A stretch of DNA of 64,000 nt from Natronoglycomyces albus (GTDB lineage Bacteria > Actinomycetota > Actinomycetes > Mycobacteriales > Micromonosporaceae), in the NCBI RefSeq assembly GCF_016925535.1, contig NZ_CP070496.1, positions 62,001 through 126,000 of the forward strand, written 5' to 3'. The notes under the pieces were generated by a model. The model did no database searches and had not been told where the DNA came from. It saw nothing but the letters and a program-made list of their open reading frames with translations. Positions 1-64,000 of this stretch are shown here, piece by piece (positions within the stretch are counted from its first letter, which is position 1; each line of letters begins with the position of its first letter). The translations under genes were made by a program, and so were the position numbers.

Positions 1-557
1 GGTGTGGCTGGGGCGGGTTTGATCACGATCGGGCAGCCCGCGGCGATGGCGGGCGCTACTTTGTGTGCCACGAGGTTCAGTGGGAAGTTAAACGGCGTGA
101 TGCCCAGTACTGGCCCACGCGGGAAGTGACGCACCATCGCCATGCGTCCTACCGCCCCTGGGTCGGTGTCGAGTCGTTGCAGCGAGCCCGAGAACCGTCG
201 TGCCTCCTCGGCGGCCCACCGGAACGTCGAGACGGCGCGGTTTACCTCCACGCGTGCCCAGGTGATGGGTTTGCCAGATTCGGCGCAGATGAGCTCGGCC
301 AGGTTTTCGGTTTCTTCGGCCAGGCGGCGGCGCACATGGTCCAGCGCGGCGGCGCGTACGTGCGCGGGCAGCTCGGCGCACTCTTCGGCGTCGGCCCAAG
401 CCGTGGCGATTGCGGTCTCCACTTGCGCGGGCGTGGCCCACGATGTCGCGCCCACCGGGGCCGAGTCCCAAGGGTGGGTGATGAAGAATTCCTCTTCCCC
501 GTGCTGGGGTCGCCCGGCCACCCATATGGGGGCGACGGGGCGCAAACGATGTGCCAT
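1..557 (-). CDS. Aldehyde dehydrogenase, N-terminal part
   Basis: The minus strand from ATG 557 stays open to the left edge, giving about 185 residues; the catalytic Cys/Glu half lies outside the window. The fragment carries the typical NAD(P)-dependent aldehyde dehydrogenase N-terminal pattern: a helical cofactor-domain start, the segment LAELICAESGKP near residue 85, and GPVLGITPFNFPLNLVAHK then PAIAAGCPIVIKPAPAT at the edge, which is the family's Rossmann/NAD-binding signature ending in the conserved KPA lysine. It presumably oxidises an aldehyde to an acid; the substrate class cannot be assigned from this half. It is transcribed away from the membrane-protein gene at 784, so 558-783 is a divergent promoter region. 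It is separate from the betB-like dehydrogenase at 19084. Confidence 0.9.
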   Translation of the reverse strand, partial: MAHRLRPVAPIWVAGRPQHGEEEFFITHPWDSAPVGATSWATPAQVETAIATAWADAEECAELPAHVRAAALDHVRRRLAEETENLAELICAESGKPITWARVEVNRAVSTFRWAAEEARRFSGSLQRLDTDPGAVGRMAMVRHFPRGPVLGITPFNFPLNLVAHKVAPAIAAGCPIVIKPAPAT

Positions 558-783
558 GTCCTTAGCCTAAAGGTCAAGACTGTGAGTTTCGGCCCTTATG
601 CGGCAGCGATTGCCCACGGCGGTCTCATAAGAGTGACGATGCCCTCGATATGAATGTGGTGGAGAGAAACGCCAGCACAGGCGCTCTTGGCCGCGTGGAT
701 ACCTCGGCGCGGTCGGCGTGCGTGGCTGAGCAAAGGCCTAAATTGTCGAATGGGGTGGAGGACACTAGCGCGAACAAGGCATC

Positions 784-1536
784 ATGGTGCATATGAGCGA
801 ACAACCACAACAGGGAGCGGGATACCCGCAACCGACCTCTGGGCAACCCGCGCAGGCTCCCGGGGGATACCAACAGCAGCCTTACGCCTCTCCGCAGGCG
901 CAGTATCAACAGCAGGCGTACGGATACGCGCCCGCAGGACCGTCTTTTTTTGACAAGATCGGTGTGCCATCCCTTCCGGCCATCCTGGCCCTGTCGGGTC
1001 TGGGTGGATATCTCGTCGCTACGCTGATCGCCGGTTTCGGTGAGGACGCGATGCGCTCTTTCACCATCGGCACCGTCGGTGGCGTGCAGACGACCTCGAC
1101 TGCACTACTGGTTATGGTCGGACTGACGTTCTTCCTGGGCCCGCAGTTGCGCAAGCTATGGCAATCGCTGGCTCTCGTGGCCGGGGTGCTGGTCTTCAGC
1201 AACTTCCTGGTGACCGCGGTGTCCGATCACGGTTCGCAGATGAACTTTGAGACCGGTGAAGTGACTTCCTCTGGTGACAAGGGGGACGCCGCTGCCTGGA
1301 TCGGTGCGATCATCCTGATCGCCGCCGTTGGTTGTCTGGTTGCCGCCGCTCTCCTGCGCGGTGGACCGGAGTCTGAGGAAGACAAGGCCGCCAAGGCCCA
1401 GCAGCAGGCCGCGGCCGCCGCCGCGCAACAGCAGATGCAGCAGCAGTACCAGACTGGCCAGGTAGCCCAGCCGCAGCAGCAGCCTTCGCAGCCGCAGCAG
1501 CCCGGTCAGCCCGGACAGCAGTGGCCTCAGCAGTAA
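784..1536 (+). CDS. Gln/Pro-rich four-helix membrane protein
   Basis: This 250-residue protein has a Gln/Pro/Gly/Tyr-rich cytoplasmic-type head (residues 1-50), about four hydrophobic helices (roughly 56-77, 92-112, 118-140, 168-188) and a long Ala/Gln-rich tail with poly-Q runs and QPQQPGQPGQQ repeats. No catalytic motif was found. Low-complexity heads and tails of this type are common in actinobacterial envelope and septum-associated membrane proteins, but no family is recognised. The start is uncertain: ATG 784 has a close AAGG (776-779), while the in-frame ATG at 793 gives a cleaner N-terminus (MSEQPQQ) with poorer spacing. A strong hairpin follows at 1726-1757. Confidence 0.75.
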   Translation: MVHMSEQPQQGAGYPQPTSGQPAQAPGGYQQQPYASPQAQYQQQAYGYAPAGPSFFDKIGVPSLPAILALSGLGGYLVATLIAGFGEDAMRSFTIGTVGGVQTTSTALLVMVGLTFFLGPQLRKLWQSLALVAGVLVFSNFLVTAVSDHGSQMNFETGEVTSSGDKGDAAAWIGAIILIAAVGCLVAAALLRGGPESEEDKAAKAQQQAAAAAAQQQMQQQYQTGQVAQPQQQPSQPQQPGQPGQQWPQQ

Positions 1537-2445
1537 CCCGATTGGTTCTGTCAACCAGCCAGATCGCACGTGACAGGGATTTTCGCCGTGGCGCGATGCG
1601 GTCTTTATGCAAAGTGAAAGTTGAACTGGTTCTTCGTCGATAGAGAGCGAAGTCGGCTCGGACGGCGCCGTCGGTGATCACGCTGGCGGTTGAGCCGTTG
1701 GGCGTGCCGGTTCACTTAGTCTCAGATAGCGGCCCGAGCATATGCTCGGGCCGCTATTTTGTGCGTTCGCAAAGCGCGGGGGCGATATGTCAATGGCGCT
1801 AAAGGTTTCTCGCGGCCAGAAGGTTGCAGTGAAGCTCACAAATGTGTTTCAAATCTCAGCGAATCATTGATACTGACAAAGCAAGTTATGCATATCCTCT
1901 GAAAGAGATGCGACATTTCACGACAAAATATGCGCGCTCGCGGTCAGATCCGACCCCGTTGCGGCTCGCACGACCAATTCACGGCCCCGAATGGAGGCTG
2001 ATGTCTTCATCTCGTTACGCAAATAAGGCACCATCTCTTCTACGAGTTGCAGCTTCAAGTAAATAAGGTGCCTGGAGCTGACGAAAGGGCCCAACCGCAA
2101 GCCTGGCCTGCGGCGAAACCCTAAAGGGCTATCCGGCACCGCCGTACCTGGCCGCAATCGGGAAAGAAAAATGACCCGCAGCGACGCACTCACCCAGGTC
2201 ACCACCCCACAACCGATCCTCGGGTGACCATCCGCTGGCCCACCGCGCAGTGCGCACACCTGCAGACAAACAACAAAGTCGTCCGGATTTCCCGGCGCGA
2301 CGCTCAACAAAGAGGCTCGCCGACCCGCGCCGAGTGGCTCCAGTCACCATTTCGACACCGTGGCAGCACGGAGGCCGATGACTCGCCGCAGCGAGGCACC
2401 ACCGGGACCGACGAGCCCCAGGGATATCACCTCAGGAGTTAACGC
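1537..2445. other. Intergenic stretch with an AT-richer segment
   Basis: No convincing gene. It holds the palindrome at 1726-1757 and then, about 1790-2060, a stretch visibly richer in A/T than its surroundings. Within it, ATG 1788 opens a 25-codon frame beginning MSMALKVSRGQKVAVKL and closing at a stop near 1866. The frame looks gene-like at its start and then decays, so it may be the remnant of a truncated gene. The rest, up to the citA leader, shows no coding signal on either strand. Confidence 0.4.
1726..1757. terminator. Perfect palindrome, likely bidirectional terminator
   Basis: Arms ATAGCGGCCCGAGCA and TGCTCGGGCCGCTAT are exact 15-bp inverted repeats separated by two bases, followed by TTTT on the plus strand. 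Position and T-run fit a Rho-independent terminator for transcripts reading rightwards, including those from the 784 gene. Confidence 0.75.
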
Positions 2446-3543
2446 ATGTCTGAGTTCAAACCCGGGCTAGAAGGCGTCACCGCCTTCGAGACCGAAATCG
2501 CCGAGCCCGACAAAGACGGGGGTTCACTGCGCTACCGGGGCGTCGACATCGAAGACCTCATCGGCGAGGTCTCCTATTCGGACGTGTGGGGCCTGCTAGT
2601 AGACGGCCAGTTCGGCAATGGACTGCCACCGGCGCAACCGGTACCCGTTCCCGTCACATCCGGAGACACCCGCGTCGACGCCCAAGCCGCCGTGGCCATC
2701 CTCGCCCCCTACTGGGGATTGAAGCCACTGCTGGACATCGACGATGACACCGCCCGATCCGACCTCGCCCGCGTATCGGTCACGACGCTGTCCTTCATCG
2801 CCCAATCGGCCCGGGGGTCGGGACTGCCCACCGTCCCGCAAAGCGAAATTGACAAAGCCACCACCATCACCGAACGATTCATGCGCCGATGGCGCGGCGA
2901 ACCCGACCCCGACCACGTCAAAGCCGTCGACGCCTACCTGATCTCCGCGGCCGAACACGGCATGAACGCCTCGACATTCACCTCCCGCGTCGTAGCCTCC
3001 ACCGGGGCCGACGCGGCCGCGTGCATCTCCTCGGCCATCGGAGCGATGTCCGGGCCCCTGCACGGCGGTGCCCCCTCGCGGGTGCTGCACATGCTCGATG
3101 AGGTCGAACGCCGTGACGACGCCGAGGGCTACGTGCGCGAGCTGCTCGACCGAGGCGACCGACTGATGGGCTTCGGCCACCGCGTCTACCGAGCCGAAGA
3201 CCCACGCGCCCGTGTCCTGCGCGCCACCGCTCGCACCCTCAACGCGCCGCGCTTCGAGGTCGCCGAAGCACTCGAATCGGCTGCCCTAGCCGAGTTGAAG
3301 GCCCGCAAACCCGACCGCGTGTTGGCCACCAACGTCGAATTCTGGTCGGCGGTCGTCCTCGACTTCGCCCAAGTGCCCGGCGAGTTGTTCACCCCACTGT
3401 TCACATGTGCGCGAGTGGCCGGATGGAGCGCCCATATCTTGGAGCAAAAGGGCCTCGGCCGCCTCGTCCGCCCCTCGGCCACTTATGTTGGACCTGGGCC
3501 TCGCAAACCTACGGATGTTCCGGGGTGGGAGCGCCTGCAATAA
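2446..3543 (+). CDS. citA: Citrate synthase (CitA/citrate synthase 2 type)
   Basis: Condenses oxaloacetate and acetyl-CoA to citrate. The 365-residue protein shows the whole family fold: GGSLRYRGVDIEDL near the N-terminus, the first catalytic His region SAAEHGMNASTF (about residue 170), GPLHGGAPSRVLHML (about 205) and the signature MGFGHRVYRAEDPRARVL (about 240) with the substrate-binding HR pair, then ATNVEFWSAVVLDF. Length and the short N-terminus match the actinobacterial second citrate synthase (M. tuberculosis CitA, about 370 aa) rather than the long GltA2. AGGAG at 2434-2438 precedes ATG 2446 by 7 bases. A perfect hairpin lies 13 bases after the stop. serC downstream matches the order of this neighbourhood in other actinobacteria. 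Confidence 0.93.
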   Translation: MSEFKPGLEGVTAFETEIAEPDKDGGSLRYRGVDIEDLIGEVSYSDVWGLLVDGQFGNGLPPAQPVPVPVTSGDTRVDAQAAVAILAPYWGLKPLLDIDDDTARSDLARVSVTTLSFIAQSARGSGLPTVPQSEIDKATTITERFMRRWRGEPDPDHVKAVDAYLISAAEHGMNASTFTSRVVASTGADAAACISSAIGAMSGPLHGGAPSRVLHMLDEVERRDDAEGYVRELLDRGDRLMGFGHRVYRAEDPRARVLRATARTLNAPRFEVAEALESAALAELKARKPDRVLATNVEFWSAVVLDFAQVPGELFTPLFTCARVAGWSAHILEQKGLGRLVRPSATYVGPGPRKPTDVPGWERLQ

Positions 3544-3556
3544 GCCGCGCTGGCTT

Positions 3557-3590
3557 GGGAACCGGTGGGTCGCCCGACCCACCGGTTCCC
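3557..3590. terminator. Hairpin after citrate synthase
   Basis: Perfect inverted repeat GGGAACCGGTGGGTCG / CGACCCACCGGTTCCC with a two-base loop, starting 13 bp past the citA stop. There is no clear T-run, so this is inferred to be an actinobacterial-type hairpin terminator. Confidence 0.75.
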
Positions 3591-3893
3591 ACATTCGCCA
3601 CCTGGCGGGCCGGCCACTGCCCGCCACAGAAAGCGGCCCGGCGACGCCGCACCATAGACAATGGATCATGCGGGCGTCGATTTCAGTCAGTCGGAGGGTT
3701 TCGCCCAAGCGGCTCTGTCAGTACGGTAGATCCAGTTCGGCTCCGCCGGCCTAACAACGGGGTGCCCAGCCCCACCGAACGCCGATGCCCACGACACACC
3801 CACTTGCCCCAATGCCCTTCTAACGCAGCGCAACCGGTCCCACACCCCGCCCGATGCGCGGCAATCACAGCCCGTAACCATGCTAGTCCTTAA

Positions 3894-3993
3894 GACTTAT
3901 GCAAACGTGCACGTTCAAGGCCGCAGGAGGCGAAGTTTACGCAGGTAAACGAGCCAACGAGAACGCCGAAAGTGCCTTTTGCGCAAGCCTCCC
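3894..3993 (+). repeat. Dispersed ~100-bp repeat, copy A
   Basis: This segment recurs, inverted, at 51421-51513 (copy B) and 54930-55028 (copy C). Shared blocks include CTTATGCAAA, the core GAGGCGAAGTTTACG followed by AAACGAGCC, and GTGCCTTTTGCGC. In copies A and B the same frame is open and reads like a short peptide: M-Q-x-C-x-F then AAGGEVYAGKRANENAES in A. Copy A lies in the 600-bp gap between citA and the PIG-L gene, and an in-frame ORF from ATG 3899 runs on to 4474 overlapping the next gene, which is probably not all coding. No transposase or terminal inverted repeats were seen. Confidence 0.8.
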
Positions 3994-4145
3994 CAAACGA
4001 ACCCCGCGACTGTTGTCCCCCGACCGCGCTTCCCCCGCAGCCACCGCCATGTCAAAACCCGCCGCGTGCGCACCCCGCGTCCGCCTCGACGTGGCCAAAC
4101 TCGGTGTGAAGGGGCGAACTCCCAATCAGAAGAACACCCACCACC

Positions 4146-6302
4146 ATGTCGAAAAAAGAGTTCCAAAAGCCGCCCGGGCCAAAGGCCGAAACCACCCCCG
4201 AGCCAACCCACTCCGGCGACGCGGCCACCCACGCCGAGAAGCCGGCAGCTGGCCTTGCCTTTCCACCCCCCAAACAGGCCCCAAAACGCCCCAAGTGGAG
4301 CGCGTCCCGCCGCGTACTATTGACTGGCGGACTGGCCACGGTCGGACTGGCCGCCGCCGGAGCCGAAGCCGCCCGCTCGGTCCTCGACAGCCGCAACATC
4401 ACCGCACTGGCGACCTTGCCGCCACCGCCAGAGGGCCCAACCCAACTCAACATCGTCGCCCACCCCGACGATGACCTGTTCTTCATCAATCCGCGCCTTC
4501 TGTGGGCGGCCCGCGAGGGCACCAACCTCATCAACGTGTGCCTCACCGCCGGAGAGGCCAACGGACGCAACGGCCCCGACGCTCCCACCACCCCCGACTT
4601 CGCCGGCTACGCCGCCGCCCGCTGCCTGGGCCTACGGCGGGCGTGGGCCTCGATGATCGCCGAAGACGCCGACCACCCATGGGATCGATACTCCATCGAA
4701 CTGGAGTCTGGCCAGCAAGTGGAACTGTGCACCCTGCGAGACCACCCCGGCATCCACATGATCTTCGTGAGCATGTGGACCGACCTCGGGAAGGTGTGGG
4801 GCGGAAAACAGCGACTCATGGGCCTATGGGAACGCGAACTGGACGCACAACACGTCCTGCACGCATCCGACACGGCGATCGCGCACGGAGGAAAATACAC
4901 CCGCGAAGACCTACACCTGATGCTGCTGCACTTCCTCCAGCACTACCAACCCACGTCAGTGGCCCTCCTCGACGCCGACCCCGACTGGACCGACCAACGA
5001 AAAGGAGCCGACCAAAGCGGCTACTCCGACCACATCGACCACACCGCAGCGGCCCTATTCGGATGGAACGCGGTGCGCGAATGGGGCGGCCGGGCATCCG
5101 TTGAGTCCTACCGCGGCTACTACAACCGGCGCTGGCCGCGCAACCTCAGCCAGATCAACCGGGTGGCCAAGGGCCGCCCACTGGACGTGTACTCATTCCT
5201 AGAACGCGGCGAATGCGACATGGACTTCGGCTGTGGAGACTTGAAGGTCACCACCTTGGGCACCGGGGCGGGCTATGGGGCCAGCACGCACCCACGGCAT
5301 TCCTCGGGCCTGGCACTGGTGAGGGGGAAGGAGGGCGTACCAACCCCGGTCGCGGTCCGAGGAATGCGTCTGAGCCTGCGACAGGGCCAGGAATGGAAAC
5401 CGGTGGCCGGAGCCGCCGTCCTGCCCTCCCTGACCGTCACCGGGCGACACGTGTTCGCCACGGCTCCCGAATATCGAGCCAGCCGCCACCGGCAACGTCG
5501 CGACATCATGCACTACGCGGTGGACGAAGACCAGTGGACTAACTTGCGTAACCTGTCCTCCCAAGGCAACGACTCCCGCCACGGCGGAACCCCTGCGGCG
5601 GTGGAACTGCCCGACGGCACCTTCGTGGTCGCGGTGCGCTGCCCCGACTTGCGTCTGGCGGTCCGCACCCGCAACGAAAACGGCACCTGGGCCGCGTGGA
5701 CGCGCCTGTCCGGCGACATGGTCCAACCCGACATAGCCGCGGTCATCAACCCCCAGGGAGAACCGGAGTTCTACGGCGCCGCGGCCGACGACCTGGTGGT
5801 GTGGCGTCGCCGCGGAGGCGAATGGCACTTCGAGAGACTGGGCTTGGGCGCACACGCCTCCGCGCCAGCGGCCCTGTGGCTGCCCGGCGAACGGCTAGTC
5901 GTGGCCGCGCGGGAACCCGAAACGGGCGCGGTACTCGCACACACGCTGGACCACGACCAGTGGTCCTCCTGCCGCCTGGACTTCGACGGCGGGGTCATGG
6001 CCCCCGTGCTCGCCTCCAACGCCGAGGGAACCATCGTGGTCACGACCGACAACGACCAAGGCGTGACCGCCGTGGCCCTGACCGACGCCGAAGGCCTGCA
6101 ACGAAACGCCCAAGCGGTGTGGTCGATCGGCGGCCCGGTGCTGGTGCGGCAACCGCAACCATGGTTTGACGGGGAGGGCCGACTGCATCTACTCGCGCTG
6201 GGAGTCGACGGCGAACTGATGAGCGCGCACCAGGAAACGCCCAGCCGCGTCATGCCGCAACAGTGGAGCGTCTACGACACACCGGAACTCTCCGGCAGCT
6301 GA
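4146..6302 (+). CDS. PIG-L family deacetylase with C-terminal propeller
   Basis: A 718-residue exported or membrane-anchored protein. After a Pro-rich cytoplasmic head, a Tat-like signal is seen (SRRVLLTGGLATVGLAAAG, about residues 53-71). The PIG-L/LmbE N-acetylglucosamine-deacetylase domain follows: NIVAHPDDDLFF (about 102) supplies the metal-binding AHPDD, then LTAGEANGRNG, and QSGYSDHIDHTAAALF (about 295) supplies the HxxH metal ligand. The second half (about 370-715) contains repeated blades of W and GT motifs, such as DQWTNLRNLSSQGND and GTWAAWTRLSG, resembling lectin-type beta-propellers. It is likely an extracytoplasmic deacetylase acting on an N-acetylated sugar; the substrate is unknown. 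Translation signals before ATG 4146 are weak (AGAAG). Confidence 0.85.
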   Translation: MSKKEFQKPPGPKAETTPEPTHSGDAATHAEKPAAGLAFPPPKQAPKRPKWSASRRVLLTGGLATVGLAAAGAEAARSVLDSRNITALATLPPPPEGPTQLNIVAHPDDDLFFINPRLLWAAREGTNLINVCLTAGEANGRNGPDAPTTPDFAGYAAARCLGLRRAWASMIAEDADHPWDRYSIELESGQQVELCTLRDHPGIHMIFVSMWTDLGKVWGGKQRLMGLWERELDAQHVLHASDTAIAHGGKYTREDLHLMLLHFLQHYQPTSVALLDADPDWTDQRKGADQSGYSDHIDHTAAALFGWNAVREWGGRASVESYRGYYNRRWPRNLSQINRVAKGRPLDVYSFLERGECDMDFGCGDLKVTTLGTGAGYGASTHPRHSSGLALVRGKEGVPTPVAVRGMRLSLRQGQEWKPVAGAAVLPSLTVTGRHVFATAPEYRASRHRQRRDIMHYAVDEDQWTNLRNLSSQGNDSRHGGTPAAVELPDGTFVVAVRCPDLRLAVRTRNENGTWAAWTRLSGDMVQPDIAAVINPQGEPEFYGAAADDLVVWRRRGGEWHFERLGLGAHASAPAALWLPGERLVVAAREPETGAVLAHTLDHDQWSSCRLDFDGGVMAPVLASNAEGTIVVTTDNDQGVTAVALTDAEGLQRNAQAVWSIGGPVLVRQPQPWFDGEGRLHLLALGVDGELMSAHQETPSRVMPQQWSVYDTPELSGS

Positions 6303-6715
6303 GACCCCTGAACCGAGACATCGACTCACGGTGCGCCAACGCCGTGACGGCTGTGCGCGCCGCCGCTATTTAGGGCGTAAAGTGTGAGGCAGTCGGCAGT
6401 GTCGCCGCAACGGCGTTCGCGGTGCCACGCTCGGGTGACCACCCGAGCAGGCAGTTCGCCACATCGGGCACCTCAGACGGCCTCAGGGCCCACTAACACA
6501 GCCCCGCAAACGCCACAACCAGCCAACGAAGCCACCCTGCCAGTCTGCGCGGGGTATTCCTTGAGTTGGTCTCGACGCCCTTTCGCACAGGGTGGCGCCG
6601 TCCTCATACCGAGAAGCTGCGGCAACAGCAGCCCGACTCCACGCGCGGAGGCAACTCCGTGGCCGCAGCGGGCATGCTCGCGCCACAGCCTCGACACTTT
6701 GCATTGGAGTTACTG

Positions 6716-7849
6716 GTGACAAACCAGCAGATTCGCATACCGGCCGACCTCCTGCCCGCAGACGGGCGATTCGGCGCGGGACCCTCGAAGGTGCCCGAAG
6801 CCGCGCTGGCGGCTTTGGCCGGACTCGGTGCCGAGGTCATGGGCACCTCTCACCGCAAACCGGCCGTCAAGGGTCAGGTGGCGCGGCTGCGCCGGGGCCT
6901 GGCGGACCTTTTCAGCCTGCCGGAGGGCTACGAGGTCGTTCTCGGCGTCGGTGGCACGACGGCCTTTTGGGACGCGGCGGCGTTCTCACTGGTAGAGACG
7001 AAGGCGCAGGCGATTTCGTTCGGTGAGTTCGGTTCCAAGTTCGCCAAGGCGATGCGGGCCCCGCACCTACAGGAGCCCACGGTGATCACCGCCGAGCCTC
7101 CGCACGCGGCCCATCCGCGCCTCGAAGAGGGCGTGGACGTGTACGGAACGCCGCACAATGAGACGTCCACCGGCGTGGCCGTGCGGGTCAAACGGGTCGC
7201 CGACACCGACGCGCTCATGTTGCACGACGCCACGTCGGCCGCCGGTGGCCTGGAAGTGGATCTGCGCGAGAGCGACTGTTACTATTTCGCGCCGCAAAAG
7301 GGCCTGGCCTCGGACGGGGGCCTGTGGATCGCGCTGTTGAGCCCGGCCGCGATCGAACGGGTGGAACGCATCGCCGCCTCAGGGCGCTACATCCCGGCAT
7401 TCTTGGACCTGAAGACGGCGCTTGACAATTCCCGCAAGGAACAGACGTACAACACTCCGGCCGTGGCCACGGTGGTGTTGGCCGCCGAACAAGTGGACCT
7501 CCTCAACGCCGCGGGCGGGCTGTCGATAGCGGCGAAACGCTGCGAGTCTTCGGCTGGGGCACTGTACAGCTGGGCGGAGTCCTCGCCGGTGGCCTCGCCG
7601 TTTGTCACCGACCCGGCCATTCGCTCCAACATGGTGGTGACGCTGGACTTCGACGAGTCAGTGGACGCGGCGCGCCTGGCGCAGGTACTGCGAGACAACG
7701 GCGTGGTCGACACCGAGCCCTATCGCAAGCTGGGGCGCAATCAGCTGCGGGTGGCAACCTACCCGGCGATCGATCCCGCCGACACGGTGGCGTTGACCAA
7801 GTGCCTGGACTATGTGATCGAGCGGCTCTTATCGGAGCGGTCGGGCTAG
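6716..7849 (+). CDS. serC: Phosphoserine aminotransferase
   Basis: Catalyses the PLP-dependent interconversion of 3-phosphohydroxypyruvate and phosphoserine in serine synthesis. The 377-residue product matches the short actinobacterial SerC class: IPADLLPADGRFGAGPSKV at the N-terminus, MGTSHRKPAVKGQV, the cofactor loop GVGGTTAFWDAAAF, HNETSTGVAV, HDATSAAGGLEVDL with the PLP-contacting Asp, and YYFAPQKGLASDGG whose Lys is the Schiff-base residue. The reading frame opens upstream at 6566, but GTG 6716 is preferred because GGAG (6706-6709) sits 6 bases upstream and the protein then has the usual length and start (MTNQQIRIP). It stands alone on the plus strand. Confidence 0.93.
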   Translation: MTNQQIRIPADLLPADGRFGAGPSKVPEAALAALAGLGAEVMGTSHRKPAVKGQVARLRRGLADLFSLPEGYEVVLGVGGTTAFWDAAAFSLVETKAQAISFGEFGSKFAKAMRAPHLQEPTVITAEPPHAAHPRLEEGVDVYGTPHNETSTGVAVRVKRVADTDALMLHDATSAAGGLEVDLRESDCYYFAPQKGLASDGGLWIALLSPAAIERVERIAASGRYIPAFLDLKTALDNSRKEQTYNTPAVATVVLAAEQVDLLNAAGGLSIAAKRCESSAGALYSWAESSPVASPFVTDPAIRSNMVVTLDFDESVDAARLAQVLRDNGVVDTEPYRKLGRNQLRVATYPAIDPADTVALTKCLDYVIERLLSERSG

Positions 7850-8011
7850 GCGGCCCGGCCGACCAACTAATCGGACCAACCGGCCCGTGCCGAAGCTGGC
7901 GGCCACCGTTGCCTCAAGCGGTGGCCGCACCGATCTGGCAGCGCCTACAGAGGCCACTGGGCCCTCCTCTGGCACTGATGCCCGCATCCAAGGGAGGCGT
8001 TTTGGGCTGCT

Positions 8012-8935
8012 TTGCGTTACGGTGTCGGAGTGGATCTGGATTATGTACTCCGCAACCCCCACCGATTGCCGATGCTCATCGAACATCAGCGCATCCGCTG
8101 CACTCCGGTGTCCTCCGGTGCCACTGGCACCTGCCAGCGACTGACCTTCGACGACGGCCAGGAGGTATTCGCCAAATTCGCCTCCCGTTCACCCACCTCG
8201 CCCGCGCAGCCAACCGGGCCCGCCGCCGCCCCCGGGTTCATGGCCGCCGAAGCCAATGGCCTGCGCAGCCTGGGCGAGGCCACTGACGCCGTCGCCGAAC
8301 TGTGGGCGGCCACAGACGAACTGATCGTCACCGACTGGATTTCTCCGGGCCCACCCACTGAAGACGCGGCCCGCCGTCTGGGACGGGAACTCGCCTGTGT
8401 TCACCAGGCGGGCATGCCCACCTATGGCGCCCCCTGGCCTGGCTTCATCGGTGCGCTGCCCATGGACAACCGTGAGCACCCCGGGCCGTGGGCGACGTGG
8501 TTCGCCGAGCGGCGACTGTGCCCCTACCTGCGACCGTCAGTGGACAACGGGGCCCTTGACGTCCAAGACGCCAAGGCAGTCGAGGCGCTCATAGACCGAC
8601 TCGACCAGTTCGCCCCGCCACCGGAACCCATCGCACGCCTACACGGCGACCTGTGGCCCGGCAATGTCCTATGGGGCACCGATGCCGCCTGGCTGATCGA
8701 CCCGGCCGTGCATGGGGGCAGTCGCGAGAGTGACATCGCCTCGCTCCATCTGTTCGGTGGGCTCCCACATGTGCGCCAGCTGCTGGCCGGATACGAGGAG
8801 ATCTGGCCCTTGGCATCCGGATGGCACGAGCGCCTTGGCATTCACCAATTGTTCCTGTTGCTGGTGCACGCCGCCTTGTTTGGCCGTTCCTACCGGGCCT
8901 CGGTCATGGCAGTGGTCAATGGCTACCTGCGATGA
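8012..8935 (+). CDS. Fructosamine-kinase-like phosphotransferase
   Basis: A 307-residue protein of the aminoglycoside phosphotransferase/fructosamine-3-kinase fold. Visible features are an N-lobe with VSSGATGTCQRLTFDDGQEVFAKFAS, where the Lys of FAKF is the ATP-binding lysine, the EANGLRSL helix, the hinge ELIVTDWI, the catalytic loop ARLHGDLWPGNVLWG (about residue 210) and the metal motif AAWLIDPAVHGGSRESDI. The family phosphorylates fructosamines on glycated amines, contributing to deglycation. The start is unclear: TTG 8012 opens the frame and in-frame GTG 8030 is an alternative; AGGGAGG lies at 7991-7997, rather far from either. It follows serC by about 160 bp on the same strand, so co-transcription is possible. 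Confidence 0.85.
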   Translation: MRYGVGVDLDYVLRNPHRLPMLIEHQRIRCTPVSSGATGTCQRLTFDDGQEVFAKFASRSPTSPAQPTGPAAAPGFMAAEANGLRSLGEATDAVAELWAATDELIVTDWISPGPPTEDAARRLGRELACVHQAGMPTYGAPWPGFIGALPMDNREHPGPWATWFAERRLCPYLRPSVDNGALDVQDAKAVEALIDRLDQFAPPPEPIARLHGDLWPGNVLWGTDAAWLIDPAVHGGSRESDIASLHLFGGLPHVRQLLAGYEEIWPLASGWHERLGIHQLFLLLVHAALFGRSYRASVMAVVNGYLR

Positions 8936-9400
8936 GACTGGCCCTCTTGGAACCTCGGACCGGACCGGGGCCTGGCGGATGAACCGGGCAGGCGAGGGTG
9001 GGACCACCTCACTGCGGGGCTTCGGCCGCGCCGCCACGTACGCGCCCGGGAAGACAAAGGCGATGCCGTCGACATTCACGCGAGCTATAGTGTGGCCCAG
9101 GAACGGCGCTATACCGGTGTCGACGACTGACGACGGAAGCCCCCGCAACAGTCGCCGGGCACAGGAGACCACGCATATAGCCCGCCCGGGGAATGCGTGG
9201 CCGCCTCGTCCGCGTTGCCGGTCAGCGGCCGTTGCGAAACCGACCCCACATCAACCGGTAATACGGCCTCATAAACCCCATACCACCTAGACGTGACAGA
9301 AATCATAATCGGTAGTGATCGGTGCTGCGGGCTCAACCCGGCGTCTACCGGGACACGCCCACCAAGGTGGTCTGCGACAGAGTGAAGGTGATTTGCGAAG
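8936..9400. other. Intergenic stretch, nothing recognised
   Basis: About 465 bases without a supported gene. Open frames on both strands here lack recognisable domains and ribosome binding sites. The last 40 bases are the leader of the helicase-like gene, with GAAGGTG at 9383-9389. Confidence 0.5.
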
Positions 9401-10588
9401 ATGCATGTTGTGGGTCGGTCTGTCGGCGATGCTTCACCGCTATTCGAAGTCTCGGCTGATATGCGTGTCCCGCGCCGCCGCCGCAACGCGGCCCCGCGCG
9501 GACGCCATCAGCCAGCACTACAGGTCATCCCCATGCCCACACCCCAACTCACCTGCCAACCCGACGCTGGCCCGGGCATCCAAGAACCACTCTTGCAAGG
9601 CATGGCCGAAGTTGGAACCGGCCTCCTCGACCAGCTCGACGCCATGCAGCGCGTCGCCGCCTCCGCCTCCAGCGGCCCCCTGCTGGTCAACGCCTCCCCC
9701 GGCGCGGGAAAAACGCACTTGCTCATTCGCCGCATCGCCTACTTCATCCGGGAACTAGGCATCCCCGCCAACCAGTGCCTAGTCTTGGCCGCCTCGCCGC
9801 GCGCAACCGAGCGCCTGCGCGGAGAACTGGCCGAGCTGCTGCACGACGACGAGATGCGCGACCTGGACATTCGCGACTTCGCCCACCTCAGTACCGAGGA
9901 CAACGCGCCACATCTCTTCATCGACGACCTCCACCTCCTCCAAGTCGACGCCTACCGAAGCTTGCGCGACCAGCGCAGCAGCGACGCCAATATCACCGCC
10001 ACCGGCGACCCCGACTCGGCGCTGGCCGGTCAGCCAGAGGCGTTCGAGAACTTCCACCTTGACTTCCCCGACGCTCGGGTGGTCCGTCTGTCACGCAATC
10101 ACCGTAATCCGGCGGCGGTGCTGGTGGCCGCTTGTCAGCTCATCGAGCCCATCAGCCGGGTTCCGGGCCGTATTACCCAGCCGCAGCGTCCCGCTCTCGA
10201 AGGGGCGGGCATCGGTCGTTTCTACGCGACTGGGCCTGACGATGAGGCCGCGTTTGTGGCGCGACTGCGTGATGAGCTGAGCGAACTGGGGGTCAAGGAC
10301 AGCGACGTTGCCATCATTGGGCAGGGGCACATGAGCATCGCGCAAGCAGCCGAGGGCGAGTTTCGGGTCGTTTGCTGCACCGGCCTCACCGCGGAGGACT
10401 GGCCCGACGAGGACTCTCGGCGTCGTGAGCTCTATGTGGCGCTAAGTCGATCCTCTGATCTGGCCTATGTGAGCCACACCGGCCCAGGCTCGCCGCTATT
10501 GGCCGATTTGGATCAAGGGCTCTTCACTCCGTTTGGCACTGTCGGAGTCGAGGACGATGGGGCCTGGGAGCAACCTCGGCTCCTGTGA
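9401..10588 (+). CDS. Miniature UvrD-like helicase/NTPase
   Basis: A 395-residue protein with superfamily-1 helicase elements in compressed form. They are Walker A LLVNASPGAGKTHLLIRRI (about residue 93), an SF1 Ia-like VLAASPRATERLRGEL, Walker B LFIDDLHLL (Asp-Asp rather than the usual Asp-Glu), a motif III equivalent ITATGDPDSALAG, a motif IV-like VVRLSRNHRNPAAVLVA and motif VI RRRELYVALSRSSDLAYV. UvrD/Rep proteins are usually 650-750 residues or more; the 1B/2B insertions are missing and motif V is poorly conserved. ATP hydrolysis is plausible, but strand unwinding is uncertain. GAAGGTG 11 bases upstream supports ATG 9401; ATG 9533 (MPTPQLT) is an alternative that removes an Arg-rich, unconserved-looking head. 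Confidence 0.75.
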   Translation: MHVVGRSVGDASPLFEVSADMRVPRRRRNAAPRGRHQPALQVIPMPTPQLTCQPDAGPGIQEPLLQGMAEVGTGLLDQLDAMQRVAASASSGPLLVNASPGAGKTHLLIRRIAYFIRELGIPANQCLVLAASPRATERLRGELAELLHDDEMRDLDIRDFAHLSTEDNAPHLFIDDLHLLQVDAYRSLRDQRSSDANITATGDPDSALAGQPEAFENFHLDFPDARVVRLSRNHRNPAAVLVAACQLIEPISRVPGRITQPQRPALEGAGIGRFYATGPDDEAAFVARLRDELSELGVKDSDVAIIGQGHMSIAQAAEGEFRVVCCTGLTAEDWPDEDSRRRELYVALSRSSDLAYVSHTGPGSPLLADLDQGLFTPFGTVGVEDDGAWEQPRLL

Positions 10589-11140
10589 ACCTGACTGGAC
10601 ACTGTGCCCGGTGCCGGAATCGAAAATCCACAGTCGATGTCAAGGGCTGGCAGCTCGCCACGTGCGGCGGGGCGATGTATCGTCAACAGCAGATACGCAG
10701 GCGATGTGACGTTGACTACTGAATCCAGTAGTCAACACTGCTGGGGCGACCGCCTACCGGGAACTTTTGGGGGGCGCGCGTGAGTGCAACGCAATCGTTA
10801 CTTATTGCCTGCATTCTGGTTAATACCCTTAGGGCTCGTATTGGGTTGCTTTCGTTTCGAGGCTGGGCACAGGTGAATTCGCCGATTGGTCGCGGTAGCG
10901 GCTAGGTGGCGGCTCGCCGGTAGGTATAGACGCTTGACCTGCTGCGCGAGAACCGACATTGGCTTTTCACGTGGGTGTGGACTCCAGCGTGGGCACTGGC
11001 CCCTAGCGGCGGTCGTTGCGGTGGCTGACAAGCCGTGACCGTCTGCGGGGTGTCACGGGTGTCTTTGGCGCTCGCTTGGCAGCACTCAGGGCAGTATTCT
11101 TGGCATATTCTTGGCTGGGCACTTGGCAAGGAGAGACACG
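10589..11140. other. Intergenic stretch with one hairpin
   Basis: About 550 bases with no supported gene. It contains the inverted repeat at 10711-10736 and ends with the SGNH hydrolase leader. The segment 10790-10870 is comparatively AT-rich and could include a promoter, but no convincing -35/-10 pair was identified. Confidence 0.45.
10711..10736. promoter_or_regulatory. Perfect inverted repeat
   Basis: GTTGACTACTG, four-base spacer, CAGTAGTCAAC: exact 11-bp arms. It lies 120 bp after the helicase-like gene without a T-run, so it may be either a transcription-ending hairpin or a dimeric-regulator operator. Confidence 0.5.
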
Positions 11141-11953
11141 ATGACCTCGGGCATTGGCAGATTCATAGCAGTAGGTGACAGCTTCACCGAAGGGCTCAGC
11201 GACCAGCGTGCCGACGGCAGTTTTCGTGGTTGGGCGGACTTGGTCGCCCGCCAGCTAGCCGATGACAACGCCGAGCTTGCCTACGCCAATTTGGCCGTAC
11301 GAGGTCGTTTGTTTGACGAAGTGGTCGACCAACAGGTGCCGGAGGCGATCAAACAGCATCCCGACCTAGTGTCTTTTTGCGCTGGTATCAACGATGCCCT
11401 CCGGCCGGGTTTCCACGCTCATTCCTTTGCCACCCGTTTGCATGAGGTCGTGCGGTTGCTGAAGGCCTCAGGTGCCGATGTCATTCTCTTCACGAGTGCG
11501 GATATGAAGCCGATCTTTCCGGGCGCGGGTGCTTTCAAGAAGCGTTTCATCACTATGAATGAGGCGATTGGTCGTGTGGCTCGCCGCCACAACGCGCTGT
11601 TGGTGGATGTGTGGGACGACAAGGAATTCCGAGACCCGCGTTACTGGAACGACGACCGACTCCACTATTCACCCTTGGGGCATAAGCGCATCGCGGCGCG
11701 TGCCTGTCAACAGCTCGACATCAAGTTCCCCGACGAATGGCTCCTGTCGCCACAGCTGGATGGCGACGAACGTCCCGCTTATGCCGTCAATAGCTTCATG
11801 TGGGCGGGCAAGTATCTCGCCCCCTGGGTCAAGCGCCGTCTGACCAAGACCTCTTCTGGCGACGACGTGCAACCCAAGCGCCCTGTTCTTAGCCCCGTTG
11901 ATCCCACCGAGTTCGATGACCCCCTGCCCGAGGAAGACTCACCTAAGGGTTAG
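11141..11953 (+). CDS. SGNH/GDSL-type hydrolase
   Basis: A 270-residue esterase-type hydrolase without a signal peptide. Block I is FIAVGDSFTEGL (nucleophile Ser in GDS, about residue 12), block II has LAVRGRLFDEVV, block III is FCAGINDALRPGF (Asn of GxND-type oxyanion), and block V is DRLHYSPLGHKRIA (Asp-x-x-His pair). The C-terminal 60 residues are Pro/Asp-rich and variable. The substrate is unknown: family members deacylate small esters, lipids or cell-wall acyl groups. An in-frame ATG-less extension exists upstream to 11111, but AAGGAGAG at 11128-11135 correctly spaces ATG 11141. A 30-codon membrane peptide gene follows 9 bases after the stop. Confidence 0.88.
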   Translation: MTSGIGRFIAVGDSFTEGLSDQRADGSFRGWADLVARQLADDNAELAYANLAVRGRLFDEVVDQQVPEAIKQHPDLVSFCAGINDALRPGFHAHSFATRLHEVVRLLKASGADVILFTSADMKPIFPGAGAFKKRFITMNEAIGRVARRHNALLVDVWDDKEFRDPRYWNDDRLHYSPLGHKRIAARACQQLDIKFPDEWLLSPQLDGDERPAYAVNSFMWAGKYLAPWVKRRLTKTSSGDDVQPKRPVLSPVDPTEFDDPLPEEDSPKG

Positions 11954-11962
11954 TTGATAACC

Positions 11963-12055
11963 ATGTTGTTTAAGCTTCTCTTCGTCATGGTCCTGCTTCT
12001 CATCGCCGCCTTTTGGTTTGGCCTGCTGTTTAAGAAGGGCCGCGGACGAGGTTAA
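11963..12055 (+). CDS. Small single-span membrane peptide
   Basis: A 30-codon frame, ATG 11963 to TAA, encodes MLFKLLFVMVLLLIAAFWFG followed by LLFKKGRGRG. It has one hydrophobic helix and a strongly basic C-terminus, so the tail should be cytoplasmic. It starts 9 bp after the SGNH hydrolase stop, and AAGGG lies at 11944-11948 inside the end of that gene. No homology is recognised. The hydrophobic run ended by KKGRGRG is unlikely in random GC-rich sequence, which favours a real small protein, probably translationally linked to the hydrolase. Confidence 0.55.
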   Translation: MLFKLLFVMVLLLIAAFWFGLLFKKGRGRG

Positions 12056-12203
12056 TCCGGTTCGCCCTAGCGTTATCCGGCGATGTGGCGTAAGGCCAGT
12101 CGCGTGAGGCCAGAGGCCACAGACGCGCCGTGAACACGCAGTGCGCCTTGTGTGGGCGGGTCGGGTTTCGTTATGTCACTTTGACACGGCATCATAGATT
12201 GCT

Positions 12204-13766
12204 ATGGGACTCCTCCAACGGTTGTTGGGACGCCGCGACACTCCGGATTCGGTTCCGGACCCGGCTCCCGATGACGACACCGCGACGACGAGCGACGGCA
12301 CGGCGAGCGTCGAGGATGCCGCACGGGCCGATGCCGCCACCACTGGCCCTGAGTCGCAGCGCGACACCGGTGCCGACACCGACGATGTCTCAGCTAGCGC
12401 CGAGGCCGACTCAGCGCCGCGCGAACGCGCTTCCTCAGGGGCTTTGGCAGATGCCGCGCCCACTGACGACGAGAATGCCTCGGCGCAGCCCGACTCCGGT
12501 GCCACTGACGCGGCGGACGGGGACGATCTGGACGCTGAGGCGACTGGGCCAGATATTGACAGGGAAACCGATGAGCCTGCTGCCGTGCGGCCCAGGCTGA
12601 AACGGGTCACTATCGACGACGACAACACTGTGAAGACATCCGACGAAGACTCCGCCGATGCGGGCGATGAGCCCGTCACCTCCCATGCCGAGGCGGCCCC
12701 GGCCGTTGACGCAGACGCCGAGGATTCTATTAAGGACTCCGTAGCCGCGCCCGTCGAGACGCCGGCGGATTCGCCCGCTTCGCTGGTTGCCGTCAGCGGC
12801 CCGGCGACGCTGGAGGAAGAGGACTCAGCTGCGGCCTCCAGCGCCGATGCGACTACCGCGAACGCGACGGCGTCCACGGCCGAGGAGGGTGCGATCGCCG
12901 GTGCGGGTTTTGTGCCCGAGCGCCCCAAGCGCCAATTGTTGACCTTGGAGAAACCTGAAGCGCCCACTGACATCCCCGCGCAGCGTGTCAGCGCCGGGCC
13001 TGGTGTGCCCCAGGGCGATCAGGGTTCCCGCAGCGGCCACGGACGGGATTTGTCGTTGGATACCGAGGGTTCTCCACGTCCGGCGCTGCGTTCGGCGGGC
13101 GTGGCCGTTCCAAAGATGCAGCAGATTGCCCGTCGAGATGATGTGCGGCTGTGGGCGTTTCCCGTCAAGGCGAATGAGGCCTTGGGCTGGTGGTTGGAGA
13201 TTCGACAGGTCCACGAACGGACGGGCTGGCTTCCTGTCCTTATTGGACATCCGGCCGATTGGCGGGATGGCGGCGAGGAGATCATCCACGAGGGTGACGA
13301 CGAGCTGGGGCGTTCCGAACAGATCGATGTGGCCCAGTTGTTGGAGCAGAAGGGGTCTGAGGCGGGCGAGCCCGCACGTGGGGTGCCGATTCTGCCGCGG
13401 CGGGGAGATTCTGACTTTGCCACCCCCCGCGCCGATGGCCTTTTGGGTTTGGTGCGGGCCGACTACGGATGGCAGATTCCTGGCCTCTTGCCTTGGAAGG
13501 GTTCGACGAACTGGGAGTTGTACGGCGCGGAGCATTGCGCGGTGCTGCGCCATTGGACGCACAAGTATGACGTGGAGCTTATGGCCATGACGTTCGACGT
13601 GATGGAACTGTATGTGGCCAATCCGCCGGAACCAAACGAGGCGATCGCGGTGGCCGAGGAGATCTATGCCTACTGCCCGGATCTGCTCGATTCCGGCGTA
13701 CCGACGCTGGATGATCTCGCTGAACACATGGCCCAGTCCAGAGCTTGGTACTTCCGGTGGACGTAG
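12204..13766 (+). CDS. DUF4253-like protein with long acidic head
   Basis: A 520-residue protein in two parts. Residues 1-260 are low-complexity, rich in Asp, Ala, Ser, Thr and Glu with almost no predicted structure. The C-terminal ~220 residues form a compact domain with ANEALGWWLEIRQVHERTGW, PVLIGHPADW, ELYGAEHCAVLRHWTHKYDV, MTFDVMELYVANPPEPNEAI and a terminal SRAWYFRW. That layout matches the DUF4253 family, in which a Trp-rich end and the sequence AEEIYAYCPD are typical. Function is unknown. The ATG at 12204 is the natural start, although no good ribosome binding site was seen. The stop codon lies inside the first unit of the tandem repeat array. Confidence 0.75.
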   Translation: MGLLQRLLGRRDTPDSVPDPAPDDDTATTSDGTASVEDAARADAATTGPESQRDTGADTDDVSASAEADSAPRERASSGALADAAPTDDENASAQPDSGATDAADGDDLDAEATGPDIDRETDEPAAVRPRLKRVTIDDDNTVKTSDEDSADAGDEPVTSHAEAAPAVDADAEDSIKDSVAAPVETPADSPASLVAVSGPATLEEEDSAAASSADATTANATASTAEEGAIAGAGFVPERPKRQLLTLEKPEAPTDIPAQRVSAGPGVPQGDQGSRSGHGRDLSLDTEGSPRPALRSAGVAVPKMQQIARRDDVRLWAFPVKANEALGWWLEIRQVHERTGWLPVLIGHPADWRDGGEEIIHEGDDELGRSEQIDVAQLLEQKGSEAGEPARGVPILPRRGDSDFATPRADGLLGLVRADYGWQIPGLLPWKGSTNWELYGAEHCAVLRHWTHKYDVELMAMTFDVMELYVANPPEPNEAIAVAEEIYAYCPDLLDSGVPTLDDLAEHMAQSRAWYFRWT

Positions 13767-13940
13767 TCCATCGGAAGCATGAGTGCAGTAGATGGACGTA
13801 GTCCATCTGAAGCGTGAGTACAGTCGATGGGCGTAGTTCGCCCGGTAGGGCGGACGGAGTTAGTCCGCCTGGTTAGGCGGACGGGCGTAGTCCATCGGAA
13901 GCGTGAGTACGGTCGATGGACGTAGTCCGCCTGAAACTCA
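13755..13940. repeat. 35-bp tandem repeat array with hairpins
   Basis: Units beginning GGACGTAGTCC or GGGCGTAG occur at 13759, 13794, 13829, 13883 and 13918: spacing 35, 35, 54 and 35. Each carries a small stem whose arms differ but still pair: GATGGAC/GTCCATC (13791-13807), GGGCG/CGCCC (13829-13843), GGCGGAC/GTCCGCC (13849-13869, with a second GGCGGAC at 13876). The remaining unit sequence is close to GAAGCGTGAGTACAGTC. The array fills the space between two convergent genes. Confidence 0.8.
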
Positions 13941-14031
13941 GGCACAGCAACTTGGCCCAGCGCAACGGAGGCTTTGGCTGGCCGCGTTAGCGAGCGTATC
14001 CGGGCCAGTGAGTGCCCGAATACGCGTGGTT

Positions 14032-14793
14032 TTATCCGGCAATGAGTTTGGTCCAGGTGATGCGGCCGACGATGCCGTCGACCGGCGGTGCGCCGTCGGC
14101 TTGGACCGCTCGCACGGCCCGTTCGGTGCCGGGGCCGAAGGACCCGTCAACTCCTCCGGAGTTCTCCACCTCGCGGCGGGGAGTTCCCCCGTATGCGACG
14201 CAGAGTCCTTGTACGCGGCGTACCGAGGCCCCAGAGCTGCCTCGTCGCAGGGTGGGCAAAGACATGATGAGGTCCTCCAACCAGTTGGCCGGGTTATCGT
14301 CTCCCGGGTCGTCGTCTCCCGGATTGCCATCTAGGTTGCCAAGCACCCAGTTGTGCAGTCTGGTCCCAGGGCAGGCGGTTGGGTTGACCTGGCGATGCGT
14401 GCGCACCGCCAGTGTCTTGCCCGCCATGGAATTCATGATCGAGTAGAGCACTTGTAGGTGATTTTTCAGGGTGTGAGACGGCTCGGTATTGCTGTAGTCA
14501 CCGATGAGGCACACCCCAATATTGGCGGTGTTGTGCCCGGCGGCGTGGGCCCCGATGACCAGGGCTCCACGTCCTAGGTAGATGCCGGAGGCGTTGATGA
14601 GGTAGTTGTATCCGATGTCGTTCCAGCCGCGGGTGTCCATGTGGAAGTCCTGGATGGCGCGGATGCTCTGAGTGGCGGGGCCTGCCGAGTGGTGGACCAT
14701 GAAGCCGGTGCGCGCAGCCCAGGTCGTCTCGGTAGGGCTCGAAGCGGGGGAGCGGGCATTCCAGGTGCTGCGGCCATTGATGCGAGATGGCAC
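14032..14793 (-). CDS. N-acetylmuramoyl-L-alanine amidase with PG-binding domain
   Basis: A 253-residue amidase_2/PGRP-fold enzyme that should cleave the MurNAc-L-Ala bond of peptidoglycan using zinc. Ligands are visible: the first His in TGFMVHHSAGP (about residue 33) and the His...Cys pair in THRQVNPTACPGTRLHNWV (about 133-150). Core segments DIGYNYLINASGIYLGRG and HNTANIGVCLIGDY are typical. A peptidoglycan-binding domain_1 follows (LRRGSSGASVRRVQGLC, then DGSFGPGTERAVRAVQ and DGIVGRITWTKL). No signal peptide is present, so secretion is unclear. GTG 14793 is chosen because GGAG lies 5 bases upstream; the frame opens 12 bases earlier at a TTG. Confidence 0.9.
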   Translation of the reverse strand: MPSRINGRSTWNARSPASSPTETTWAARTGFMVHHSAGPATQSIRAIQDFHMDTRGWNDIGYNYLINASGIYLGRGALVIGAHAAGHNTANIGVCLIGDYSNTEPSHTLKNHLQVLYSIMNSMAGKTLAVRTHRQVNPTACPGTRLHNWVLGNLDGNPGDDDPGDDNPANWLEDLIMSLPTLRRGSSGASVRRVQGLCVAYGGTPRREVENSGGVDGSFGPGTERAVRAVQADGAPPVDGIVGRITWTKLIAG

Positions 14794-14969
14794 GAGTAGC
14801 TCCAACCTGTCGCGTCAGACAACAATTGCCATGACTTGTGTTGTGGGACACTAATTCTACCCGCGAATGCGACAAATGAGCATTAACTAAACCCGTGTGG
14901 GTGAGGCGGGCATACTTCGGGCAAACTGCCCGCTATCGCCGCGAAATAGCCCGCCTGACCCTAAACCTC

Positions 14970-17153
14970 TTATTTGGTTCGATCCTCGTCGTCCCACGAC
15001 AGCTCCCCCGACTCCTCGGGTGTGGCCACGGCTTCCACCGAGCCAGTGTCTTCCTCCGACAGTGGGGACTCCCCGTTCATGGCCTCCGGCAGTGGCGAAT
15101 TGCCTGCCGCCTCACGATGCAGCCGCAAATACTCAAGGTGCCGCTCGTAGCAGTCCAGGACATCCCCAATCAGCTGCTCTTTGGAGTAACCCATGACGTC
15201 GTAGCCTTGGTTGCCTTCGTTGAGGAACACCTCGAACCGGTAGTACTTGTCGGCTCCGCCTACGGGACGGGAGGCGAACGTTGGGATCAGCCCCTCTTCG
15301 GGCCACACTGAGTAGTAGAAGCCACCCTCATCGAACATGTCGACCTTCAGTTCGGCGAAGGGCACGCCCAGCTCCTCGGCAACGCCTTCGATCACATCGG
15401 CGTTGGCTCCGCGTTTGGAGATTTCGTCGGCTACCGCCGCCAGTGCGGGCGAGGCCGTTTGTTCGATGAAACGGGTGGCTGCCCTCTGGTCGGGGTAGCT
15501 CATGGCCCGCCCAATGCGTTGTTTCCAGGTGCGGTGTGGTCGGCCGGTGGTGCGTTCGGCCATGTTGCCCCACAGGCTGGTCTTGAATGCTTCGGCGCGC
15601 AAGCTTTCGACGCGTAGGGCCTTGTAGAGGCCGAACATGACCAGGTACATGACGAATGAGAACGGCAGTCCCATGATGATGGTGGCGCTAGTGAGGGCGT
15701 CGACGCCGCCCACCAGCAGCATGGCCATGGTGAGTAGACCGGTGACTGCGGCCCAGAAGACACGCAGCCAGACGCGGGCGTCCGCGCGGGGGCTGGACAT
15801 GATGGAGGTGAAGTTACCCATCACGAGAGCGCCGGAGTCGGCTGAGGTGACGTAGAACAATAGGCCGACGAAGGTGGCTAGTCCGGCGATGAACAGTGCC
15901 CCGGGATATTGGTCGAGCAAATTATAGAACCCGACTTCGGGGAAGTTCATGGTTTCTTCCCCGTATTCGCGGTTGCCGTCTCGGACGACGCCGAGGGCGG
16001 CGTTGCCGAAGACCGCGATAAAGGTCATGGTGAACATCATCGGCACGATCAGGGTCGCGGCGACGAATTGGCGGATGGTGCGGCCCCGGGAAATGCGGGC
16101 GAGGAAGAGCCCTACGAAGGGTGCCCAGGCGATCCACCAGGCCCAGAAGAACAGGGTCCAGTCTTGCATCCATTCGACTGGTTGTTCGTAGGCCATGGTG
16201 TTAAGGGTCAGCCCTGGCAGGCTGGAGAGGTATTCGCCGACGTTCATGACCAGCGCGTTGAGGATGCGGGTCGGTCCGGCCACGAACAGGATGTAGATCA
16301 TCATGGCGATGGCCAGGATGATGTTGAGTTGGCTGAGGCGCTTGATTCCGCGGTCGACACCGGCGACGGCGGAGACGGTGGCCATGAGGACGGCTACGAG
16401 GATGAGCCCGATTTGGGCGGCGGTGCCTTCGGGAATGCCGAAGAGATACTGCAATCCGTAGTTAAGCTGTACGACTCCGATGCCGAGGCTGACGGCGATA
16501 CCGAAGATCGTGCCCAGGACGGCGGCGAGGTCGACGGTATGGCCGATGGGACCGTGAATGCGCCTGCCGATGATGGGATATAGCGCTGAGCGGATCGACA
16601 GGGGCAGTTTGTAGCGGAACGCGAAGTAGCCCAGTGCCATCCCCATGAGCGCGTACATGGCCCAGCCGGAAATGCCGTAGTGGAACATCGTCCACACGAC
16701 CGCTTCTCGAGCAGCCTGCATGGATTCGGGTGAGGCCTCTGGCGGTGCCAGGTAGTGCGTCACTGGTCCGGCCACGGCAAAGAACATCAGGTCGATGCCG
16801 ATTCCGGCGGCGAAGAGCATCGCTGTCCAGGAGAACAGGGAGAAGTCGGGCTTGGAATGGTCGGGGCCCAGTTTGGTCTTGCCGTATCGGGAGGCGGCGA
16901 TCCAGATGACGAACAGGATGATGATGGTGGCGGTAAGGAAGTAGTACCAGCCAAAGACATCGGTCACCCAGCCGACGGCTCCGCCGATGACGGTTTCGGC
17001 TCCGGCGGGTGTGGCGATGGCCCAGATTGAGAAGGCCAGGATGGCGGCGGCCGATCCGAAGAAGACCACCTTATTGAGGCGGTTTCCTTTGCCTTGTACG
17101 TCTAGGTCATCGTCGGCCTGGGCGACTTCGGCCGAGTCGGGCAGCTTCGTCAT
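14970..17153 (-). CDS. betT: BCCT-family choline/betaine transporter
   Basis: A 727-residue secondary transporter with 12 predicted membrane helices importing choline or a related quaternary ammonium compound. BCCT signatures are present: MFHYGISGWAMYALMGMALGYFAF (seen as two overlapping blocks near residue 175), the Trp-rich WTLFFWAWWIAWAPFVGLFL region and TSADSGALVMGNF. A soluble C-terminal tail of about 180 residues is longer than in carnitine exchangers and resembles BetT types, whose tails take part in osmotic control. AGGAG precedes ATG 17153. It is downstream of betA (24-bp gap) and probably co-transcribed betB-betA-betT. Confidence 0.92.
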   Translation of the reverse strand: MTKLPDSAEVAQADDDLDVQGKGNRLNKVVFFGSAAAILAFSIWAIATPAGAETVIGGAVGWVTDVFGWYYFLTATIIILFVIWIAASRYGKTKLGPDHSKPDFSLFSWTAMLFAAGIGIDLMFFAVAGPVTHYLAPPEASPESMQAAREAVVWTMFHYGISGWAMYALMGMALGYFAFRYKLPLSIRSALYPIIGRRIHGPIGHTVDLAAVLGTIFGIAVSLGIGVVQLNYGLQYLFGIPEGTAAQIGLILVAVLMATVSAVAGVDRGIKRLSQLNIILAIAMMIYILFVAGPTRILNALVMNVGEYLSSLPGLTLNTMAYEQPVEWMQDWTLFFWAWWIAWAPFVGLFLARISRGRTIRQFVAATLIVPMMFTMTFIAVFGNAALGVVRDGNREYGEETMNFPEVGFYNLLDQYPGALFIAGLATFVGLLFYVTSADSGALVMGNFTSIMSSPRADARVWLRVFWAAVTGLLTMAMLLVGGVDALTSATIIMGLPFSFVMYLVMFGLYKALRVESLRAEAFKTSLWGNMAERTTGRPHRTWKQRIGRAMSYPDQRAATRFIEQTASPALAAVADEISKRGANADVIEGVAEELGVPFAELKVDMFDEGGFYYSVWPEEGLIPTFASRPVGGADKYYRFEVFLNEGNQGYDVMGYSKEQLIGDVLDCYERHLEYLRLHREAAGNSPLPEAMNGESPLSEEDTGSVEAVATPEESGELSWDDEDRTK

Positions 17154-17177
17154 TCCATGCTCCTAGTATTCGTGCTG

Positions 17178-18839
17178 TTATTTCTTGGCCCGGTACCAGT
17201 CGACTTCGGCTGGTGGCAGCGGCGTGTTGCCCAGGATCAGGTCGGCGGCTTTTTCGGCGAGCATCATGACGGGCGCGTAGATGTTGCCGTTGGTCAGGTA
17301 GGGCATGGCGGAGGCGTCGACGACGCGCAGGTTTTCCAGACCGTGCACCTTCATCGTGGTTGGGTCCACCACTGACATGTCGTCGGTGCCCATTTTTGCG
17401 GTACAGGATGGGTGGTAGGCGGTTTCGGCGTCTTTGGCGACCCAGTCGAGTATGTCCTCGTCGGATTGGACGAAGGGGCCCGGTGAGATTTCTCCGGCGT
17501 CGTAGGGCTCCAGGGCCTCTTGGCGGAGGATGTCGCGGGCCACGGCGATGGCTTCGACCCATTCGCGGCGGTCGTTTTTCGTCGACAGGTAGTTGAACCG
17601 CATTTTTGGTTTCTGGCGCGGGTTGGCCGAGGCGATCTTGAGGTCGCCGCGCACATCGGAATACATAGGTCCGATGTGGACTTGGTATCCGTGTTCGGCG
17701 TCGACCTTCGTTCCGTCGTAGCGCACCGCGATGGGCAGGAAGTGGAACATGAGGTTCGGGTATTCGACCTCGTCGTTACTGCGGGCGAATCCCCCGGCCT
17801 CGAAGTGGTTGGTGGAGGCGGGCCCGGTCTTGGTAAACATCCACTGTGCGCCGATGAATGGGTACTTCCATAGCTTCATCGTCGGGTTGAGTGTCACCGG
17901 TTGTTTGCACGCGTGCTGGACGTACACCTCCAGGTGGTCCTGGAGGTTGTCTCCCACTCCGGGCATATCCTGTACGACATCGACACCCACCGAGCGCAGA
18001 TGGTCAGCCGGGCCCACGCCCGATAGTTGCAGGATTTGCGGAGTGTTGATCGCGCCTCCGCACAGGATGACTTCGCCGCCCCGGACCGCCTGCGGCCGTC
18101 CGCCCGGGCGTTGGTAGATGACCCCGCGAGCCTCGTTGTCTTTGAAAACGACCCGGTTGACGTGCGCGAGGGTCTTTAGCGTCAGGTTGGGGCGTTGCTT
18201 GACCGGGTGGTAGTAGGCGCGGGCGGCCGACCAGCGGCGACCGTTCTTAATGTTGCGGTCAAAGCGGGAGAAACCCTCCTGCTGGTAGCCATTGACATCC
18301 GAGGTGATCGGATAGCCGGCCTGCTGCGCGGCCTCCAAGAACGCGCCGAACAGCGGGTTGGGTGAGTCGCCGCGTTCCAGGTGCAATGGGCCCCGGTCTC
18401 CACGCCATGGGTTACCGGCCGCGTGCCCGTCCACCACCCGGGTCTCCATGCGCTTGAAGTACGGCAGGCAATGGGCGTAGTCCCAGGTTTCCATGCCCGG
18501 ATCGGAGGCCCATCGTTGCAGGTCCATCGGGTTGCCGCGTTGAAAGATCATGCCGTTGATCGAGGAGGAACCACCGAGGACCTTCCCGCGTCCGTGGTAG
18601 ACGCGGCGGCCACCCATGTATTCCTCTGGTTCGGACTCATACCGCCAGTCGTAGAGCGGGTTGCCGATGACCATGGTGAGGGCGGCGGGCATGTGGATAA
18701 GGACGTCAAACCACCAGTCGGATCGGCCCGCCTCCAAGACGAGCACCTTGTTGCTGGGGTCGGCCGACAGCCGGTTGGCCAAAACGCAACCGGCCGATCC
18801 TCCGCCAACGATGATGTAATCGTATTTTTCGATAGCCAT
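17178..18839 (-). CDS. betA: Choline dehydrogenase (GMC oxidoreductase)
   Basis: A 553-residue FAD-dependent GMC oxidoreductase; in this context it oxidises choline to betaine aldehyde. Features are the ADP-binding motif [19 protein letters not shown] at residues 7-25, [17 protein letters not shown] (GMC signature 1), [16 protein letters not shown] (signature 2) and the C-terminal active-site region [12 protein letters not shown] with the catalytic His, followed by [16 protein letters not shown] lies upstream of ATG 18839. Between betB and betA there are about 240 bases with no gene. The length matches bacterial BetA (about 550). Confidence 0.93.
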
Positions 18840-19083
18840 AGTTCAGATCTCCTGTCAATTGGCATCAATGGCAACCCGCGCCGCTGGGCGTCCTCGGTGG
18901 CCTCCGCTGAGGTCATGCTCCGGGCGCGTACGCCGTGTCCTGCCGACTCAGTGCGCGTGGTCGGTTGTGCCTGTTTTTCGCAGCCTGTTACTCACATTGC
19001 CCTACCGTGGGCTCTCGTGGGTGGTTTTTGGCGCGAAGCCCACGTGTGGGGCACGCGCCCGTTCAAGGTAGAACCGCCTGCGG

Positions 19084-20562
19084 CTATTTCTGGCCGGAAA
19101 ACCAGCGCACTGGCTCGGGGGCGATGTTTTGGTAAATGTGTTTGGATTCGCGGTACTCGTCTAGTCCCGTCGGCCCCAACTCACGCCCGACCCCGGAGCG
19201 ACCGAAACCGCCCCATTCGGCCTGTGGCAGATACGGGTGATAGTCGTTGATCCACACGGTGCCGTGCCGCATCCCGATCGCGACCCGCTGCGCGCGGGAG
19301 GCATCCGAGGTGAAGACTCCACCGGCTAGGCCGTATTCGGTGTCGTTGGCCAACTCGAGTGCTTGCGCCTCGGTGGTGAACGTTTCGATGGTGATGACCG
19401 GACCAAAGATCTCTTCTTGCACGATGCGCATGTCGCGGCGGCAGTTGTCGAAGATGGTGGGCAGGAAGAAGAACCCGTCGGCTAGCTCGGCCTCCTCGGG
19501 GCGCTTCCCGCCGCAGCGCAGCGTGGCGCCCTCGTCGAGGCCAACGGCGACGTATTCTTCGACCTTCGCTCGGTGTTCGGCCGACACCAAGGGCCCGGTT
19601 TCGGCGCGTTCGTCGGTGGCTTTGCCCACGCGGATGAGTTCGGTGCGGCGGACTAGTTCGGTCACGAACTGATCGTGGATCTCCTCTTCCACAATCAGCC
19701 GCACTCCGGCGGAGCACACTTGTCCGGAGTGGGTAAAGGCGGCGTTCATGGCCTGGTCGACGGCAATGTCGAAGTCGGCGTCGGCGAAGACCACGTTGGG
19801 GTTCTTGCCGCCCAGTTCGAGGGCGACCTTCTTGACGGTCTCGGCGGCGGTGGCCATGATGCGTTTGCCCGTGGCGAGTCCGCCAGTGAAGGAGACCAGG
19901 TCGACGTCGGGGTGTTCGACCATGCGATTGCCGACGCTGGCCCCCGACCCGAGCACGAGGTTAATCACTCCGGGCGGGAGGCCCAGCCGGTCGACGATGC
20001 GAAGAAACTCGATGGTGGACAGCGGCGTGACCTCGGAGGGCTTGATGACCATCGTGCAACCGGCCGCGAGGGCGGGAGCGATTTTCCAGGCCATCTGCAT
20101 GAGCGGGTAGTTCCACGGGGCGATCATCGAGCACACACCCACCGGTTCGTAGACCACGCGGCTAATGGCGGTGTTGCTGCCGGTGTCCACCACCCGCCCG
20201 GCGTGGTGGGCGGCGATGTCGGCGAAATAGCGAAAGCAGGAGATGACATCGTCGATGTCGATTTCGCCCTCTGGCAGGGTCTTGCCGGAGTCGTCGGATT
20301 CGATACGGCCCAGACGGGCTTTGTCGGCCTGCATTTCATCGGCGATGCGGCGCAACCAATCGGCGCGTTCGGCGGCGGTGGTGTCGCGCCAGGTCGGGTT
20401 GGCGAAGGCGGCTTTAGCCGCGGCGACTGCGGCGTCCACGTCCTCAACCGTGGCCTCGGCGACCTGGGTGATCGTGGTGCCGTCGGCGGGATTGAGCACA
20501 GCGCGGCCCGGCGTGTCTGATGCGGGGGCTGTCCAATTACCGTTGATGTACAGGTGTCGCAT
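19084..20562 (-). CDS. betB: Betaine aldehyde dehydrogenase
   Basis: A 492-residue NAD(P)-dependent aldehyde dehydrogenase, inferred to oxidise betaine aldehyde to glycine betaine because it is flanked by betA/betT and divergent betI. Conserved elements are SMIAPWNYPLMQMAWKIAPA, the NAD-binding FTGGLATGKRIM, the general-base Glu in KKVALELGGKNPNVVF and the catalytic Cys in HSGQVCSAGVRLIVEE, plus the C-terminal EEIFGPVITI. GAAGGAACC upstream of ATG 20562 serves as ribosome binding site. The substrate assignment rests on context rather than on a single diagnostic residue. Confidence 0.92.
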   Translation of the reverse strand: MRHLYINGNWTAPASDTPGRAVLNPADGTTITQVAEATVEDVDAAVAAAKAAFANPTWRDTTAAERADWLRRIADEMQADKARLGRIESDDSGKTLPEGEIDIDDVISCFRYFADIAAHHAGRVVDTGSNTAISRVVYEPVGVCSMIAPWNYPLMQMAWKIAPALAAGCTMVIKPSEVTPLSTIEFLRIVDRLGLPPGVINLVLGSGASVGNRMVEHPDVDLVSFTGGLATGKRIMATAAETVKKVALELGGKNPNVVFADADFDIAVDQAMNAAFTHSGQVCSAGVRLIVEEEIHDQFVTELVRRTELIRVGKATDERAETGPLVSAEHRAKVEEYVAVGLDEGATLRCGGKRPEEAELADGFFFLPTIFDNCRRDMRIVQEEIFGPVITIETFTTEAQALELANDTEYGLAGGVFTSDASRAQRVAIGMRHGTVWINDYHPYLPQAEWGGFGRSGVGRELGPTGLDEYRESKHIYQNIAPEPVRWFSGQK

Positions 20563-20701
20563 GCTCTTTCGGTTCCTTCACTGTGGGCGATGGGTTCGAA
20601 CGCGCAAACCAGGGAAACGCTACTAGTGGTGTGTACATCTGTCCATATATAAGTTCACTTCAGTAGTAACGATTCAGCAAAGTCGGAGGAATTACCGGAA
20701 A
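20563..20701. promoter_or_regulatory. betB/betI divergent control region
   Basis: A 139-bp region between the divergent betB and betI starts. An imperfect dyad pairs TACTAGTG (about 20621) with CAGTAGTA (about 20671), flanking AT-rich CATATATAAG. This is a plausible BetI operator with overlapping promoters, by analogy with known bet loci. The operator assignment is inference. Confidence 0.45.
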
Positions 20702-21295
20702 ATGGCGACATCTGAGCCTGATGTGACGGCGCGCGACTCCACTTCCGGTGTGACCCGGCGCAAACGAGGACCAGGCGACCCAGGCCGTAAGGAACGCATC
20801 GCCGAGGCCGCCATTCGCGTCATCGACGCCCATGGGGTGGAAGCATTGACCCACCGCCGGGTCGCCGCCGAAGCTGGCGTACCGCTGGGTTCGACCACCT
20901 ACTACTACAAGTCGCTCGACGACTTGCTCAACGCCGCGTTGATCAAGGCCACCGAATCGTCCATTGCGGCCCTGCGGGAGTGGGAGGCCTCCCTGGCCGA
21001 GGACGCGGACCTAGCCGAGGCGTTGACCGACTTCGTCATGGACTCCATCGGACCCAAACGGCGGGCAACCCTAGCCGAATACAACTTGTACGCCGTGGCG
21101 CTGCATCGGCCAAAACTACGCAAGGCGGCGGTGAAGTGGGACGATGCCATTGCTGGCGTGTTGGCTCGGCGCTGCGACGAACAGACCGCGAAGATGCTAG
21201 CGGTTCTCTTGTGCGCCCTGGTGCTGCAATCGGTGCTGCGAGACGATGACTTGCGGGCCGAGCAGGTGTACGCGGTACTGCGGCGCGCCCTGTGA
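20702..21295 (+). CDS. betI: TetR-family regulator, probable BetI
   Basis: A 197-residue TetR-type repressor. The N-terminal DNA-binding domain has IAEAAIRVIDAHGVEALTHRRVAAEAGV with the recognition helix around GSTTYYYKSLDDLL (residues 62-75); the rest is an all-helical ligand domain. It is divergent from betB over a 139-bp shared region, the arrangement of choline-responsive BetI, which represses bet genes until choline is present. GGAGGA at 20685-20690 supports ATG 20702. The basic head (TRRKRGPGDPGRKERI) is typical. Confidence 0.85.
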   Translation: MATSEPDVTARDSTSGVTRRKRGPGDPGRKERIAEAAIRVIDAHGVEALTHRRVAAEAGVPLGSTTYYYKSLDDLLNAALIKATESSIAALREWEASLAEDADLAEALTDFVMDSIGPKRRATLAEYNLYAVALHRPKLRKAAVKWDDAIAGVLARRCDEQTAKMLAVLLCALVLQSVLRDDDLRAEQVYAVLRRAL

Positions 21296-21358
21296 ACGTG
21301 GACGTCGCGGAACACATACCTCAGTGCCCACAGTGGATCTCCGTTGGTGCAGAAAAAA

Positions 21359-21395
21359 GGGGATGAAGCAGGCAGGGCACCCCGCTCCATCCCCC
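21359..21395 (-). terminator. Rho-independent terminator of the lyase gene
   Basis: Read on the minus strand, GGGGATGGAGC and GCTTCATCCCC form a stem with one mismatch, followed by TTTTTT. It lies about 95 bases past the stop of the PLP gene at 21490, and also separates that gene from betI, which converges on it. Confidence 0.8.
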
Positions 21396-21489
21396 GTTCG
21401 TGGCCCGGCGCTGCGCCAGCGGCGCGCTCAAAAGCCACGGGAATAACGTTCACTTATCGTGCTGCCGCAGATTACCAGCGGCGGTTAGG

Positions 21490-22653
21490 TTACAGCGCTT
21501 GGTCCAGATCAGCCCACAGGTCGTCAACGTCTTCGAGGCCGACCGACAGCCGCAAGAGCTTATCGGAGATGCCGCAGGCGGCCCGGTCGTCGGAATTGAC
21601 CACGTGGTGAGTCAGGGAGGCCGGGTGCTGAATGAGCGTGTCCACACTGCCCAAACTGACCGCCGGGGTGATCAGGTTGACGCCCAACACCACATCTTTC
21701 GCGTCGTCCACAGTCTCAAACGAGACTAGTGACCCGCCGCCGCTCATCTGGTTGGTGCCAGGGCGATCAGCGTTGAGACCCGGGTAGTACACGTGAGCCA
21801 CTCGCTCGTCGGCTTGCAAGCGCAACGCCAGTTCGTGAGCGTTCTCAGAGGCGTGCCGGACCCGAATAGGCAGAGTCGCCAACCCGCGCAGCAGCATGTA
21901 TCCCGCTAGCGGGTGCAAAATACCGCCGGTGGCGATGCGGACGCTGCGCAGACCGCGAGCGAAAGTTTCCGAACAGGCCACGATCCCGCCCACGACGTCG
22001 CCGTAACCGCCCAGAGACTTGGTGGCCGAATGCAACACGATCGACGCGCCGTGTTCGAGTGGACGCTGCAACACCGGAGTGGCGACCGTATTGTCAACCA
22101 GGAGCGGAACGTCGCCGCAAGCGTGGGCGACCTGGGCCAAGTCCAGTTCCGTCAAAGTGGGGTTGGCCGGAGTCTCCACAATGACTAGACCCGTGTCCGG
22201 CTGGATCGCCGCAGCGACTTTGTCGGCGTCAACCCAGGTCACATTCGTGCCCAGCAGGCCCGAATTGAGCAGCAGATCAGTTCCGCCATAGACCGGACGC
22301 ACCGCGACCACATGCGTCTTTTGGTTTCCCTGCGAGGCGGCCAACAGGCAGGCCGTCATCGCGGCCATCCCGGAGGCGAACGCCACCGAAGCCTCGGCGT
22401 TCTCCAGCTCGGCTAGCGCCGACTCGAAACGCGCCACGGTCGGGTTGTGCAGGCGGGCGTAAATGGGCGAACCGGCAGGCTGAGCGCCAGCGGCGAACTC
22501 GTCCATTCGCATCGCTTCGGCGGCCGAGTCAGCGGCCGGGTACGTCGTCGACAAGTCGATGGGCGCGACATGGACGCCCAGCTCGGTCAGGTCATCGCGG
22601 CCCGCGTGGACAGCGCGGGTGGCGAAGCTGGCAGGAGAGTGAGGCTGAGTCAT
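21490..22653 (-). CDS. Cystathionine gamma-synthase/lyase family PLP enzyme
   Basis: A 387-residue Cys/Met-metabolism PLP enzyme. Family marks are [18 protein letters not shown] at the start, [20 protein letters not shown], the phosphate-binding [31 protein letters not shown] with the PLP Asp, and the Schiff-base Lys in [18 protein letters not shown], followed by [21 protein letters not shown]. These residues do not separate cystathionine gamma-synthase, gamma-lyase and methionine gamma-lyase. The frame opens further upstream, but ATG 22653 gives the family's normal N-terminus. An Lrp regulator lies divergently 59 bp away, suggesting amino-acid-dependent control. Confidence 0.88.
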
Positions 22654-22712
22654 ACGACCAGGATGGCGAATTTTGGGCCCCAAGCGGACAAATTCCGTAC
22701 TAAATTCGGTGT
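22654..22712. promoter_or_regulatory. Shared 59-bp divergent promoter
   Basis: The space between the PLP enzyme and Lrp genes is very short and AT-rich, with a repeated AAATTC motif (two copies about 14 bp apart, near 22690 and 22704) and an imperfect dyad. An Lrp-family binding site here would let the regulator control itself and its neighbour; this is inferred from layout. Confidence 0.4.
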
Positions 22713-23201
22713 ATGAACCAATCAGTGGCACTTGATTCGATAGATTTGCAAATTTTGGCGTTGTTGCAGGCAGATGGCCGGATGACCAATCGTGATCTGG
22801 CCGTGCGAGTGGGCTTGGCCGCCTCCACCTGTCAAGCTCGCGTCCGGCGTTTGCGCGACGCCGGTGCCATCAAAGGCTTCGCCGTTGAACTGGACTTGGC
22901 CGCGCTGGGTAGCCCTGTGCAGGCGTTCCTCGCGGTCCAGGTGCGGCCGCATCGCCGTCCAGTGGTGGCCGAATTCGTGGCACACCTGCAAAAAATCCCG
23001 CAAGTGCGGCGCTTCTACCACCTCACCGGGCCTGACGACTTCCTCATCCATGTGGCCGTGGACAGTGTCGACGGTCTGCAAGCGTTGGTGCTCGACGCCG
23101 TCACCGCCCGCTCCGAGGTACTGCACGTGCGCACCAACCTGATCTTCGCCGAATGGAAAGGCCCATCGCTGTTGCCCCAGGCGACCACCACGACGGCATG
23201 A
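22713..23201 (+). CDS. Lrp/AsnC-family transcriptional regulator
   Basis: A 162-residue Lrp/AsnC protein. The N-terminal winged helix-turn-helix reads LDSIDLQILALLQADGRMTN then NRDLAVRVGLAASTCQARVRRL; residues 65-150 form the RAM ligand-binding ferredoxin-like domain (VQAFLAVQVRPHRRPVVAEF, YHLTGPDDFLIHVAV, VLHVRTNLIFAEWK). Such proteins sense amino acids. Its position head-to-head with the PLP enzyme points to that gene as target. No clear ribosome binding site precedes ATG 22713, so it may be leaderless or nearly so. Confidence 0.9.
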   Translation: MNQSVALDSIDLQILALLQADGRMTNRDLAVRVGLAASTCQARVRRLRDAGAIKGFAVELDLAALGSPVQAFLAVQVRPHRRPVVAEFVAHLQKIPQVRRFYHLTGPDDFLIHVAVDSVDGLQALVLDAVTARSEVLHVRTNLIFAEWKGPSLLPQATTTTA

Positions 23202-23534
23202 AGGTCCAGCCCGCATTGCCCGTCGTGGACGTGACACCGCACCAGCTCTGTGGGCATCCACCAAGCTCGCCTAGGAGGCGGTGCGTGCCGACTTCTGTAG
23301 CGCTTGGCTGAGGTGCTTTGCTAGAAATCCTGTGGCGGGCCACTGGCAGGCACCAGAATCTCAACCTGACATCCACGCCGAAACACCGTTGACTGATGCG
23401 GCCGTCGCATCACCGGCCCTCAAGGGCAACCTTCGGTTTACGCCGAACTCGGCGACCTCGTTGTTTGCCGCGACCGAGTATGACCCCTAGCCATAAGTGA
23501 TGACATTGCGCTGGTTGTTTGTTGGTTGGTTTGG
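23202..23534. other. Intergenic stretch, nothing recognised
   Basis: About 330 bases between the convergent lrp and lipoprotein genes. No gene, no T-run hairpin and no repeat were recognised; GGTTGGTTTGGTTAGG beside the lipoprotein stop is low-complexity. Confidence 0.4.
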
Positions 23535-24533
23535 TTAGGGGTTGAGGAGGTTGGTGAGGCGTTGGTCTGCGGTGTTGTCGTAGACGGCTTGGGCGGCTTC
23601 GGGGTTGCGTGAGAGGGCTTCGAGGATGGCATCGATGCTGGAGGTGGTGTCGTCATTGAATAGGTCGAAGGAGATTTCCTCTTCGCCTTCGATACGCCAA
23701 TCTCCATCGAGCTCTTGATCGAACTCGATGGCAGCAGTTGCCACCGGCACTAGAAAACTCTCATCGAAGTCGCCAAACCGCAACAGCGGTGCCAGGATAC
23801 TCCACCCATAAACCTGCGGCCCCTCCTCGACTACTTCCCAAGTATCTGGGTCACGGTTGGGGTCATCGGTGTAGTAATACCAATATATTCCAGCGGTGTA
23901 GCTACGAGTTTGGACTACCTGCGACCCCAACTCGATCCATTGACCAGTGAAGTCGACCTTTAGATGTTCCTCATACCTTGGGGACGTCAAAACCGACACC
24001 AGCAATCCTGCTTTTTCCTGGAATTCTTGTTTCCTTTCACCCAGGGCTTCGGGATTGAAGTCACGGTCTTCCTGCTCTATATGGTTCCATTCAAGTGAGC
24101 GTGGCTCGTCATGGCGAATCATGTTGTTCCAAGTGGCAGCCAGGCCATTGACTCCAAGCAGATCTACATACCCGAAGAAATACTTCTCTACAGCGTCCTC
24201 ATTGGAATTTCCTGATTCGACCCGTTCGGTATTTTTCTTTATCGAACTAGAGAAGAAGCCTGGGCTGGCATCTCGGCATGCAGCATGGCTATAGATTTCG
24301 TTCAGGTCAGTTAGGTCGAGGCCTGGGTATTGGCCATCATGTGCTTTGATACTCCGATATTTATTGAACTCAATATGTTGGCATACATCGATGATGCCTC
24401 CTGGGGTCGGTGCCTGTGGTGGTGTGTAGGCAGGCCACTCTTTGGGGCCGGTTTCGCTGCTTGAACATGCTGCCAGAACTACGAGAGCAGTTGTAATTGC
24501 TATCATCTGGATGAATCGATTCGATTTGTTCAT
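23535..24533 (-). CDS. Lipoprotein of the type-VII-like island
   Basis: A 332-residue predicted lipoprotein. The head KSNRFIQMIAITTALVVLAAC has a basic N-region, a hydrophobic helix and lipobox LAAC with Cys near residue 22. The mature part has no recognised enzyme motif. Its C-terminal third contains LAPLLRFGDFDESFLVPVA and SIDAILEALSRNPEAAQAVY, which align with ILTHGTFDERLLVPVTE and IIDPAFIALDNNPSAATEVF of the large protein encoded immediately upstream. The two are therefore probably related or share a domain. ATG 24533 is preferred over 24542 because GAGG abuts the first ATG but is 9 bases from the second. It begins 12 bp after the upstream gene's stop. Confidence 0.75.
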   Translation of the reverse strand: MNKSNRFIQMIAITTALVVLAACSSSETGPKEWPAYTPPQAPTPGGIIDVCQHIEFNKYRSIKAHDGQYPGLDLTDLNEIYSHAACRDASPGFFSSSIKKNTERVESGNSNEDAVEKYFFGYVDLLGVNGLAATWNNMIRHDEPRSLEWNHIEQEDRDFNPEALGERKQEFQEKAGLLVSVLTSPRYEEHLKVDFTGQWIELGSQVVQTRSYTAGIYWYYYTDDPNRDPDTWEVVEEGPQVYGWSILAPLLRFGDFDESFLVPVATAAIEFDQELDGDWRIEGEEEISFDLFNDDTTSSIDAILEALSRNPEAAQAVYDNTADQRLTNLLNP

Positions 24534-24544
24534 CGTGCTCATCC

Positions 24545-26824
24545 TCAGTTCGCCCCGAATGGGTTCATATGCTCGTCACGCTCAGGGTTGAACACACTTT
24601 CAAAGTGATAAACCATTGTGTCTGAAACTTGACCTACATCTAGATCATCTCGAAATATTTCCGAATATATTGAATCGTCGTGGTTTAGTGCGTATTCGAT
24701 CATTTCTTCGGACCTACTACGAATGACGTCTGATTGAGTGTCTTGATACGTGAGTTGGTCTGATCCGATGAGTTCTCTGGGGTCAACCTTAAGCTCTCCA
24801 GAAAAGTCATCGATGATGTATCCGGTTCCTTGTGACAGTGCGGTGCCAGCAACTGGGATCTTTCCGATTGTTTCTCCGGATACGAACTTCGCGCCTTCCC
24901 CGAACCCGGTGACCATGTTGTTCTGGAATTCCACTGCGTCCCAGTGGCCTTCGGCTATGACCTTAAACTGGCCATTTCCGACCTCGCCCATGAGCCGGGA
25001 GTGGCTTGCCAGAGCATCCCTAATGGCGCCGTCTCCGTTGCCCTCCTCTGCCATGACTCCGATGAGTTGCTTTTGGGCGATGCCTTCGCTGGCGGCCCAA
25101 AATTGCCCAGCTGTGTGTGGGTCTTGGCCGATGGTGTGGAGGAATTGCTTGAGGTTTTGTTGTCCGTTGACGTCGTAACTGCCAAAGTCTAGGCCCGCTC
25201 CGTGTGGTTGCACCATCCAATTGCTGTCCTGGGTTCCATCGGTTGAAAAAGCGCGGTGGAAGTCCTCCACATAATGGGTGGCGATGTTGCCTAGGTTGCC
25301 GATCAGCTCAGAGTTGGGCGAACCTGATCCCTGGAACTGATCGGGGTTGCCGCCCACATAGTCGATGATATTCATCGTTGCCTGGGCCATGCGTTCGTCG
25401 TGCTCGGGCCGGTTGATATTGGACAGGCCTTGGTCGGACGGCACACCGGAGGTGGCGGCCTCCATTGCGTTGCCGAAGATCTCACGATCGAAAGGCAACG
25501 TTTGTCCGGCGCCAAGCAGGCTCTCCATCGGGTTGGTCGGTGAGGGGAACGGGTCGCCGTTGCTGTTGGGGTAGGAATCGCGACTGTACTGTGAGTCCCC
25601 GGCAAAGACCTCGGTGGCTGCGGAAGGGTTGTTGTCCAGCGCAATGAATGCGGGGTCGATGATCGAGCCGGACAGCGTGTTTGTTGGGTCGAACGGATTG
25701 TCGCTTGCGTGCGCCCAAGCGGGAAGGGTTCCATATTCGGCGCTGCCGACCGCTATCAGGTGTTCGGTGACGGGAACGAGGAGCCGTTCGTCGAATGTGC
25801 CGTGAGTCAGGATCGGGCCCAGCGCCATGTACCCCGGATACATTCCGGCCTCAGGGAAGGATGAGGAATTAACCGGCTGGGCACCGGCTTCCATGAGCCC
25901 GTCAATCCAGGAGTCGCCGACTTTTGGATCGGTGTCATTGGTCGCCAGTGACAAGTGTCCGGCCATAAGTTCCTGGAAGTCGCCTACCAAGCCTGGGGTG
26001 TCGGAACTGGATGGGTCCACACCCATATAGCCGATGTGACCGGACATATTCAAGAACCCGTCCGGCCCCAAGCCTTCCAATAGATGGGTGGCGAACTCGG
26101 GGCTGCCTTCGTACAGTTCCAGCAGCTCGATGAGTTCGGCAAGCTGAGCTTCAGTGAGGTCGCCATTGCCCCACAGGGCCATGACCTCATCGGCGGCAGA
26201 CTTGGCATCCTCACTGTGGTTCTTGCCCAACAGTTCCGGCATCGAGGGCGATTCGTCGCTGAGTGAACGTAGGCGTTGGGTCAGGCTGTCATCAGTGTGG
26301 GCAATCAAGGTAAGGACGTTGTTCATCGCCGCCTGCGCCTGTTCGGCCAAGGCTCTCCTCTCAGGCAGGTCGTCAGCGCCCAAGGGCGGCATGCCTTGGA
26401 CAGCTGGCCCGGTCAAACCTGTTTCCGTATACGGCCCAAGGGGGTGCGGGCTTTGCGGCCGCACCGTTACCGACCCATCCCCGGACACGTTGAGTCCCTG
26501 CGAAGTGGCGGAATCGACCAGTTGGCGAAGGGCCGACTGATGCGATTGGAACTCTTCAGCCGCGTCTTCCAAGACGTTGCGCACGCGTTTCACGAACAAG
26601 TCGAGGTCGTCGTCGATATGGTCGGCGACGATGCGGAACTGACGCCGCGTCTCGATGGCGGTGAGACTGTGAAAGTGCTCTTCGGCCACGTGTTTGCATA
26701 TGTCGATGCGGAGCGTGTCAGCATGGTCCGAGGTCGTTCGCAGATAGGCTTGCCAGGTCTGGGCTAGGTCGCCAAACTGGGCGAAGTCGAAGTCGAGGAA
26801 TTCGTGGACATTGACTCTAGACAC
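24545..26824 (-). CDS. Large WXG-like secreted protein, DUF6571-like
   Basis: A 759-residue hydrophilic protein without a signal peptide. Residues 1-110 are helical and WXG/LXG-like (GDLAQTWQAYLRTTSDHADTLRI, then long charged helices with VKRVRNVLEDAAEEF). The middle has LLELYEGSPEFATHLLEGLG, TFDERLLVPVTEHLIAVG and DPAFIALDNNPSAATEVF. The C-terminal half has IATHYVEDFHRAFS, WMVQPHGAGLDFGS and TAGQFWAASEGIAQKQLIG. The whole resembles actinobacterial DUF6571-type proteins, an assignment from memory. GTG 26824 overlaps the end of the 135-aa gene by 8 bases, with GGAGAG 10 bases upstream. This coupled small/large arrangement is typical of type VII secretion partners. Confidence 0.7.
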   Translation of the reverse strand: MSRVNVHEFLDFDFAQFGDLAQTWQAYLRTTSDHADTLRIDICKHVAEEHFHSLTAIETRRQFRIVADHIDDDLDLFVKRVRNVLEDAAEEFQSHQSALRQLVDSATSQGLNVSGDGSVTVRPQSPHPLGPYTETGLTGPAVQGMPPLGADDLPERRALAEQAQAAMNNVLTLIAHTDDSLTQRLRSLSDESPSMPELLGKNHSEDAKSAADEVMALWGNGDLTEAQLAELIELLELYEGSPEFATHLLEGLGPDGFLNMSGHIGYMGVDPSSSDTPGLVGDFQELMAGHLSLATNDTDPKVGDSWIDGLMEAGAQPVNSSSFPEAGMYPGYMALGPILTHGTFDERLLVPVTEHLIAVGSAEYGTLPAWAHASDNPFDPTNTLSGSIIDPAFIALDNNPSAATEVFAGDSQYSRDSYPNSNGDPFPSPTNPMESLLGAGQTLPFDREIFGNAMEAATSGVPSDQGLSNINRPEHDERMAQATMNIIDYVGGNPDQFQGSGSPNSELIGNLGNIATHYVEDFHRAFSTDGTQDSNWMVQPHGAGLDFGSYDVNGQQNLKQFLHTIGQDPHTAGQFWAASEGIAQKQLIGVMAEEGNGDGAIRDALASHSRLMGEVGNGQFKVIAEGHWDAVEFQNNMVTGFGEGAKFVSGETIGKIPVAGTALSQGTGYIIDDFSGELKVDPRELIGSDQLTYQDTQSDVIRSRSEEMIEYALNHDDSIYSEIFRDDLDVGQVSDTMVYHFESVFNPERDEHMNPFGAN

Positions 26825-27224
26825 TGGCGATCTGCTCTCCGAGAGGCTCTGAACCGGGAGTGGCACCGGAGCGGCTAGTGGCAACGGGGAACCGGTCGGA
26901 GTCGGCGAATTGGCGGAACTCGCTAGCGCTGAACTCGTCGATGTCAATCGAGGTTTCAGCGTGAGTGGCAAGGAACTGACCGATATTAACCACGCGATTG
27001 CGGGAGCCCCTCATCCTGACTTGTCTCCAATGCGCGGCGGTGATGCCCAGTTGGTTTCCTAGGCTCAGTCCCAGGCGTGAGGCCGCGTTTTCGACGGGGT
27101 AACCGTCTGAGACGAGGCTGGAGCATTCGCGTTCCATTTGCTGTTCGAGGTCAAAGAGCTCCTCGGCTGCTATACGGAGCTGTTCGGGGTCGACGATGTG
27201 TTCATCGGCATCAGGAAGCGTCAC
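26817..27224 (-). CDS. Small helical partner of the large protein
   Basis: A 135-residue protein, mostly helical in its first 80 residues (EQLRIAAEELFDLEQQMERE then VENAASRLGLSLGN and AAHWRQVRMRGSRNRVV), without a canonical WxG turn or signal peptide. It is chosen to start at GTG 27224, with GGAG 9 bases upstream, rather than at the frame opening at 27275. Its end overlaps the start of the 759-residue protein by 8 bases, so the two are translationally coupled. By layout it resembles the small (PE/ESX-like) partner of a type VII substrate pair. The family itself is not recognised. Confidence 0.65.
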   Translation of the reverse strand: MTLPDADEHIVDPEQLRIAAEELFDLEQQMERECSSLVSDGYPVENAASRLGLSLGNQLGITAAHWRQVRMRGSRNRVVNIGQFLATHAETSIDIDEFSASEFRQFADSDRFPVATSRSGATPGSEPLGEQIASV

Positions 27225-27364
27225 GATGTAGTTCTCCAAGAGCACTGAGGGGTGATTTAAATGGGTTCTATTCACGTCCCAAAGGGCAGATTAACCAGTT
27301 TTGGGTCACTTCGCTGTCCACGTCGAGTGGCTGGCCGCGGCGCGAGTGCAAACCAGAGGAGAAC

Positions 27365-27816
27365 ATGCAGCTCAGAACCCGTTGAATGCGAGCAGGGGTG
27401 CGCTAAGTCACGTAGTGGTGACTGGGCTGTGCAGAAGCTAGTGGTGTCCCAGGTCTGCCGGGCGGCCGTACTTCTGCTACGAGCACGTTGCCGGATTCAA
27501 AGCAAAACTCGAAGCGGCCCATAAGTCGCATGATATGGGAATTCTGGGTTGGGCCGCAGGCGGCACGGTGTTTGGTGTAGCGGCAGGAGCCCCACTCGGA
27601 GGGGTCGGCTCGGCGGTTGGTGCGCTCGCCGGGTTCATCACTATGTTGATGGCTGGCATTGTTTGGGCGATTGTTCAAGCAGTGGTCGAGGAAAATAAGG
27701 CCATCGCTGAACTGATCACAAACATGTCTAGGCAACTGGGCACGCTCTCCGGAGCCGCACCGGTGATCCCCACTGACGAGGACCTCACACATACGACACC
27801 GTGGCCCGGTAATTGA
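27365..27816 (+). pseudogene. Decayed WXG100/ESX-like gene, hydrophobic 3' part intact
   Basis: ATG 27535 opens a 93-codon frame whose product has a Gly/Ala-rich hydrophobic segment (WAAGGTVFGVAAGAPLGGVG and MLMAGIVWAIVQAVVEENK) and a short polar tail. The frame stays open upstream to 27442 without a start codon and still looks protein-coding (YEHVAGFKAKLEAAHKSHD). A strong ribosome binding site with ATG at 27365 leads only to six codons before a stop. Together this looks like an ESX/WXG100-like gene broken by frameshift or stop in its 5' part. Translation of 27535-27816 alone remains possible. Confidence 0.5.
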
Positions 27817-28099
27817 GATCTGGTCAGCGGATCACTCGTGACTACTAGTGCTCAATAGGAAAAAGTCATTCCTGTGACACGTCCCAACCCTGCGTCGGTC
27901 AGGTCACATGGGCGGTAGTCAACGCCCGGCGCAGGGTCACCATAGACTCGTATCTGTGGTTATCTTGGTAGGTAATGATTTCCCCACCCTGAGCCGCCGA
28001 ACCCTGCACAAGGCACCAGAGCAGAGCTGCGTAAACGAGGCCCTGCCGAGGTAGTCCGAGTGGCGGCGAGGCTTTGCACGATGGAAGGACCCCTGCCTC

Positions 28100-29425
28100 A
28101 TGCCAGCTGGCACCCCACCCAACATCGACCACAGCTACACGGCGGTGTCTTGCACCAACGAATCCGTTGCTCGACTGCCACGAACGCCCCTTCGCCGCAT
28201 CCTGCGTGGAATGGCAGTTGCGCTGCTTGGCACCGGACTGTTCGTCACCGCCAACCCGGCGACGGCTCAGGCCGAGGAAATTGGCGGTTGGGAGTTGGAT
28301 GCGCTTAATGTGCCCCAGGCGTGGGAAACCACTCGGGGTGAGGGTGTCACGATCGCTGTTGTTGACACCGGAGTGGGTGAACATCCCTACTTTGACGACA
28401 AGGACGTGCTACCCGGCTATAGCTTCATCGACCGCGAAGATGACGGACGGGACGATGGTAACGGCCATGGCAGTTCCGTGGCTGCGGCTGCCCTGTCGGT
28501 GGCCCCGGAGGCTACCTTGATGCCTGTCAAAGTGGCTATTGGCTCAACTTTGCTTGACGATGAGGGCCAGATGGGCGGTCAACGAGTTGGTGAGGAAGTC
28601 ATTTGGGCGGTGGACAATGGCGCGGATATTCTGGCCTTGCCCTATGTGACTTCGGCTCGAGATATTGATGACATGACCGGTCTGCAATATGCCATTGACC
28701 GTGGTGTCATCGTCATCGCTGGCAGTGGCAACGACCCGGATGTGGACGATTGGTATCCGGCCAGTTACGAGGGTGTTTTCACTGTCGGGGGAACCGATCG
28801 AAACAACGACCTCTATGTAAACTCCGCCCCTAATGACACGATGACCGCCGCCGCACCGGCCACCGACATCACCACCGTAACCCTGGGAAGTTACACCGCC
28901 GACCCGGGATTCGAGCAGGCCTGGGGAACCTCCATGTCAACGGGACTGGCTGCCGGAGTTGCCGCTCTGGTGTTGGCGGCTGATCCGGGTGTTGATGGCA
29001 ATAACGCGATTGCGCGCATGATTGACACGTCCACCGATCTGGGTGAGCCGGGCTGGGACCGTCACCTCGGTCACGGTCTGCTCAATGCTGGGGCCGCTGT
29101 TGAATCCACTATCGACCATCACACCGACAACCCGTTGGGTCACGTTCGCGAACCTGGCTCCACCCTCGAAGACTCCGATGAAGAATCCACCGATGAGGCC
29201 GCCCCTGCCGGGCCGCAACCGGCCGGTGATGATAACTCCATCCTGGGGCTTGCTCCCTGGATATTTTGGGCTCTAACCGCCTTCGTTATCATCACCATCC
29301 TCACCACCACTGCCGCCCTACTCGTGCGCCAACGCCGCCAACCCCAACCGGCTAGCCCTGACCAGCAGTGGCCCTACAACCCTGGGTCGCACCAAAACCC
29401 AGCCCCACCTCAGAACTATCGTTAA
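28100..29425 (+). CDS. Mycosin-type subtilisin protease
   Basis: A 441-residue S8 protease of the mycosin (MycP) class, the membrane-anchored protease of ESX/type VII systems. A signal segment covers about residues 30-58 (RRILRGMAVALLGTGLFVTA, then ATAQAEE). The catalytic Asp lies in VTIAVVDTGVGEHPY (about 92), His in DGNGHGSSVAAAAL (about 126), the oxyanion Asn in VIVIAGSGNDPD and Ser in AWGTSMSTGLAAGVAAL (about 280). The tail has an acidic linker, a membrane helix (SILGLAPWIFWALTAFVIIT) and a basic end. GGAAGGA upstream fits ATG 28100. No ecc core genes flank it, and a strong terminator follows, so it is a single-gene unit. Confidence 0.9.
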   Translation: MPAGTPPNIDHSYTAVSCTNESVARLPRTPLRRILRGMAVALLGTGLFVTANPATAQAEEIGGWELDALNVPQAWETTRGEGVTIAVVDTGVGEHPYFDDKDVLPGYSFIDREDDGRDDGNGHGSSVAAAALSVAPEATLMPVKVAIGSTLLDDEGQMGGQRVGEEVIWAVDNGADILALPYVTSARDIDDMTGLQYAIDRGVIVIAGSGNDPDVDDWYPASYEGVFTVGGTDRNNDLYVNSAPNDTMTAAAPATDITTVTLGSYTADPGFEQAWGTSMSTGLAAGVAALVLAADPGVDGNNAIARMIDTSTDLGEPGWDRHLGHGLLNAGAAVESTIDHHTDNPLGHVREPGSTLEDSDEESTDEAAPAGPQPAGDDNSILGLAPWIFWALTAFVIITILTTTAALLVRQRRQPQPASPDQQWPYNPGSHQNPAPPQNYR

Positions 29426-29451
29426 GAACCAGCCAAGCCCCATGTAGCGAA

Positions 29452-29497
29452 GGGTGCGGCCCCCGTCCATGACATCGACGGGGGCCGCACCCTTTTT
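29452..29497 (+). terminator. Strong Rho-independent terminator
   Basis: Exact 16-bp arms GGGTGCGGCCCCCGTC / GACGGGGGCCGCACCC with a nine-base loop, then TTTTT at 29493-29497. It lies 26 bp after the mycosin stop and may also stop the converging gene at 29608. Confidence 0.92.
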
Positions 29498-29607
29498 GCA
29501 TACGGTGAACCGGGAAACCCGGACACTTTGACCTTCATTCACCCAGCTCTGTTGGGCACAATCGGCGAGGCGAGGCCGCTGAAAGTGAATGTTTAGGTCA
29601 CACGCCT

Positions 29608-30882
29608 CTAGGCTTCGCCTGATTCCTTCAGTTCCTTCCAGCGGTCATACATGCGCTCCCATTCACGCACCGCCTTCGGATCGTGGTCATCGGCCGGACC
29701 GGCGTTGGGGTCGAAGTGGGCCCACACCATGTCATCCTCGTTAAGCCAATTGAGGTCCTTGGATTCCTCATCCTCGCCACCGTCGGCCGGGCGACCACCC
29801 ATCGCCCCCGCAGTGCCGCCACCACCTCGACCGGCCGCGCCAGCAGCACCTTTTCCGGCTCCACCACCGGCAGCAGCCATCGAGCCGCCAGGCATAGCAC
29901 CACGGCCAGCACCGGCACCGCCACGAGCCGCCCCCGTACCGGTGGCTCCACCCCGGCCCGAAGCACCAGCGTTCGCCCCGGCCGCCGTAGCACCGGCAAC
30001 ACCCATCGCTCCAGCGCCAGCCCCGGCAGCACCCGTAGGCGCCGCCGTTCCGGCGGCACCGGGCGCGGCCACCGTCGCACCGGCCGTGCCCGAGTACAAA
30101 CCACCCCCGGCACTCTCGCCATCCTCACCAGCACTCAACGACCAGTCAGCCTCAGAGGCGCCAGCGGGCAGCGGCGGCGAGTGAGAACCAGCCTCGACAC
30201 CACCAGTTCCCCCGCTGCCGCTACCACTTGGCGCGGTGTGCTGAGCCGGCAACGGCGGAGCGCCGCCGGTGCCACTACCGGCATTAAGACCAGTGTCATT
30301 AAAAATCGAGCCACCAGGCGGACCCGCGTTTGCACCGGGAACACCCTGCGCGGGCAACGGAGGAGGATTGTCCCTAATACGCTCTTTCTGCTCGTCGTAT
30401 CGCTGAGCCAATTCGCCCACGATCGCGGCCATGATCTTGCGGTCCTTAGTCCGCTCGTTTTCATAGTGGGGCCGATCGGACATTTCCCAGGGCATCCGGG
30501 TGGCCGACCACTCCTCAAACCCCATCCGGGAAGCATCGAACTTAAATGTCGCCGCTCGCTCCTGCGCCTTCGACAAATGCGCCGCCAGATCTGGAATTAG
30601 CTGGTTTTCCACCTCATCGACGTAGTATCGGACCGATTCGGTGTACTCCATGAGTCTTCCGACCCGGTCACGGAACTCATTCGCAGCGTGCCCGGTCCAG
30701 CCGCTCATGAGGCGCTCCAGTGCCGCGTTCGTGCCTTCGTTGACCCCTTCGAGGGTTTCGCGCACGCTCTTCCACGGCAGCGCCGCCAACTGCACTGACT
30801 CCACGCTGGCGTTGGAGTGGATCATCGCCCACAGCTGTTCAAAACTGTGCTGCTCGTACTTCGCCTGATAGGGATTGGCCAT
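29608..30882 (-). CDS. PPE/EspB-like protein with Gly/Ala-rich tail
   Basis: A 424-residue protein. The N-terminal 170 residues are a helical WXG100-like hairpin: LERLMSGWTGHAANEFRDRV carries the W-T-G turn (about residue 62), followed by long helices YYVDEVENQLIPDLAAHLS and AIVGELAQRYDEQKERI. From about 175 the protein is Pro/Gly/Ala-rich and repetitive, with PPLPAQ repeated and a long GAAG/GAGAG stretch. It ends in an acidic Trp-rich segment (NWLNEDDMVWAHFDP). This resembles secreted PPE/EspB-type type VII substrates. Its ATG is coupled to the preceding gene's stop through TAATG at 30882. Confidence 0.8.
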   Translation of the reverse strand: MANPYQAKYEQHSFEQLWAMIHSNASVESVQLAALPWKSVRETLEGVNEGTNAALERLMSGWTGHAANEFRDRVGRLMEYTESVRYYVDEVENQLIPDLAAHLSKAQERAATFKFDASRMGFEEWSATRMPWEMSDRPHYENERTKDRKIMAAIVGELAQRYDEQKERIRDNPPPLPAQGVPGANAGPPGGSIFNDTGLNAGSGTGGAPPLPAQHTAPSGSGSGGTGGVEAGSHSPPLPAGASEADWSLSAGEDGESAGGGLYSGTAGATVAAPGAAGTAAPTGAAGAGAGAMGVAGATAAGANAGASGRGGATGTGAARGGAGAGRGAMPGGSMAAAGGGAGKGAAGAAGRGGGGTAGAMGGRPADGGEDEESKDLNWLNEDDMVWAHFDPNAGPADDHDPKAVREWERMYDRWKELKESGEA

Positions 30883-31418
30883 TACTGGTCACCGCCCCAG
30901 GAAAAGTCGCTGCCCATCACACTGCCGCGACCGGGGCCGTCGGAACCGGCGCTTTCAATCTCGCGTTCTAGCGACTGCACATCAATCGCGATGCCCTGCT
31001 CAGAGTCCAGGTAACGCTCACGGGTACGTTCCGAGACTTCGCCACAGACTTGCTGGCCCGCACCCACATAGTGCGCCGACTCGACCGCACCTTTGTAGAC
31101 GACCTCTCGAAAGGACGAGCGGCACTGATTGGCTTCCTCGAAGTCACCCAGCTGCAAGTTCTCCGCGTCCAAGGTCCCCATCTGCGGCAACGAAAGCGCG
31201 TTTGCCCCTGGCAACATGAATGGGCGTTGGGTGCCAAGCAGTTGCACCACATGGGCGACCATCTGCTCGTGTTCGAGTGCCTTCTGGGCAAAGACTGCCA
31301 GCTCATCGGCATCTACGTACAGTGCGGCTTCATCTAGGGCCTGCTGCATGCCTGACTTGGTCGGTCCCGACTTTGGGGAACCGGAACCAGTAGACCCGAC
31401 AGTATTCTCAGTAACCAT
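30882..31418 (-). CDS. Helical partner (PE/ESX-like)
   Basis: A 178-residue protein with a disordered Gly/Ser-rich head (VGSTGSGSPKSGPTKSG) and a helical core (MQQALDEAALYVDADELAVF, then AQKALEHEQMVAHVVQLL and VVYKGAVESAHYVGAGQQV), ending in a Gly-rich tail GRGSVMGSDFSWGGDQ. There is no signal peptide. Its stop overlaps the ATG of the PPE-like gene by one base. Family is not recognised, but position and coupling fit the smaller partner of a type VII substrate pair. ATG 31418 is chosen because AAGGA lies upstream; the frame opens earlier at 31541 in unconserved-looking sequence. Confidence 0.65.
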   Translation of the reverse strand: MVTENTVGSTGSGSPKSGPTKSGMQQALDEAALYVDADELAVFAQKALEHEQMVAHVVQLLGTQRPFMLPGANALSLPQMGTLDAENLQLGDFEEANQCRSSFREVVYKGAVESAHYVGAGQQVCGEVSERTRERYLDSEQGIAIDVQSLEREIESAGSDGPGRGSVMGSDFSWGGDQ

Positions 31419-32123
31419 TTCGAGGGGAATCCTTCGCGCATGAAATTGAAAGGGCCATGGCCGGGACACCGACCAACGCAACACGAGAACCCCGCCGCCC
31501 CAGCCAGATACTTGGCTTACGCGACGTGTCCTCATGTTCACTCAACTACTGATTGTACCGAAACGTAACCAACCGGACCTTGCCACGAGTGCGCCGTACC
31601 GATGTGACGTAGGCCCAGAACGCACAAAACTCCATAATGGCCACTCAAGCGGTGGCCCTCTATGCCGTCGCCACTGTGGGGAGCCGGGAACGTGCCGAGG
31701 GAACTTCGCGGCTCTATGGACGCGAACGTGGGAACACTCGCATGTGGTCTGCCAGGAGAGACCCCCGCAGGGGAGAACCACTGACGCGACACACCGGGAA
31801 CATGTGTCGCGCGTCTCGATATAGGCGTGGTTCTAGTCAATTTTGGGCGACACGCCGGGCCGAAACGCTTGTGGTCGTTGACTTCCGGTTTTTGTTCATG
31901 GATAGTTCCGAACTATCCGATGTGATCCGTGTGTAGCACGGCATCGCATGGGGTGCTGCTGGTCGTCGTTATCTATTTTGAACACGGCGCTCGGAAGGCA
32001 GAGAAAAACCCATCCGTGGATGGGCCTCTCAAAACTTCATATGGAATCGGGTGGTCCGTAGGACCTGATCGCTAAACCTGTCCCCACGGACCACCCTCAC
32101 AGCATCAAGAAACGGAGTTCGTA
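31419..32123. other. Intergenic stretch with several inverted repeats
   Basis: About 700 bases between divergent genes with no supported ORF. It contains CGCGACACA/TGTGTCGCG (31785-31811), CCCATCC/GGATGGG (32009-32024) and GGGTGGTCCGT/ACGGACCACCC (32049-32096). The density of dyads suggests regulation or transcript ends rather than coding. Confidence 0.5.
32009..32096. promoter_or_regulatory. Two adjacent inverted repeats
   Basis: CCCATCC-GT-GGATGGG (32009-32024), with AAAAA on its left flank, could end minus-strand transcripts. GGGTGGTCCGT (32049-32059) and ACGGACCACCC (32086-32096) are exact 11-bp arms around a 26-base loop, 28 bp before the small coupled ORF at 32124. The second could be a leader hairpin controlling the downstream operon. 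Confidence 0.5.
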
Positions 32124-32255
32124 ATGCTACGAACCACCATACGCTGCCGCACACCCAAAAACACGCAGCAAACACAGCTATTTTCATACTCGTCTTACCC
32201 GCAGTCGCGCCTTGTGATGCGGGTAGAGGTGCTGTTCACCGGTGGTGCGCAATGA
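32124..32255 (+). CDS. 43-residue coupled small ORF
   Basis: ATG 32124 is preceded by GGAG at 32114-32117 (spacing 6), a better signal than that of the downstream gene. The frame runs 43 codons, rich in Arg, Thr, Gln and Ser (MLRTTIRCRTPKNTQQTQLF ... VLFTGGAQ), and ends TGA overlapping the next ATG as ATGA. No family is recognised. It is either a small protein or a leader whose translation feeds ribosomes into the next gene. Confidence 0.5.
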   Translation: MLRTTIRCRTPKNTQQTQLFSYSSYPQSRLVMRVEVLFTGGAQ

Positions 32256-32608
32256 GCAATCCGAGTGACCTAACGGCGTCCAACCCGGTCTATTCGACCG
32301 CGTCCAGGCCCGCCACTTCGGCAGTGTCACATCGGGTGAAGACAACTGGCGCGCAGGTGGTGGAATTTTCGTTTGCCTCGGGTCGTTATATGGTCTCGCC
32401 GCATCCGGAACGTGGCTCAGCGTTGGCGTTGAACCTGCAGGGTCAGTCTTTGGTGATTCCGGTGGCCACGATCGCCCTGGTTCGGGGCCAGTTGGGGGAA
32501 GTCACCTGGGAGACGCCGTTTCTGGCGCGTTCACCTGAATGGAAGGACGCCATTCTTAACCAGGTGTCGCAAAACCTGGCCGAGTCTTTGCTGGGCGGTG
32601 GATCATGA
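32252..32608 (+). CDS. Hypothetical protein of coupled operon
   Basis: A 118-residue protein of unknown function. After a Ser/Thr-rich head come VVEFSFASGRYMVSPHPERG, SALALNLQGQSLVIPVATIA and LGEVTWETPFLARSPEWKDA, probably a small beta-rich fold with a C-terminal helix. No signal peptide or membrane segment. It begins in ATGA overlap with the 43-codon ORF and ends in ATGA overlap with the next gene, so three ORFs are translationally linked. It lies beside the type-VII-like island but points away from it. Confidence 0.65.
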   Translation: MSNPSDLTASNPVYSTASRPATSAVSHRVKTTGAQVVEFSFASGRYMVSPHPERGSALALNLQGQSLVIPVATIALVRGQLGEVTWETPFLARSPEWKDAILNQVSQNLAESLLGGGS

Positions 32609-33069
32609 ACCCGCGCAATCTCGGTATCCCGGCGATGCGCTCCGGCGAGGACCAGCCGAGGAACCGGGCCAATGGCCAACCGGTAAGTCCGGGGAACGGA
32701 CAACCTGCGAACCCGAGGAATGGCCGCCCGGTGCGCTGGGTGAACGGGCAACCCGCCCCGGCGAATGTCACGAGCAGGCTGTCCAAACTGGACTTGCTCG
32801 GTGCGCGCCTGGAGCCTGGCAAGTTCTACGGCCGGTTTCTCTCCGATGGGTATTACTACTACCTGTATGGCTCTTGGATGGGCGACTCCGTTGCCGTGCA
32901 CCGCGAAGAGTCGCGCGAGGGTGACCCGATCGTGCGCGCCTACCTGTTGCCCTCCGGGGCCTGGTGGATTAAGACCCTGGTCTTCGGCCAAGCCGCCTAT
33001 GGGTTGAAGCGCTTCGCGGACAACTTCCTGTCCTACGCGACAACACACCCAGACCTATCTGGCACATAA
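32605..33069 (+). CDS. Hypothetical protein with NGQP repeats
   Basis: A 154-residue protein. Residues 22-52 hold four imperfect repeats of NGQP/NGRP (NGQPVSPG, NGQPANPR, NGRPVRWV, NGQPAPAN). The rest is a compact domain with an unusual aromatic run: FYGRFLSDGYYYYLYGSWMG, then VHREESREGDPIVRAYLLPS and a C-terminal helix KRFADNFLSYATTHPDLSG. No family is recognised. The start overlaps the preceding stop (ATGA at 32605). A short hairpin (TGCCAG/CTGGCA, about 33079) lies just after the stop. Confidence 0.65.
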   Translation: MNPRNLGIPAMRSGEDQPRNRANGQPVSPGNGQPANPRNGRPVRWVNGQPAPANVTSRLSKLDLLGARLEPGKFYGRFLSDGYYYYLYGSWMGDSVAVHREESREGDPIVRAYLLPSGAWWIKTLVFGQAAYGLKRFADNFLSYATTHPDLSGT

Positions 33070-33729
33070 CTGTCAGGCCATGCCAGCTGCGCCTGGCACC
33101 ACCAATGCGCAGTTGGCGAAGTTCAACCATCTACTTATTGCAGCTCACCGGCCAGGTGAGCAACGCGAACACATCTGCTGGAGGTGTTCGTACTACCGCT
33201 GTGGATGGGGTGGCCCTGACAGTCAAGCTAACTGTCGGACAAGAATGGCCCCATCGAAACGGCACCGTCGTGGCTGGATGAGACATCGGCTATGTCGCCG
33301 AGCCCGGATCGCACTAGACGACCCGGTCGCGCGAGAGAGCCGATAGCGCAACTCAGAGGCCGACCCGAGGGGTACCTACCTGACCAAGGCGACCGATCTC
33401 GCCGACACCAGGTCAGGGAAGGACCTTTTCGGCAACGCGTGTGAGTAGCCGTTTTCAGACCAGCCAGGTCACCACAATCGGCATACCCAACAGAAATCCA
33501 CAACAGAAACCGACGGGCCTATGCGGGTCGATGAACACCGGTACTGGCCACCGCCGGACCAGTGGCGATCCCACTGAAGGTGTCCACGATCGGGTTCATC
33601 ACCGCACGTTAAGGCCGTGGCGGCGCGCGATGCCACGGCCACGACACCGGACCACCAGCAGGAACGGAAGCGGATGACCCGCATTAGGCCCGCATACCCA
33701 CTAACCGACGAAAGGAGCTTGCCCCGATA
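33070..33729. other. Intergenic stretch, no gene recognised
   Basis: About 660 bases between two convergent transcription units. Frames on both strands lack domain signatures or ribosome binding sites. Short dyads occur (for example ACAGT/ACTGT near 33220) but none with a T-run. Confidence 0.4.
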
Positions 33730-34491
33730 TTAAGAGGCGATGTGCAACTTATAGCCACTGTGGACACCTGTGGGCTCCAGTCCCGGCTTTAGCCGCAACT
33801 GCTCGTCGTAGTCGCCGCCGTTTTGGCACCGATAGCCAATGGGGGCCGTTGGCTCCCACGTTTCCAGACGCTGGCGCAACTGCTGCTTTAGCTGGGAGTA
33901 ACGCTCCTCGTCCATGCGATACGCCGAGGGCACCACAAACGGCGGCACCGGGTCCATGCCCGCATAGTGCAAGGTTCCCCGTTGCAGGGGAAACAGGATG
34001 TCATTGAGGTCGCCCGAGACGCCGCGCTCTGAGACCGCCGGCGTGCCAGCGCCCATTGTCAGCATCACCATGGCCTTTTTGCCCTGTAGTTTGCCGTTGC
34101 CGTACCGGGGCCATGAGCGGGTGGTGCCGTAGGCGAAACCGTTGGAGAAGACGCGGTCGAACCAGCCTTTCATGATCGCGGGCATGGAGAACCACCATAG
34201 TGGGAACTGCACGAGCACCGCGTCAGCCTCGCTGATCTTGCGTTGCTCCTCGACGATGTCGGCCGCGAGCTGGCCTTTCTCCATCGCTAGGCCTGAGTCG
34301 TCGGTGAAGTTGTCATGCTCGTCCAGCTCGCCCAAGTCCTCGTAGTCGGCGGTGGCCTTCCATTTCATCGCGTATAGATCCGACACTGTGACCTCGTGTC
34401 CCAGTTCGCGCAGGATCGACACTGAATCGCGGTGCAGGGACGCGCTGAGGGAGGTGTGGTCGGGGTGTGCGTAAAGAACGAAGAATTTCAT
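33730..34491 (-). CDS. NAD(P)H:quinone oxidoreductase, flavodoxin fold
   Basis: A 253-residue flavoprotein of the NQO1/MdaB family, which reduces quinones with NAD(P)H by two electrons. The N-terminus KFFVLYAHPDHTSLSASLHR binds FMN/FAD phosphate. VLVQFPLWWFSMPAIMKGWF with DRVFSNGFAYG is the family signature (about residues 95-125), and MVMLTMGAGTPAVSERG follows. ATG 34491 is chosen over the frame opening at 34515 because it gives the family N-terminus; GATGAAG is a weak ribosome binding site. A divergent XRE regulator 106 bp away is the probable controller, an arrangement common in actinobacteria. Confidence 0.9.
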   Translation of the reverse strand: MKFFVLYAHPDHTSLSASLHRDSVSILRELGHEVTVSDLYAMKWKATADYEDLGELDEHDNFTDDSGLAMEKGQLAADIVEEQRKISEADAVLVQFPLWWFSMPAIMKGWFDRVFSNGFAYGTTRSWPRYGNGKLQGKKAMVMLTMGAGTPAVSERGVSGDLNDILFPLQRGTLHYAGMDPVPPFVVPSAYRMDEERYSQLKQQLRQRLETWEPTAPIGYRCQNGGDYDEQLRLKPGLEPTGVHSGYKLHIAS

Positions 34492-34596
34492 GACTTCATC
34501 GTCTCTGGAGTTCAACGGGTCAGCTAGAGGTGCGTTTAACCCCGGTTGCGGGTTCGGGGTACTGGCAATCCCCCCATGAGCGGGAATACTGGAGTC

Positions 34597-35418
34597 ATGG
34601 ATGATCTGCGGAGCTTGGGCAAGTACCTACAGGCGCGCCGCGCCCACGTCACCCCTGATCAGGTGGGCTTGCCCAGTCTCGGGCGGCGGCGGGTTCCTGG
34701 TTTGCGGCGCGAAGAGCTGGCGTTGTTGGCTGGGGTGAGTGTCGACTACTACACCCGACTTGAGCAGGGCCGGTCTACCGACCCCTCGTGTCAGGTTTTG
34801 ACCGCCATTGCGCGGGCTTTGCAACTTGACGACCTTGAACGCGACCACCTGTTCCGTCTGGCCTCCCCGATTGCGGCGACGGGCCAGCTGGACGACTCCG
34901 ACCAAGTGCGCCCGCAGGTGCACACGGTTTTGCACGCCATGTCGGATACGCCGGCGTTGATCTATAGCCATCGGTTGGACGTGTTGGCGCTCAACACACC
35001 GGCTAGGTTGCTATATGAGCAGGTCATTGGCGATGTTCCGGTGAATATGGCGCGGTATTTCTTCCTCGATCCTCGCGCCGAGGGCAATTTTCCGTGTCTG
35101 CGGCACTGCCAGAGCGACATTGTCGCGCAGCTGCGCCTTACGGCCGGGAAATATCCGCATGACCGGCCGTTGATCTCGTTGATTAAGGAGCTTATGGAGT
35201 CATCGGATTTCCGGGCTCTGTGGCAGGCCGCTGAGGTCAAACGCCCACACGTGGGCGTGACTACGTATAACCATCCGGAATTCGGGGTGTTGTCGCTGCA
35301 TAAGGAACGGTTTGCGCTTGACGATGGTTCTGGGCAAGAACTGGTCGTCCTCACTGCGCCGAAGGGTACGGCCGCGCACGAACATGTGCGGGAGCTGGTG
35401 CTACAGACCGCCGCTTGA
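34597..35418 (+). CDS. XRE/MmyB-type transcriptional regulator
   Basis: A 273-residue regulator. The N-terminal helix-turn-helix contains GLRREELALLAGVSVDYYTR followed by LEQGRSTDPSCQVLTAIARA, the characteristic actinobacterial MmyB/XRE signature. Residues 105-270 form the MmyB ligand-binding (PAS-like) domain with MSDTPALIYSHRLDVLALNT, VNMARYFFLDPRAEGNF and HPEFGVLSLHKERFAL. The ligand is unknown, with fatty acids reported for some relatives. ATG 34597 is preferred over the opening at 34546 since the family begins close to the HTH. It is divergent from the quinone reductase, its likely target. Confidence 0.9.
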   Translation: MDDLRSLGKYLQARRAHVTPDQVGLPSLGRRRVPGLRREELALLAGVSVDYYTRLEQGRSTDPSCQVLTAIARALQLDDLERDHLFRLASPIAATGQLDDSDQVRPQVHTVLHAMSDTPALIYSHRLDVLALNTPARLLYEQVIGDVPVNMARYFFLDPRAEGNFPCLRHCQSDIVAQLRLTAGKYPHDRPLISLIKELMESSDFRALWQAAEVKRPHVGVTTYNHPEFGVLSLHKERFALDDGSGQELVVLTAPKGTAAHEHVRELVLQTAA

Positions 35419-35510
35419 GCGGCTAGCTCTCTGGAGGGTTGGGCGCATTTCCACTCACGTGGTGCTTGTGCCTCCCTATTCAGTGGTAAATGTCGCTCCG
35501 GTAGGAAACA

Positions 35511-38500
35511 ATGGCCAGTGAGATGTCTAATTCGTTGCTTATTGGCCGCCAGCACCCGGCAGCCACCCTTAGCGCCGCCGCGCGCCGCGCAAAGACCAGC
35601 CACGGTGGTCTCGTGCTGGTCACTGGCGAGGCTGGTATTGGCAAAACCACCCTCGTCACGTCCATTGCCGCCCAAACCGCCCGCGATAACCACAGCCGTG
35701 ACGACGGCGACCCGGCCATGTTGATCGTGGTGGGTTCTTCTTGGGAGTCTGAAGCAGTCCCCGGCTATTGGCCGTGGACGCAGATCCTCCGGTCCCTAAA
35801 ATCGCAGCTCACCAGCGAACAGTGGGAGAGCCTGCCCGGAACCGATTCAGTGACATTGTCCATTTTGCTTGGTGACGCTCCCGCCCTGGACATGCCTTCG
35901 ACGAAATCTAACGAAGAATTCCTCCTGCATGACGCGGTCGTGCGATTGCTGAGCGCCGCCTCTCGGCTGCATCCGCTGCTGGTCATCCTCGACGATCTGC
36001 ACTTTGCCGACCCGGCGACGGTTCGGCTACTGCAATTCGCGGTCCAACACACGTGGTTTGAACGCATCCTGTTCGTCGGCACCTACCGCGACATGGAAAT
36101 TGAGTTCCAACAACACCAGCTGCGGCCTTTGCTGTTGCCGCTGGTCTCCAAAGCCACCCTCATCACTCTCACTGGTTTGGACACCGACGAGGTCGCCCAA
36201 CTCATTGAAACCAGCATTGGGCAACGGCCCGAACCGCACCTAGTTGAGGCGATCACCCGCCGTACCGGCGGCAACCCGTTTTATGTTGAACAAGCCGCGC
36301 AACTGCTCGCCACCGGCGCGCATACCCACTCCACGACGCCCGGTATGCGCAATAGTCTGCAACGCCGCCTTGACCAAGTGCCGCGTGCGGTCCTGGACAC
36401 CTTGACCTTGGCCGCCGTTATCGGGCATGAATTCGACGCGGAACTCATCGCCGATTCCAGCGGGGCCCCGCTGGAACAAGTACAGGCTCACCTCAAAGAA
36501 GCCACCCAACAGCGGCTCATCGTTCACCACCGCAAACCCAAGGACGATATTGAACCGGAGCCTCTGCGAATCGACCCAGACGGTGAGCCGATTCCGGTCA
36601 TGCCGACGGTTGCGCGTGCCAGCAGCTTCGCTACGCACCCTGCGGGGAATTTTGAGTTCGTACACGACCTGGTGCGCGAAACTCTCTATGCGCAGCTTCC
36701 CACTGCCGATGTGCGCAAACTTCACGCCAAGGTCTTTGCCGCCCTGGCTCGATCACGGCCCGATCAGATGACCCACAGCGCCAGCATGGCTCGCCATGTG
36801 TGGCTGGCCGAAGACGAGGTGGCACCGGCTGACGCCGTCGACGTGCTCGCCCAAGCCGCCACCGACGCCTCTGCCCGGCTGTCGTTTGACGAAGGAATCA
36901 CCCTGCTGCGGCGCGCCATCGATCGCTGCACCACTGAGGAACTACAGGGCCGCCGCATCGTCTTGCGCACCAGCTATGCGGGAAACCTGCACTTCACAGG
37001 GCGCGAAGAGGAAGCGTGGCGCATATTTGAGGAGTGCCTGCTCGCCGCCGAAGCCACCAATGATCCCTTGATTGTGGCCCGGGTGGCGCTGGAACTTCCG
37101 CTGGATCCCAAACGCCGCGACCTCTGTGCCGACCGCAAGCGCCACGCCCTCGAACTTCTCAGCCACACCCCGGTTCCCCCCGATTTGACCTACACCGAGC
37201 TGACTCGGCAGCTGACCATAAAAGCGGCCGTCACCGCCCGTCGCCGTGGCGACGATGAAGCCCTCGGGTTCAGTCTGTGGGTTCTGCACTCGGTTGTTAC
37301 CGGGCCCGGCACCGCTAAGAGTCGGCTCCCGGTGATTGACGAACTCATTGGGGTGAGCGAACGCTCCGGGGATCGCGAAACCATGCTGTTCGCCAGTTCC
37401 CTGCGCTGGGTGGTGCTGTTTGAGTTGGGTGACCCCAGCTATTACCGGCAGCTACAGGAGTTCATCTCCCTGGCCAACAAGACCAACTTCAGTCGGTGGA
37501 TCGTCTCGGCTCGTCTCGACGGAGCGATTCACATGATCGTGCAAGGCCGCTTTGCCGAAGCCCAGCGGGTCATCGAATCGTCGCGAGTGTACGACACCGA
37601 GTCGATGAAACACGATGCGATGGCGGCGAACTTTTGGGAACCGATAGTGGACTACTTCAAGTGGTTCGCCGAACTGACCCGTACTGCTGAGCAACTGCCC
37701 GACATCGGCACGCTGTCGCGCAACAACCACATTTTCGGCCTGCAACACATGGATTTGCTCTACGGGATCGCGGCCCTCCATCGTGGGCATCTCACCCGAG
37801 CCATCGAACACTATCGGTCGGTCGACATGAGCATGCTGGCTCAGGGGTGGAGCTCGCTGTGGTATCGGCTCAGCACCGAGATTGCCATCGCCACCGACGA
37901 TGACGAGCTACGCGACCGGATGCGGACCGAACTGGCTCCCTATGAAGGCGAATGGATGGTCTCTCTGTTCGGCTCCGAGATCAGTGGCCCGGTCAGTTAC
38001 TGGTTGGGGCTGATGGACGCCTCCGTGGGCCAACACGAGTCGGCGATCGCCTTCTTCGACAAAGCTATTGAATCCGCCCGGATCATGACAGCCAACGCGT
38101 GGGTGGTGCGCGCACTGAGCAAGAAAGCCATCTCGATGGCGGCCTTGGGCCACTCTGCGGCATCCGAGTTGGCCCAAGAGGTGGCCGATTGGGCGCGAAA
38201 GTTGGACATGCCTCGTATCCTGCGCAGCGCTGAGCAACTGATCGCCTGCGACGGAGTGCCCGTGATCGAGGGCGGCAACGTGTTCCGCAAGGAAGGTTCT
38301 ACCTGGACGCTGCGTTTCGCGGGTAAGGATATCCACTTGGCCCCGGCTAAGGGGCTCAACGACCTGCATTTGTTGCTCTCCCAACCCGGTAGTGAAATCG
38401 CCGCGACCGAGCTGCTGGACCCCGCCGGCGGAAACGAGGTCACGCACGCGGCCCGCCTTGGCGGAGATGACATGATCGACCAAGAGGCGAAGGCTCGCTA

Positions 38501-38822
38501 TCGAGAACACTTGCAGCGTCTCGATGAACAGATCGACACCGCGACTGCCCTGGGGCAAGATGACGTCGCCGCGGACTTGGACGAGGAGCGCAGCTCGTTG
38601 ATCGAACAGTTGCGCGCCGCGACCGGTTTGGGAGGGCGTTCACGCAAGTTGGGCGACAACGCCGAGCGCGCGCGCAAGAGCGTCACCAACCGGATTCGCA
38701 ACACGTTGAAACGGATCGAGTCTCAACATCCGGAGCTGGGCGCGCATCTGCGTTCGTCGGTGTCCACAGGTTTCCACTGTGTCTACGAACCGTCCGATCC
38801 CGATATCAAGTGGGAGCTATAG
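35511..38822 (+). CDS. Large AAA-type ATPase regulator
   Basis: A 1103-residue multidomain protein of the LuxR-LAL/adenylate-cyclase-associated ATPase type. Walker A LVTGEAGIGKTTLVTSIAA is at about 37-55, Walker B LVILDDLHFADPATVRLL at about 155, and the sensor-like segment ITRRTGGNPFYVEQAAQLLA at about 250. Residues 400-900 are helical TPR-like repeats. The C-terminal 190 residues have FRKEGSTWTLRFAGKDIHLA, APAKGLNDLHLLL and a coiled coil ending GDNAERARKSVTNRIRNTLK, FHCVYEP. This end replaces the usual LuxR helix-turn-helix and could be a winged-helix-like or protein-binding element. AGGA is 4 bases before ATG 35511. Confidence 0.8.
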   Translation: MASEMSNSLLIGRQHPAATLSAAARRAKTSHGGLVLVTGEAGIGKTTLVTSIAAQTARDNHSRDDGDPAMLIVVGSSWESEAVPGYWPWTQILRSLKSQLTSEQWESLPGTDSVTLSILLGDAPALDMPSTKSNEEFLLHDAVVRLLSAASRLHPLLVILDDLHFADPATVRLLQFAVQHTWFERILFVGTYRDMEIEFQQHQLRPLLLPLVSKATLITLTGLDTDEVAQLIETSIGQRPEPHLVEAITRRTGGNPFYVEQAAQLLATGAHTHSTTPGMRNSLQRRLDQVPRAVLDTLTLAAVIGHEFDAELIADSSGAPLEQVQAHLKEATQQRLIVHHRKPKDDIEPEPLRIDPDGEPIPVMPTVARASSFATHPAGNFEFVHDLVRETLYAQLPTADVRKLHAKVFAALARSRPDQMTHSASMARHVWLAEDEVAPADAVDVLAQAATDASARLSFDEGITLLRRAIDRCTTEELQGRRIVLRTSYAGNLHFTGREEEAWRIFEECLLAAEATNDPLIVARVALELPLDPKRRDLCADRKRHALELLSHTPVPPDLTYTELTRQLTIKAAVTARRRGDDEALGFSLWVLHSVVTGPGTAKSRLPVIDELIGVSERSGDRETMLFASSLRWVVLFELGDPSYYRQLQEFISLANKTNFSRWIVSARLDGAIHMIVQGRFAEAQRVIESSRVYDTESMKHDAMAANFWEPIVDYFKWFAELTRTAEQLPDIGTLSRNNHIFGLQHMDLLYGIAALHRGHLTRAIEHYRSVDMSMLAQGWSSLWYRLSTEIAIATDDDELRDRMRTELAPYEGEWMVSLFGSEISGPVSYWLGLMDASVGQHESAIAFFDKAIESARIMTANAWVVRALSKKAISMAALGHSAASELAQEVADWARKLDMPRILRSAEQLIACDGVPVIEGGNVFRKEGSTWTLRFAGKDIHLAPAKGLNDLHLLLSQPGSEIAATELLDPAGGNEVTHAARLGGDDMIDQEAKARYREHLQRLDEQIDTATALGQDDVAADLDEERSSLIEQLRAATGLGGRSRKLGDNAERARKSVTNRIRNTLKRIESQHPELGAHLRSSVSTGFHCVYEPSDPDIKWEL

Positions 38823-38901
38823 CCGACCCAGGCTCACCGGTGGCGATGTGCCTCCAGCGGCACCCTTTTGGCCCGCCTGATCGCGGCGCACAAGGCACGA
38901 G

Positions 38902-38931
38902 GTCGGCCCAGAACCTAGGTTCTGGGCCGAC
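38902..38931. terminator. Perfect 30-bp palindrome between convergent genes
   Basis: Arms GTCGGCCCAGAACCT and its exact complement meet without a loop base, 80 bp after the ATPase stop and 84 bp before the drrB stop. It probably ends transcripts from both sides. Confidence 0.75.
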
Positions 38932-39014
38932 GGGTTTCCCGGTTATTGACTTAGGTTCGGGTTAGTGGTGGACTAGGCCGCCTGGGTGTTACGGCGTCCA
39001 CCTGCTAGGTGCCG

Positions 39015-39878
39015 CTACTTGCGGTTGTAGGCCCGCAGGGTCAGGGCACCGAAGATGATGATGAATCCGGCGCACCACAGCAGCGTCGTGGCGATGGCCG
39101 CGGCCTCAAACTCGCCGTTGAAGAACCCGCGCACTCCGGTGACCAGCTGGCTAACCGGCGTGTTCGACACGACCGGGCCCAGCCAACCGGGCATCGTGGC
39201 CGGGTCGACCATAATGTTCGACAGGAACGTCATGGGGAACATGACACCCATCGACACGCCCATGACGGACTTCTCCGAGCGCAGGATGATGCCAAACCAG
39301 GTCCAAATCCAAGAGAACGAGAACGAGAAGACCAGCAGCAGACCCAAACCCAGCGCGACGCCCACCAGGCCGCCGTCGGGCCGGTAGCCCATGAGCAAAC
39401 CGGTCACAAACATGATCAGCCCAGCACCGGCGTAGCGGAACAGGTCCGCGGCCAGGTAACCGACCATGGGAGCGGGCCGCCAAATCGGCAGAGTGCGGAA
39501 CCGGTCAAACACGCCTTTGTTGATGTCGACATTGATCTGGGTGCCGGTGTACATCGACGTCATGACAACGCTCATGACGATGATGCCGGGAAGCAAGAAC
39601 TGTAGGTAGTCACCAGTGCCACCGGCGATCGCGCCGCCGAAGAGATAGGTGAACATCAACAGCATCATCACCGGAAAGACCGTCACGTCGAACAACTGCT
39701 CGGGTACGTGTTTGATCTTGAGCATCGAACGCCATGAGAACGCTCGGACAGAACCAAAAGCTCCAGGGTGATTTAGTTCGCCCGAGGTGGTCAGCAGCTT
39801 GCGCAACTGGTCCTTTTGAATCTCAGCGGCGCTTTCCTCAGGTGGAGTTGTCTTCGATTCGGTGTCGGTCATAGTCAT
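39015..39878 (-). CDS. ABC-2 type permease (DrrB-like)
   Basis: A 287-residue membrane subunit of a DrrAB-type exporter, with six predicted helices and a soluble head of about 60 residues. ABC-2 features include VTVFPVMMLLMFTYLFGGAI, YLQFLLPGIIVMSVVMTSMY, NKGVFDRFRTLPIWRPAPMV (the coupling helix region) and SNIMVDPATMPGWLGPVVSN. The family exports drugs, lipids or glycolipids. AAGGAG 8 bases before ATG 39878 fixes the start; the frame opens upstream at 39947. It lies 91 bp after its ATPase gene and would be co-transcribed. Confidence 0.92.
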   Translation of the reverse strand: MTMTDTESKTTPPEESAAEIQKDQLRKLLTTSGELNHPGAFGSVRAFSWRSMLKIKHVPEQLFDVTVFPVMMLLMFTYLFGGAIAGGTGDYLQFLLPGIIVMSVVMTSMYTGTQINVDINKGVFDRFRTLPIWRPAPMVGYLAADLFRYAGAGLIMFVTGLLMGYRPDGGLVGVALGLGLLLVFSFSFSWIWTWFGIILRSEKSVMGVSMGVMFPMTFLSNIMVDPATMPGWLGPVVSNTPVSQLVTGVRGFFNGEFEAAAIATTLLWCAGFIIIFGALTLRAYNRK

Positions 39879-39969
39879 TAGTTTTCTCCTTCTTAGGGGT
39901 AAGTCTGGAAGGTTTAAGCAAAAGCCACCTGCGGAGCCTTTGCCCAACCTTGTCGGTGCGAACGGGCGT

Positions 39970-41031
39970 CTATCGCTTCGAAGGCGCGGTCAGCGCGAGG
40001 AACACTTCGTCGAGGCTGGGCTGCCCCAGGGAGAAGTCCTCCACTTCGATGCCGCCGCGTGCCAGTTCGGCCAGGGCGTTGGCCGCTTGGGTGGCCGCCT
40101 CGTGGTTGGAGTCCAGCCGGGCCGCCAGCGCCACGGGTTCGTCGCCTAGCTCGATGTCGCCCGAAACTAGGCGGCTCAAGAGTTCGCGTGCGTGTTCCCG
40201 CTGGTCGGCGTGTCGCAGTCGCAGTTTTACGGTGCCCGCGCCGACGGAGGACTTGAGCTGTCCGGGTGTGCCTTCGGCGATGACGTGTCCGGTGTCGATG
40301 ACGGCGATGCGGGAGGCCAGTTGGTCGGCTTCCTCCAGGTATTGGGTGGTGAGCAGGACCGTCGCGCCTTGTTCGACGATCACTCGGATGATTTCCCACA
40401 CCTGGTTGCGGCTGCGTGGGTCGAGGCCGGTGGTGGGCTCGTCTAGGAACAGCAGCTTGGGTGTGTTGATGATCGAGGCGGCGATGTCGAGCCGACGGCG
40501 CATCCCTCCCGAGAAGCTCTTAACCTGCTTGGATGCGGCGTGGGACAGTCCAAAGGCTTCGAAGAGGTCGCTGGCTCGTTCCCGTGCGGCAGGGATCGAA
40601 TAGCCGTGCAGGCGAGACAGCAGTACCAAGTTTTCAAAGCCGGTGAGGTCCTCGTCCAATGAGGCGTATTGGCCGGTCATGCTGACTTGGCTGCGGACGC
40701 CAGCGGGGTCGGAGACAATGTCGGTGCCAAAGACTTCGGCGCTGCCGCTATCGGGCCGCAGGAGCGTGGCCAGCATTTTCACGGCCGTGGTTTTTCCGGC
40801 GCCGTTGGGTCCCAAGACTCCGTAGACGGTTCCGGCGGGAACCGCGAGGTCGACGCCGTCGACGGCTTTCACGTCACCAAAGTGTTTGACGAGGCCCTGG
40901 GCGTTGACCGCTAGGTCGGAGCGGGTGGAGACGCTGCCGGGCAGCACTGTGTTGGCTTGCTGGGGCCGGGTGCCGTTGTTGCTTTTACTGGCACTGCGTT
41001 CGGGAGCCAATGGCTGAGGTGTGTCGGTCAT
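39970..41031 (-). CDS. ABC transporter ATPase (DrrA-like)
   Basis: A 353-residue ATP-binding subunit. After a disordered head of about 35 residues it has Walker [21 protein letters not shown], the Q-loop [14 protein letters not shown], signature [15 protein letters not shown], Walker [17 protein letters not shown] and the switch His-equivalent in [14 protein letters not shown], where Gln replaces the usual His as in DrrA. The C-terminal extension ends [16 protein letters not shown], typical of DrrA. GAAGG precedes ATG 41031. It partners the permease downstream, and an operator-like dyad lies about 100 bp upstream. Confidence 0.93.
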
Positions 41032-41120
41032 GATGTGGTATCCCTTCGAATGACCTGCGATTGATTTAGTGGTGAGGCGGCGGGTGGCCAGTGGCTTTCT
41101 CCGCAGCTTCTACCTATGGG

Positions 41121-41152
41121 GCGCTACAAGCGGCGCTACAAGCGATGTAGCG
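41121..41152. promoter_or_regulatory. Operator-like repeat upstream of drrA-like gene
   Basis: GCGCTACAAGCG occurs twice in tandem (from 41121 and 41133), and the second copy forms the dyad CGCTACA-AGCGA-TGTAGCG at 41134-41152. Its location 100 bp upstream of the exporter ATPase start suggests a repressor site. No cognate regulator gene is adjacent. Confidence 0.5.
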
Positions 41153-41499
41153 GGCGCGCCCGGGGCGGCAACCGGCCTCAACATGAAGCGTCGTCGCTGG
41201 TCAAGGTGCAATGTTCACGATACGCCGGTGGTGTGACAGTGAGGTCGTGATCACACATGTTGCGGTGGTGGCGTGGGTGGGCGCGCATCGTGGGAATGGG
41301 CCGCTGGGAGGGTGAGCATGGCCGATGTGGCGTCGAGTGGGGTACTTATCCACAGGCGCGGTTTTTCTTCTTGACGCTGGTGGGGAGTCGGTTGGGACAA
41401 TGTGGCAATGGGGCCCACCCTGAGAAAATTTCACCACCGCCCGCCGTAATGCCACCGCCCCGGCGGCTACCCGGCCCAACCAGCGGTCACAATGCCTAT

Positions 41500-42057
41500 A
41501 TGCCGACCGACTCCACCCCCGCGCTGCGCCTGGCGCGGCCCGATGACCTGGCCCCGGTGTGCGCCATGGTCAACCACTACATCGCCACCAGCACCGTCAA
41601 CTTCCGCACCGAGCCGCAGACGACCGAAGCGTGGCGCGCCGAGCACGCCACGTTGAGCGCACGCTATCCGTGGATGGTCGCCGAGGCCGCCGGAGAAGTC
41701 GTGGCCATTGCCTACGCCAAGCCATGGAACCCGCGTCCCGCCTACGACTGGTGTGCCGAGTCGACCGTCTATGTCGACCCCGCCCACCTCGGCAAAGGGA
41801 TCGGAACGGCCCTCTACCGCCACCTCTTTGCGGTTATGACCAGCCAAGGTTTTCACTCGACGATGGCGGTGGTGACCCTGCCCAACCCTGGCAGCATCGC
41901 CCTACACCGGGCCGTGGGGTTCCAGCCGGTTGGCACGATCGACAACGCTGGCTACAAGTTCGGCAATTGGCACAGTGTGGCCCTATGGCAGCGTCGGCTA
42001 GCTTCAGCGCAGAATCCGCCGCCACCGCTGAAACCAGTGGCGGCCGTGGCTGGCTAG
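41500..42057 (+). CDS. Phosphinothricin-acetyltransferase-like GNAT
   Basis: A 185-residue GNAT enzyme of the Pat/Bar subfamily. Diagnostic strings are MVNHYIATSTVNFRTEPQTT, YPWMVAEAAGEVVAIAYAKP, AYDWCAESTVYVDPAHLGKG (start of the acetyl-CoA loop, then GIGTALYRHLF) and VVTLPNPGSIALHRAVGFQP with GYKFGNWHSVALWQRRL. The subfamily N-acetylates phosphinothricin or methionine-sulfoximine-type amino acids, so this may be a resistance or detoxification enzyme. Substrate is not proved. The start is ATG 41500, giving the family N-terminus; no good ribosome binding site is seen. The 3' end overlaps the convergent thioredoxin/NHL gene by 4 bp. Confidence 0.88.
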   Translation: MPTDSTPALRLARPDDLAPVCAMVNHYIATSTVNFRTEPQTTEAWRAEHATLSARYPWMVAEAAGEVVAIAYAKPWNPRPAYDWCAESTVYVDPAHLGKGIGTALYRHLFAVMTSQGFHSTMAVVTLPNPGSIALHRAVGFQPVGTIDNAGYKFGNWHSVALWQRRLASAQNPPPPLKPVAAVAG

Positions 42058-43907
42058 CCCCGCAACGTCAGCTCCAGCACCGACGCAGCGCCGTCGTGGA
42101 CTTCGATCGGTACGCCCCAGTCCTGCCGTGTCAGGTGACAGGCGGGGAATTCGGCCTCCGCGTCACACGTGGCCGCCTGGGCCACCACCTGCAAGACCCC
42201 CGAGTCGACCCCGGGAGCCAAGCGGATCTCGCGGCCCAGCTGGGTGGAGTCTCCCGCACCGGCGGCCAGCAGGTGCGGCGGGTCGGAGGTGACGGTGACT
42301 TTCACCGGCGGCCCGAAAGAGTCGTCCAGTTTCTGGCCGGGAGCGGGCGTGAAAAGTACCTCCAGGCGCAGCAAACCGGGCGCGACCGAGGTGGCCTTGC
42401 GGGTCAGGCGATGACGTTGGCCGCTGACGGTCGACTCGCTCGTCTCGACCGCGCTGAGTCGGTGTGAGGCCGACTCCACCACGACCAGCTGATCGTCCAC
42501 CTCGACGATGTCGCTGGGCTCGGCCAAACCCTCCGCCAAGGTCGAAACCTCATTCGTCGTCGGATCAAAGCAACGCAGGGCCCGGTTATAGGTGTCGGCG
42601 ACGGCGATCTTGCCCGAGGCGAGCACGGCCACGCCCAGCGGATGCTGCAACAGGGCCTCAGCGGCTGGGCCGTCGACGTGCCCGAAATCGAACAGGCCCT
42701 GACCAACGGCTGTGCGCATCTGCCCGGCTTCGATGAAACGCAGCGCCGAAGTCTCGGAATCGGCAATCCAGAGCCGGTCGCCGTCAACGGCCAGGCCGGA
42801 GGGTTGGGCCATCCACACCTGGTCGAGCTCGCCATCGCGGAGGCTCTCGACTGTCGTGCCCGCATAGACTCCGGCGGTGCCCTCGCGCGGGTCGAACCAC
42901 CACAGTTGGTGGATACCGGCCATGGCGATGATGACGCGCCAGTCATACCAGGCCACGTCCCACGGAGAGGACAGGTCCACGTTGAGCGCGCCCGAAGCCG
43001 CATTGTCGGCGCGCCATTGGTCGCCGGTTCCGGCCACGGTGACGACGCTTCCCTGGGCCAGGTTGATGCCGCGCAGCAAGTGGTTGACCGTGTCGGCCAC
43101 AACCAGGTCATAGCCCACCTGCCGGGCGACCTCATCGGGAAGCAGGCACATGCCCTGTGGCTCTGAGAACGCCGCGACCTCAGCGGGGCCGTCGGCGCGT
43201 CCGCGCTCACCGCCGCCGATAACCCTGACGACAGTCTCACGGTCGCAAGCCAGCTCAACGAGCCGGTGGCGGGCCGAATCCGATACCAGGAAGCCTCCGC
43301 CGGGCAACGCCAGCGCCTTGCCGGGGAACCGCAACGTCGTCTCGGCCGCGGCCGGTGCGATATAGGGGTTTCCCTCTCGACGCAGAGTCCCGGCCCTCTC
43401 GTGTTGCTCCACCAGCTGCGCGATGATGCGATCCAGTGCCTCGGCGTGCCCTTCGCCCGCCATTGAGGACACGACGTAACCTTCGGGGTCGATGACCACC
43501 AGCGTTGGCCATGCCCGAGCCGCATAGGCGTCCCAGGTGCGCAAGTCCGGGTCGTCGAGTACCGGATGTTCGACTCCGTAGCGTTCCACGGCTGCGGCAA
43601 GGGCCTCGGGGTCGCGTTCGTGATCGAACTTCGGTGAGTGAACGCCAACGACCACTAGGGCGTCGCCGTATTTCTCTTCGAGGGGACGCAGCTCATCGAG
43701 TACGTGCAGGCAGTTGATGCAGCAGAATGTCCAGAAGTCGAGCACGACGATCTTGCCGCGCAGGCTCTCCAGGCTCAGCTCAGCGCCTCCGGTATTGAGC
43801 CAGCCGCGCCCGATGAGTTCGGCGGCGCGGCTGGCTCGTTTCACGTGTGGAGTTGTCGCGGACTCGATGTCATTCGAGGCGGGAGCGGTGCTGGAAGTAT
43901 CGGCCAT
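42054..43907 (-). CDS. Thioredoxin-like/NHL-repeat protein
   Basis: A 617-residue cytoplasmic protein resembling NHLRC2. Residues 30-175 are a TlpA/AhpC-type thioredoxin fold with the redox motif VVLDFWTFCCINCLHVLDEL (C-C-I-N-C near residue 62), VVGVHSPKFDHERDPEAL and RAWPTLVVIDPEGYVV. Residues 190-500 hold NHL beta-propeller blades such as ALALPGGGFLVSDSARHRLV, DLVVADTVNHLLRGINL and GKIAVADTYNRALRCFD. A C-terminal ~110-residue beta domain follows. It may be a thiol-dependent scaffold, but its role in bacteria is not established. It lies 15 bp after the LppU-like gene and is probably co-transcribed with it. Confidence 0.88.
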   Translation of the reverse strand: MADTSSTAPASNDIESATTPHVKRASRAAELIGRGWLNTGGAELSLESLRGKIVVLDFWTFCCINCLHVLDELRPLEEKYGDALVVVGVHSPKFDHERDPEALAAAVERYGVEHPVLDDPDLRTWDAYAARAWPTLVVIDPEGYVVSSMAGEGHAEALDRIIAQLVEQHERAGTLRREGNPYIAPAAAETTLRFPGKALALPGGGFLVSDSARHRLVELACDRETVVRVIGGGERGRADGPAEVAAFSEPQGMCLLPDEVARQVGYDLVVADTVNHLLRGINLAQGSVVTVAGTGDQWRADNAASGALNVDLSSPWDVAWYDWRVIIAMAGIHQLWWFDPREGTAGVYAGTTVESLRDGELDQVWMAQPSGLAVDGDRLWIADSETSALRFIEAGQMRTAVGQGLFDFGHVDGPAAEALLQHPLGVAVLASGKIAVADTYNRALRCFDPTTNEVSTLAEGLAEPSDIVEVDDQLVVVESASHRLSAVETSESTVSGQRHRLTRKATSVAPGLLRLEVLFTPAPGQKLDDSFGPPVKVTVTSDPPHLLAAGAGDSTQLGREIRLAPGVDSGVLQVVAQAATCDAEAEFPACHLTRQDWGVPIEVHDGAASVLELTLRG

Positions 43908-43922
43908 GCTCCCAGGCTAGAT

Positions 43923-45146
43923 TTATTCGTCGTCGTTGTCTTCCGCGTCGCTCTCGTCGTTGTCAGCGTCACTGTCGCCCTCATCGTCACCGATGCGGGA
44001 CAGGCAGTAGATCGCGTCGGGGTTGGCCTCGTCGCCGACGGTTAGCCGCTCGCGGCCCTCAGCGTCGCACTCGTCAGAGCTGCCGGCCTCGGCGACGATC
44101 GAGAAGTCGTCGGGACCGGCGTTGTCACAGTCAATTGCCTCGACAGTGTCATCAGCGGTCTGAGTGACACAGCCGCCGACCTCGAACGAGGGCGGCCGCA
44201 TCGCCAGGACGACGAAGACCGCGGCACCGACCAGGATGAGGACACCGACGAGGCACAAGGTGATGATCAGCGGCTTTTTGCTCTTGGGCTTGGGCTGCTG
44301 GAACGGCGGCTGACCGAACTGCCCGGGCGGGGGCGGCGGCATGCCTGGGCCGCCGGGGCCGGGAGGTCCCGGATGGCCCATCATGTTCGGATCCGAAGGC
44401 GGCGGGCCGCCGGGCTGCATCTGCCCGGTTGGGTAACCCGGCTGCGGAGGTTGTTGCTGCATGGGTGGCTGTTGCTGCGGGGGCTGGTTGTGTGGGGGCT
44501 GACTGTGCGGAGGCTGGCTTCCGGGCGGCCCGTACATCGGGCTGGGCTGACCTTGCTGCATCGGTTGATGACCTGCTTCACCTGGTTGAGGGGGTTCGTT
44601 CATAACTGGCGGCGGGGTGGGCTGGCCGTACTGGTGAGGTTGCTGCTGTTGTTCGGGATTGACCCCGGCCACGGTGGGCGGAGAAGGCCAACTGGGCGCA
44701 CCGGCCTCCTGCGGCGGGCGGAAGCCCACACCAGCGGGCGGCAGCACCTGGGTTCCCTCATCATCATCGTGGGGAGCCTCGGGCATGGCCGACGGGGCGG
44801 GGCTACCACCTGCGTGGGTGCGCTTCAAAATCATGGTGCCGTCATCGTCGACATTGGGCTGCTGTTGCTGCTGCTGAGCTGGCCCACTGGGCGGCGGGGG
44901 CGGGGGAGCGCCCGCTCCACCGCCGGGACGCATAACGGTCGTGGCTTGGTCGTCGTCGGATGCGGGGCCTGACTCAGCCGCGGCGGTGCCGCCAGCGGCC
45001 TGGGGTGCCGTGCCCTCTTGGGTCGCGGTGAACTCCTCACCGGGGGCGGCGGCGGGAGGCTGTTGACTGACTTGATCGTCGCCCGCCTGGTTTCCCTCGG
45101 CAGGTTGGTTCGGATCCTGCGGGGGAGTGTTTTGATCAGAGGTCAC
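43923..45146 (-). CDS. Pro/Gln-rich membrane protein, LppU-like C-terminus
   Basis: A 407-residue protein. Residues 1-290 are a disordered Pro/Gln/Gly-rich cytoplasmic region that includes two DDDGT-type acidic segments (VDDDGTMILKRT and HDDDEGTQVLPP) with TTVMR/TMIL patterns that could be kinase or FHA sites. A single membrane helix follows (PLIITLCLVGVLILVGAAVF, about 297-320). The outer domain has four Cys (GGCVTQTADDTVEAIDCD ... DECDAEGR ... AIYCLSRIG), as in LppU/SCO3897-type secreted domains, and an acidic tail. GGAGAAGGAG precedes GTG 45146. Function is unknown. Confidence 0.75.
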   Translation of the reverse strand: MTSDQNTPPQDPNQPAEGNQAGDDQVSQQPPAAAPGEEFTATQEGTAPQAAGGTAAAESGPASDDDQATTVMRPGGGAGAPPPPPPSGPAQQQQQQPNVDDDGTMILKRTHAGGSPAPSAMPEAPHDDDEGTQVLPPAGVGFRPPQEAGAPSWPSPPTVAGVNPEQQQQPHQYGQPTPPPVMNEPPQPGEAGHQPMQQGQPSPMYGPPGSQPPHSQPPHNQPPQQQPPMQQQPPQPGYPTGQMQPGGPPPSDPNMMGHPGPPGPGGPGMPPPPPGQFGQPPFQQPKPKSKKPLIITLCLVGVLILVGAAVFVVLAMRPPSFEVGGCVTQTADDTVEAIDCDNAGPDDFSIVAEAGSSDECDAEGRERLTVGDEANPDAIYCLSRIGDDEGDSDADNDESDAEDNDDE

Positions 45147-45727
45147 GGTTACTCCTTCTCCTCGCCGGAGGCAGCGGCGGGAGGCTGTTGATGTGCGTGG
45201 TGGTCGTTCTGTCCTGTGGCGGGCGATGGCCCGACGGTGTGGTGGTCACGTGGCACAAGCCGCGCCCCTGCGGCGGTGCGGGTTTCAGCGCGGAAGTCTC
45301 GTGATCGAACATCGTGACCTTTCCGCGCAGGTGCTCGCGTGCTGGCAACGTGGCGACAACCAAATGGTGACAACAGCGCCCCAAGGGATTACATATGCGG
45401 TTTTACGGTATCAAGCCGCCTAGCGCGACCGAGACCAGCATAACCGGATTCAGCAGAGCCATTTGCGCAACCAAAGGCGTCGTGCCTGCGAATTTATCGG
45501 CCGCTGAGCCCGGGTGGGCATTGTCCCAAAGCGATACCACTCCCCGGAGCGGGCAATTTTTCTTCCGAGGCTCACATAGAGCTCGGCGTTGGGACGTGGA
45601 GCTTGGCCCGCGCGGCTAGCTCCACCTCGGGTAGCGGGATTGTCTGGGCATCATCCACTTTAGCGAAGCCGCGCAACGCTCACCGGCCAGCGCGAGGCGG
45701 TGCGTGCGTCCGGAAGTAAGGAAAAGG

Positions 45728-45900
45728 CCCGATTCGTCTCAGAACATCGGCGAATCGGGCAAAGAGATGGGGCGGCGCGTCGCTACTACCCACCCCTCAT
45801 GGTAGTAACGAGCGCCGCCCCGGTGAGTGAACCCCCTGGAGAGGGTTCGGCCAGTGCTTCAGCTCGGCGCAGCGTCAGCACTGATATGGGAGGAAACATG
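45728..45900 (+). ncRNA. Candidate structured RNA leader
   Basis: Four consecutive stems: CCCGATTCG/CGAATCGGG (45728-45759), GGGGCGGCGC...CTACTACC with GGTAGTAA...GCGCCGCCCC (45769-45821), GAACCC/GGGTTC (about 45828-45849) and CAGTGCT/AGCACTG (about 45852-45882), then GGGAGGAAAC and ATG. The first stem, read on the minus strand, is followed by CCTTTTCC. No known riboswitch consensus was recognised, so this is inferred from structure only. Confidence 0.45.
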
Positions 45901-45966
45901 TCTGTGTTTATTTTTAAGCTTTGTCGGCGCGATGGCGTTGCGTCCCGCCCGGTCGGCAACGGATAG
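45898..45966 (+). CDS. 22-codon ORF with strong ribosome binding site
   Basis: ATG 45898 follows GGGAGG at 5-6 bases, one of the best Shine-Dalgarno sequences in the window. The frame encodes MSVFIFKLCRRDGVASRPVG plus two residues and a TAG. There is no homology. It may be a leader peptide or part of the structured element. The next gene on this strand is about 4.7 kb away (50707), so it does not lead directly into a larger gene. Confidence 0.4.
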   Translation: MSVFIFKLCRRDGVASRPVGNG

Positions 45967-46308
45967 GTCGACCATTCCCTCAGAAGCTGTTCTGGGGCAG
46001 CTCCGTGGGAAATGAACCCATGTGCTCACCGCGACTTACCTACCAATTACAACACTCAAAACCGCGATTGCCCATCGATTTGTAGGTAAGGTCAGTCACT
46101 TATCCCGTGTATTCCTGGGAAAAGCCTGAGAAAACCTTAAGGATGACTCCTCCGAACAGGGGAGACCGGATGAGACAGAAGAGGGAGAGACGCGAAGAAC
46201 CACCCCCGGCACCCGCGTGTACAGCACCGGAACCGACCACCACCGCCCAACGGCTCCAAGGAACCGTTCAGCTGACGATCACCCTCCCCACAGCCAGGCC
46301 GCGCACAC

Positions 46309-46347
46309 GGTTGTGGCCCCCATCCGCATCGGATGAGGGCCACAACC
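46309..46347. terminator. Long hairpin after the E2 gene
   Basis: GGTTGTGGCCCCCATCCG and CGGATGAGGGCCACAACC pair over 18 bp with one mismatch around a three-base loop. It lies about 73 bp downstream of the E2 stop on the minus strand. There is no T-run; it is inferred to be the end of the dehydrogenase operon. Confidence 0.65.
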
Positions 46348-46419
46348 GGCTAACTCAAGCCCATCGCCCAGTCTCGCCCGCGGCAACCTAAAAGCCGCCA
46401 GACGAACCGCGAAAAAGCC

Positions 46420-47760
46420 CTACGTCCACGCCAACAGAGTCGCCCCCGGGTCGGCTAGGAACGCACCCACATCAGCCAGGAACTTCGAGCCCCGCTCCCC
46501 GTCAATCAGACGGTGATCGAACGACAGACCCAGCTGCGTCACCTTACGAATCGCGATCTCGCCCTCATGCACCCACGGCTGATCCCGCACCGCGCCGAAA
46601 GCCAAAATCGCCGACTCGCCCGGCGGCAAAATCGGGGTACCCGAATCCATGCCGAACACACCAACGTTGGTGATCGTCATCGAGCCACCCTGCATATCAG
46701 CCGGGGTCGTCTTGCCATCGCGCGCCGTGACCACCAGATCCTGCAACGCCACGGCCAACTCCTTGAGAGTCAACGTCTGCGCCTGCTTGATGTTGGGAAC
46801 CAACAACCCGCGCGGAGTGGCTGCGGCAATACCCAAGTTCACATCCTGCTTGAGGACGATCTCGTTGTTCGCCTCATCCCAGCTGGCGTTGATCATCGGG
46901 TTGCGCTTAGCCGCCACAATCATCGCCTTGGCCACCAACAGCAGCGGAGACACCTTGACGTCAGCGAATTCCTTCGACGCCTTCAACTGCTTGACCATGT
47001 CCATCATCGGCGTCACATCGACCGTCTGGAAGACCGTCACGTGCGGAGCCGAGAACGCGCTGGCGACCATGTTGTCAGCCATCAGCTTCTGCACACCCTT
47101 GATCGGGATGCGCTCCACACCGCCGCTAGCGGCGACCGCAGAGCCGAAGCCGACACCGGCGTCAGTTGTCGAACCACCCTGCGCGGCCGCCTCGACGTCA
47201 GCGCGGCTAATCGTGCCATGCGGGCCAGTCGCGGCCACCGTCGCCAGGTCCACGCCCAGGTCCTTAGCCAGCTTGCGCACCGGCGGTTTCGCCAACACAG
47301 GCGACGAAGGCACAGCTTGCCTCTGTGGGGTTGGGGCCACAGCGGGAGTCGGGGCCGCAGGTGCGGCCGGGGCCGAGGTGGCACTTTGAGCGGGGGCGCC
47401 AGCTTTCTTGCGCCGACGCTTCGAGCCGCCCGACTTGGAGCCATAGCCAACCAGAACCGCCTCGCGCTTCTCGGAGCCCTCCTCCTCGGGTCCGGGCTTG
47501 GCCTCAGGCTCGGCAGCCCCCGCGACCTCAAAGGTCACCAGGAGATTTCCGACCTCGACCGTCGCGCCCTCTTCGGCGTGCAACTCGACAATCGTGCCCG
47601 CGTGCGGGCTGGGGATCTCCACCGCGGCTTTAGCGGTCTCGACCTCCACGAACGGTTGGTTGAGCTTCACCTCGTCGCCAGCTTTCACCAGCCACTGCAA
47701 AACTTCACCCTCAGTCAAACCCTCACCGAGATCCGGCAGGTTGAACGGGACTTTCGCCAT
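46420..47760 (-). CDS. 2-oxo-acid dehydrogenase E2 (acyltransferase)
   Basis: A 446-residue dihydrolipoamide acyltransferase. It has one lipoyl domain with the modified Lys in VEVETAKAAVEIPSPHAGTI (about residue 45), an Ala/Pro-rich linker, a peripheral-subunit-binding domain (PVRKLAKDLGVDLATVAATG) and the catalytic domain ending LGLSFDHRLIDGERGSKFLA, which supplies the His-Asp pair. It transfers acyl groups from E1-bound lipoyl to CoA. A single lipoyl domain and the two-subunit E1 upstream fit a branched-chain type (BkdC-like) complex, but a pyruvate-specific complex cannot be ruled out. The E3 gene is not in the window. Confidence 0.92.
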   Translation of the reverse strand: MAKVPFNLPDLGEGLTEGEVLQWLVKAGDEVKLNQPFVEVETAKAAVEIPSPHAGTIVELHAEEGATVEVGNLLVTFEVAGAAEPEAKPGPEEEGSEKREAVLVGYGSKSGGSKRRRKKAGAPAQSATSAPAAPAAPTPAVAPTPQRQAVPSSPVLAKPPVRKLAKDLGVDLATVAATGPHGTISRADVEAAAQGGSTTDAGVGFGSAVAASGGVERIPIKGVQKLMADNMVASAFSAPHVTVFQTVDVTPMMDMVKQLKASKEFADVKVSPLLLVAKAMIVAAKRNPMINASWDEANNEIVLKQDVNLGIAAATPRGLLVPNIKQAQTLTLKELAVALQDLVVTARDGKTTPADMQGGSMTITNVGVFGMDSGTPILPPGESAILAFGAVRDQPWVHEGEIAIRKVTQLGLSFDHRLIDGERGSKFLADVGAFLADPGATLLAWT

Positions 47761-47780
47761 AACTTCTTCTCCCCCGCGTC

Positions 47781-48758
47781 TCAGTAGTCGAACGAGCGGT
47801 CGACGGCCTCGAGCACTCGGTCCAGGTCGGGCCGGAACAGATCCTCATGGCGGCTGGCCGGGAACGGAATGTCGAACCCGGTCACCCGCTGCACGGGAGC
47901 CTCCAACGAGTAGAAGCACTCCTCGCTAAGCCGCGCCGCGACCTCCGAAGAAACCGAGAACGAACGAGACGCCTCGTGCACCACGACGACCCGACCGGTC
48001 TTGCGAGCCGAAGCCTCCAACGTTGGCCAGTCGATCGGGGAGAGCGACCGCATGTCGATAACTTCCAGACTGCGGCCGTCCTCGGCGGCGGCCTCGGCCG
48101 CGTCCAAAGCCACCTGCACCATCGCCCCGTAGGCGATGAGTGTGCCATCGGTGCCTTCGCGCACCACCTGAGCGGAGTGCAACGGCAGCGGGGCGGCGTC
48201 AAAATTGACCTCGCCCTTGGTGTGGTAGCGAACCTTGGGCTCCATGAAGATCACCGGATCATCGGAGCTGACAGCCTGCTGGATCATCCAATAGGCGTCG
48301 TTGGGCGTCGACGGAGCGACCACCCGCAGACCCGCAGTGTGACAGAAGTACGCCTCGGGTGACTCGCAGTGGTGCTCAATCGCGCCGATGCCCCCGCCGT
48401 AGGGAATACGGATGACGACCGGCAACGAAACCAGCCCAGAGGAACGATAAGGCATCTTGGCCAGCTGCGAGACGATCTCATTGAAAGCCGGGTAGACAAA
48501 CCCGTCGAACTGGATCTCACACACCGGCCGCCAGCCACGAATGGCCAGACCGATCGCGGTACCGACAATCCCGGCCTCGGCCAAGGGCGAGTCGACAACC
48601 CGGTCTTCGCCGAAGTCCTTCTGCAAACCGTCGGTGACGCGGAAAACGCCACCGAGCTTGCCGACATCCTCGCCTTGAATAAGCGACTTGGGGTGGTCTT
48701 CCAGCGTGCGACGCAGCCCCTCATTGAGGGCTTTGACCAATGGCATCTTGGTGGACAT
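47781..48758 (-). CDS. 2-oxo-acid dehydrogenase E1 beta
   Basis: A 325-residue transketolase-like beta subunit forming the E1 heterotetramer with the product of the upstream gene. Conserved segments are MPLVKALNEGLRRTLEDHP, LIQGEDVGKLGGVFRVTDGL (with the ThDP-activating Glu nearby), VVDSPLAEAGIVGTAIGLAI, CEIQFDGFVYPAFNEIVSQL and VIRIPYGGGIGAIEHHCESP. The start overlaps the E1-alpha stop by one base (TGATG at 48758), and E2 follows after 20 bp, so the three form one operon. Confidence 0.93.
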   Translation of the reverse strand: MSTKMPLVKALNEGLRRTLEDHPKSLIQGEDVGKLGGVFRVTDGLQKDFGEDRVVDSPLAEAGIVGTAIGLAIRGWRPVCEIQFDGFVYPAFNEIVSQLAKMPYRSSGLVSLPVVIRIPYGGGIGAIEHHCESPEAYFCHTAGLRVVAPSTPNDAYWMIQQAVSSDDPVIFMEPKVRYHTKGEVNFDAAPLPLHSAQVVREGTDGTLIAYGAMVQVALDAAEAAAEDGRSLEVIDMRSLSPIDWPTLEASARKTGRVVVVHEASRSFSVSSEVAARLSEECFYSLEAPVQRVTGFDIPFPASRHEDLFRPDLDRVLEAVDRSFDY

Positions 48759-49936
48759 CAGGCGTCGCTCCCTTCGAAGGAGGCCAGGTATTCGGCCAAC
48801 TGGGCCCGCTGCTGATCAACAGTGGCGTGCGGGTCGTTGTAAAGGCCCTCGAACATCGCGTCGGGCTTGGGGTTGGGAAGGTTAATGACCCGCTCACGCA
48901 GCTGGAGAGCGATCGTGTCGACTTCGGAGTCCAGCTTCTCCAAATAATCCTGGTCGATGATCTTCTCGTTGAGCAAGTAAGTCTGGTAGCGACTGATCGG
49001 GTCCTTGGCGCGCCACGCCTCTTCCTCAGCCTTGTCCCGGTAACGAGTCGGGTCATCGGCGGTGGTGTGCGCACCCATGCGGTAGGTGTAGGCCTCGATA
49101 ATGCTCGGACCCTCACCGGAACGGGCAGCCTCGATGGCGTGCTTGGTGACGGCATACGTACCCAACACGTCGTTGCCATCCACAAAGTGGCCCGGCATCC
49201 CGAAACCAGCGGCGCGCTTGTGCACCGGAACGCGGAACTGGTGGTGGTTGCTCTCCGAAATCGCGTACTGGTTGTTCTGGCAGAAGAACACGACTGGAGC
49301 CGCGTTGACACCAGCCCAGATCAGGGCCTCGTTGAACTCGCCCTGCGCGGTCGCGCCATCGCCGTGGTAGGTGATGACAGCCTCGCCATCGGGGGTGCCC
49401 AGCTTGCCTTCCTTGACGATGCCCATCGCGTAACCCGTCGCGTGCATCGTCTGAGCCGGAATGACCACCGTGTACATGTGGAACTTCTCTTTAACGCTGT
49501 CGAGCGGGCCCATATTGACACCGCGGAACAGCGCGAACGGGGTGACGGGGTCGACGCCGCGTGCCCACAGGACACCCAGTTCGCGATAGGACGGGAACAC
49601 CATGTCCTGTTCGGCCAGCGCGTGAGCCGAGCCGATCTGCGCGGCCTCTTGGCCCAGCAGCGAAGGCCACAGGCCCAGCTGCCCCTGGCGCTGCAATGCG
49701 ACTCCCTCGGAGTCGATGCGGCGCGCGATGATCAGGTCACGGTATAGAGCGCGGAATTCGTCCTCCGACAGTGAAATGTCGAAGTCGGGGTGCTTGACCC
49801 GCTTGCCTTCCGGCGTCAGAAGTTGAACGTAGTCGAGGCCATCGCTGGCGGTGGCCGACTTGCGTGGAGTCGTCTTCCGACGGCGGGTGGCCGTCTTCTT
49901 GACAGGACCAGGCGAGGTCTTTTCACCGGTGCCCAT
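48758..49936 (-). CDS. 2-oxo-acid dehydrogenase E1 alpha
   Basis: A 392-residue ThDP-dependent alpha subunit that decarboxylates a 2-oxo acid. The basic head (KKTATRRRKTTPRKSATA) is followed by the core: LYRDLIIARRIDSEGVALQR, SLLGQEAAQIGSAHALAEQD, HATGYAMGIV, the ThDP motif YHGDGATAQGEFNEALIWAG, then FFCQNNQYAISESNHHQF and the phosphorylation-loop region YRMGAHTTADDPTRYRD. The TRYR-type loop and QRQGQ start are closer to branched-chain than to pyruvate E1. GGGAGGAAGTC before ATG 49936 is a clear ribosome binding site. It is the first gene of the operon. Confidence 0.93.
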   Translation of the reverse strand: MGTGEKTSPGPVKKTATRRRKTTPRKSATASDGLDYVQLLTPEGKRVKHPDFDISLSEDEFRALYRDLIIARRIDSEGVALQRQGQLGLWPSLLGQEAAQIGSAHALAEQDMVFPSYRELGVLWARGVDPVTPFALFRGVNMGPLDSVKEKFHMYTVVIPAQTMHATGYAMGIVKEGKLGTPDGEAVITYHGDGATAQGEFNEALIWAGVNAAPVVFFCQNNQYAISESNHHQFRVPVHKRAAGFGMPGHFVDGNDVLGTYAVTKHAIEAARSGEGPSIIEAYTYRMGAHTTADDPTRYRDKAEEEAWRAKDPISRYQTYLLNEKIIDQDYLEKLDSEVDTIALQLRERVINLPNPKPDAMFEGLYNDPHATVDQQRAQLAEYLASFEGSDA

Positions 49937-50706
49937 GACTTCCTCCCTTAATTTTTAGTGTCCGACCGGGGTTGCCGGCCGTACTGCTTCAGCCAGGACG
50001 GCTGCCACGTGTGCGTGTCAGCCGCGATACCGGCATCTATGTCTCAACCCTGGGTTGACTGTATGTGGGCCAGCCAGGGGCTGGGGTGGTTATGAGCCAG
50101 TTTTGAAGCTGGCGCACTGAGGCGTCGTACGCCGTTGGTGGTCGCGCGACACAGGTCCTCGCCGCGAGGCGAGCAAACCCGCACGCACGCGTTCCTCCCG
50201 ACGTGGGTGGGCCTCGCTGGTGTGGGGTCGCGGACTACGTGGCATCGCAGCCGCGCTATTGAGTTATTACTCGGCAATAAGTCCATCGGCTATGGCACGG
50301 GCCGTCGTCGCGATAGTCCTAGGGGAGGCAGGCAGCCAGTGTGCCAAGCTGCTGGGCCTCCTGGGCTTCACGGAACGTCTGTGCAAGGGGCGCTGGCTGG
50401 TTTGCCAGCGGAAACATAGCAATAGGTGGCCGGGCGGCCACCATATTTCGTTGTACCTCAAAGCCGATGCCTGCGCATCGTCTCTGAGCGGTACAGCTTC
50501 CGAGAAACACTGTAACGGCTCCTCGGGGCTGTCCGTCATTGCTGGTTCAGCCAGTATTTCCAGGCTTCGTTGTAGGGATTTCGTATGGATGTATCCAAGC
50601 ATCCCAGAAAAGAGGCACTGACACCTGGTCGGTAGCGCTCGATTACCATGAGGAACTGATTGAAAACGGAAAGTAGTGCCCAGGTGGTGCTGAAAGGAAG
50701 TTCGTG
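49937..50706. other. Intergenic stretch, no gene recognised
   Basis: About 770 bases between divergent genes. Open frames (for example 50220-50621 on the plus strand) lack start signals and homology. The left part should contain the dehydrogenase operon promoter and the right end the leader of the 50707 gene. No repeat or T-run hairpin was recognised. Confidence 0.4.
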
Positions 50707-51405
50707 GTGGGTCCCAACAACGAAGGTCGCTGGTGGCGGCATCCTATGGCAGGCCTAGCTGGGCTTATGGCGCTGTCTATGGGGTCGGCCGCAGCCTCGG
50801 GGATGGTTGGCGTGTGGTTTTTGGACAATGACCACGAAGTGCGAGAGCATGCCGTGGACAAGCGGGCTACATATCCCGACCTGGTCTTTGAGACCGACGC
50901 GGCCGAGGAAGACGCTTCTGGTCGAGGCCTGAGCGATGAGGGCGCGGGCCTTGGCGAGCGGGGGGGAGACGGGTCTGCCACCGGCGGTGCCGCCGACGAT
51001 GGGCCACCGGCCGCCCCCGCCGATGAGAGCGATTCCCCAGCTGGAGGGGATTCCGGGGCAGACCAGGATGAACTGGGCGGTACGGATGATGGTGACTCCT
51101 CGGCCGGAGGCGATCAGACTGATGCCGGTTCGTCGAACGAACCCTCCGCCCCCGCAGACGATTCCGGAGCCGACGAGGGCCGGGTGGAGGAATCGGGTCA
51201 AGCCGATTCGGGCCAGGGCCGACCCAGCCCGTGGCCGGAGAGCGACCAAGTTCGCCTGCGTTTGCAAGACATTGTGGACGACCACATCAAGGACCCGGTC
51301 CAGGGTTACGTGCCTGGGGAATTCAGCGACCGGGACGGGGTGAAGCTACGCCTCGTCGAGGAAGATGGACGCCTGAAGCTGGTGCTGGTCTCCGAGGAGC
51401 GGTAG
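50707..51405 (+). CDS. Anchored acidic extracytoplasmic protein
   Basis: A 232-residue protein with a basic start, one hydrophobic helix (HPMAGLAGLMALSMGSAAAS then GMVGVWFL, residues about 12-40) that may be an uncleaved signal anchor, a long Asp/Gly/Ser/Ala-rich linker (about 65-175) and a small C-terminal domain (VRLRLQDIVDDHIKDPVQGY, EFSDRDGVKLRLVEEDGRLK). No family is recognised. AAAGGAAG at 50693-50700 fits GTG 50707 (6 bases); GTG 50704 also opens the frame. Repeat copy B starts 16 bp after the stop. Confidence 0.65.
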   Translation: MGPNNEGRWWRHPMAGLAGLMALSMGSAAASGMVGVWFLDNDHEVREHAVDKRATYPDLVFETDAAEEDASGRGLSDEGAGLGERGGDGSATGGAADDGPPAAPADESDSPAGGDSGADQDELGGTDDGDSSAGGDQTDAGSSNEPSAPADDSGADEGRVEESGQADSGQGRPSPWPESDQVRLRLQDIVDDHIKDPVQGYVPGEFSDRDGVKLRLVEEDGRLKLVLVSEER

Positions 51406-51420
51406 TTCGAATGTGGAGGT

Positions 51421-51513
51421 TGACGCCAAAGGCGCCTTCGGTGTTCTCGTCGGCTCGTTTGCCTTCGTAAACTTCGCCTCCCGCGGTTCTGAACGCGCAC
51501 TTTTGCATAAGCC
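51421..51513 (-). repeat. Dispersed ~100-bp repeat, copy B
   Basis: Inverted relative to copy A (3894-3993). On the minus strand it reads CTTATGCAAAAGTGCGCGTT, GGAGGCGAAGTTTACGAAGG and AAACGAGCCGACGAGAAC, with most bases identical to A. The homologous frame is open and encodes MQKCAFRTAGGEVYEGKRAD followed by ENTEGAFG. It sits between the anchored acidic protein and the 51716 gene. Confidence 0.8.
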
Positions 51514-51631
51514 TCGTGCTGTAGGGAAGCGGGCACGCGGATGGCGTGGCGCTCGCGGCCTTATACCATAATTTGCGCGCGAATAGTGGCATTTCGAAAA
51601 CGACACCCGATTCAGTGATTGTCAGTTTTCA

Positions 51632-51670
51632 GTTACATGACCGTTACTTGCATAGACGTTTTTCCGTTAC
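51632..51670. promoter_or_regulatory. Phased GTTAC direct repeats
   Basis: GTTAC occurs at 51632, 51643 and 51666, that is with spacings of 11 and 23 bp (one and about two helical turns), in an AT-richer leader 46-84 bp before the ATG at 51716. Direct repeats phased in this way suit a response-regulator-type or tandem HTH protein. Assignment is inference. Confidence 0.35.
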
Positions 51671-51715
51671 AGATAGCAAGAACATCTTTTGACGGAAGAC
51701 AGGTGGGTAGTCGTC

Positions 51716-52168
51716 ATGGATAGTTTTTCGCGAACTATGTTGGCCGCAGCAGCCGAATCCGGCCTGGCCACAATCACACTCAGCCGCCACGTCCCCAATC
51801 TGCGCCGCAACGTTCGCGGCAACGACAAAGTAGTGCTCCTCGCCAAATGCCTAGGCTCCGATGGCCTCGGAAGCGGGAACTACATCCTGATGCTGACACA
51901 CAACCGCATGGTCGTGACACGCGAATCGCCCCGGCTAGGGCGCGTACGCCCCTGTATCGACCAGGCCATAGACGCACTCAGCGGAGTCCGCTGGTCAGCC
52001 GACCCAGTTCGTCCCGGCATGGAGATAGCATTCCAAGCCGTGGGCGAACATTTTCGTTTCTGGATCAATGCCGGACACGAAAAGCAAATCTGGCGCATCG
52101 ACGCGTTGCTGGCGCGCAAGTTCCGACGACCGGGCGCGATTCGCGGCGGACTAGTCGGTCTCGTCTAA
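51716..52168 (+). CDS. Hypothetical protein, PH-like
   Basis: A 150-residue protein without signal peptide or membrane segment. VLLAKCLGSDGLGSGNYILM, MLTHNRMVVTRESPRLGRVR and FQAVGEHFRFWINAGHEKQI suggest a small beta-rich domain reminiscent of PH-like proteins that begin with 'this text-book' strand-turn repeats, but no family can be named. The C-terminus is basic (RKFRRPGAIRGG). AGGTGGG 5 bases before ATG 51716 supports this start over the opening TTG at 51689. Phased GTTAC repeats lie upstream. Confidence 0.6.
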   Translation: MDSFSRTMLAAAAESGLATITLSRHVPNLRRNVRGNDKVVLLAKCLGSDGLGSGNYILMLTHNRMVVTRESPRLGRVRPCIDQAIDALSGVRWSADPVRPGMEIAFQAVGEHFRFWINAGHEKQIWRIDALLARKFRRPGAIRGGLVGLV

Positions 52169-52337
52169 GAGCGCGACCTCGGGCCGCGCCTGAAGACGCG
52201 AGGACGGAGCCACGCGCACCGACACCGCAGTCCGCAGGCGCGCATACCGACTAGATATGAGTCCACAGCGCCGTCTCGAGTGACGCGGCGCTACCACGAA
52301 GCGAATCTAGCGCCAACCATTGACCTCGGCGGCCCGA

Positions 52338-52982
52338 TCAGGCTTCGCGCGGTGAATCAGGAGGCGCAACCTCAGCGCGCCGGTCGGCGGTGACGGTGAG
52401 CCACAAGCGATAGCGCAACGGCATCAGACCACTGCAACGACGACAGACATACGGATCAAGCGCCTCTGGCGCACAGGAAGCGGCATACCCGCGCGGTCGA
52501 GGTGGCCGCCGCTGGCCAAACCAACGACGTGACCTCGGTAGCGCCAGCAAGAACATGAGCGTGGCGGCCAAGGCCAACACCAGGTAATGAGCGGGGCGCG
52601 GCTGCGCCATCGTCAAAGCCACACCGAAGGCCACCCCGACCGTGCACAGAGCCAACGTCACATCGAGGGCCCAACGGCGGGCGTGACGTAGCTGTTTGGC
52701 CAGAAGCGCCGTAAGTAGTACCACCGCGATAGCGATTGTCCCTCCAGCGGTGACCAGCGGAAGGCCGACGCCATCGAACGGCGAGTAGGCCAGATAGTGC
52801 GCCACTCCCCACAGCCACAGGGCGACGGTCGAAACGCTTGAGACGATCACTGCGAGCCAGATGAGGCCCAAGGCGAGGCGAATCGGTAGCGGCATAGGCG
52901 CTGGCAGGAGCTGCTTGGCACAGATAGCCGGCAGAGGGACGCCCGCTGGCGGTTCGGCGGAATGCACGGGAGGCAAAAGCAT
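52338..52982 (-). CDS. Four-helix membrane protein
   Basis: A 214-residue integral membrane protein with about four helices: LPIRLALGLIWLAVIVSSVS, LPLVTAGGTIAIAVVLLTAL, WALDVTLALCTVGVAFGVAL and YLVLALAATLMFLLALP. Its basic C-terminal tail carries a Cys pair motif (DPYVCRRCSGLMPLRYRLWL), possibly a small metal site. No family is recognised. ATG 52982 with AAGGA upstream is preferred to the opening of the frame at 53228. It converges with nothing close and is probably monocistronic. Confidence 0.65.
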   Translation of the reverse strand: MLLPPVHSAEPPAGVPLPAICAKQLLPAPMPLPIRLALGLIWLAVIVSSVSTVALWLWGVAHYLAYSPFDGVGLPLVTAGGTIAIAVVLLTALLAKQLRHARRWALDVTLALCTVGVAFGVALTMAQPRPAHYLVLALAATLMFLLALPRSRRWFGQRRPPRPRGYAASCAPEALDPYVCRRCSGLMPLRYRLWLTVTADRRAEVAPPDSPREA

Positions 52983-53352
52983 GGGTGATCCTTGGGGTTG
53001 ACGCTTCGCGGTGGCCGAGGGCGGTGTATCGGTAGGTGCGACCAAGCCACGTGTCACCCACCCTACGACGGCTGCGGACGGTGCGTGGTTGGACGGGATT
53101 CCACAATAGGTTGCGGTAGCCGCGCGTGGGGTCCAGCTCAAGCGGCTATACCGGGGAGCCTGAGCCAGGGGGCCGCAAGTCGTTCGACAGCGGTTGACCG
53201 AGCATCGGGATTCGACGGCACAGACCACGTCCTAGCCGGAGCGGGCGGTTCGCACATTCGGCGGCGGAGTTGGTCTCTCACGAAAGTGGGCCACGCGAGA
53301 ACCGTGGCCGCGAATGGGCGTACGGCGCTCAGGTGCCCAGGGGGTACGGATA

Positions 53353-53380
53353 AGGGCCGCGTCGACGTCGACGCGGCCCT
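53353..53380. terminator. 28-bp perfect palindrome after ddaH-like gene
   Basis: AGGGCCGCGTCGAC and its exact complement GTCGACGCGGCCCT meet at 53366/53367, 13 bp past the stop of the minus-strand gene at 53394. Position suggests a transcription-ending hairpin; there is only a short T/A stretch. Confidence 0.65.
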
Positions 53381-53393
53381 GGAGATGAGTTGT

Positions 53394-54377
53394 CTAGGAA
53401 CGAAGTTCGCTAATGCAGCATTTGACGCTGCCGCCGGACTTCTTCAGCTCCGAGAGGTCCACGCTCACCGGGTTGAAACCCGCAGCGGCCATCTTCTTGG
53501 CCATGCCAGCGGCCTCAGTGTTGATAAAGACATTGTGCCCGTCGGAGACGAGGTTGAGCCCGAAGGCTTCGGCGTCTACCTCATCGGCGATGACGGCGTC
53601 AGGGAACAGACGTTCCAGCAGCCTTTGCGAACCTGGGGTGAACGCGCCCGGGTAGTAGGTGATGTTGTGGTCGTCCAGTACTGCCAAGACCGTGTCCAGG
53701 TGGTAAAACCGTGGGTCGGCCAGACGTAGAGACACCACGGGGCGACCCAGCGCGTCGGCGGCCTCGGCGTGGGCACGCCCGTCGGTGCGGAAACCCCAAC
53801 CGGCCAGGATCAGGCCGGGGCCCTCAACATAGGTGAAGTCGCCTTCGCCTTCGTTGGTCTCCTCGGCGGCGACATAGGGCCAACCGTGCGAACGGAACCA
53901 CTTCTCGTGCGCGGCCGCTTCGAGCTGGCGCTGCGGGTAGCGGAACTTGGCACCGTAGGCGACCCCGTCGACCACCAGCGAGCCATTGGCGGCGAACACC
54001 ATGTCGGGCAGGTTCGGCTCCGGTTGCAGGAGGTGAACCGTGTGACCAGCAGCCTGCACAGCCTCCACAAGGTTGGTCCACTGGCGTTTCGCCAAATCAG
54101 TGTCGACCGGCTGGGTCGTGTCCATCCACGGATTGATCGTGTACTCCACGGTGAAATGATCCGGGGAGCACATGAGGTACGTGCGGGGCTGGAACTTCGA
54201 GCCCGCAGCCTGCGCCTCACTCGCCTGCGTGTCCACAGGGCTGTGATGAGCGTTGACGTGGGGCACAGTTGCCTGAGCAACGCTGCCTTGCGGCAGGTTG
54301 CTAAGAGAAGCGGAGTCACCGGCGACGACGTCGGCGTCGGTGGTCGCTTGGCTGGTGCTGATTTGGGAGATGCTCAC
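53394..54377 (-). CDS. Dimethylarginine dimethylaminohydrolase-like enzyme
   Basis: A 327-residue member of the amidinotransferase (GME) superfamily, of the DDAH/arginine deiminase-related class. After a ~60-residue polar head, the fold begins PRTYLMCSPDHFTVEYTINP. Catalytic positions are recognisable: the acidic motif ETNEGEGDFTYVEGPGLILA, His in LADPRFYHLDTVLAVLDD and the nucleophile Cys in KKSGGSVKCCISELRS at the very C-terminus. Likely reaction: hydrolysis of N-methylated arginine or a related guanidino compound to citrulline or ornithine. In other actinobacteria such genes often accompany rocD, but no partner is seen here. It ends at a perfect palindrome. Confidence 0.85.
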   Translation of the reverse strand: MSISQISTSQATTDADVVAGDSASLSNLPQGSVAQATVPHVNAHHSPVDTQASEAQAAGSKFQPRTYLMCSPDHFTVEYTINPWMDTTQPVDTDLAKRQWTNLVEAVQAAGHTVHLLQPEPNLPDMVFAANGSLVVDGVAYGAKFRYPQRQLEAAAHEKWFRSHGWPYVAAEETNEGEGDFTYVEGPGLILAGWGFRTDGRAHAEAADALGRPVVSLRLADPRFYHLDTVLAVLDDHNITYYPGAFTPGSQRLLERLFPDAVIADEVDAEAFGLNLVSDGHNVFINTEAAGMAKKMAAAGFNPVSVDLSELKKSGGSVKCCISELRS

Positions 54378-54577
54378 ATCGCGTACCTTAACTGTTCGGA
54401 ACTTGGTGCTGGCATCGGGATATGCCGATTATCCTGCGTATTTACTCGTATTTCTGAATGTTTTTTCAGGCATTCGTGGGTCGGTCGGGGGTCCGTCCGG
54501 GGTTGCCGAACGAGCCAAAGTTGAGCAGAAGTGGGCAGGTGTGCGCGCCATTTCGGGCACAGTTTGCAGATATGGAG

Positions 54578-54611
54578 CACTCACGCGGGGCAATTGTGCC
54601 CCGCGTGAGTG
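54578..54611. terminator. Hairpin 31 bp after the ABM-like ORF
   Basis: CACTCACGCGGGGCA-ATTG-TGCCCCGCGTGAGTG, exact 15-bp arms. It lies just past the stop at 54642 of the extended ABM-like ORF, consistent with that stop being the true gene end. Confidence 0.7.
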
Positions 54612-54641
54612 TCGCGGCCGACCGAGTCACCAGCGTAAGGG

Positions 54642-55511
54642 CTATGCAGGCAATACGGCGGCAGGTTGTTCGTGTGGCTGGATCGTGATCTTTCTCGCCC
54701 CTTTCGCCCCAGCGTGTGACAGGGCAACACTCGCTCCGCGCCCCGGTATTCCCCCGGTGCGAATGAATTTAGGCGGGGAATCGGCTGACTGCCGACAGGC
54801 CTGGCAAACCCGCAGCCGGGCTCGCTCGAAAATAGGGCGTGAGCCCCCGGCCCTCTTCTGGGCTAGAACGCATGTCAGTTGCGGCCGGAGGCCAAGCGTT
54901 AGGTCGCTGCCACGTCCCTGATCGCGCAATAGGCTCGCGCAAAAGGCACCTGGGGGCTTTCGTCGGCTGTTCACCTGCGTAAACTTTACCTTCGGCGGCC
55001 TTGGATCTGCACTTTCGCACAAGATTCGACAAGTGCGCGCCCGGAGCGTTTCGGCTCTCGTCACCACGGAGCACAATGCTCCATGAGCGCGCGGGCGCGC
55101 GTCCGTTGGAACTAAAGAGTCGAATCCTCCGGCCAGCGGGACAAGGCGGTGGAAGCCGGTGAGATTGGGCGTCACGGAAACCTCGACTCCCGCCTCGGAG
55201 AAGGCGTTAATCCGCTCCATGACCGCTTCGTTCGGGAGGCCGTATATGTCAAGCCTTTCGACCACCGCGTGTTCCATGACGTCATTGATATAGGGGTCTG
55301 ACATGCGCCAGTGAGTCAGGATGGAAGCCGAATCCGCATAGAGTTGGAAGCTGTGGGCTCGTCCCTCCCTCTCGTCTAGAAAAACCTCGACCATCAGTTG
55401 CGGCCCGTTGGCCTCCACGAACGCCACCGCTCGCTTGATGGCCCGCTTGAAATCGCTCAGTTCCTCGGCTCGGATTCGCATGGTGTTGATGAACAAAATG
55501 GCACCTGACAC
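54642..55511 (-). CDS. ABM-like protein with repeat-derived tail
   Basis: AGGAG followed by GTG 55511 opens a 289-residue frame. The first ~115 residues look like a dimeric alpha/beta-barrel (antibiotic-biosynthesis-monooxygenase-like) domain: SGAILFINTMRIRAEELSDF, AIKRAVAFVEANGPQLMVEV, REGRAHSFQLYADSASILTH and VTPNLTGFHRLVPLA. The last ~165 residues run through repeat copy C, are Arg/Pro/Cys-rich and have no domain look. A hairpin follows the long stop. Either the repeat inserted and replaced the original end, or it lengthened the gene. The function of the core is unknown; it sits beside a cupin gene and a TetR gene. Confidence 0.6.
   Translation of the reverse strand: MSGAILFINTMRIRAEELSDFKRAIKRAVAFVEANGPQLMVEVFLDEREGRAHSFQLYADSASILTHWRMSDPYINDVMEHAVVERLDIYGLPNEAVMERINAFSEAGVEVSVTPNLTGFHRLVPLAGGFDSLVPTDARPRAHGALCSVVTRAETLRARTCRILCESADPRPPKVKFTQVNSRRKPPGAFCASLLRDQGRGSDLTLGLRPQLTCVLAQKRAGGSRPIFERARLRVCQACRQSADSPPKFIRTGGIPGRGASVALSHAGAKGARKITIQPHEQPAAVLPA
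54930..55028 (-). repeat. Dispersed ~100-bp repeat, copy C
   Basis: Third copy, inverted relative to A and more diverged. On the minus strand it reads CTTGTGCGAAAGTGCAGATC, GGTAAAGTTTACGCAGGTGA and GGTGCCTTTTGCGCGAGCC. The frame homologous to A/B gives RKCRSKAAEGKVYAGEQPTK, still recognisable, but here a different frame is used by the ABM-like ORF. So the repeat is conserved at DNA level and crosses coding sequence. Confidence 0.75.
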
Positions 55512-55638
55512 GTTTGCTCCTCTTTTCTCTTTGTCAGCTGTGTGATCGCGGCGATATTGCGGATTGCGGGTGCGCGTGAACGTGTCGAAGAGATGCCAGC
55601 GAAGACCACGAGGGTGAGTTGATCGGTCCCGAGAGGGG

Positions 55639-55986
55639 TCAATGGGCCGGGACCGAAACACAGACGAGAGTGGTCTCTTCAAGAGCCTCAACTTCGCCGG
55701 GCGAGTTCCTTGGCACATGTAGATACTCTCCAGCGCCGACAGTGAGGCTGTCGCCATTCCAATTGAGACGCAGCAGCCCGCGCACAATGACCCACACCTC
55801 CTCGTAGGGGGCCGGGAGCTTGGCACGTTCCCCTTGCCCGAAGGTGGCCCCATAAGCGCTCAAAGGACCACCTTCGGTCGCCTCAACGGCCGGAGTGATT
55901 CGAATCCGGTGGTCGGGGAGCTGGGTGGTGCGGTCGCTGTGAGCGGTGTCGAATTTGCGCACCGTGGGGGCGGCATTGTTCGTCAT
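55639..55986 (-). CDS. Small cupin protein
   Basis: A 115-residue single-domain cupin. HRIRITPAVEATEGGPLSAY leads into the beta-barrel, with YEEVWVIVRGLLRLNWNGDS (motif 1 region, His replaced by polar residues) and LTVGAGEYLHVPRNSPGEVE (motif 2), ending EETTLVCVSVPA. It resembles EutQ-type or polyketide-cyclase-associated cupins; metal ligands are incomplete, so enzyme activity is uncertain. AAAGGA is 8 bases before ATG 55986. It probably shares a transcript with the ABM-like gene (127-bp gap) and is divergent from the TetR gene. Confidence 0.75.
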   Translation of the reverse strand: MTNNAAPTVRKFDTAHSDRTTQLPDHRIRITPAVEATEGGPLSAYGATFGQGERAKLPAPYEEVWVIVRGLLRLNWNGDSLTVGAGEYLHVPRNSPGEVEALEETTLVCVSVPAH

Positions 55987-56120
55987 CGAGTGTTCCTTTC
56001 CATGAGGGGGATCAACAGAATCCATTTCGGCAAAGGCCCATGAGAGTTCCGTTGGCCTCCGCAGGCGGCGAAGACTCCTCACCGCAGCCTGCGGGTTGCC
56101 ATGCGGCCATCCTATTTTCG

Positions 56121-56265
56121 TTTCGTTACGTAATGTATCGCAATTGGATGTACGGGCTGCCGTGAAACCACGCTCGGATAGGTCCACAGGTCGTTTGTCG
56201 AGGTCGGCCTACCTTAGTGGCCAATGAACCGGAGGGCGAAGTTACGTTTCGCCATGAAATGTAAC
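56121..56265. promoter_or_regulatory. TetR operators in divergent region
   Basis: GTTACGTTTC-GCCAT-GAAATGTAAC (56241-56265) is a 10-bp dyad with one mismatch, just upstream of the TetR ATG at 56280. A related site, TTTCGTTACGTAATGTATCG (56121-56140), contains the palindrome TTACGTAA and lies about 135 bp upstream of the cupin start. Two similar sites fit joint autoregulation and control of the cupin/ABM genes. Confidence 0.6.
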
Positions 56266-56279
56266 GCTATTCTTTGGTC

Positions 56280-56981
56280 ATGGAGATTTCGCGAACAGGG
56301 GACACGCACGAGGAGGGGCGGAAGGGGCGAGGTGGCCGTCCTCGTGACCAGCTCATTGACACGTCGGTCATCGTGGCGACCCTCGCGATTTTGGATGCAC
56401 AGGGTTACGGCGGCGTCTCGGTGGAAGCTGTGGCGCGTATAGCCGGCACCTCGCGGCCAGCGATCTATCGTCGCTGGGGAGGTCGAGCACCTTTGGTGCT
56501 GGCAGCTATTGGGGAACGGCTCGACGTCCCCGCCCCACCTGACACCGGCTGCACGCTGTGCGATCTCGGTGAGGGCTTCTTGGTGTTTTTGGCCGCGTAT
56601 CGAACTATTCGTCCTGATGTGTTGAGCGCACTCTATGCCGACTGCGCCTCGGACTCGCAGTTGCGCGACCGCTACGTGGCTACTGTCATCGAGCCCGCTC
56701 GATCAACCGTCGGTCGTTCATTGGACCGAGCGTTTTCTCGTGGGGATCTGCGTCCTCACGTTGACCGGGAGCTACTGCTCGACATGGTTGGATCGCTGGT
56801 GCTTTACCGATCGATGTTCAACTCTCAAGGCATCGGTGAACAAGAGGCCGAGCGCGCCATTGAAATTCTCTTGCAGGGAGCCGCGAGGGACTATTCGTCT
56901 CTCATAGCGCACATGGAGAAGATCCGTAGTGAGCACTTTGATGACGCGGGAGCTCACCATATTCACTCCTCTCCCCGGTGA
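56280..56981 (+). CDS. TetR-family regulator
   Basis: A 233-residue TetR protein. After a charged head (EEGRKGRGGRPRDQLIDTSV) the DNA-binding domain reads VATLAILDAQGYGGVSVEAV followed by ARIAGTSRPAIYRRWGGRAP, with the recognition helix at SRPAIYRRW. The rest is a helical ligand domain ending YSSLIAHMEKIRSEHFDDAG. The start is ATG 56280; a TTG at 56274 opens the frame. It overlaps an operator-like dyad and is divergent from the cupin gene, its likely target. Confidence 0.9.
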   Translation: MEISRTGDTHEEGRKGRGGRPRDQLIDTSVIVATLAILDAQGYGGVSVEAVARIAGTSRPAIYRRWGGRAPLVLAAIGERLDVPAPPDTGCTLCDLGEGFLVFLAAYRTIRPDVLSALYADCASDSQLRDRYVATVIEPARSTVGRSLDRAFSRGDLRPHVDRELLLDMVGSLVLYRSMFNSQGIGEQEAERAIEILLQGAARDYSSLIAHMEKIRSEHFDDAGAHHIHSSPR

Positions 56982-57251
56982 ATGGGCCCATCGACGCTCG
57001 TGGTTTGACTCGTTTACTCGCCGATGACTTCTCTGCGGGCCCACCGTGGTGGTCGGAGGCACAGCGCCGATTCGTGGCGAATTCTCTAAGTTCCTATGAG
57101 GACGCTCCGGGAACGAGGCGGCACTCGCCTTTGGGCTCTGCCTCCTTCCATAGGTGGGACCGTTCGCACGGGCTTAAGGTTGCCGGACCCGACCGGACTC
57201 TCCTCAGTTGGCTTCAGAGCTGAATTCTTCCGCTTTCTGCGGCTAGAGCTT

Positions 57252-57656
57252 TTAGGAAACCCACGTAGGCCCGGCTCTGGCGACGGCATGGGCTGGACCG
57301 AACAGCGCGGCAGCTCCTTTGGCTTCGACACTGACTCTGACTATCACCTCGAAGTCAGTGCTGCGGCACTCGTACAAGGTGGCTGCGTTCTCGGCAGCCA
57401 GGTTGGAGGCCAGGTCGCAGACGGAGTCTGGTTGTGAGGCCACCACACGAGCACCCGCCAAGGCGGCGACGTCCGCAGCACCTTGTGCTTGGTGACGAGC
57501 GACGGTCGCGTTCGACACGGTTATGAAACCGGCCGCTAGGATGACGATGACCGCTAGCACTCCGGTGAGGACGACGCTAGCGCTACCCTCCTCACGGTTG
57601 AGACGTCCGCCTCGGCTGTGTCGTGCATGGCGGCCAGGGATTTTAATCGTGTTCAT
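57252..57656 (-). CDS. TadE/TadG-like secreted protein (Rv3654c type)
   Basis: A 134-residue protein with a short basic head (NREEGSASVVL), a membrane helix (TGVLAVIVILAAGFITVSNA, about 29-50) and an Ala/Val-rich helical continuation TVARHQAQGAADVAALAGA, as in pseudopilin-like minor Tad proteins. A Cys pair (SVCDLASN ... TLYECRS) follows. It matches the last gene of the mycobacterial tad block (Rv3654c). GGAGGGCAACG precedes ATG 57656; it overlaps the upstream TadE-like gene by 14 bp. It is the last gene of the cluster on this strand. Confidence 0.82.
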   Translation of the reverse strand: MNTIKIPGRHARHSRGGRLNREEGSASVVLTGVLAVIVILAAGFITVSNATVARHQAQGAADVAALAGARVVASQPDSVCDLASNLAAENAATLYECRSTDFEVIVRVSVEAKGAAALFGPAHAVARAGPTWVS

Positions 57657-58101
57657 CGTTGCCCTCCACCGGCAGACGAGGTTCCTTGGAAGCCGTGGCC
57701 GATGAGGACACGCTCAAGTCTGGCGTTAGCCCGCCCAGGGGTCGAATAGGTACCTCGACGGTCACCGTCACGGTGTTATGCGATTCGGTGAGCGAAATGG
57801 CGGAACCCGCTGGCACATATGAGCTGGCCGCCACTGTGGCATCTTCTCCCCGTGCGGCTGCGATGGCTCCGCTGTATGCGGCGTCAACGGCGCGAATGTG
57901 GGTGCCCATCGCCGATATCGACCAGATCGCGGCGGCAAGGACTAGCGTCACCACTGGCAAAGCCATAGCCATCTCGGCGGTGGCAAATCCGCCCTCTCTG
58001 CGGGTAGGCGAAGCAGTGGCACGGCCCGATCCGGCCTTGGGGTGGTGGCTGCTTTTTCCTAGTGGTATTTGGTGTGCTGATGCGAATGGTTGCTTGGCCA
58101 A
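57643..58101 (-). CDS. TadE-like pilus protein (Rv3655c type)
   Basis: A 152-residue TadE-like protein. The head to residue 36 is polar and basic (PTRREGGFATAEMAMALPVV), and the sequence GGFATAEMAMALP is the prepilin-peptidase-type cleavage/helix start. It is followed by VTLVLAAAIWSISAMGTHIR and RAVDAAYSGAIAAARGED. The remainder is a small beta-rich domain (HNTVTVTVEVPIRPLGG). AAGGGA 6 bases before TTG 58101 supports that start. It overlaps the next gene by 14 bp. Role: minor pilin or assembly factor of a Tad pilus. Confidence 0.8.
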   Translation of the reverse strand: MAKQPFASAHQIPLGKSSHHPKAGSGRATASPTRREGGFATAEMAMALPVVTLVLAAAIWSISAMGTHIRAVDAAYSGAIAAARGEDATVAASSYVPAGSAISLTESHNTVTVTVEVPIRPLGGLTPDLSVSSSATASKEPRLPVEGNDEHD

Positions 58102-58448
58102 GTGAGTTCCCTTGCCTTTCCATGAGTGTTGCCGCCAACGGCGGCGCGCGGTGGCTTAAAGCCCCGAACAGACTTTCTTTACTATTTCGGCGGGTTCTGG
58201 GGCGCATGGCTGCGTTGTCGGCGCTTGCCAGAGGCTCATAACAGGTCTTCGTCGTCACGGAAACTCATCAGTTGCTGGCTTTGAGAGGCGATCGGCCCAG
58301 TGACAACCATTGAGAATGGGCCGACCGCCCTGAAGTTCACGCGGATACAAAGTGACAGGTTCAAAGGCCGCAGGAAAAGACGCGGACGCCGATCAAACGA
58401 GCCGACCGGCACCCAGTCGGAGTCTGCCGCACCGGTGGCGTTGCGTCG
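58102..58448. other. Intergenic stretch, possible decayed repeat copy
   Basis: About 350 bases between the TadE-like and pilin genes. Around 58348-58406, the strings AAAGTG, GGTTCAAAGGCCGCAGGA and CAAACGAGCCGAC recall repeat copies A-C, but interrupted and incomplete. Nothing else is recognised. Confidence 0.3.
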
Positions 58449-58733
58449 CTAGCTAAGAGCCTGAGTGATGAGGGATTCGATGAGATCTTGGAAGAAACCT
58501 GAGTTGGCCACCAAGACCAGAACCCCGGCGAAGGCCACCGCGCCAAGTGTTCCCACCGCGTACTCGGCGGTACTCATGCCCGATTCGCCTCGCAGCCGTT
58601 CTGCAAACCCGTTGCGAGCCGCTCTCCAAAAGCGTTGCCTCACCGCACAGGCCCGTCCAAGCGGCCGTCCAGTGCGGGCCGTGAACGTATGCTGCCCACG
58701 TCGGTGTGTCTGTGATGATGGGGCCGCAGCCAT
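58449..58733 (-). CDS. Flp-like pilin, DUF4244 type
   Basis: About 94 residues if ATG 58733 is used; GTG 58643 would give 64. The C-terminal part is the DUF4244/Rv3656c pilin-like segment: ERLRGESGMSTAEYAVGTLG (the Gly-Met-Ser-Thr-Ala-Glu-Tyr cleavage region with the invariant Glu) then AVAFAGVLVLVANSGFFQDL and a short tail. These small prepilins form the Tad/Flp fibre after cleavage. The frame stays open to 59444 upstream, but that stretch is Ser/His/Arg-rich and not protein-like. It lies between tadC and tadE in the canonical order. No ribosome binding site was seen at either start. Confidence 0.72.
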   Translation of the reverse strand: MAAAPSSQTHRRGQHTFTARTGRPLGRACAVRQRFWRAARNGFAERLRGESGMSTAEYAVGTLGAVAFAGVLVLVANSGFFQDLIESLITQALS

Positions 58734-59493
58734 GCTGGCCGCATGTGGCGTCACTTGGGGCAGTGGGCCCAGCCTTTGTAGACCACTGCGGGCAGTTCGT
58801 CGCCCACCCACTGCCGAGTAGGAGGATGCGGCAGTGTGGCTGGCTGCTTGCGACCGCCCTCCGGCACGTGACGCATACGCAGCCTTTGGCGAGGCCGGAA
58901 CCACCTGATGCCGTGGCGTCCGGATTGGTGGCGCGTCCTTGGCAGGGTCCGGGTGCGGCGAAGGGCGCCGCCGGTGCCGTTGTGCGGTTGATCCCGACCA
59001 CGCGCCACTGTGGTCGCGATAGCTGCTCCGACGACGTTCACGGATCGCCTCAATGTGCCTCATGCGTTCGTGAGACGCATCGTCGGAGCGGCACACCTGC
59101 GAGGGAACCTCGGCCAAGGGCTCGTGGTCGGCGAACTCGTGCCTCCACTGGCGAATCGACGTGGCTGCGGTGTTGGGGCCGTGGTCGCGGTGTGGCGAGC
59201 GCTGTCGCCAAGTCACGTCGCTGTGCGTGGGAATGAGCGACCGGTTGGCCTTGGGTAGATGACCGGGGCTACTTGAACAGTTGAGTCGATGCAAGTGGTG
59301 ACAGGTGCTGCGTCGGCGATGACATGTCGAGGTCCTTTCGCTCTCGCCTGAGGGAACAAATGGTCGGGTGGCCCCCGAATGCCTTTGCGAATGGATCGTC
59401 TGTGCCATGAGTGCTGCTTTCCGGCTGCTGTGAGGCGGCCTCATCGAAGGTGATCGTCGGTATGAATTTGTCTGGAAAAGTCCGCCAGGTCGG
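58734..59493. other. 760-bp gap inside the Tad cluster
   Basis: Between the pilin and the tadBC gene, where other actinobacteria have almost no space. Both strands have long open frames, but their products are low-complexity (Arg/His/Ser-rich or Gly/Arg-rich) and none shows a domain, membrane segment or convincing ribosome binding site. No repeat or transposase remnant was identified. Confidence 0.4.
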
Positions 59494-61080
59494 TCACAGC
59501 GTGACCAAAGTGTTGGCGAGGAGCCCGAATATGACCGGTAGGACTCCCGCGATCACGAACGCGGGCAGGAAGCACAGGCACAATGGCCCGACCAACATCA
59601 CCGAAGCTCGACCGGCGCGAGCGTGAGCTACGTTCTGTTCACAACGACGCAGACCGGCCGCCATTTCCCGCATTCCGTTCGCCAGCGCCGCCCCGGATTG
59701 GTCGCTGCGCTCCAACTGGTCGCATAGACGGTCACGGCCCGGCAGGTCCCCCAACTCCGCTACGGCTTCCCTGGTCGGTGCGCCCATGAGCAGCATTTGC
59801 GCCATGCGGGACAGACGCCCCGATAGCCCAGGCGGCATTGCCGAAGCCACCGCCTGGGCCACCCTGGGGAAGGGGGCTCCCGATCGAAGCCCAGAGGCAA
59901 GCAGATCAAGGCACCACATCCACGAAGGCTTCAACGCCAGCAGCCGTGCCTTTTCCGCACGACCCTCCTTAGAGGACAAAATTCGATGGCAGAGGAATCC
60001 CGCGAGGCTGGCTACCGCGATGCCTGCCCAACCGCTAATACTTGCGACGGCGACGCCACCGACGCAGACGGAAATGATCAGTGGTGCCACCTTCGAGCGG
60101 CGCGAGATTGCCTCAGCCGCAACGGATGTGGAATGTTCCACGTGAAACATTGGTGGTCTCATGTGGCCTCGAACCTGCCTCACGGACAGGGAGCCCGACT
60201 GCTTAGGTCGCGGTTCCGGGAGACATTTAATGGAAGCGAGAATCTTGTACGTCCACATCCACCCCAGCAACTGCAATCCGAGCATTGCCACGACACAGCC
60301 CAAGCCAGGCAGGGTGTGGAGGAGAAATTCGACCGTTCCCGCTCCCATGGATTCACCCAGCGCAACGCCGAACAACGGCAACACCAGAAGCAAACCAGCG
60401 GTGGCTCGCATCGACGAGGTCTGAGCGTGAAGGCGCTCTTCCAAAGAAACCTGGTCGAGCAAATGAGCGCCGAGCGCCTGAGCGATACCGGACGTGGGAG
60501 CCCCCAGCTGTGCGCTGACTTGCCAGGCCGACAGCAGCTGTTCTTTGGCTTGGTTCTCCCCATTGGGCCAAGCCGAAAGCGTCGCGGCCAACGTCCGCTG
60601 TGGATTCGCCCCAGCCTGCAAGTCGGCCGCGAGAAACGAGACCTCCTCGGCGATCCGGTGGCGCGATTCCCGCAGCCGGCCCTCCCTCAGATGCCACAGC
60701 CACGCCACCATTCCCGCCGTGGCGTAGGAAGCGGCGATTAGCCCAGCCGCGAAGCCCGAGAGCAACCCGAACGTCAGCCCAGAGGCCAACCCCGCGCTAA
60801 ACGGAGCCAAGCGGGGATGACTGCGCAGCATCGCAGCGATTTCCATCCGAGATGGGCTCCGCAGCTTGCCCCCACCCGGTGAAGGCGGCGAACCACGCCG
60901 CGCGAACCAAACCCGCCGCCGAGACATCGACACGTGAGAGGCAGCCATGTCAGATGACGCCAAACGATCAGGCAGGACATCGAAGGTTTCACCCTCCGGC
61001 CCTGAGGGCACGCCCCCAACGTCACCGGGGCGCGCATCCGAGACCGACCCGACCAAGGCAGACGCTCCACCACCGTTCAT
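59494..61080 (-). CDS. Fused TadB-TadC-like T2SSF membrane protein
   Basis: A 528-residue protein combining two type II secretion F-like units normally encoded separately (Rv3658c and Rv3657c). Unit 1 (about 80-290): LAPFSAGLASGLTFGLLSG, the cytoplasmic LREGRLRESRHRIAEEVSFL and RATAGLLLVLPLFGVALG. Unit 2 (about 330-528): ISVCVGGVAVASISGWAGIA, LKPSWMWCLDLLASGLRSGA, CEQNVAHARAGRASVMLVGP and a final FLPAFVIAGVLPVIFGLLAN. It forms the inner-membrane platform of the pilus. The start overlaps the tadA stop (ATGA at 61080-61077). An in-frame ATG at the junction (about 60161), with GAGG 4 bases upstream, might allow separate synthesis of unit 2. A perfect parS site is embedded at 60134-60149. Confidence 0.85.
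   Translation of the reverse strand: MNGGGASALVGSVSDARPGDVGGVPSGPEGETFDVLPDRLASSDMAASHVSMSRRRVWFARRGSPPSPGGGKLRSPSRMEIAAMLRSHPRLAPFSAGLASGLTFGLLSGFAAGLIAASYATAGMVAWLWHLREGRLRESRHRIAEEVSFLAADLQAGANPQRTLAATLSAWPNGENQAKEQLLSAWQVSAQLGAPTSGIAQALGAHLLDQVSLEERLHAQTSSMRATAGLLLVLPLFGVALGESMGAGTVEFLLHTLPGLGCVVAMLGLQLLGWMWTYKILASIKCLPEPRPKQSGSLSVRQVRGHMRPPMFHVEHSTSVAAEAISRRSKVAPLIISVCVGGVAVASISGWAGIAVASLAGFLCHRILSSKEGRAEKARLLALKPSWMWCLDLLASGLRSGAPFPRVAQAVASAMPPGLSGRLSRMAQMLLMGAPTREAVAELGDLPGRDRLCDQLERSDQSGAALANGMREMAAGLRRCEQNVAHARAGRASVMLVGPLCLCFLPAFVIAGVLPVIFGLLANTLVTL
60134..60149. promoter_or_regulatory. parS: parS site (ParB-binding)
   Basis: TGTTCCACGTGAAACA on the plus strand equals the classical 16-bp bacterial parS consensus TGTTNCACGTGAAACA with no mismatch. 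It lies within coding sequence (residues FHVEH of the fused TadBC protein). ParB-bound parS sites mark the origin-proximal chromosome region in many bacteria, including actinobacteria. Confidence 0.8.
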
Positions 61081-62498
61081 GCCCCACGCTCCCTAAGGAG
61101 GCGTTCCAACTCCCCATAGACCGCACCTTCCCCGCTACGGTGAAACGCCGTCCGCACCGACAAACCCTCAGAACCGGTCTGCAACAGGCCCACCTCACCC
61201 ACAACCCGCCGATTTCCATCCCGGCGCAGATGCACCACCACCCGCAACGCCGCCTCCAACTGAGCATGCAAACCAGCCCTACTCAACCCATGCGGCAACG
61301 TCAACGCCTCCAGTCGAGCCGGAACATCCGCAGCCGCATTGCAGTGCAACGTCCCCGCCCCACCGTCATGGCCGGTATTCAGAGCCGCCAGCAACTCAGT
61401 CACCTCGGCACCACGACACTCACCGACGATGACCCGATCCGGCCGCATACGCAGCGACTCCCGCACTAGATCCGCCAGCGTGACCACACCCTGCCCCTCA
61501 ACATTCGCGGGCCGCGCCTCCAGGGAAATCACATGCGGATGATCGGGCCGCAGCTCGGCGGCATCCTCAACCAAAACCAGCCGTTCCGAATCGTTCGCCA
61601 ATGACAGCAAAGACGCCAACAACGTGGTCTTTCCAGTACCCGTGCCCCCCGTGACCAGGAAAGGCAGCCGCGCCCGCACCACTCGGTGCAACAAACCAGC
61701 CAACGCCTCAGTCAACGTCTGGCACTCAACCAGCTGCGCCAAAGTAAACGCCCGAGACCGATGCGTGCGAAAACTCAAGTACGGACCACTACCCGCCACC
61801 GGCCGCAACATCGCGTGAAACCGGGTCCCATCGGCCATACGAACGTCCACAAACGGATTTCCATCATCAAGCCGCCGCCCCGCCACCGCCGCCAACCGAC
61901 ACGCGAGCGACCGAACATCATCCTCACCTCCGAGGAGAACGTCGACCCGCTCCAAACCGTCACCACGGTCAACCCACACCCCGTCAACACCGTTCACCAC
62001 CACATCGCTGACTGCCGGATCATTCAGCAACGGTTGAAGCGGGCCCGCCCCAACCAGATCCGCCTCCACCAACTCCGAGACCCGCAAGAGCGAATCGTGA
62101 TCGACCGGGGCGGCATCCGAATCCCGCACCGAACGCACAATTTGAGCACTATGCGGAACCGAGCTCGTCCGGCCCGCCAAGTCGCTACGGACCTGACCCA
62201 CCAATGACCGCTCAGCCATGGCGCTACCCACGGACGACAAAGCCCGCTGATTTCGTGAGCCCGACAGACGTGAAGCACGCGAGGCCACGGCCTCCGCCGC
62301 CGGAGCGCCCTTCCCGGGCCGCCGGAAAAATCGCCCGAAACCTGAAGACGAGCTCACTTCCCGAGCAGAAAACCGGGGCGCGAACACGCGCGGCAAAGGG
62401 GAAAGGTCAGCCCCCTCGGATCGGCGTCCCTCGCGGGCCACTTCAACCCCAGGAACGTCATCGCACCGTTTAGCCGCCACATCGTTCCCTGGGCTCAT
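61077..62498 (-). CDS. tadA: TadA/CpaF-type secretion ATPase
   Basis: A 473-residue hexameric ATPase energising Tad pilus assembly. The first ~130 residues are variable; then an N-terminal domain (LLRVSELVEADLVGAGPLQP, DPAVSDVVVNGVDGVWVDRG) and the RecA-like core: Walker A FLVTGGTGTGKTTLLASLLS, the Asp box VLVEDAAELRPDHPHVISLE, Walker B region LRMRPDRVIVGECRGAEVTE and His box LNTGHDGGAGTLHCNAAADV. ATG 62498 overlaps the ssd stop (TGATGA) with GGAGG 7 bases upstream; a GTG directly before it is less likely. It is translationally coupled on both sides. Confidence 0.92.
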   Translation of the reverse strand: MSPGNDVAAKRCDDVPGVEVAREGRRSEGADLSPLPRVFAPRFSAREVSSSSGFGRFFRRPGKGAPAAEAVASRASRLSGSRNQRALSSVGSAMAERSLVGQVRSDLAGRTSSVPHSAQIVRSVRDSDAAPVDHDSLLRVSELVEADLVGAGPLQPLLNDPAVSDVVVNGVDGVWVDRGDGLERVDVLLGGEDDVRSLACRLAAVAGRRLDDGNPFVDVRMADGTRFHAMLRPVAGSGPYLSFRTHRSRAFTLAQLVECQTLTEALAGLLHRVVRARLPFLVTGGTGTGKTTLLASLLSLANDSERLVLVEDAAELRPDHPHVISLEARPANVEGQGVVTLADLVRESLRMRPDRVIVGECRGAEVTELLAALNTGHDGGAGTLHCNAAADVPARLEALTLPHGLSRAGLHAQLEAALRVVVHLRRDGNRRVVGEVGLLQTGSEGLSVRTAFHRSGEGAVYGELERLLRERGA

Positions 62499-63640
62499 CA
62501 CGCGACCTCCAGCTTCGCATTAACAGGAGCAAATGTCTCCGCACGTCGAAGCAGATAGCCGCACAGCGACCGCACCTCATCCATCGCCCGGCGCTGGCCG
62601 GGAAAGAGCCCTGCCCGTCGCAGTGGAGGCAATGTGCCCTTACGAAGCCACGTGGCGAGTTTCGGTACCGTCGGCAGCGCCCCCCACTGTTCGAGCCCAA
62701 GTTGGTCGGCGACGGACTTTGGAACCACGCGGTTACGGTTACCCCAACCTCGAACCGCGGAGGCAGCGCCTGACCGTTGAACGACTCCCACGTGCGACCA
62801 ATGGGGCCGATACTTCGATGCGACAGTCTGGGCTGCGGAAATGGCCCGCGCGTCCTCGGGGATGACAATCACCCCCGCCGTGCAGAACTGCGCGGCTCGG
62901 GCTGAAGACACATCTGGTTGCCGAGGCAAGTCCACGACCACGACACTTGCGGCGATGCGAGCGGCGTGCAAAATCGCGGCCACGTTCTCCGACGAGGGCT
63001 CGCAAGGGCTGTCTTGGTCGGGCGCCAAGATGTGCAAGCCATGACGATGGGGAAGTTCAGACAGCAGGCGCTGCGGATCGAGCGCGCCCTGGCATTGTGC
63101 GAGTGCTGGCCATCGCCACCCGTGGACGTGTGCCATGCCAGCGGCCACGTCGGCTCCTTGACCCTGTAGATCAAGATCGACCAAGACCGCACGCTTCCCG
63201 CCATCGGCATAGATGGTGGCGGCAGTCAACGCCAGCTGGCTGGCCCCCACACCACCGCTACCGCCGACGAACCCGAGGATTGGGGCGGCAGAGGTGTGAC
63301 CGTTGGCGCGCGTGAATCGGTCCAGCAGCCATCCGGTGGCTTCGGGAAGTTCGATCACAGCCGTGGCACCGAGCTGAATGGCGGGTGGCCACACTGGTTC
63401 TGCTCGCGAGGTTTGTCTCTTGAGGACGATGACGTCGTGTCTGGCAGCAAGGCCAGCCGCCGCGCAGTTGGCCGCTTGGTCGGAGCCGACCAAGACCAAA
63501 GGAGATGTTTGCCAATGCATTCGCGCCTCCTCCAGGGTCGGCACATGCACCAAAGGGTGTCCACATGCGGCCGCGATGGTGGTGACGTGCTTAATGAGGT
63601 GGCGATCGCGGGAAATCAGGAACGATGGAATTGGTCTCAT
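62498..63640 (-). CDS. ssd: Septum-site-determining-like ParA/MinD protein (Ssd/CpaE type)
   Basis: A 380-residue protein like mycobacterial Ssd (Rv3660c) and CpaE. Residues 1-105 form a response-regulator-like head (FLISRDRHLIKHVTTIAAA ... VLVGSDQAANCAAAGLAARH). The ParA/MinD-like ATPase domain begins ILGFVGGSGGVGASQLALTA at about 120: the P-loop has Ala where the catalytic Lys-Thr would be, so nucleotide hydrolysis may be lost or altered. Then come RAVLVDLDLQGQGADVAAGM and SVVVVDLPRQPDVSSARAAQ. It should localise Tad machinery or affect septum placement. AAGGAG before ATG 63640 fixes the start; the frame opens upstream. First gene of the Tad operon. Confidence 0.88.
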   Translation of the reverse strand: MRPIPSFLISRDRHLIKHVTTIAAACGHPLVHVPTLEEARMHWQTSPLVLVGSDQAANCAAAGLAARHDVIVLKRQTSRAEPVWPPAIQLGATAVIELPEATGWLLDRFTRANGHTSAAPILGFVGGSGGVGASQLALTAATIYADGGKRAVLVDLDLQGQGADVAAGMAHVHGWRWPALAQCQGALDPQRLLSELPHRHGLHILAPDQDSPCEPSSENVAAILHAARIAASVVVVDLPRQPDVSSARAAQFCTAGVIVIPEDARAISAAQTVASKYRPHWSHVGVVQRSGAASAVRGWGNRNRVVPKSVADQLGLEQWGALPTVPKLATWLRKGTLPPLRRAGLFPGQRRAMDEVRSLCGYLLRRAETFAPVNAKLEVA

Positions 63641-63687
63641 GTGGCTCCTTGTGGTGAATTCATTGCTAAGAGTTACTTTCCGCCACA

Positions 63688-63750
63688 TGTCAACGGTTGA
63701 CAAGAAAAAAATATTGAGGCTGTGGATAACCTGTCCAGCCCTGTGGATAA
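63688..63750. promoter_or_regulatory. DnaA boxes and palindrome upstream of ssd
   Basis: TGTGGATAA, the exact complement of the DnaA box TTATCCACA, occurs at 63721-63729 and 63742-63750, 21 bp apart (two helical turns). Beside them lie the AT-rich run AAGAAAAAAATATTGAG and the palindrome TGTCAAC-G-GTTGACA (63688-63702). On the minus strand, TTGACA of the palindrome could serve as a -35 element for ssd. Confidence 0.7.
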
Positions 63751-63836
63751 CTGTGCCCTGCGGCGTGAAAATGTACGCACGTCGCACATAAATGGACGAC
63801 ACGCTGAAGAAAAAGGATGCTCAACTCGGGGGCACT

Positions 63837-64000
63837 ATGTTCTCCCAAAGAGCCACCATCGGTGGCGACTGGCCTGAACCGGCAAGGATGGGCCAACGTG
63901 AGCGCAGCAGGGAGGCTTCGCTGAGTTTCCATCCGGATCGGCGTGGCGATCAAGGCGCTGACAATGAGCGCCGGTCGCTCATCGAGGTCGGGCACCATCG
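63837..64000 (+). CDS. Possible partial ORF at right edge
   Basis: ATG 63837 opens a frame that stays open for 54 codons to the window end, encoding a charged, Arg-rich start (MFSQRATIGGDWPEPARMG ...). In related loci the gene divergent to ssd is a HAD-family hydrolase, but no HAD motif is visible in this stretch. It could be an N-terminal extension or non-coding leader. Low support. Confidence 0.2.
   Translation, partial: MFSQRATIGGDWPEPARMGQRERSREASLSFHPDRRGDQGADNERRSLIEVGHH

Follow-up and report, generated by a model that had tools for sequence, protein, structure and literature searches.

DnaA, besides its part in replication, is a transcription factor with regulons in Bacillus subtilis, Escherichia coli and Caulobacter, where DnaA boxes lie upstream of promoters that include those of replication genes. 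We know of no DnaA regulon that is defined by a tandem 19-bp pair of boxes or that is composed of DNA-uptake machinery. Clusters of DnaA boxes, such as those of Streptomyces and datA, act as titration sites. Natural transformation depends on a textbook set of proteins, namely a pilus, ComEA/ComEC, ComM, DprA, RecA and SSB. In the competence regulons of Bacillota that are controlled by ComK or ComX/sigma-X, one element is common to the genes of the pilus, comEA/EC, dprA, ssb and recA.

Among Actinomycetota, competence has been studied in Micrococcus luteus, where tad genes are required for transformation (PMC4322843) and the Tad/Flp pilus is used together with comEA/EC (PMC4322843, PMC12849477, PMC8467076). 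Competence control in the phylum was described in 2026 as little known, and upstream control in M. luteus as unidentified; DnaA is not mentioned in that paper (PMC12849477), nor in an earlier regulator screen. In pneumococcus, DnaA level and fork arrest alter competence, an effect that the authors explain by the rate of initiation rather than by the regulatory properties of DnaA; in contrast with the locus described here, the term "DnaA box" is absent from the text of that study (PMC8394987). In the open-licence literature searched, we found no account of competence genes under the control of DnaA boxes.

The present analysis concerns a 64,000-nucleotide stretch of the genome of Natronoglycomyces albus (C1:62001-126000, hereafter the window), in which two DnaA boxes precede ssd, the first gene of a Tad pilus operon. 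Like the regulons of Bacillota, the genes considered here have one element in common; the element itself differs, and the replication initiator would, as we infer, replace a dedicated activator or sigma factor.

The box pair and the ssd-tad operon

Features of the region are given below in window coordinates.

63742..63750, minus strand: DnaA box 1 (upstream), TTATCCACA, with its 5' end 110 bp upstream of the ssd ATG
63721..63729, minus strand: DnaA box 2 (downstream), TTATCCACA, with its 5' end 89 bp upstream of the ssd ATG and a spacing of 21 bp to box 1
63703..63716, minus strand: A/T tract between box 2 and the -35-like hexamer, recognized by eye, possibly an UP element
63688..63702, no strand assigned: inverted repeat TGTCAAC-G-GTTGACA, containing the -35-like hexamer of ssd
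63688-63693, minus strand: TTGACA, the -35-like hexamer for ssd, 27 bp downstream of box 2
63645..63650, minus strand: AAGGAG, ribosome-binding site of ssd, recognized by eye
62498..63640, minus strand: ssd, TadZ/CpaE-like in name and position, without a Pfam match, with homologues in relatives found by sequence search
61077..62501, minus strand: tadA (T2SSE ATPase)
59494..61080, minus strand: tadB/tadC-like gene (T2SSF)
58449..59444, minus strand: open reading frame with a DUF4244 protein as its C-terminal end, pilin-like in position; the real gene is probably shorter
57643..58101, minus strand: TadE-like protein, just under the Pfam cut-off
57252..57656, minus strand: TadE/G-like protein (Pfam Tad)

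As the original prediction had described, both boxes are exact and have the same orientation, 21 bp apart from start to start; they are copies of the nine-mer TTATCCACA that defines DnaA boxes (TTGTCCACA being the form in high-GC actinobacteria), and both lie on the strand of ssd. Four perfect boxes were present in the window compared with a mean of 0.17 and a maximum of 2 in dinucleotide shuffles, and 72 in the 4.0-Mb genome compared with 15 when the pattern was read backwards. The start of ssd was placed, by eye, at the ATG at 63640 behind the AAGGAG. No -10 hexamer was seen by eye 38-42 nt past box 2 of this promoter, and no Rfam match was found in the window.

The A-tract that had been noted next to the boxes is real, and the palindrome that had been grouped with them is present. 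The latter is one of eight perfect 7-1-7 inverted repeats in the window and is therefore unremarkable by itself; with up to 3 mismatches allowed, only two of the 57 regions upstream of ssd had it, that of N. albus being one. The palindrome was accordingly rejected as a conserved operator, and its position beside the boxes is probably incidental.

The operon headed by ssd encodes T2SSE, T2SSF, DUF4244, TadE-like and Tad-domain proteins, and a gene for a HAD-type phosphatase is the divergent neighbour on the other side of ssd. The nearest named matches of ssd were from Glycomyces albidus (41% identity) and G. luteolus (40%). A parS-like site, TGTTCCACGTGAAACA, which we take to be one mismatch from the parS consensus, was noted at 60134-60149, within the tadB/C-like gene and at a distance of 120 kb from oriC; the perfect parS sites, of which there are five, lie at C1:3928805-3933999.

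Conservation of the pair upstream of ssd

Conservation was scored as the presence of two boxes on the same strand, each with at most 1 mismatch from TTRTCCACA, 16-24 bp apart. Upstream of ssd, in N. albus and relatives from the same family and order, the pair was found on the gene strand at 37 of 57 loci (22/30 and 15/27 in two subsets), compared with 2 of 57 on the opposite strand of the same stretches and none in 40 rounds of dinucleotide shuffling; the 57 loci exclude G006, where the ssd match was partial, and no match was obtained in G002, G005 or G041. In a second set, which covered Micromonospora, Actinoplanes, Lentzea, Kitasatospora, Streptacidiphilus, Streptomyces and others, the pair preceded ssd at 46 of 80 loci (opposite strand, 0/80), and at least one perfect box was present on the ssd strand at 59 of 80. 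These counts are not independent since the two sets may overlap or share species and the loci are related. Conservation of both boxes in relatives, which had been proposed as a check, is thus borne out in both sets. The pair was missing from about one third of the 57 loci and about four in ten of the 80, and a perfect box was missing, for example, from several ssd loci of Nonomuraea, Frankia, Catellatospora, Rugosimonospora and Pseudonocardia thermophila.

The same element at other operons

Tandem pairs were not confined to ssd. Genome-wide, 387 pairs (oriC included) were found in 61 genomes compared with 5 for the reversed pattern, and when the genes next to 60 sampled sites were inspected, the ComEA family recurred in four. 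A pair was present within 900 bp upstream of comEA at 35 of 57 loci and within 500 bp at 31 of 57, with none on the opposite strand within 500 bp (0/57); this set excludes G005 and G018, which gave weak HHH matches only, and no comEA match was obtained in G032 or G041. Similar results were obtained for recA (16/30, opposite strand 0) and for yraN, the head of yraN-comM-dprA (16/30, opposite strand 1), while the stretch immediately before dprA lacked the pair at all 30 loci because dprA sits inside its operon. Counts for recA, yraN, dprA and DUF4192 refer to the 30 loci that each search returned, and upstream sequence was short at two of the counted loci (L290, 495 bp; L423, 208 bp). DUF4192 was rejected as a core member since the pair occurred at just 4 of 30 best-match loci, although the copy in N. 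albus has it. Five boxes in an 18-bp array were noted at comEA of G004 (L166), and G004, G007 and G025 have 29-31 tandem pairs each, as if the element had multiplied.

The association was also evident when a sequence-only model, R1, was trained on ssd promoters alone (59 of the 82 that have a pair) and run over 61 genomes with stricter filters. Among the first 121 matches listed, which were classified against partly typed gene tables, 27 were at ssd (the training class); a position no more than 1 kb upstream was seen for comEA in 13, for yraN in 7 and for a DUF4192 gene in 1; of the others, 14 had known members nearby and 59 lay elsewhere. The chance expectation among these 121 was about 0.006 each for comEA and yraN. 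Two of the near matches precede comM genes (Pfam ChlI/Mg_chelatase) in two relatives. At E values up to 1, R1 matched 23 of 30 comEA loci, 16 of 30 recA loci and none of the 22 dprA loci, of 30, that were scanned. Among 30 further matches that were read, 25 fell into six clusters by single-linkage BLAST, and one other was a tadA gene with its own element. The downstream genes were picked by a simple GC-frame procedure, and there is uncertainty over some starts and over the frame of a few genes. The clusters were as follows.

AbiEi/DUF559 nuclease-like, 8 loci: Pfam on 7, with six DUF559 or MTES_1575 matches (some weak) and one AbiEi only
SSB-domain proteins, 5 loci: 5/5 by Pfam
RcpC/CpaB-like, 4 loci: two weak below-cut-off matches, two without match
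M23 peptidases (hydrolases), 4 loci: three Pfam-tested
HTH proteins, 2 loci: one with a GNAT domain
Pair L499 and L505, 2 loci: one tested, with a weak phosphoribosyltransferase match (such as ComF proteins have), frame uncertain

The element is therefore shared among the genes of the uptake pilus, comEA/EC, the comM-dprA operon, recA and ssb genes. Recurrence of AbiEi/DUF559 nuclease-like genes under the shared promoter was noted at L507, L510, L516, L521 and L525 and in relatives, and a DNA-processing role of these proteins in uptake is possible.

The element in the genome of N. albus

The set of genes with the element is thinner in N. albus than in its relatives. One perfect box lies 51 bp before the start of comEA-comEC, in a short intergenic gap, and another 16 bp before the predicted first start of the M23-yraN-comM-dprA operon, all four genes of which were confirmed by Pfam; no perfect box was found at recA. 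Four boxes lie upstream of a gene that was named dnaB-like from its sequence, a parallel to the replication genes in known DnaA regulons. A tandem pair at C1:39996/40016 precedes a DUF4192 gene adjoining dnaE; by eye, this stretch (C1:39996-40024) has the ssd layout of a pair, an A/T tract and TTGACA 26 bp past box 2. Five perfect boxes at C1:188016-188138 fall within a gene for an AAA_10-domain protein that has a Y-P-Q-rich N-terminal region; TAT CCA CAG codons can create such boxes, and their position inside coding sequence led us to reject this cluster as a second regulatory site. Inspection covered the boxes of this genome other than those at C1:2774929, 2975028, 2996591, 3127731, 3305334, 3468661, 3591706, 3609131, 3711512 and 3796201.

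Of the 72 perfect boxes, 12 mark oriC at C1:2270-2739, just downstream of the DnaA C-terminal domain and beside dnaA, and the pair upstream of ssd is 123 kb away.

Promoter architecture

Spacing between the boxes of promoter pairs was 17-21 bp, with a mode of 19. In two of the four promoter classes the pair stands at a fixed distance from the -10 region. A TANNNT hexamer stood 38-42 nt past box 2 in 16/16 recA pairs and 26/35 comEA pairs; three other windows of five bases gave 0, 0 and 0 for recA and 0, 1 and 2 for comEA. None of the yraN (0/14) or ssd (0/36) pairs had the hexamer at that place. A CACGGT-like hexamer, (C/T)A(C/G)G(G/T)T, was found at 38-40 in ssd promoters, with 19 occurrences in 82. 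The motif TA(G/C/A)CA occurred 25-28 nt before box 1 in 19 of 35 comEA, 16 of 36 ssd, 6 of 14 yraN and 1 of 16 recA pairs. A conserved TAGCAGATC-like motif was also noted about 26-27 bp before box 1 in the ssd, comEA and yraN promoters of relatives and is missing from the ssd promoter in the window. In many relatives, LexA-like and PafBC-like motifs were noticed by eye beside the pair in recA promoters but not in the other operons; they resemble the consensus motifs of the LexA SOS box and of PafBC promoters of recA.

Comparison of promoter and oriC boxes

Boxes from 95 promoter pairs and 254 oriC boxes from 19 genomes gave a single consensus, gTT(A/G)TCCACAg, with much the same degeneracy, although the resemblance of the logos is partly by construction because both sets were picked by similarity to the box (at most 1 mismatch). 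Variants ending in C that occur at oriC were almost missing at promoters. Of 61 genomes, 58 had the domain Bac_DnaA_C, with a single match in 57 of the 58 and one fragmentary second match in the other. DnaA is likely the binder of the promoter boxes, since these share a consensus with oriC and the genomes carry one DnaA-type DNA-binding domain, and as predicted binder it ranks ahead of another activator.

Other results weigh against DnaA as the binder, and two indirect tests lent it no support. Of 140 spacings between same-strand neighbours at oriC, 60 were 9-12 and 7 were 17-21, with none at 18-19, so the promoter spacing is not that of oriC. Box preference at oriC and at promoters was without significant correlation across genomes (rho 0.24, p 0.28, 21 genomes). 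In family f4 (G039 and G054, of one genus), box 1 has a C-for-A variant in 6 of 6 pairs (five TTGTCCCCA, one TTATCCCCA), the change being concerted across ssd, comEA, recA and yraN promoters, and the variant was not among the six oriC boxes found in f4. This shift of box 1 could point to another factor.

Discussion

Tandem same-strand boxes at near-fixed spacing precede DNA-uptake and recombination genes in many genera. The boxes upstream of ssd are best explained as an upstream activating element of the ssd-tad promoter and as one example of a conserved promoter class through which the operons for natural transformation would be co-regulated in Actinomycetota, with DnaA as the putative binder and activator. 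We hold this explanation to be probable, and that judgement takes in the proposed regulon, which would comprise the Tad pilus, ComEA-ComEC, YraN-ComM-DprA, RecA, an SSB-domain protein and a cell-wall hydrolase. Cooperative binding of DnaA to the two boxes, some 50-80 bp ahead of the start site, would activate RNA polymerase at the promoters of the regulon; a rise in free or ATP-bound DnaA, for example when replication stalls or re-initiates, would then turn on the machinery for uptake and recombination. Replication-linked control of ssd-tad, which the original prediction had offered, may be read in these terms, and control through the boxes is supported by conservation of the pair, by its orientation toward the gene and by a promoter layout common to other operons.

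The main competing account accepts the same competence-regulon element but assigns it to a dedicated activator with a DnaA-box-like site, DnaA being uninvolved or competing. The direct-repeat spacing of 18-19 that oriC lacks, the concerted change of box 1 in f4 and the want of significant covariation between oriC and promoters all favour such a factor, while the degeneracy of promoter boxes matches that of oriC boxes and no second protein with a DnaA-type domain appeared apart from one fragmentary match, although an activator need not have such a domain. We regard a dedicated activator as unlikely, though with enough in its favour to be taken seriously. It is also conceivable that DnaA acts at the same sites with the opposite sign, repressing these promoters or timing them with the cell cycle, as in other bacteria, where it is both repressor and activator. 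The boxes lie well upstream of the -10 and, in recA and comEA, at a fixed distance from it, a position typical of activators, and repression or timing consequently seems improbable.

Titration of DnaA near the origin, in the manner of datA or the Streptomyces clusters, had been offered in the original prediction next to transcriptional control, together with the remark that the pair is not obviously oriC. The latter proved correct, the origin lying beside dnaA, and the pair was therefore ruled out as oriC. For titration it may be said that perfect boxes are denser toward the origin (45-50 per Mb within 200 kb of oriC, 30 at 200-400 kb and 2-16 beyond), that the enrichment persists when boxes are collapsed into clusters (KS p 0.02), and that in all 20 genomes examined the distance of ssd-tad from dnaA is 6-32% of the replichore arm. 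The Streptomyces clusters resemble the present boxes in being actinobacterial and partly origin-proximal, yet what is found here is a two-box promoter element tied to particular operons. Two boxes are few for titration, and the largest cluster nearby, the five boxes at 188 kb, inflates the density from inside coding sequence. A titration locus would be linked to the origin independently of gene context, whereas the pair follows promoters and gene strand. Since the same pairs also precede recA, yraN, SSB-domain genes and comEA, the last at 30-76% of the arm in 20 genomes, titration is not supported as the main role, and we rate it as highly improbable. Chance or a local oddity has in its favour that the motifs are short and that at least one third of relatives lack the pair at ssd; conservation rules it out, and after the shuffled and opposite-strand controls and the cross-validated model it carries almost no weight.

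DnaA-controlled promoters and competence regulons are both of known kinds, and it is their combination in the present form that appears new. Recognition of ssd-tad as one of several DNA-uptake and recombination operons with a common element changes the meaning of the boxes, and the element names a likely regulon together with a testable regulator, DnaA. It further suggests that DUF559/AbiEi nuclease-like, M23 hydrolase and CpaB-like genes are parts of the uptake machinery. The broadest reading, which we put forward tentatively and at somewhat less than even chances, is that natural competence across a large part of the Actinomycetota may have DnaA as its master activator, acting through tandem boxes at Tad-pilus, comEA-comEC, comM-dprA, recA and ssb promoters so that replication state would switch on both DNA uptake and recombination. 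The on-switch of natural competence that has been missing for these actinobacteria may be this element. If so, Micromonospora, Actinoplanes, Lentzea, Kitasatospora and others would keep a regulated DNA-uptake programme, and horizontal gene transfer in these bacteria would be tied to replication status.
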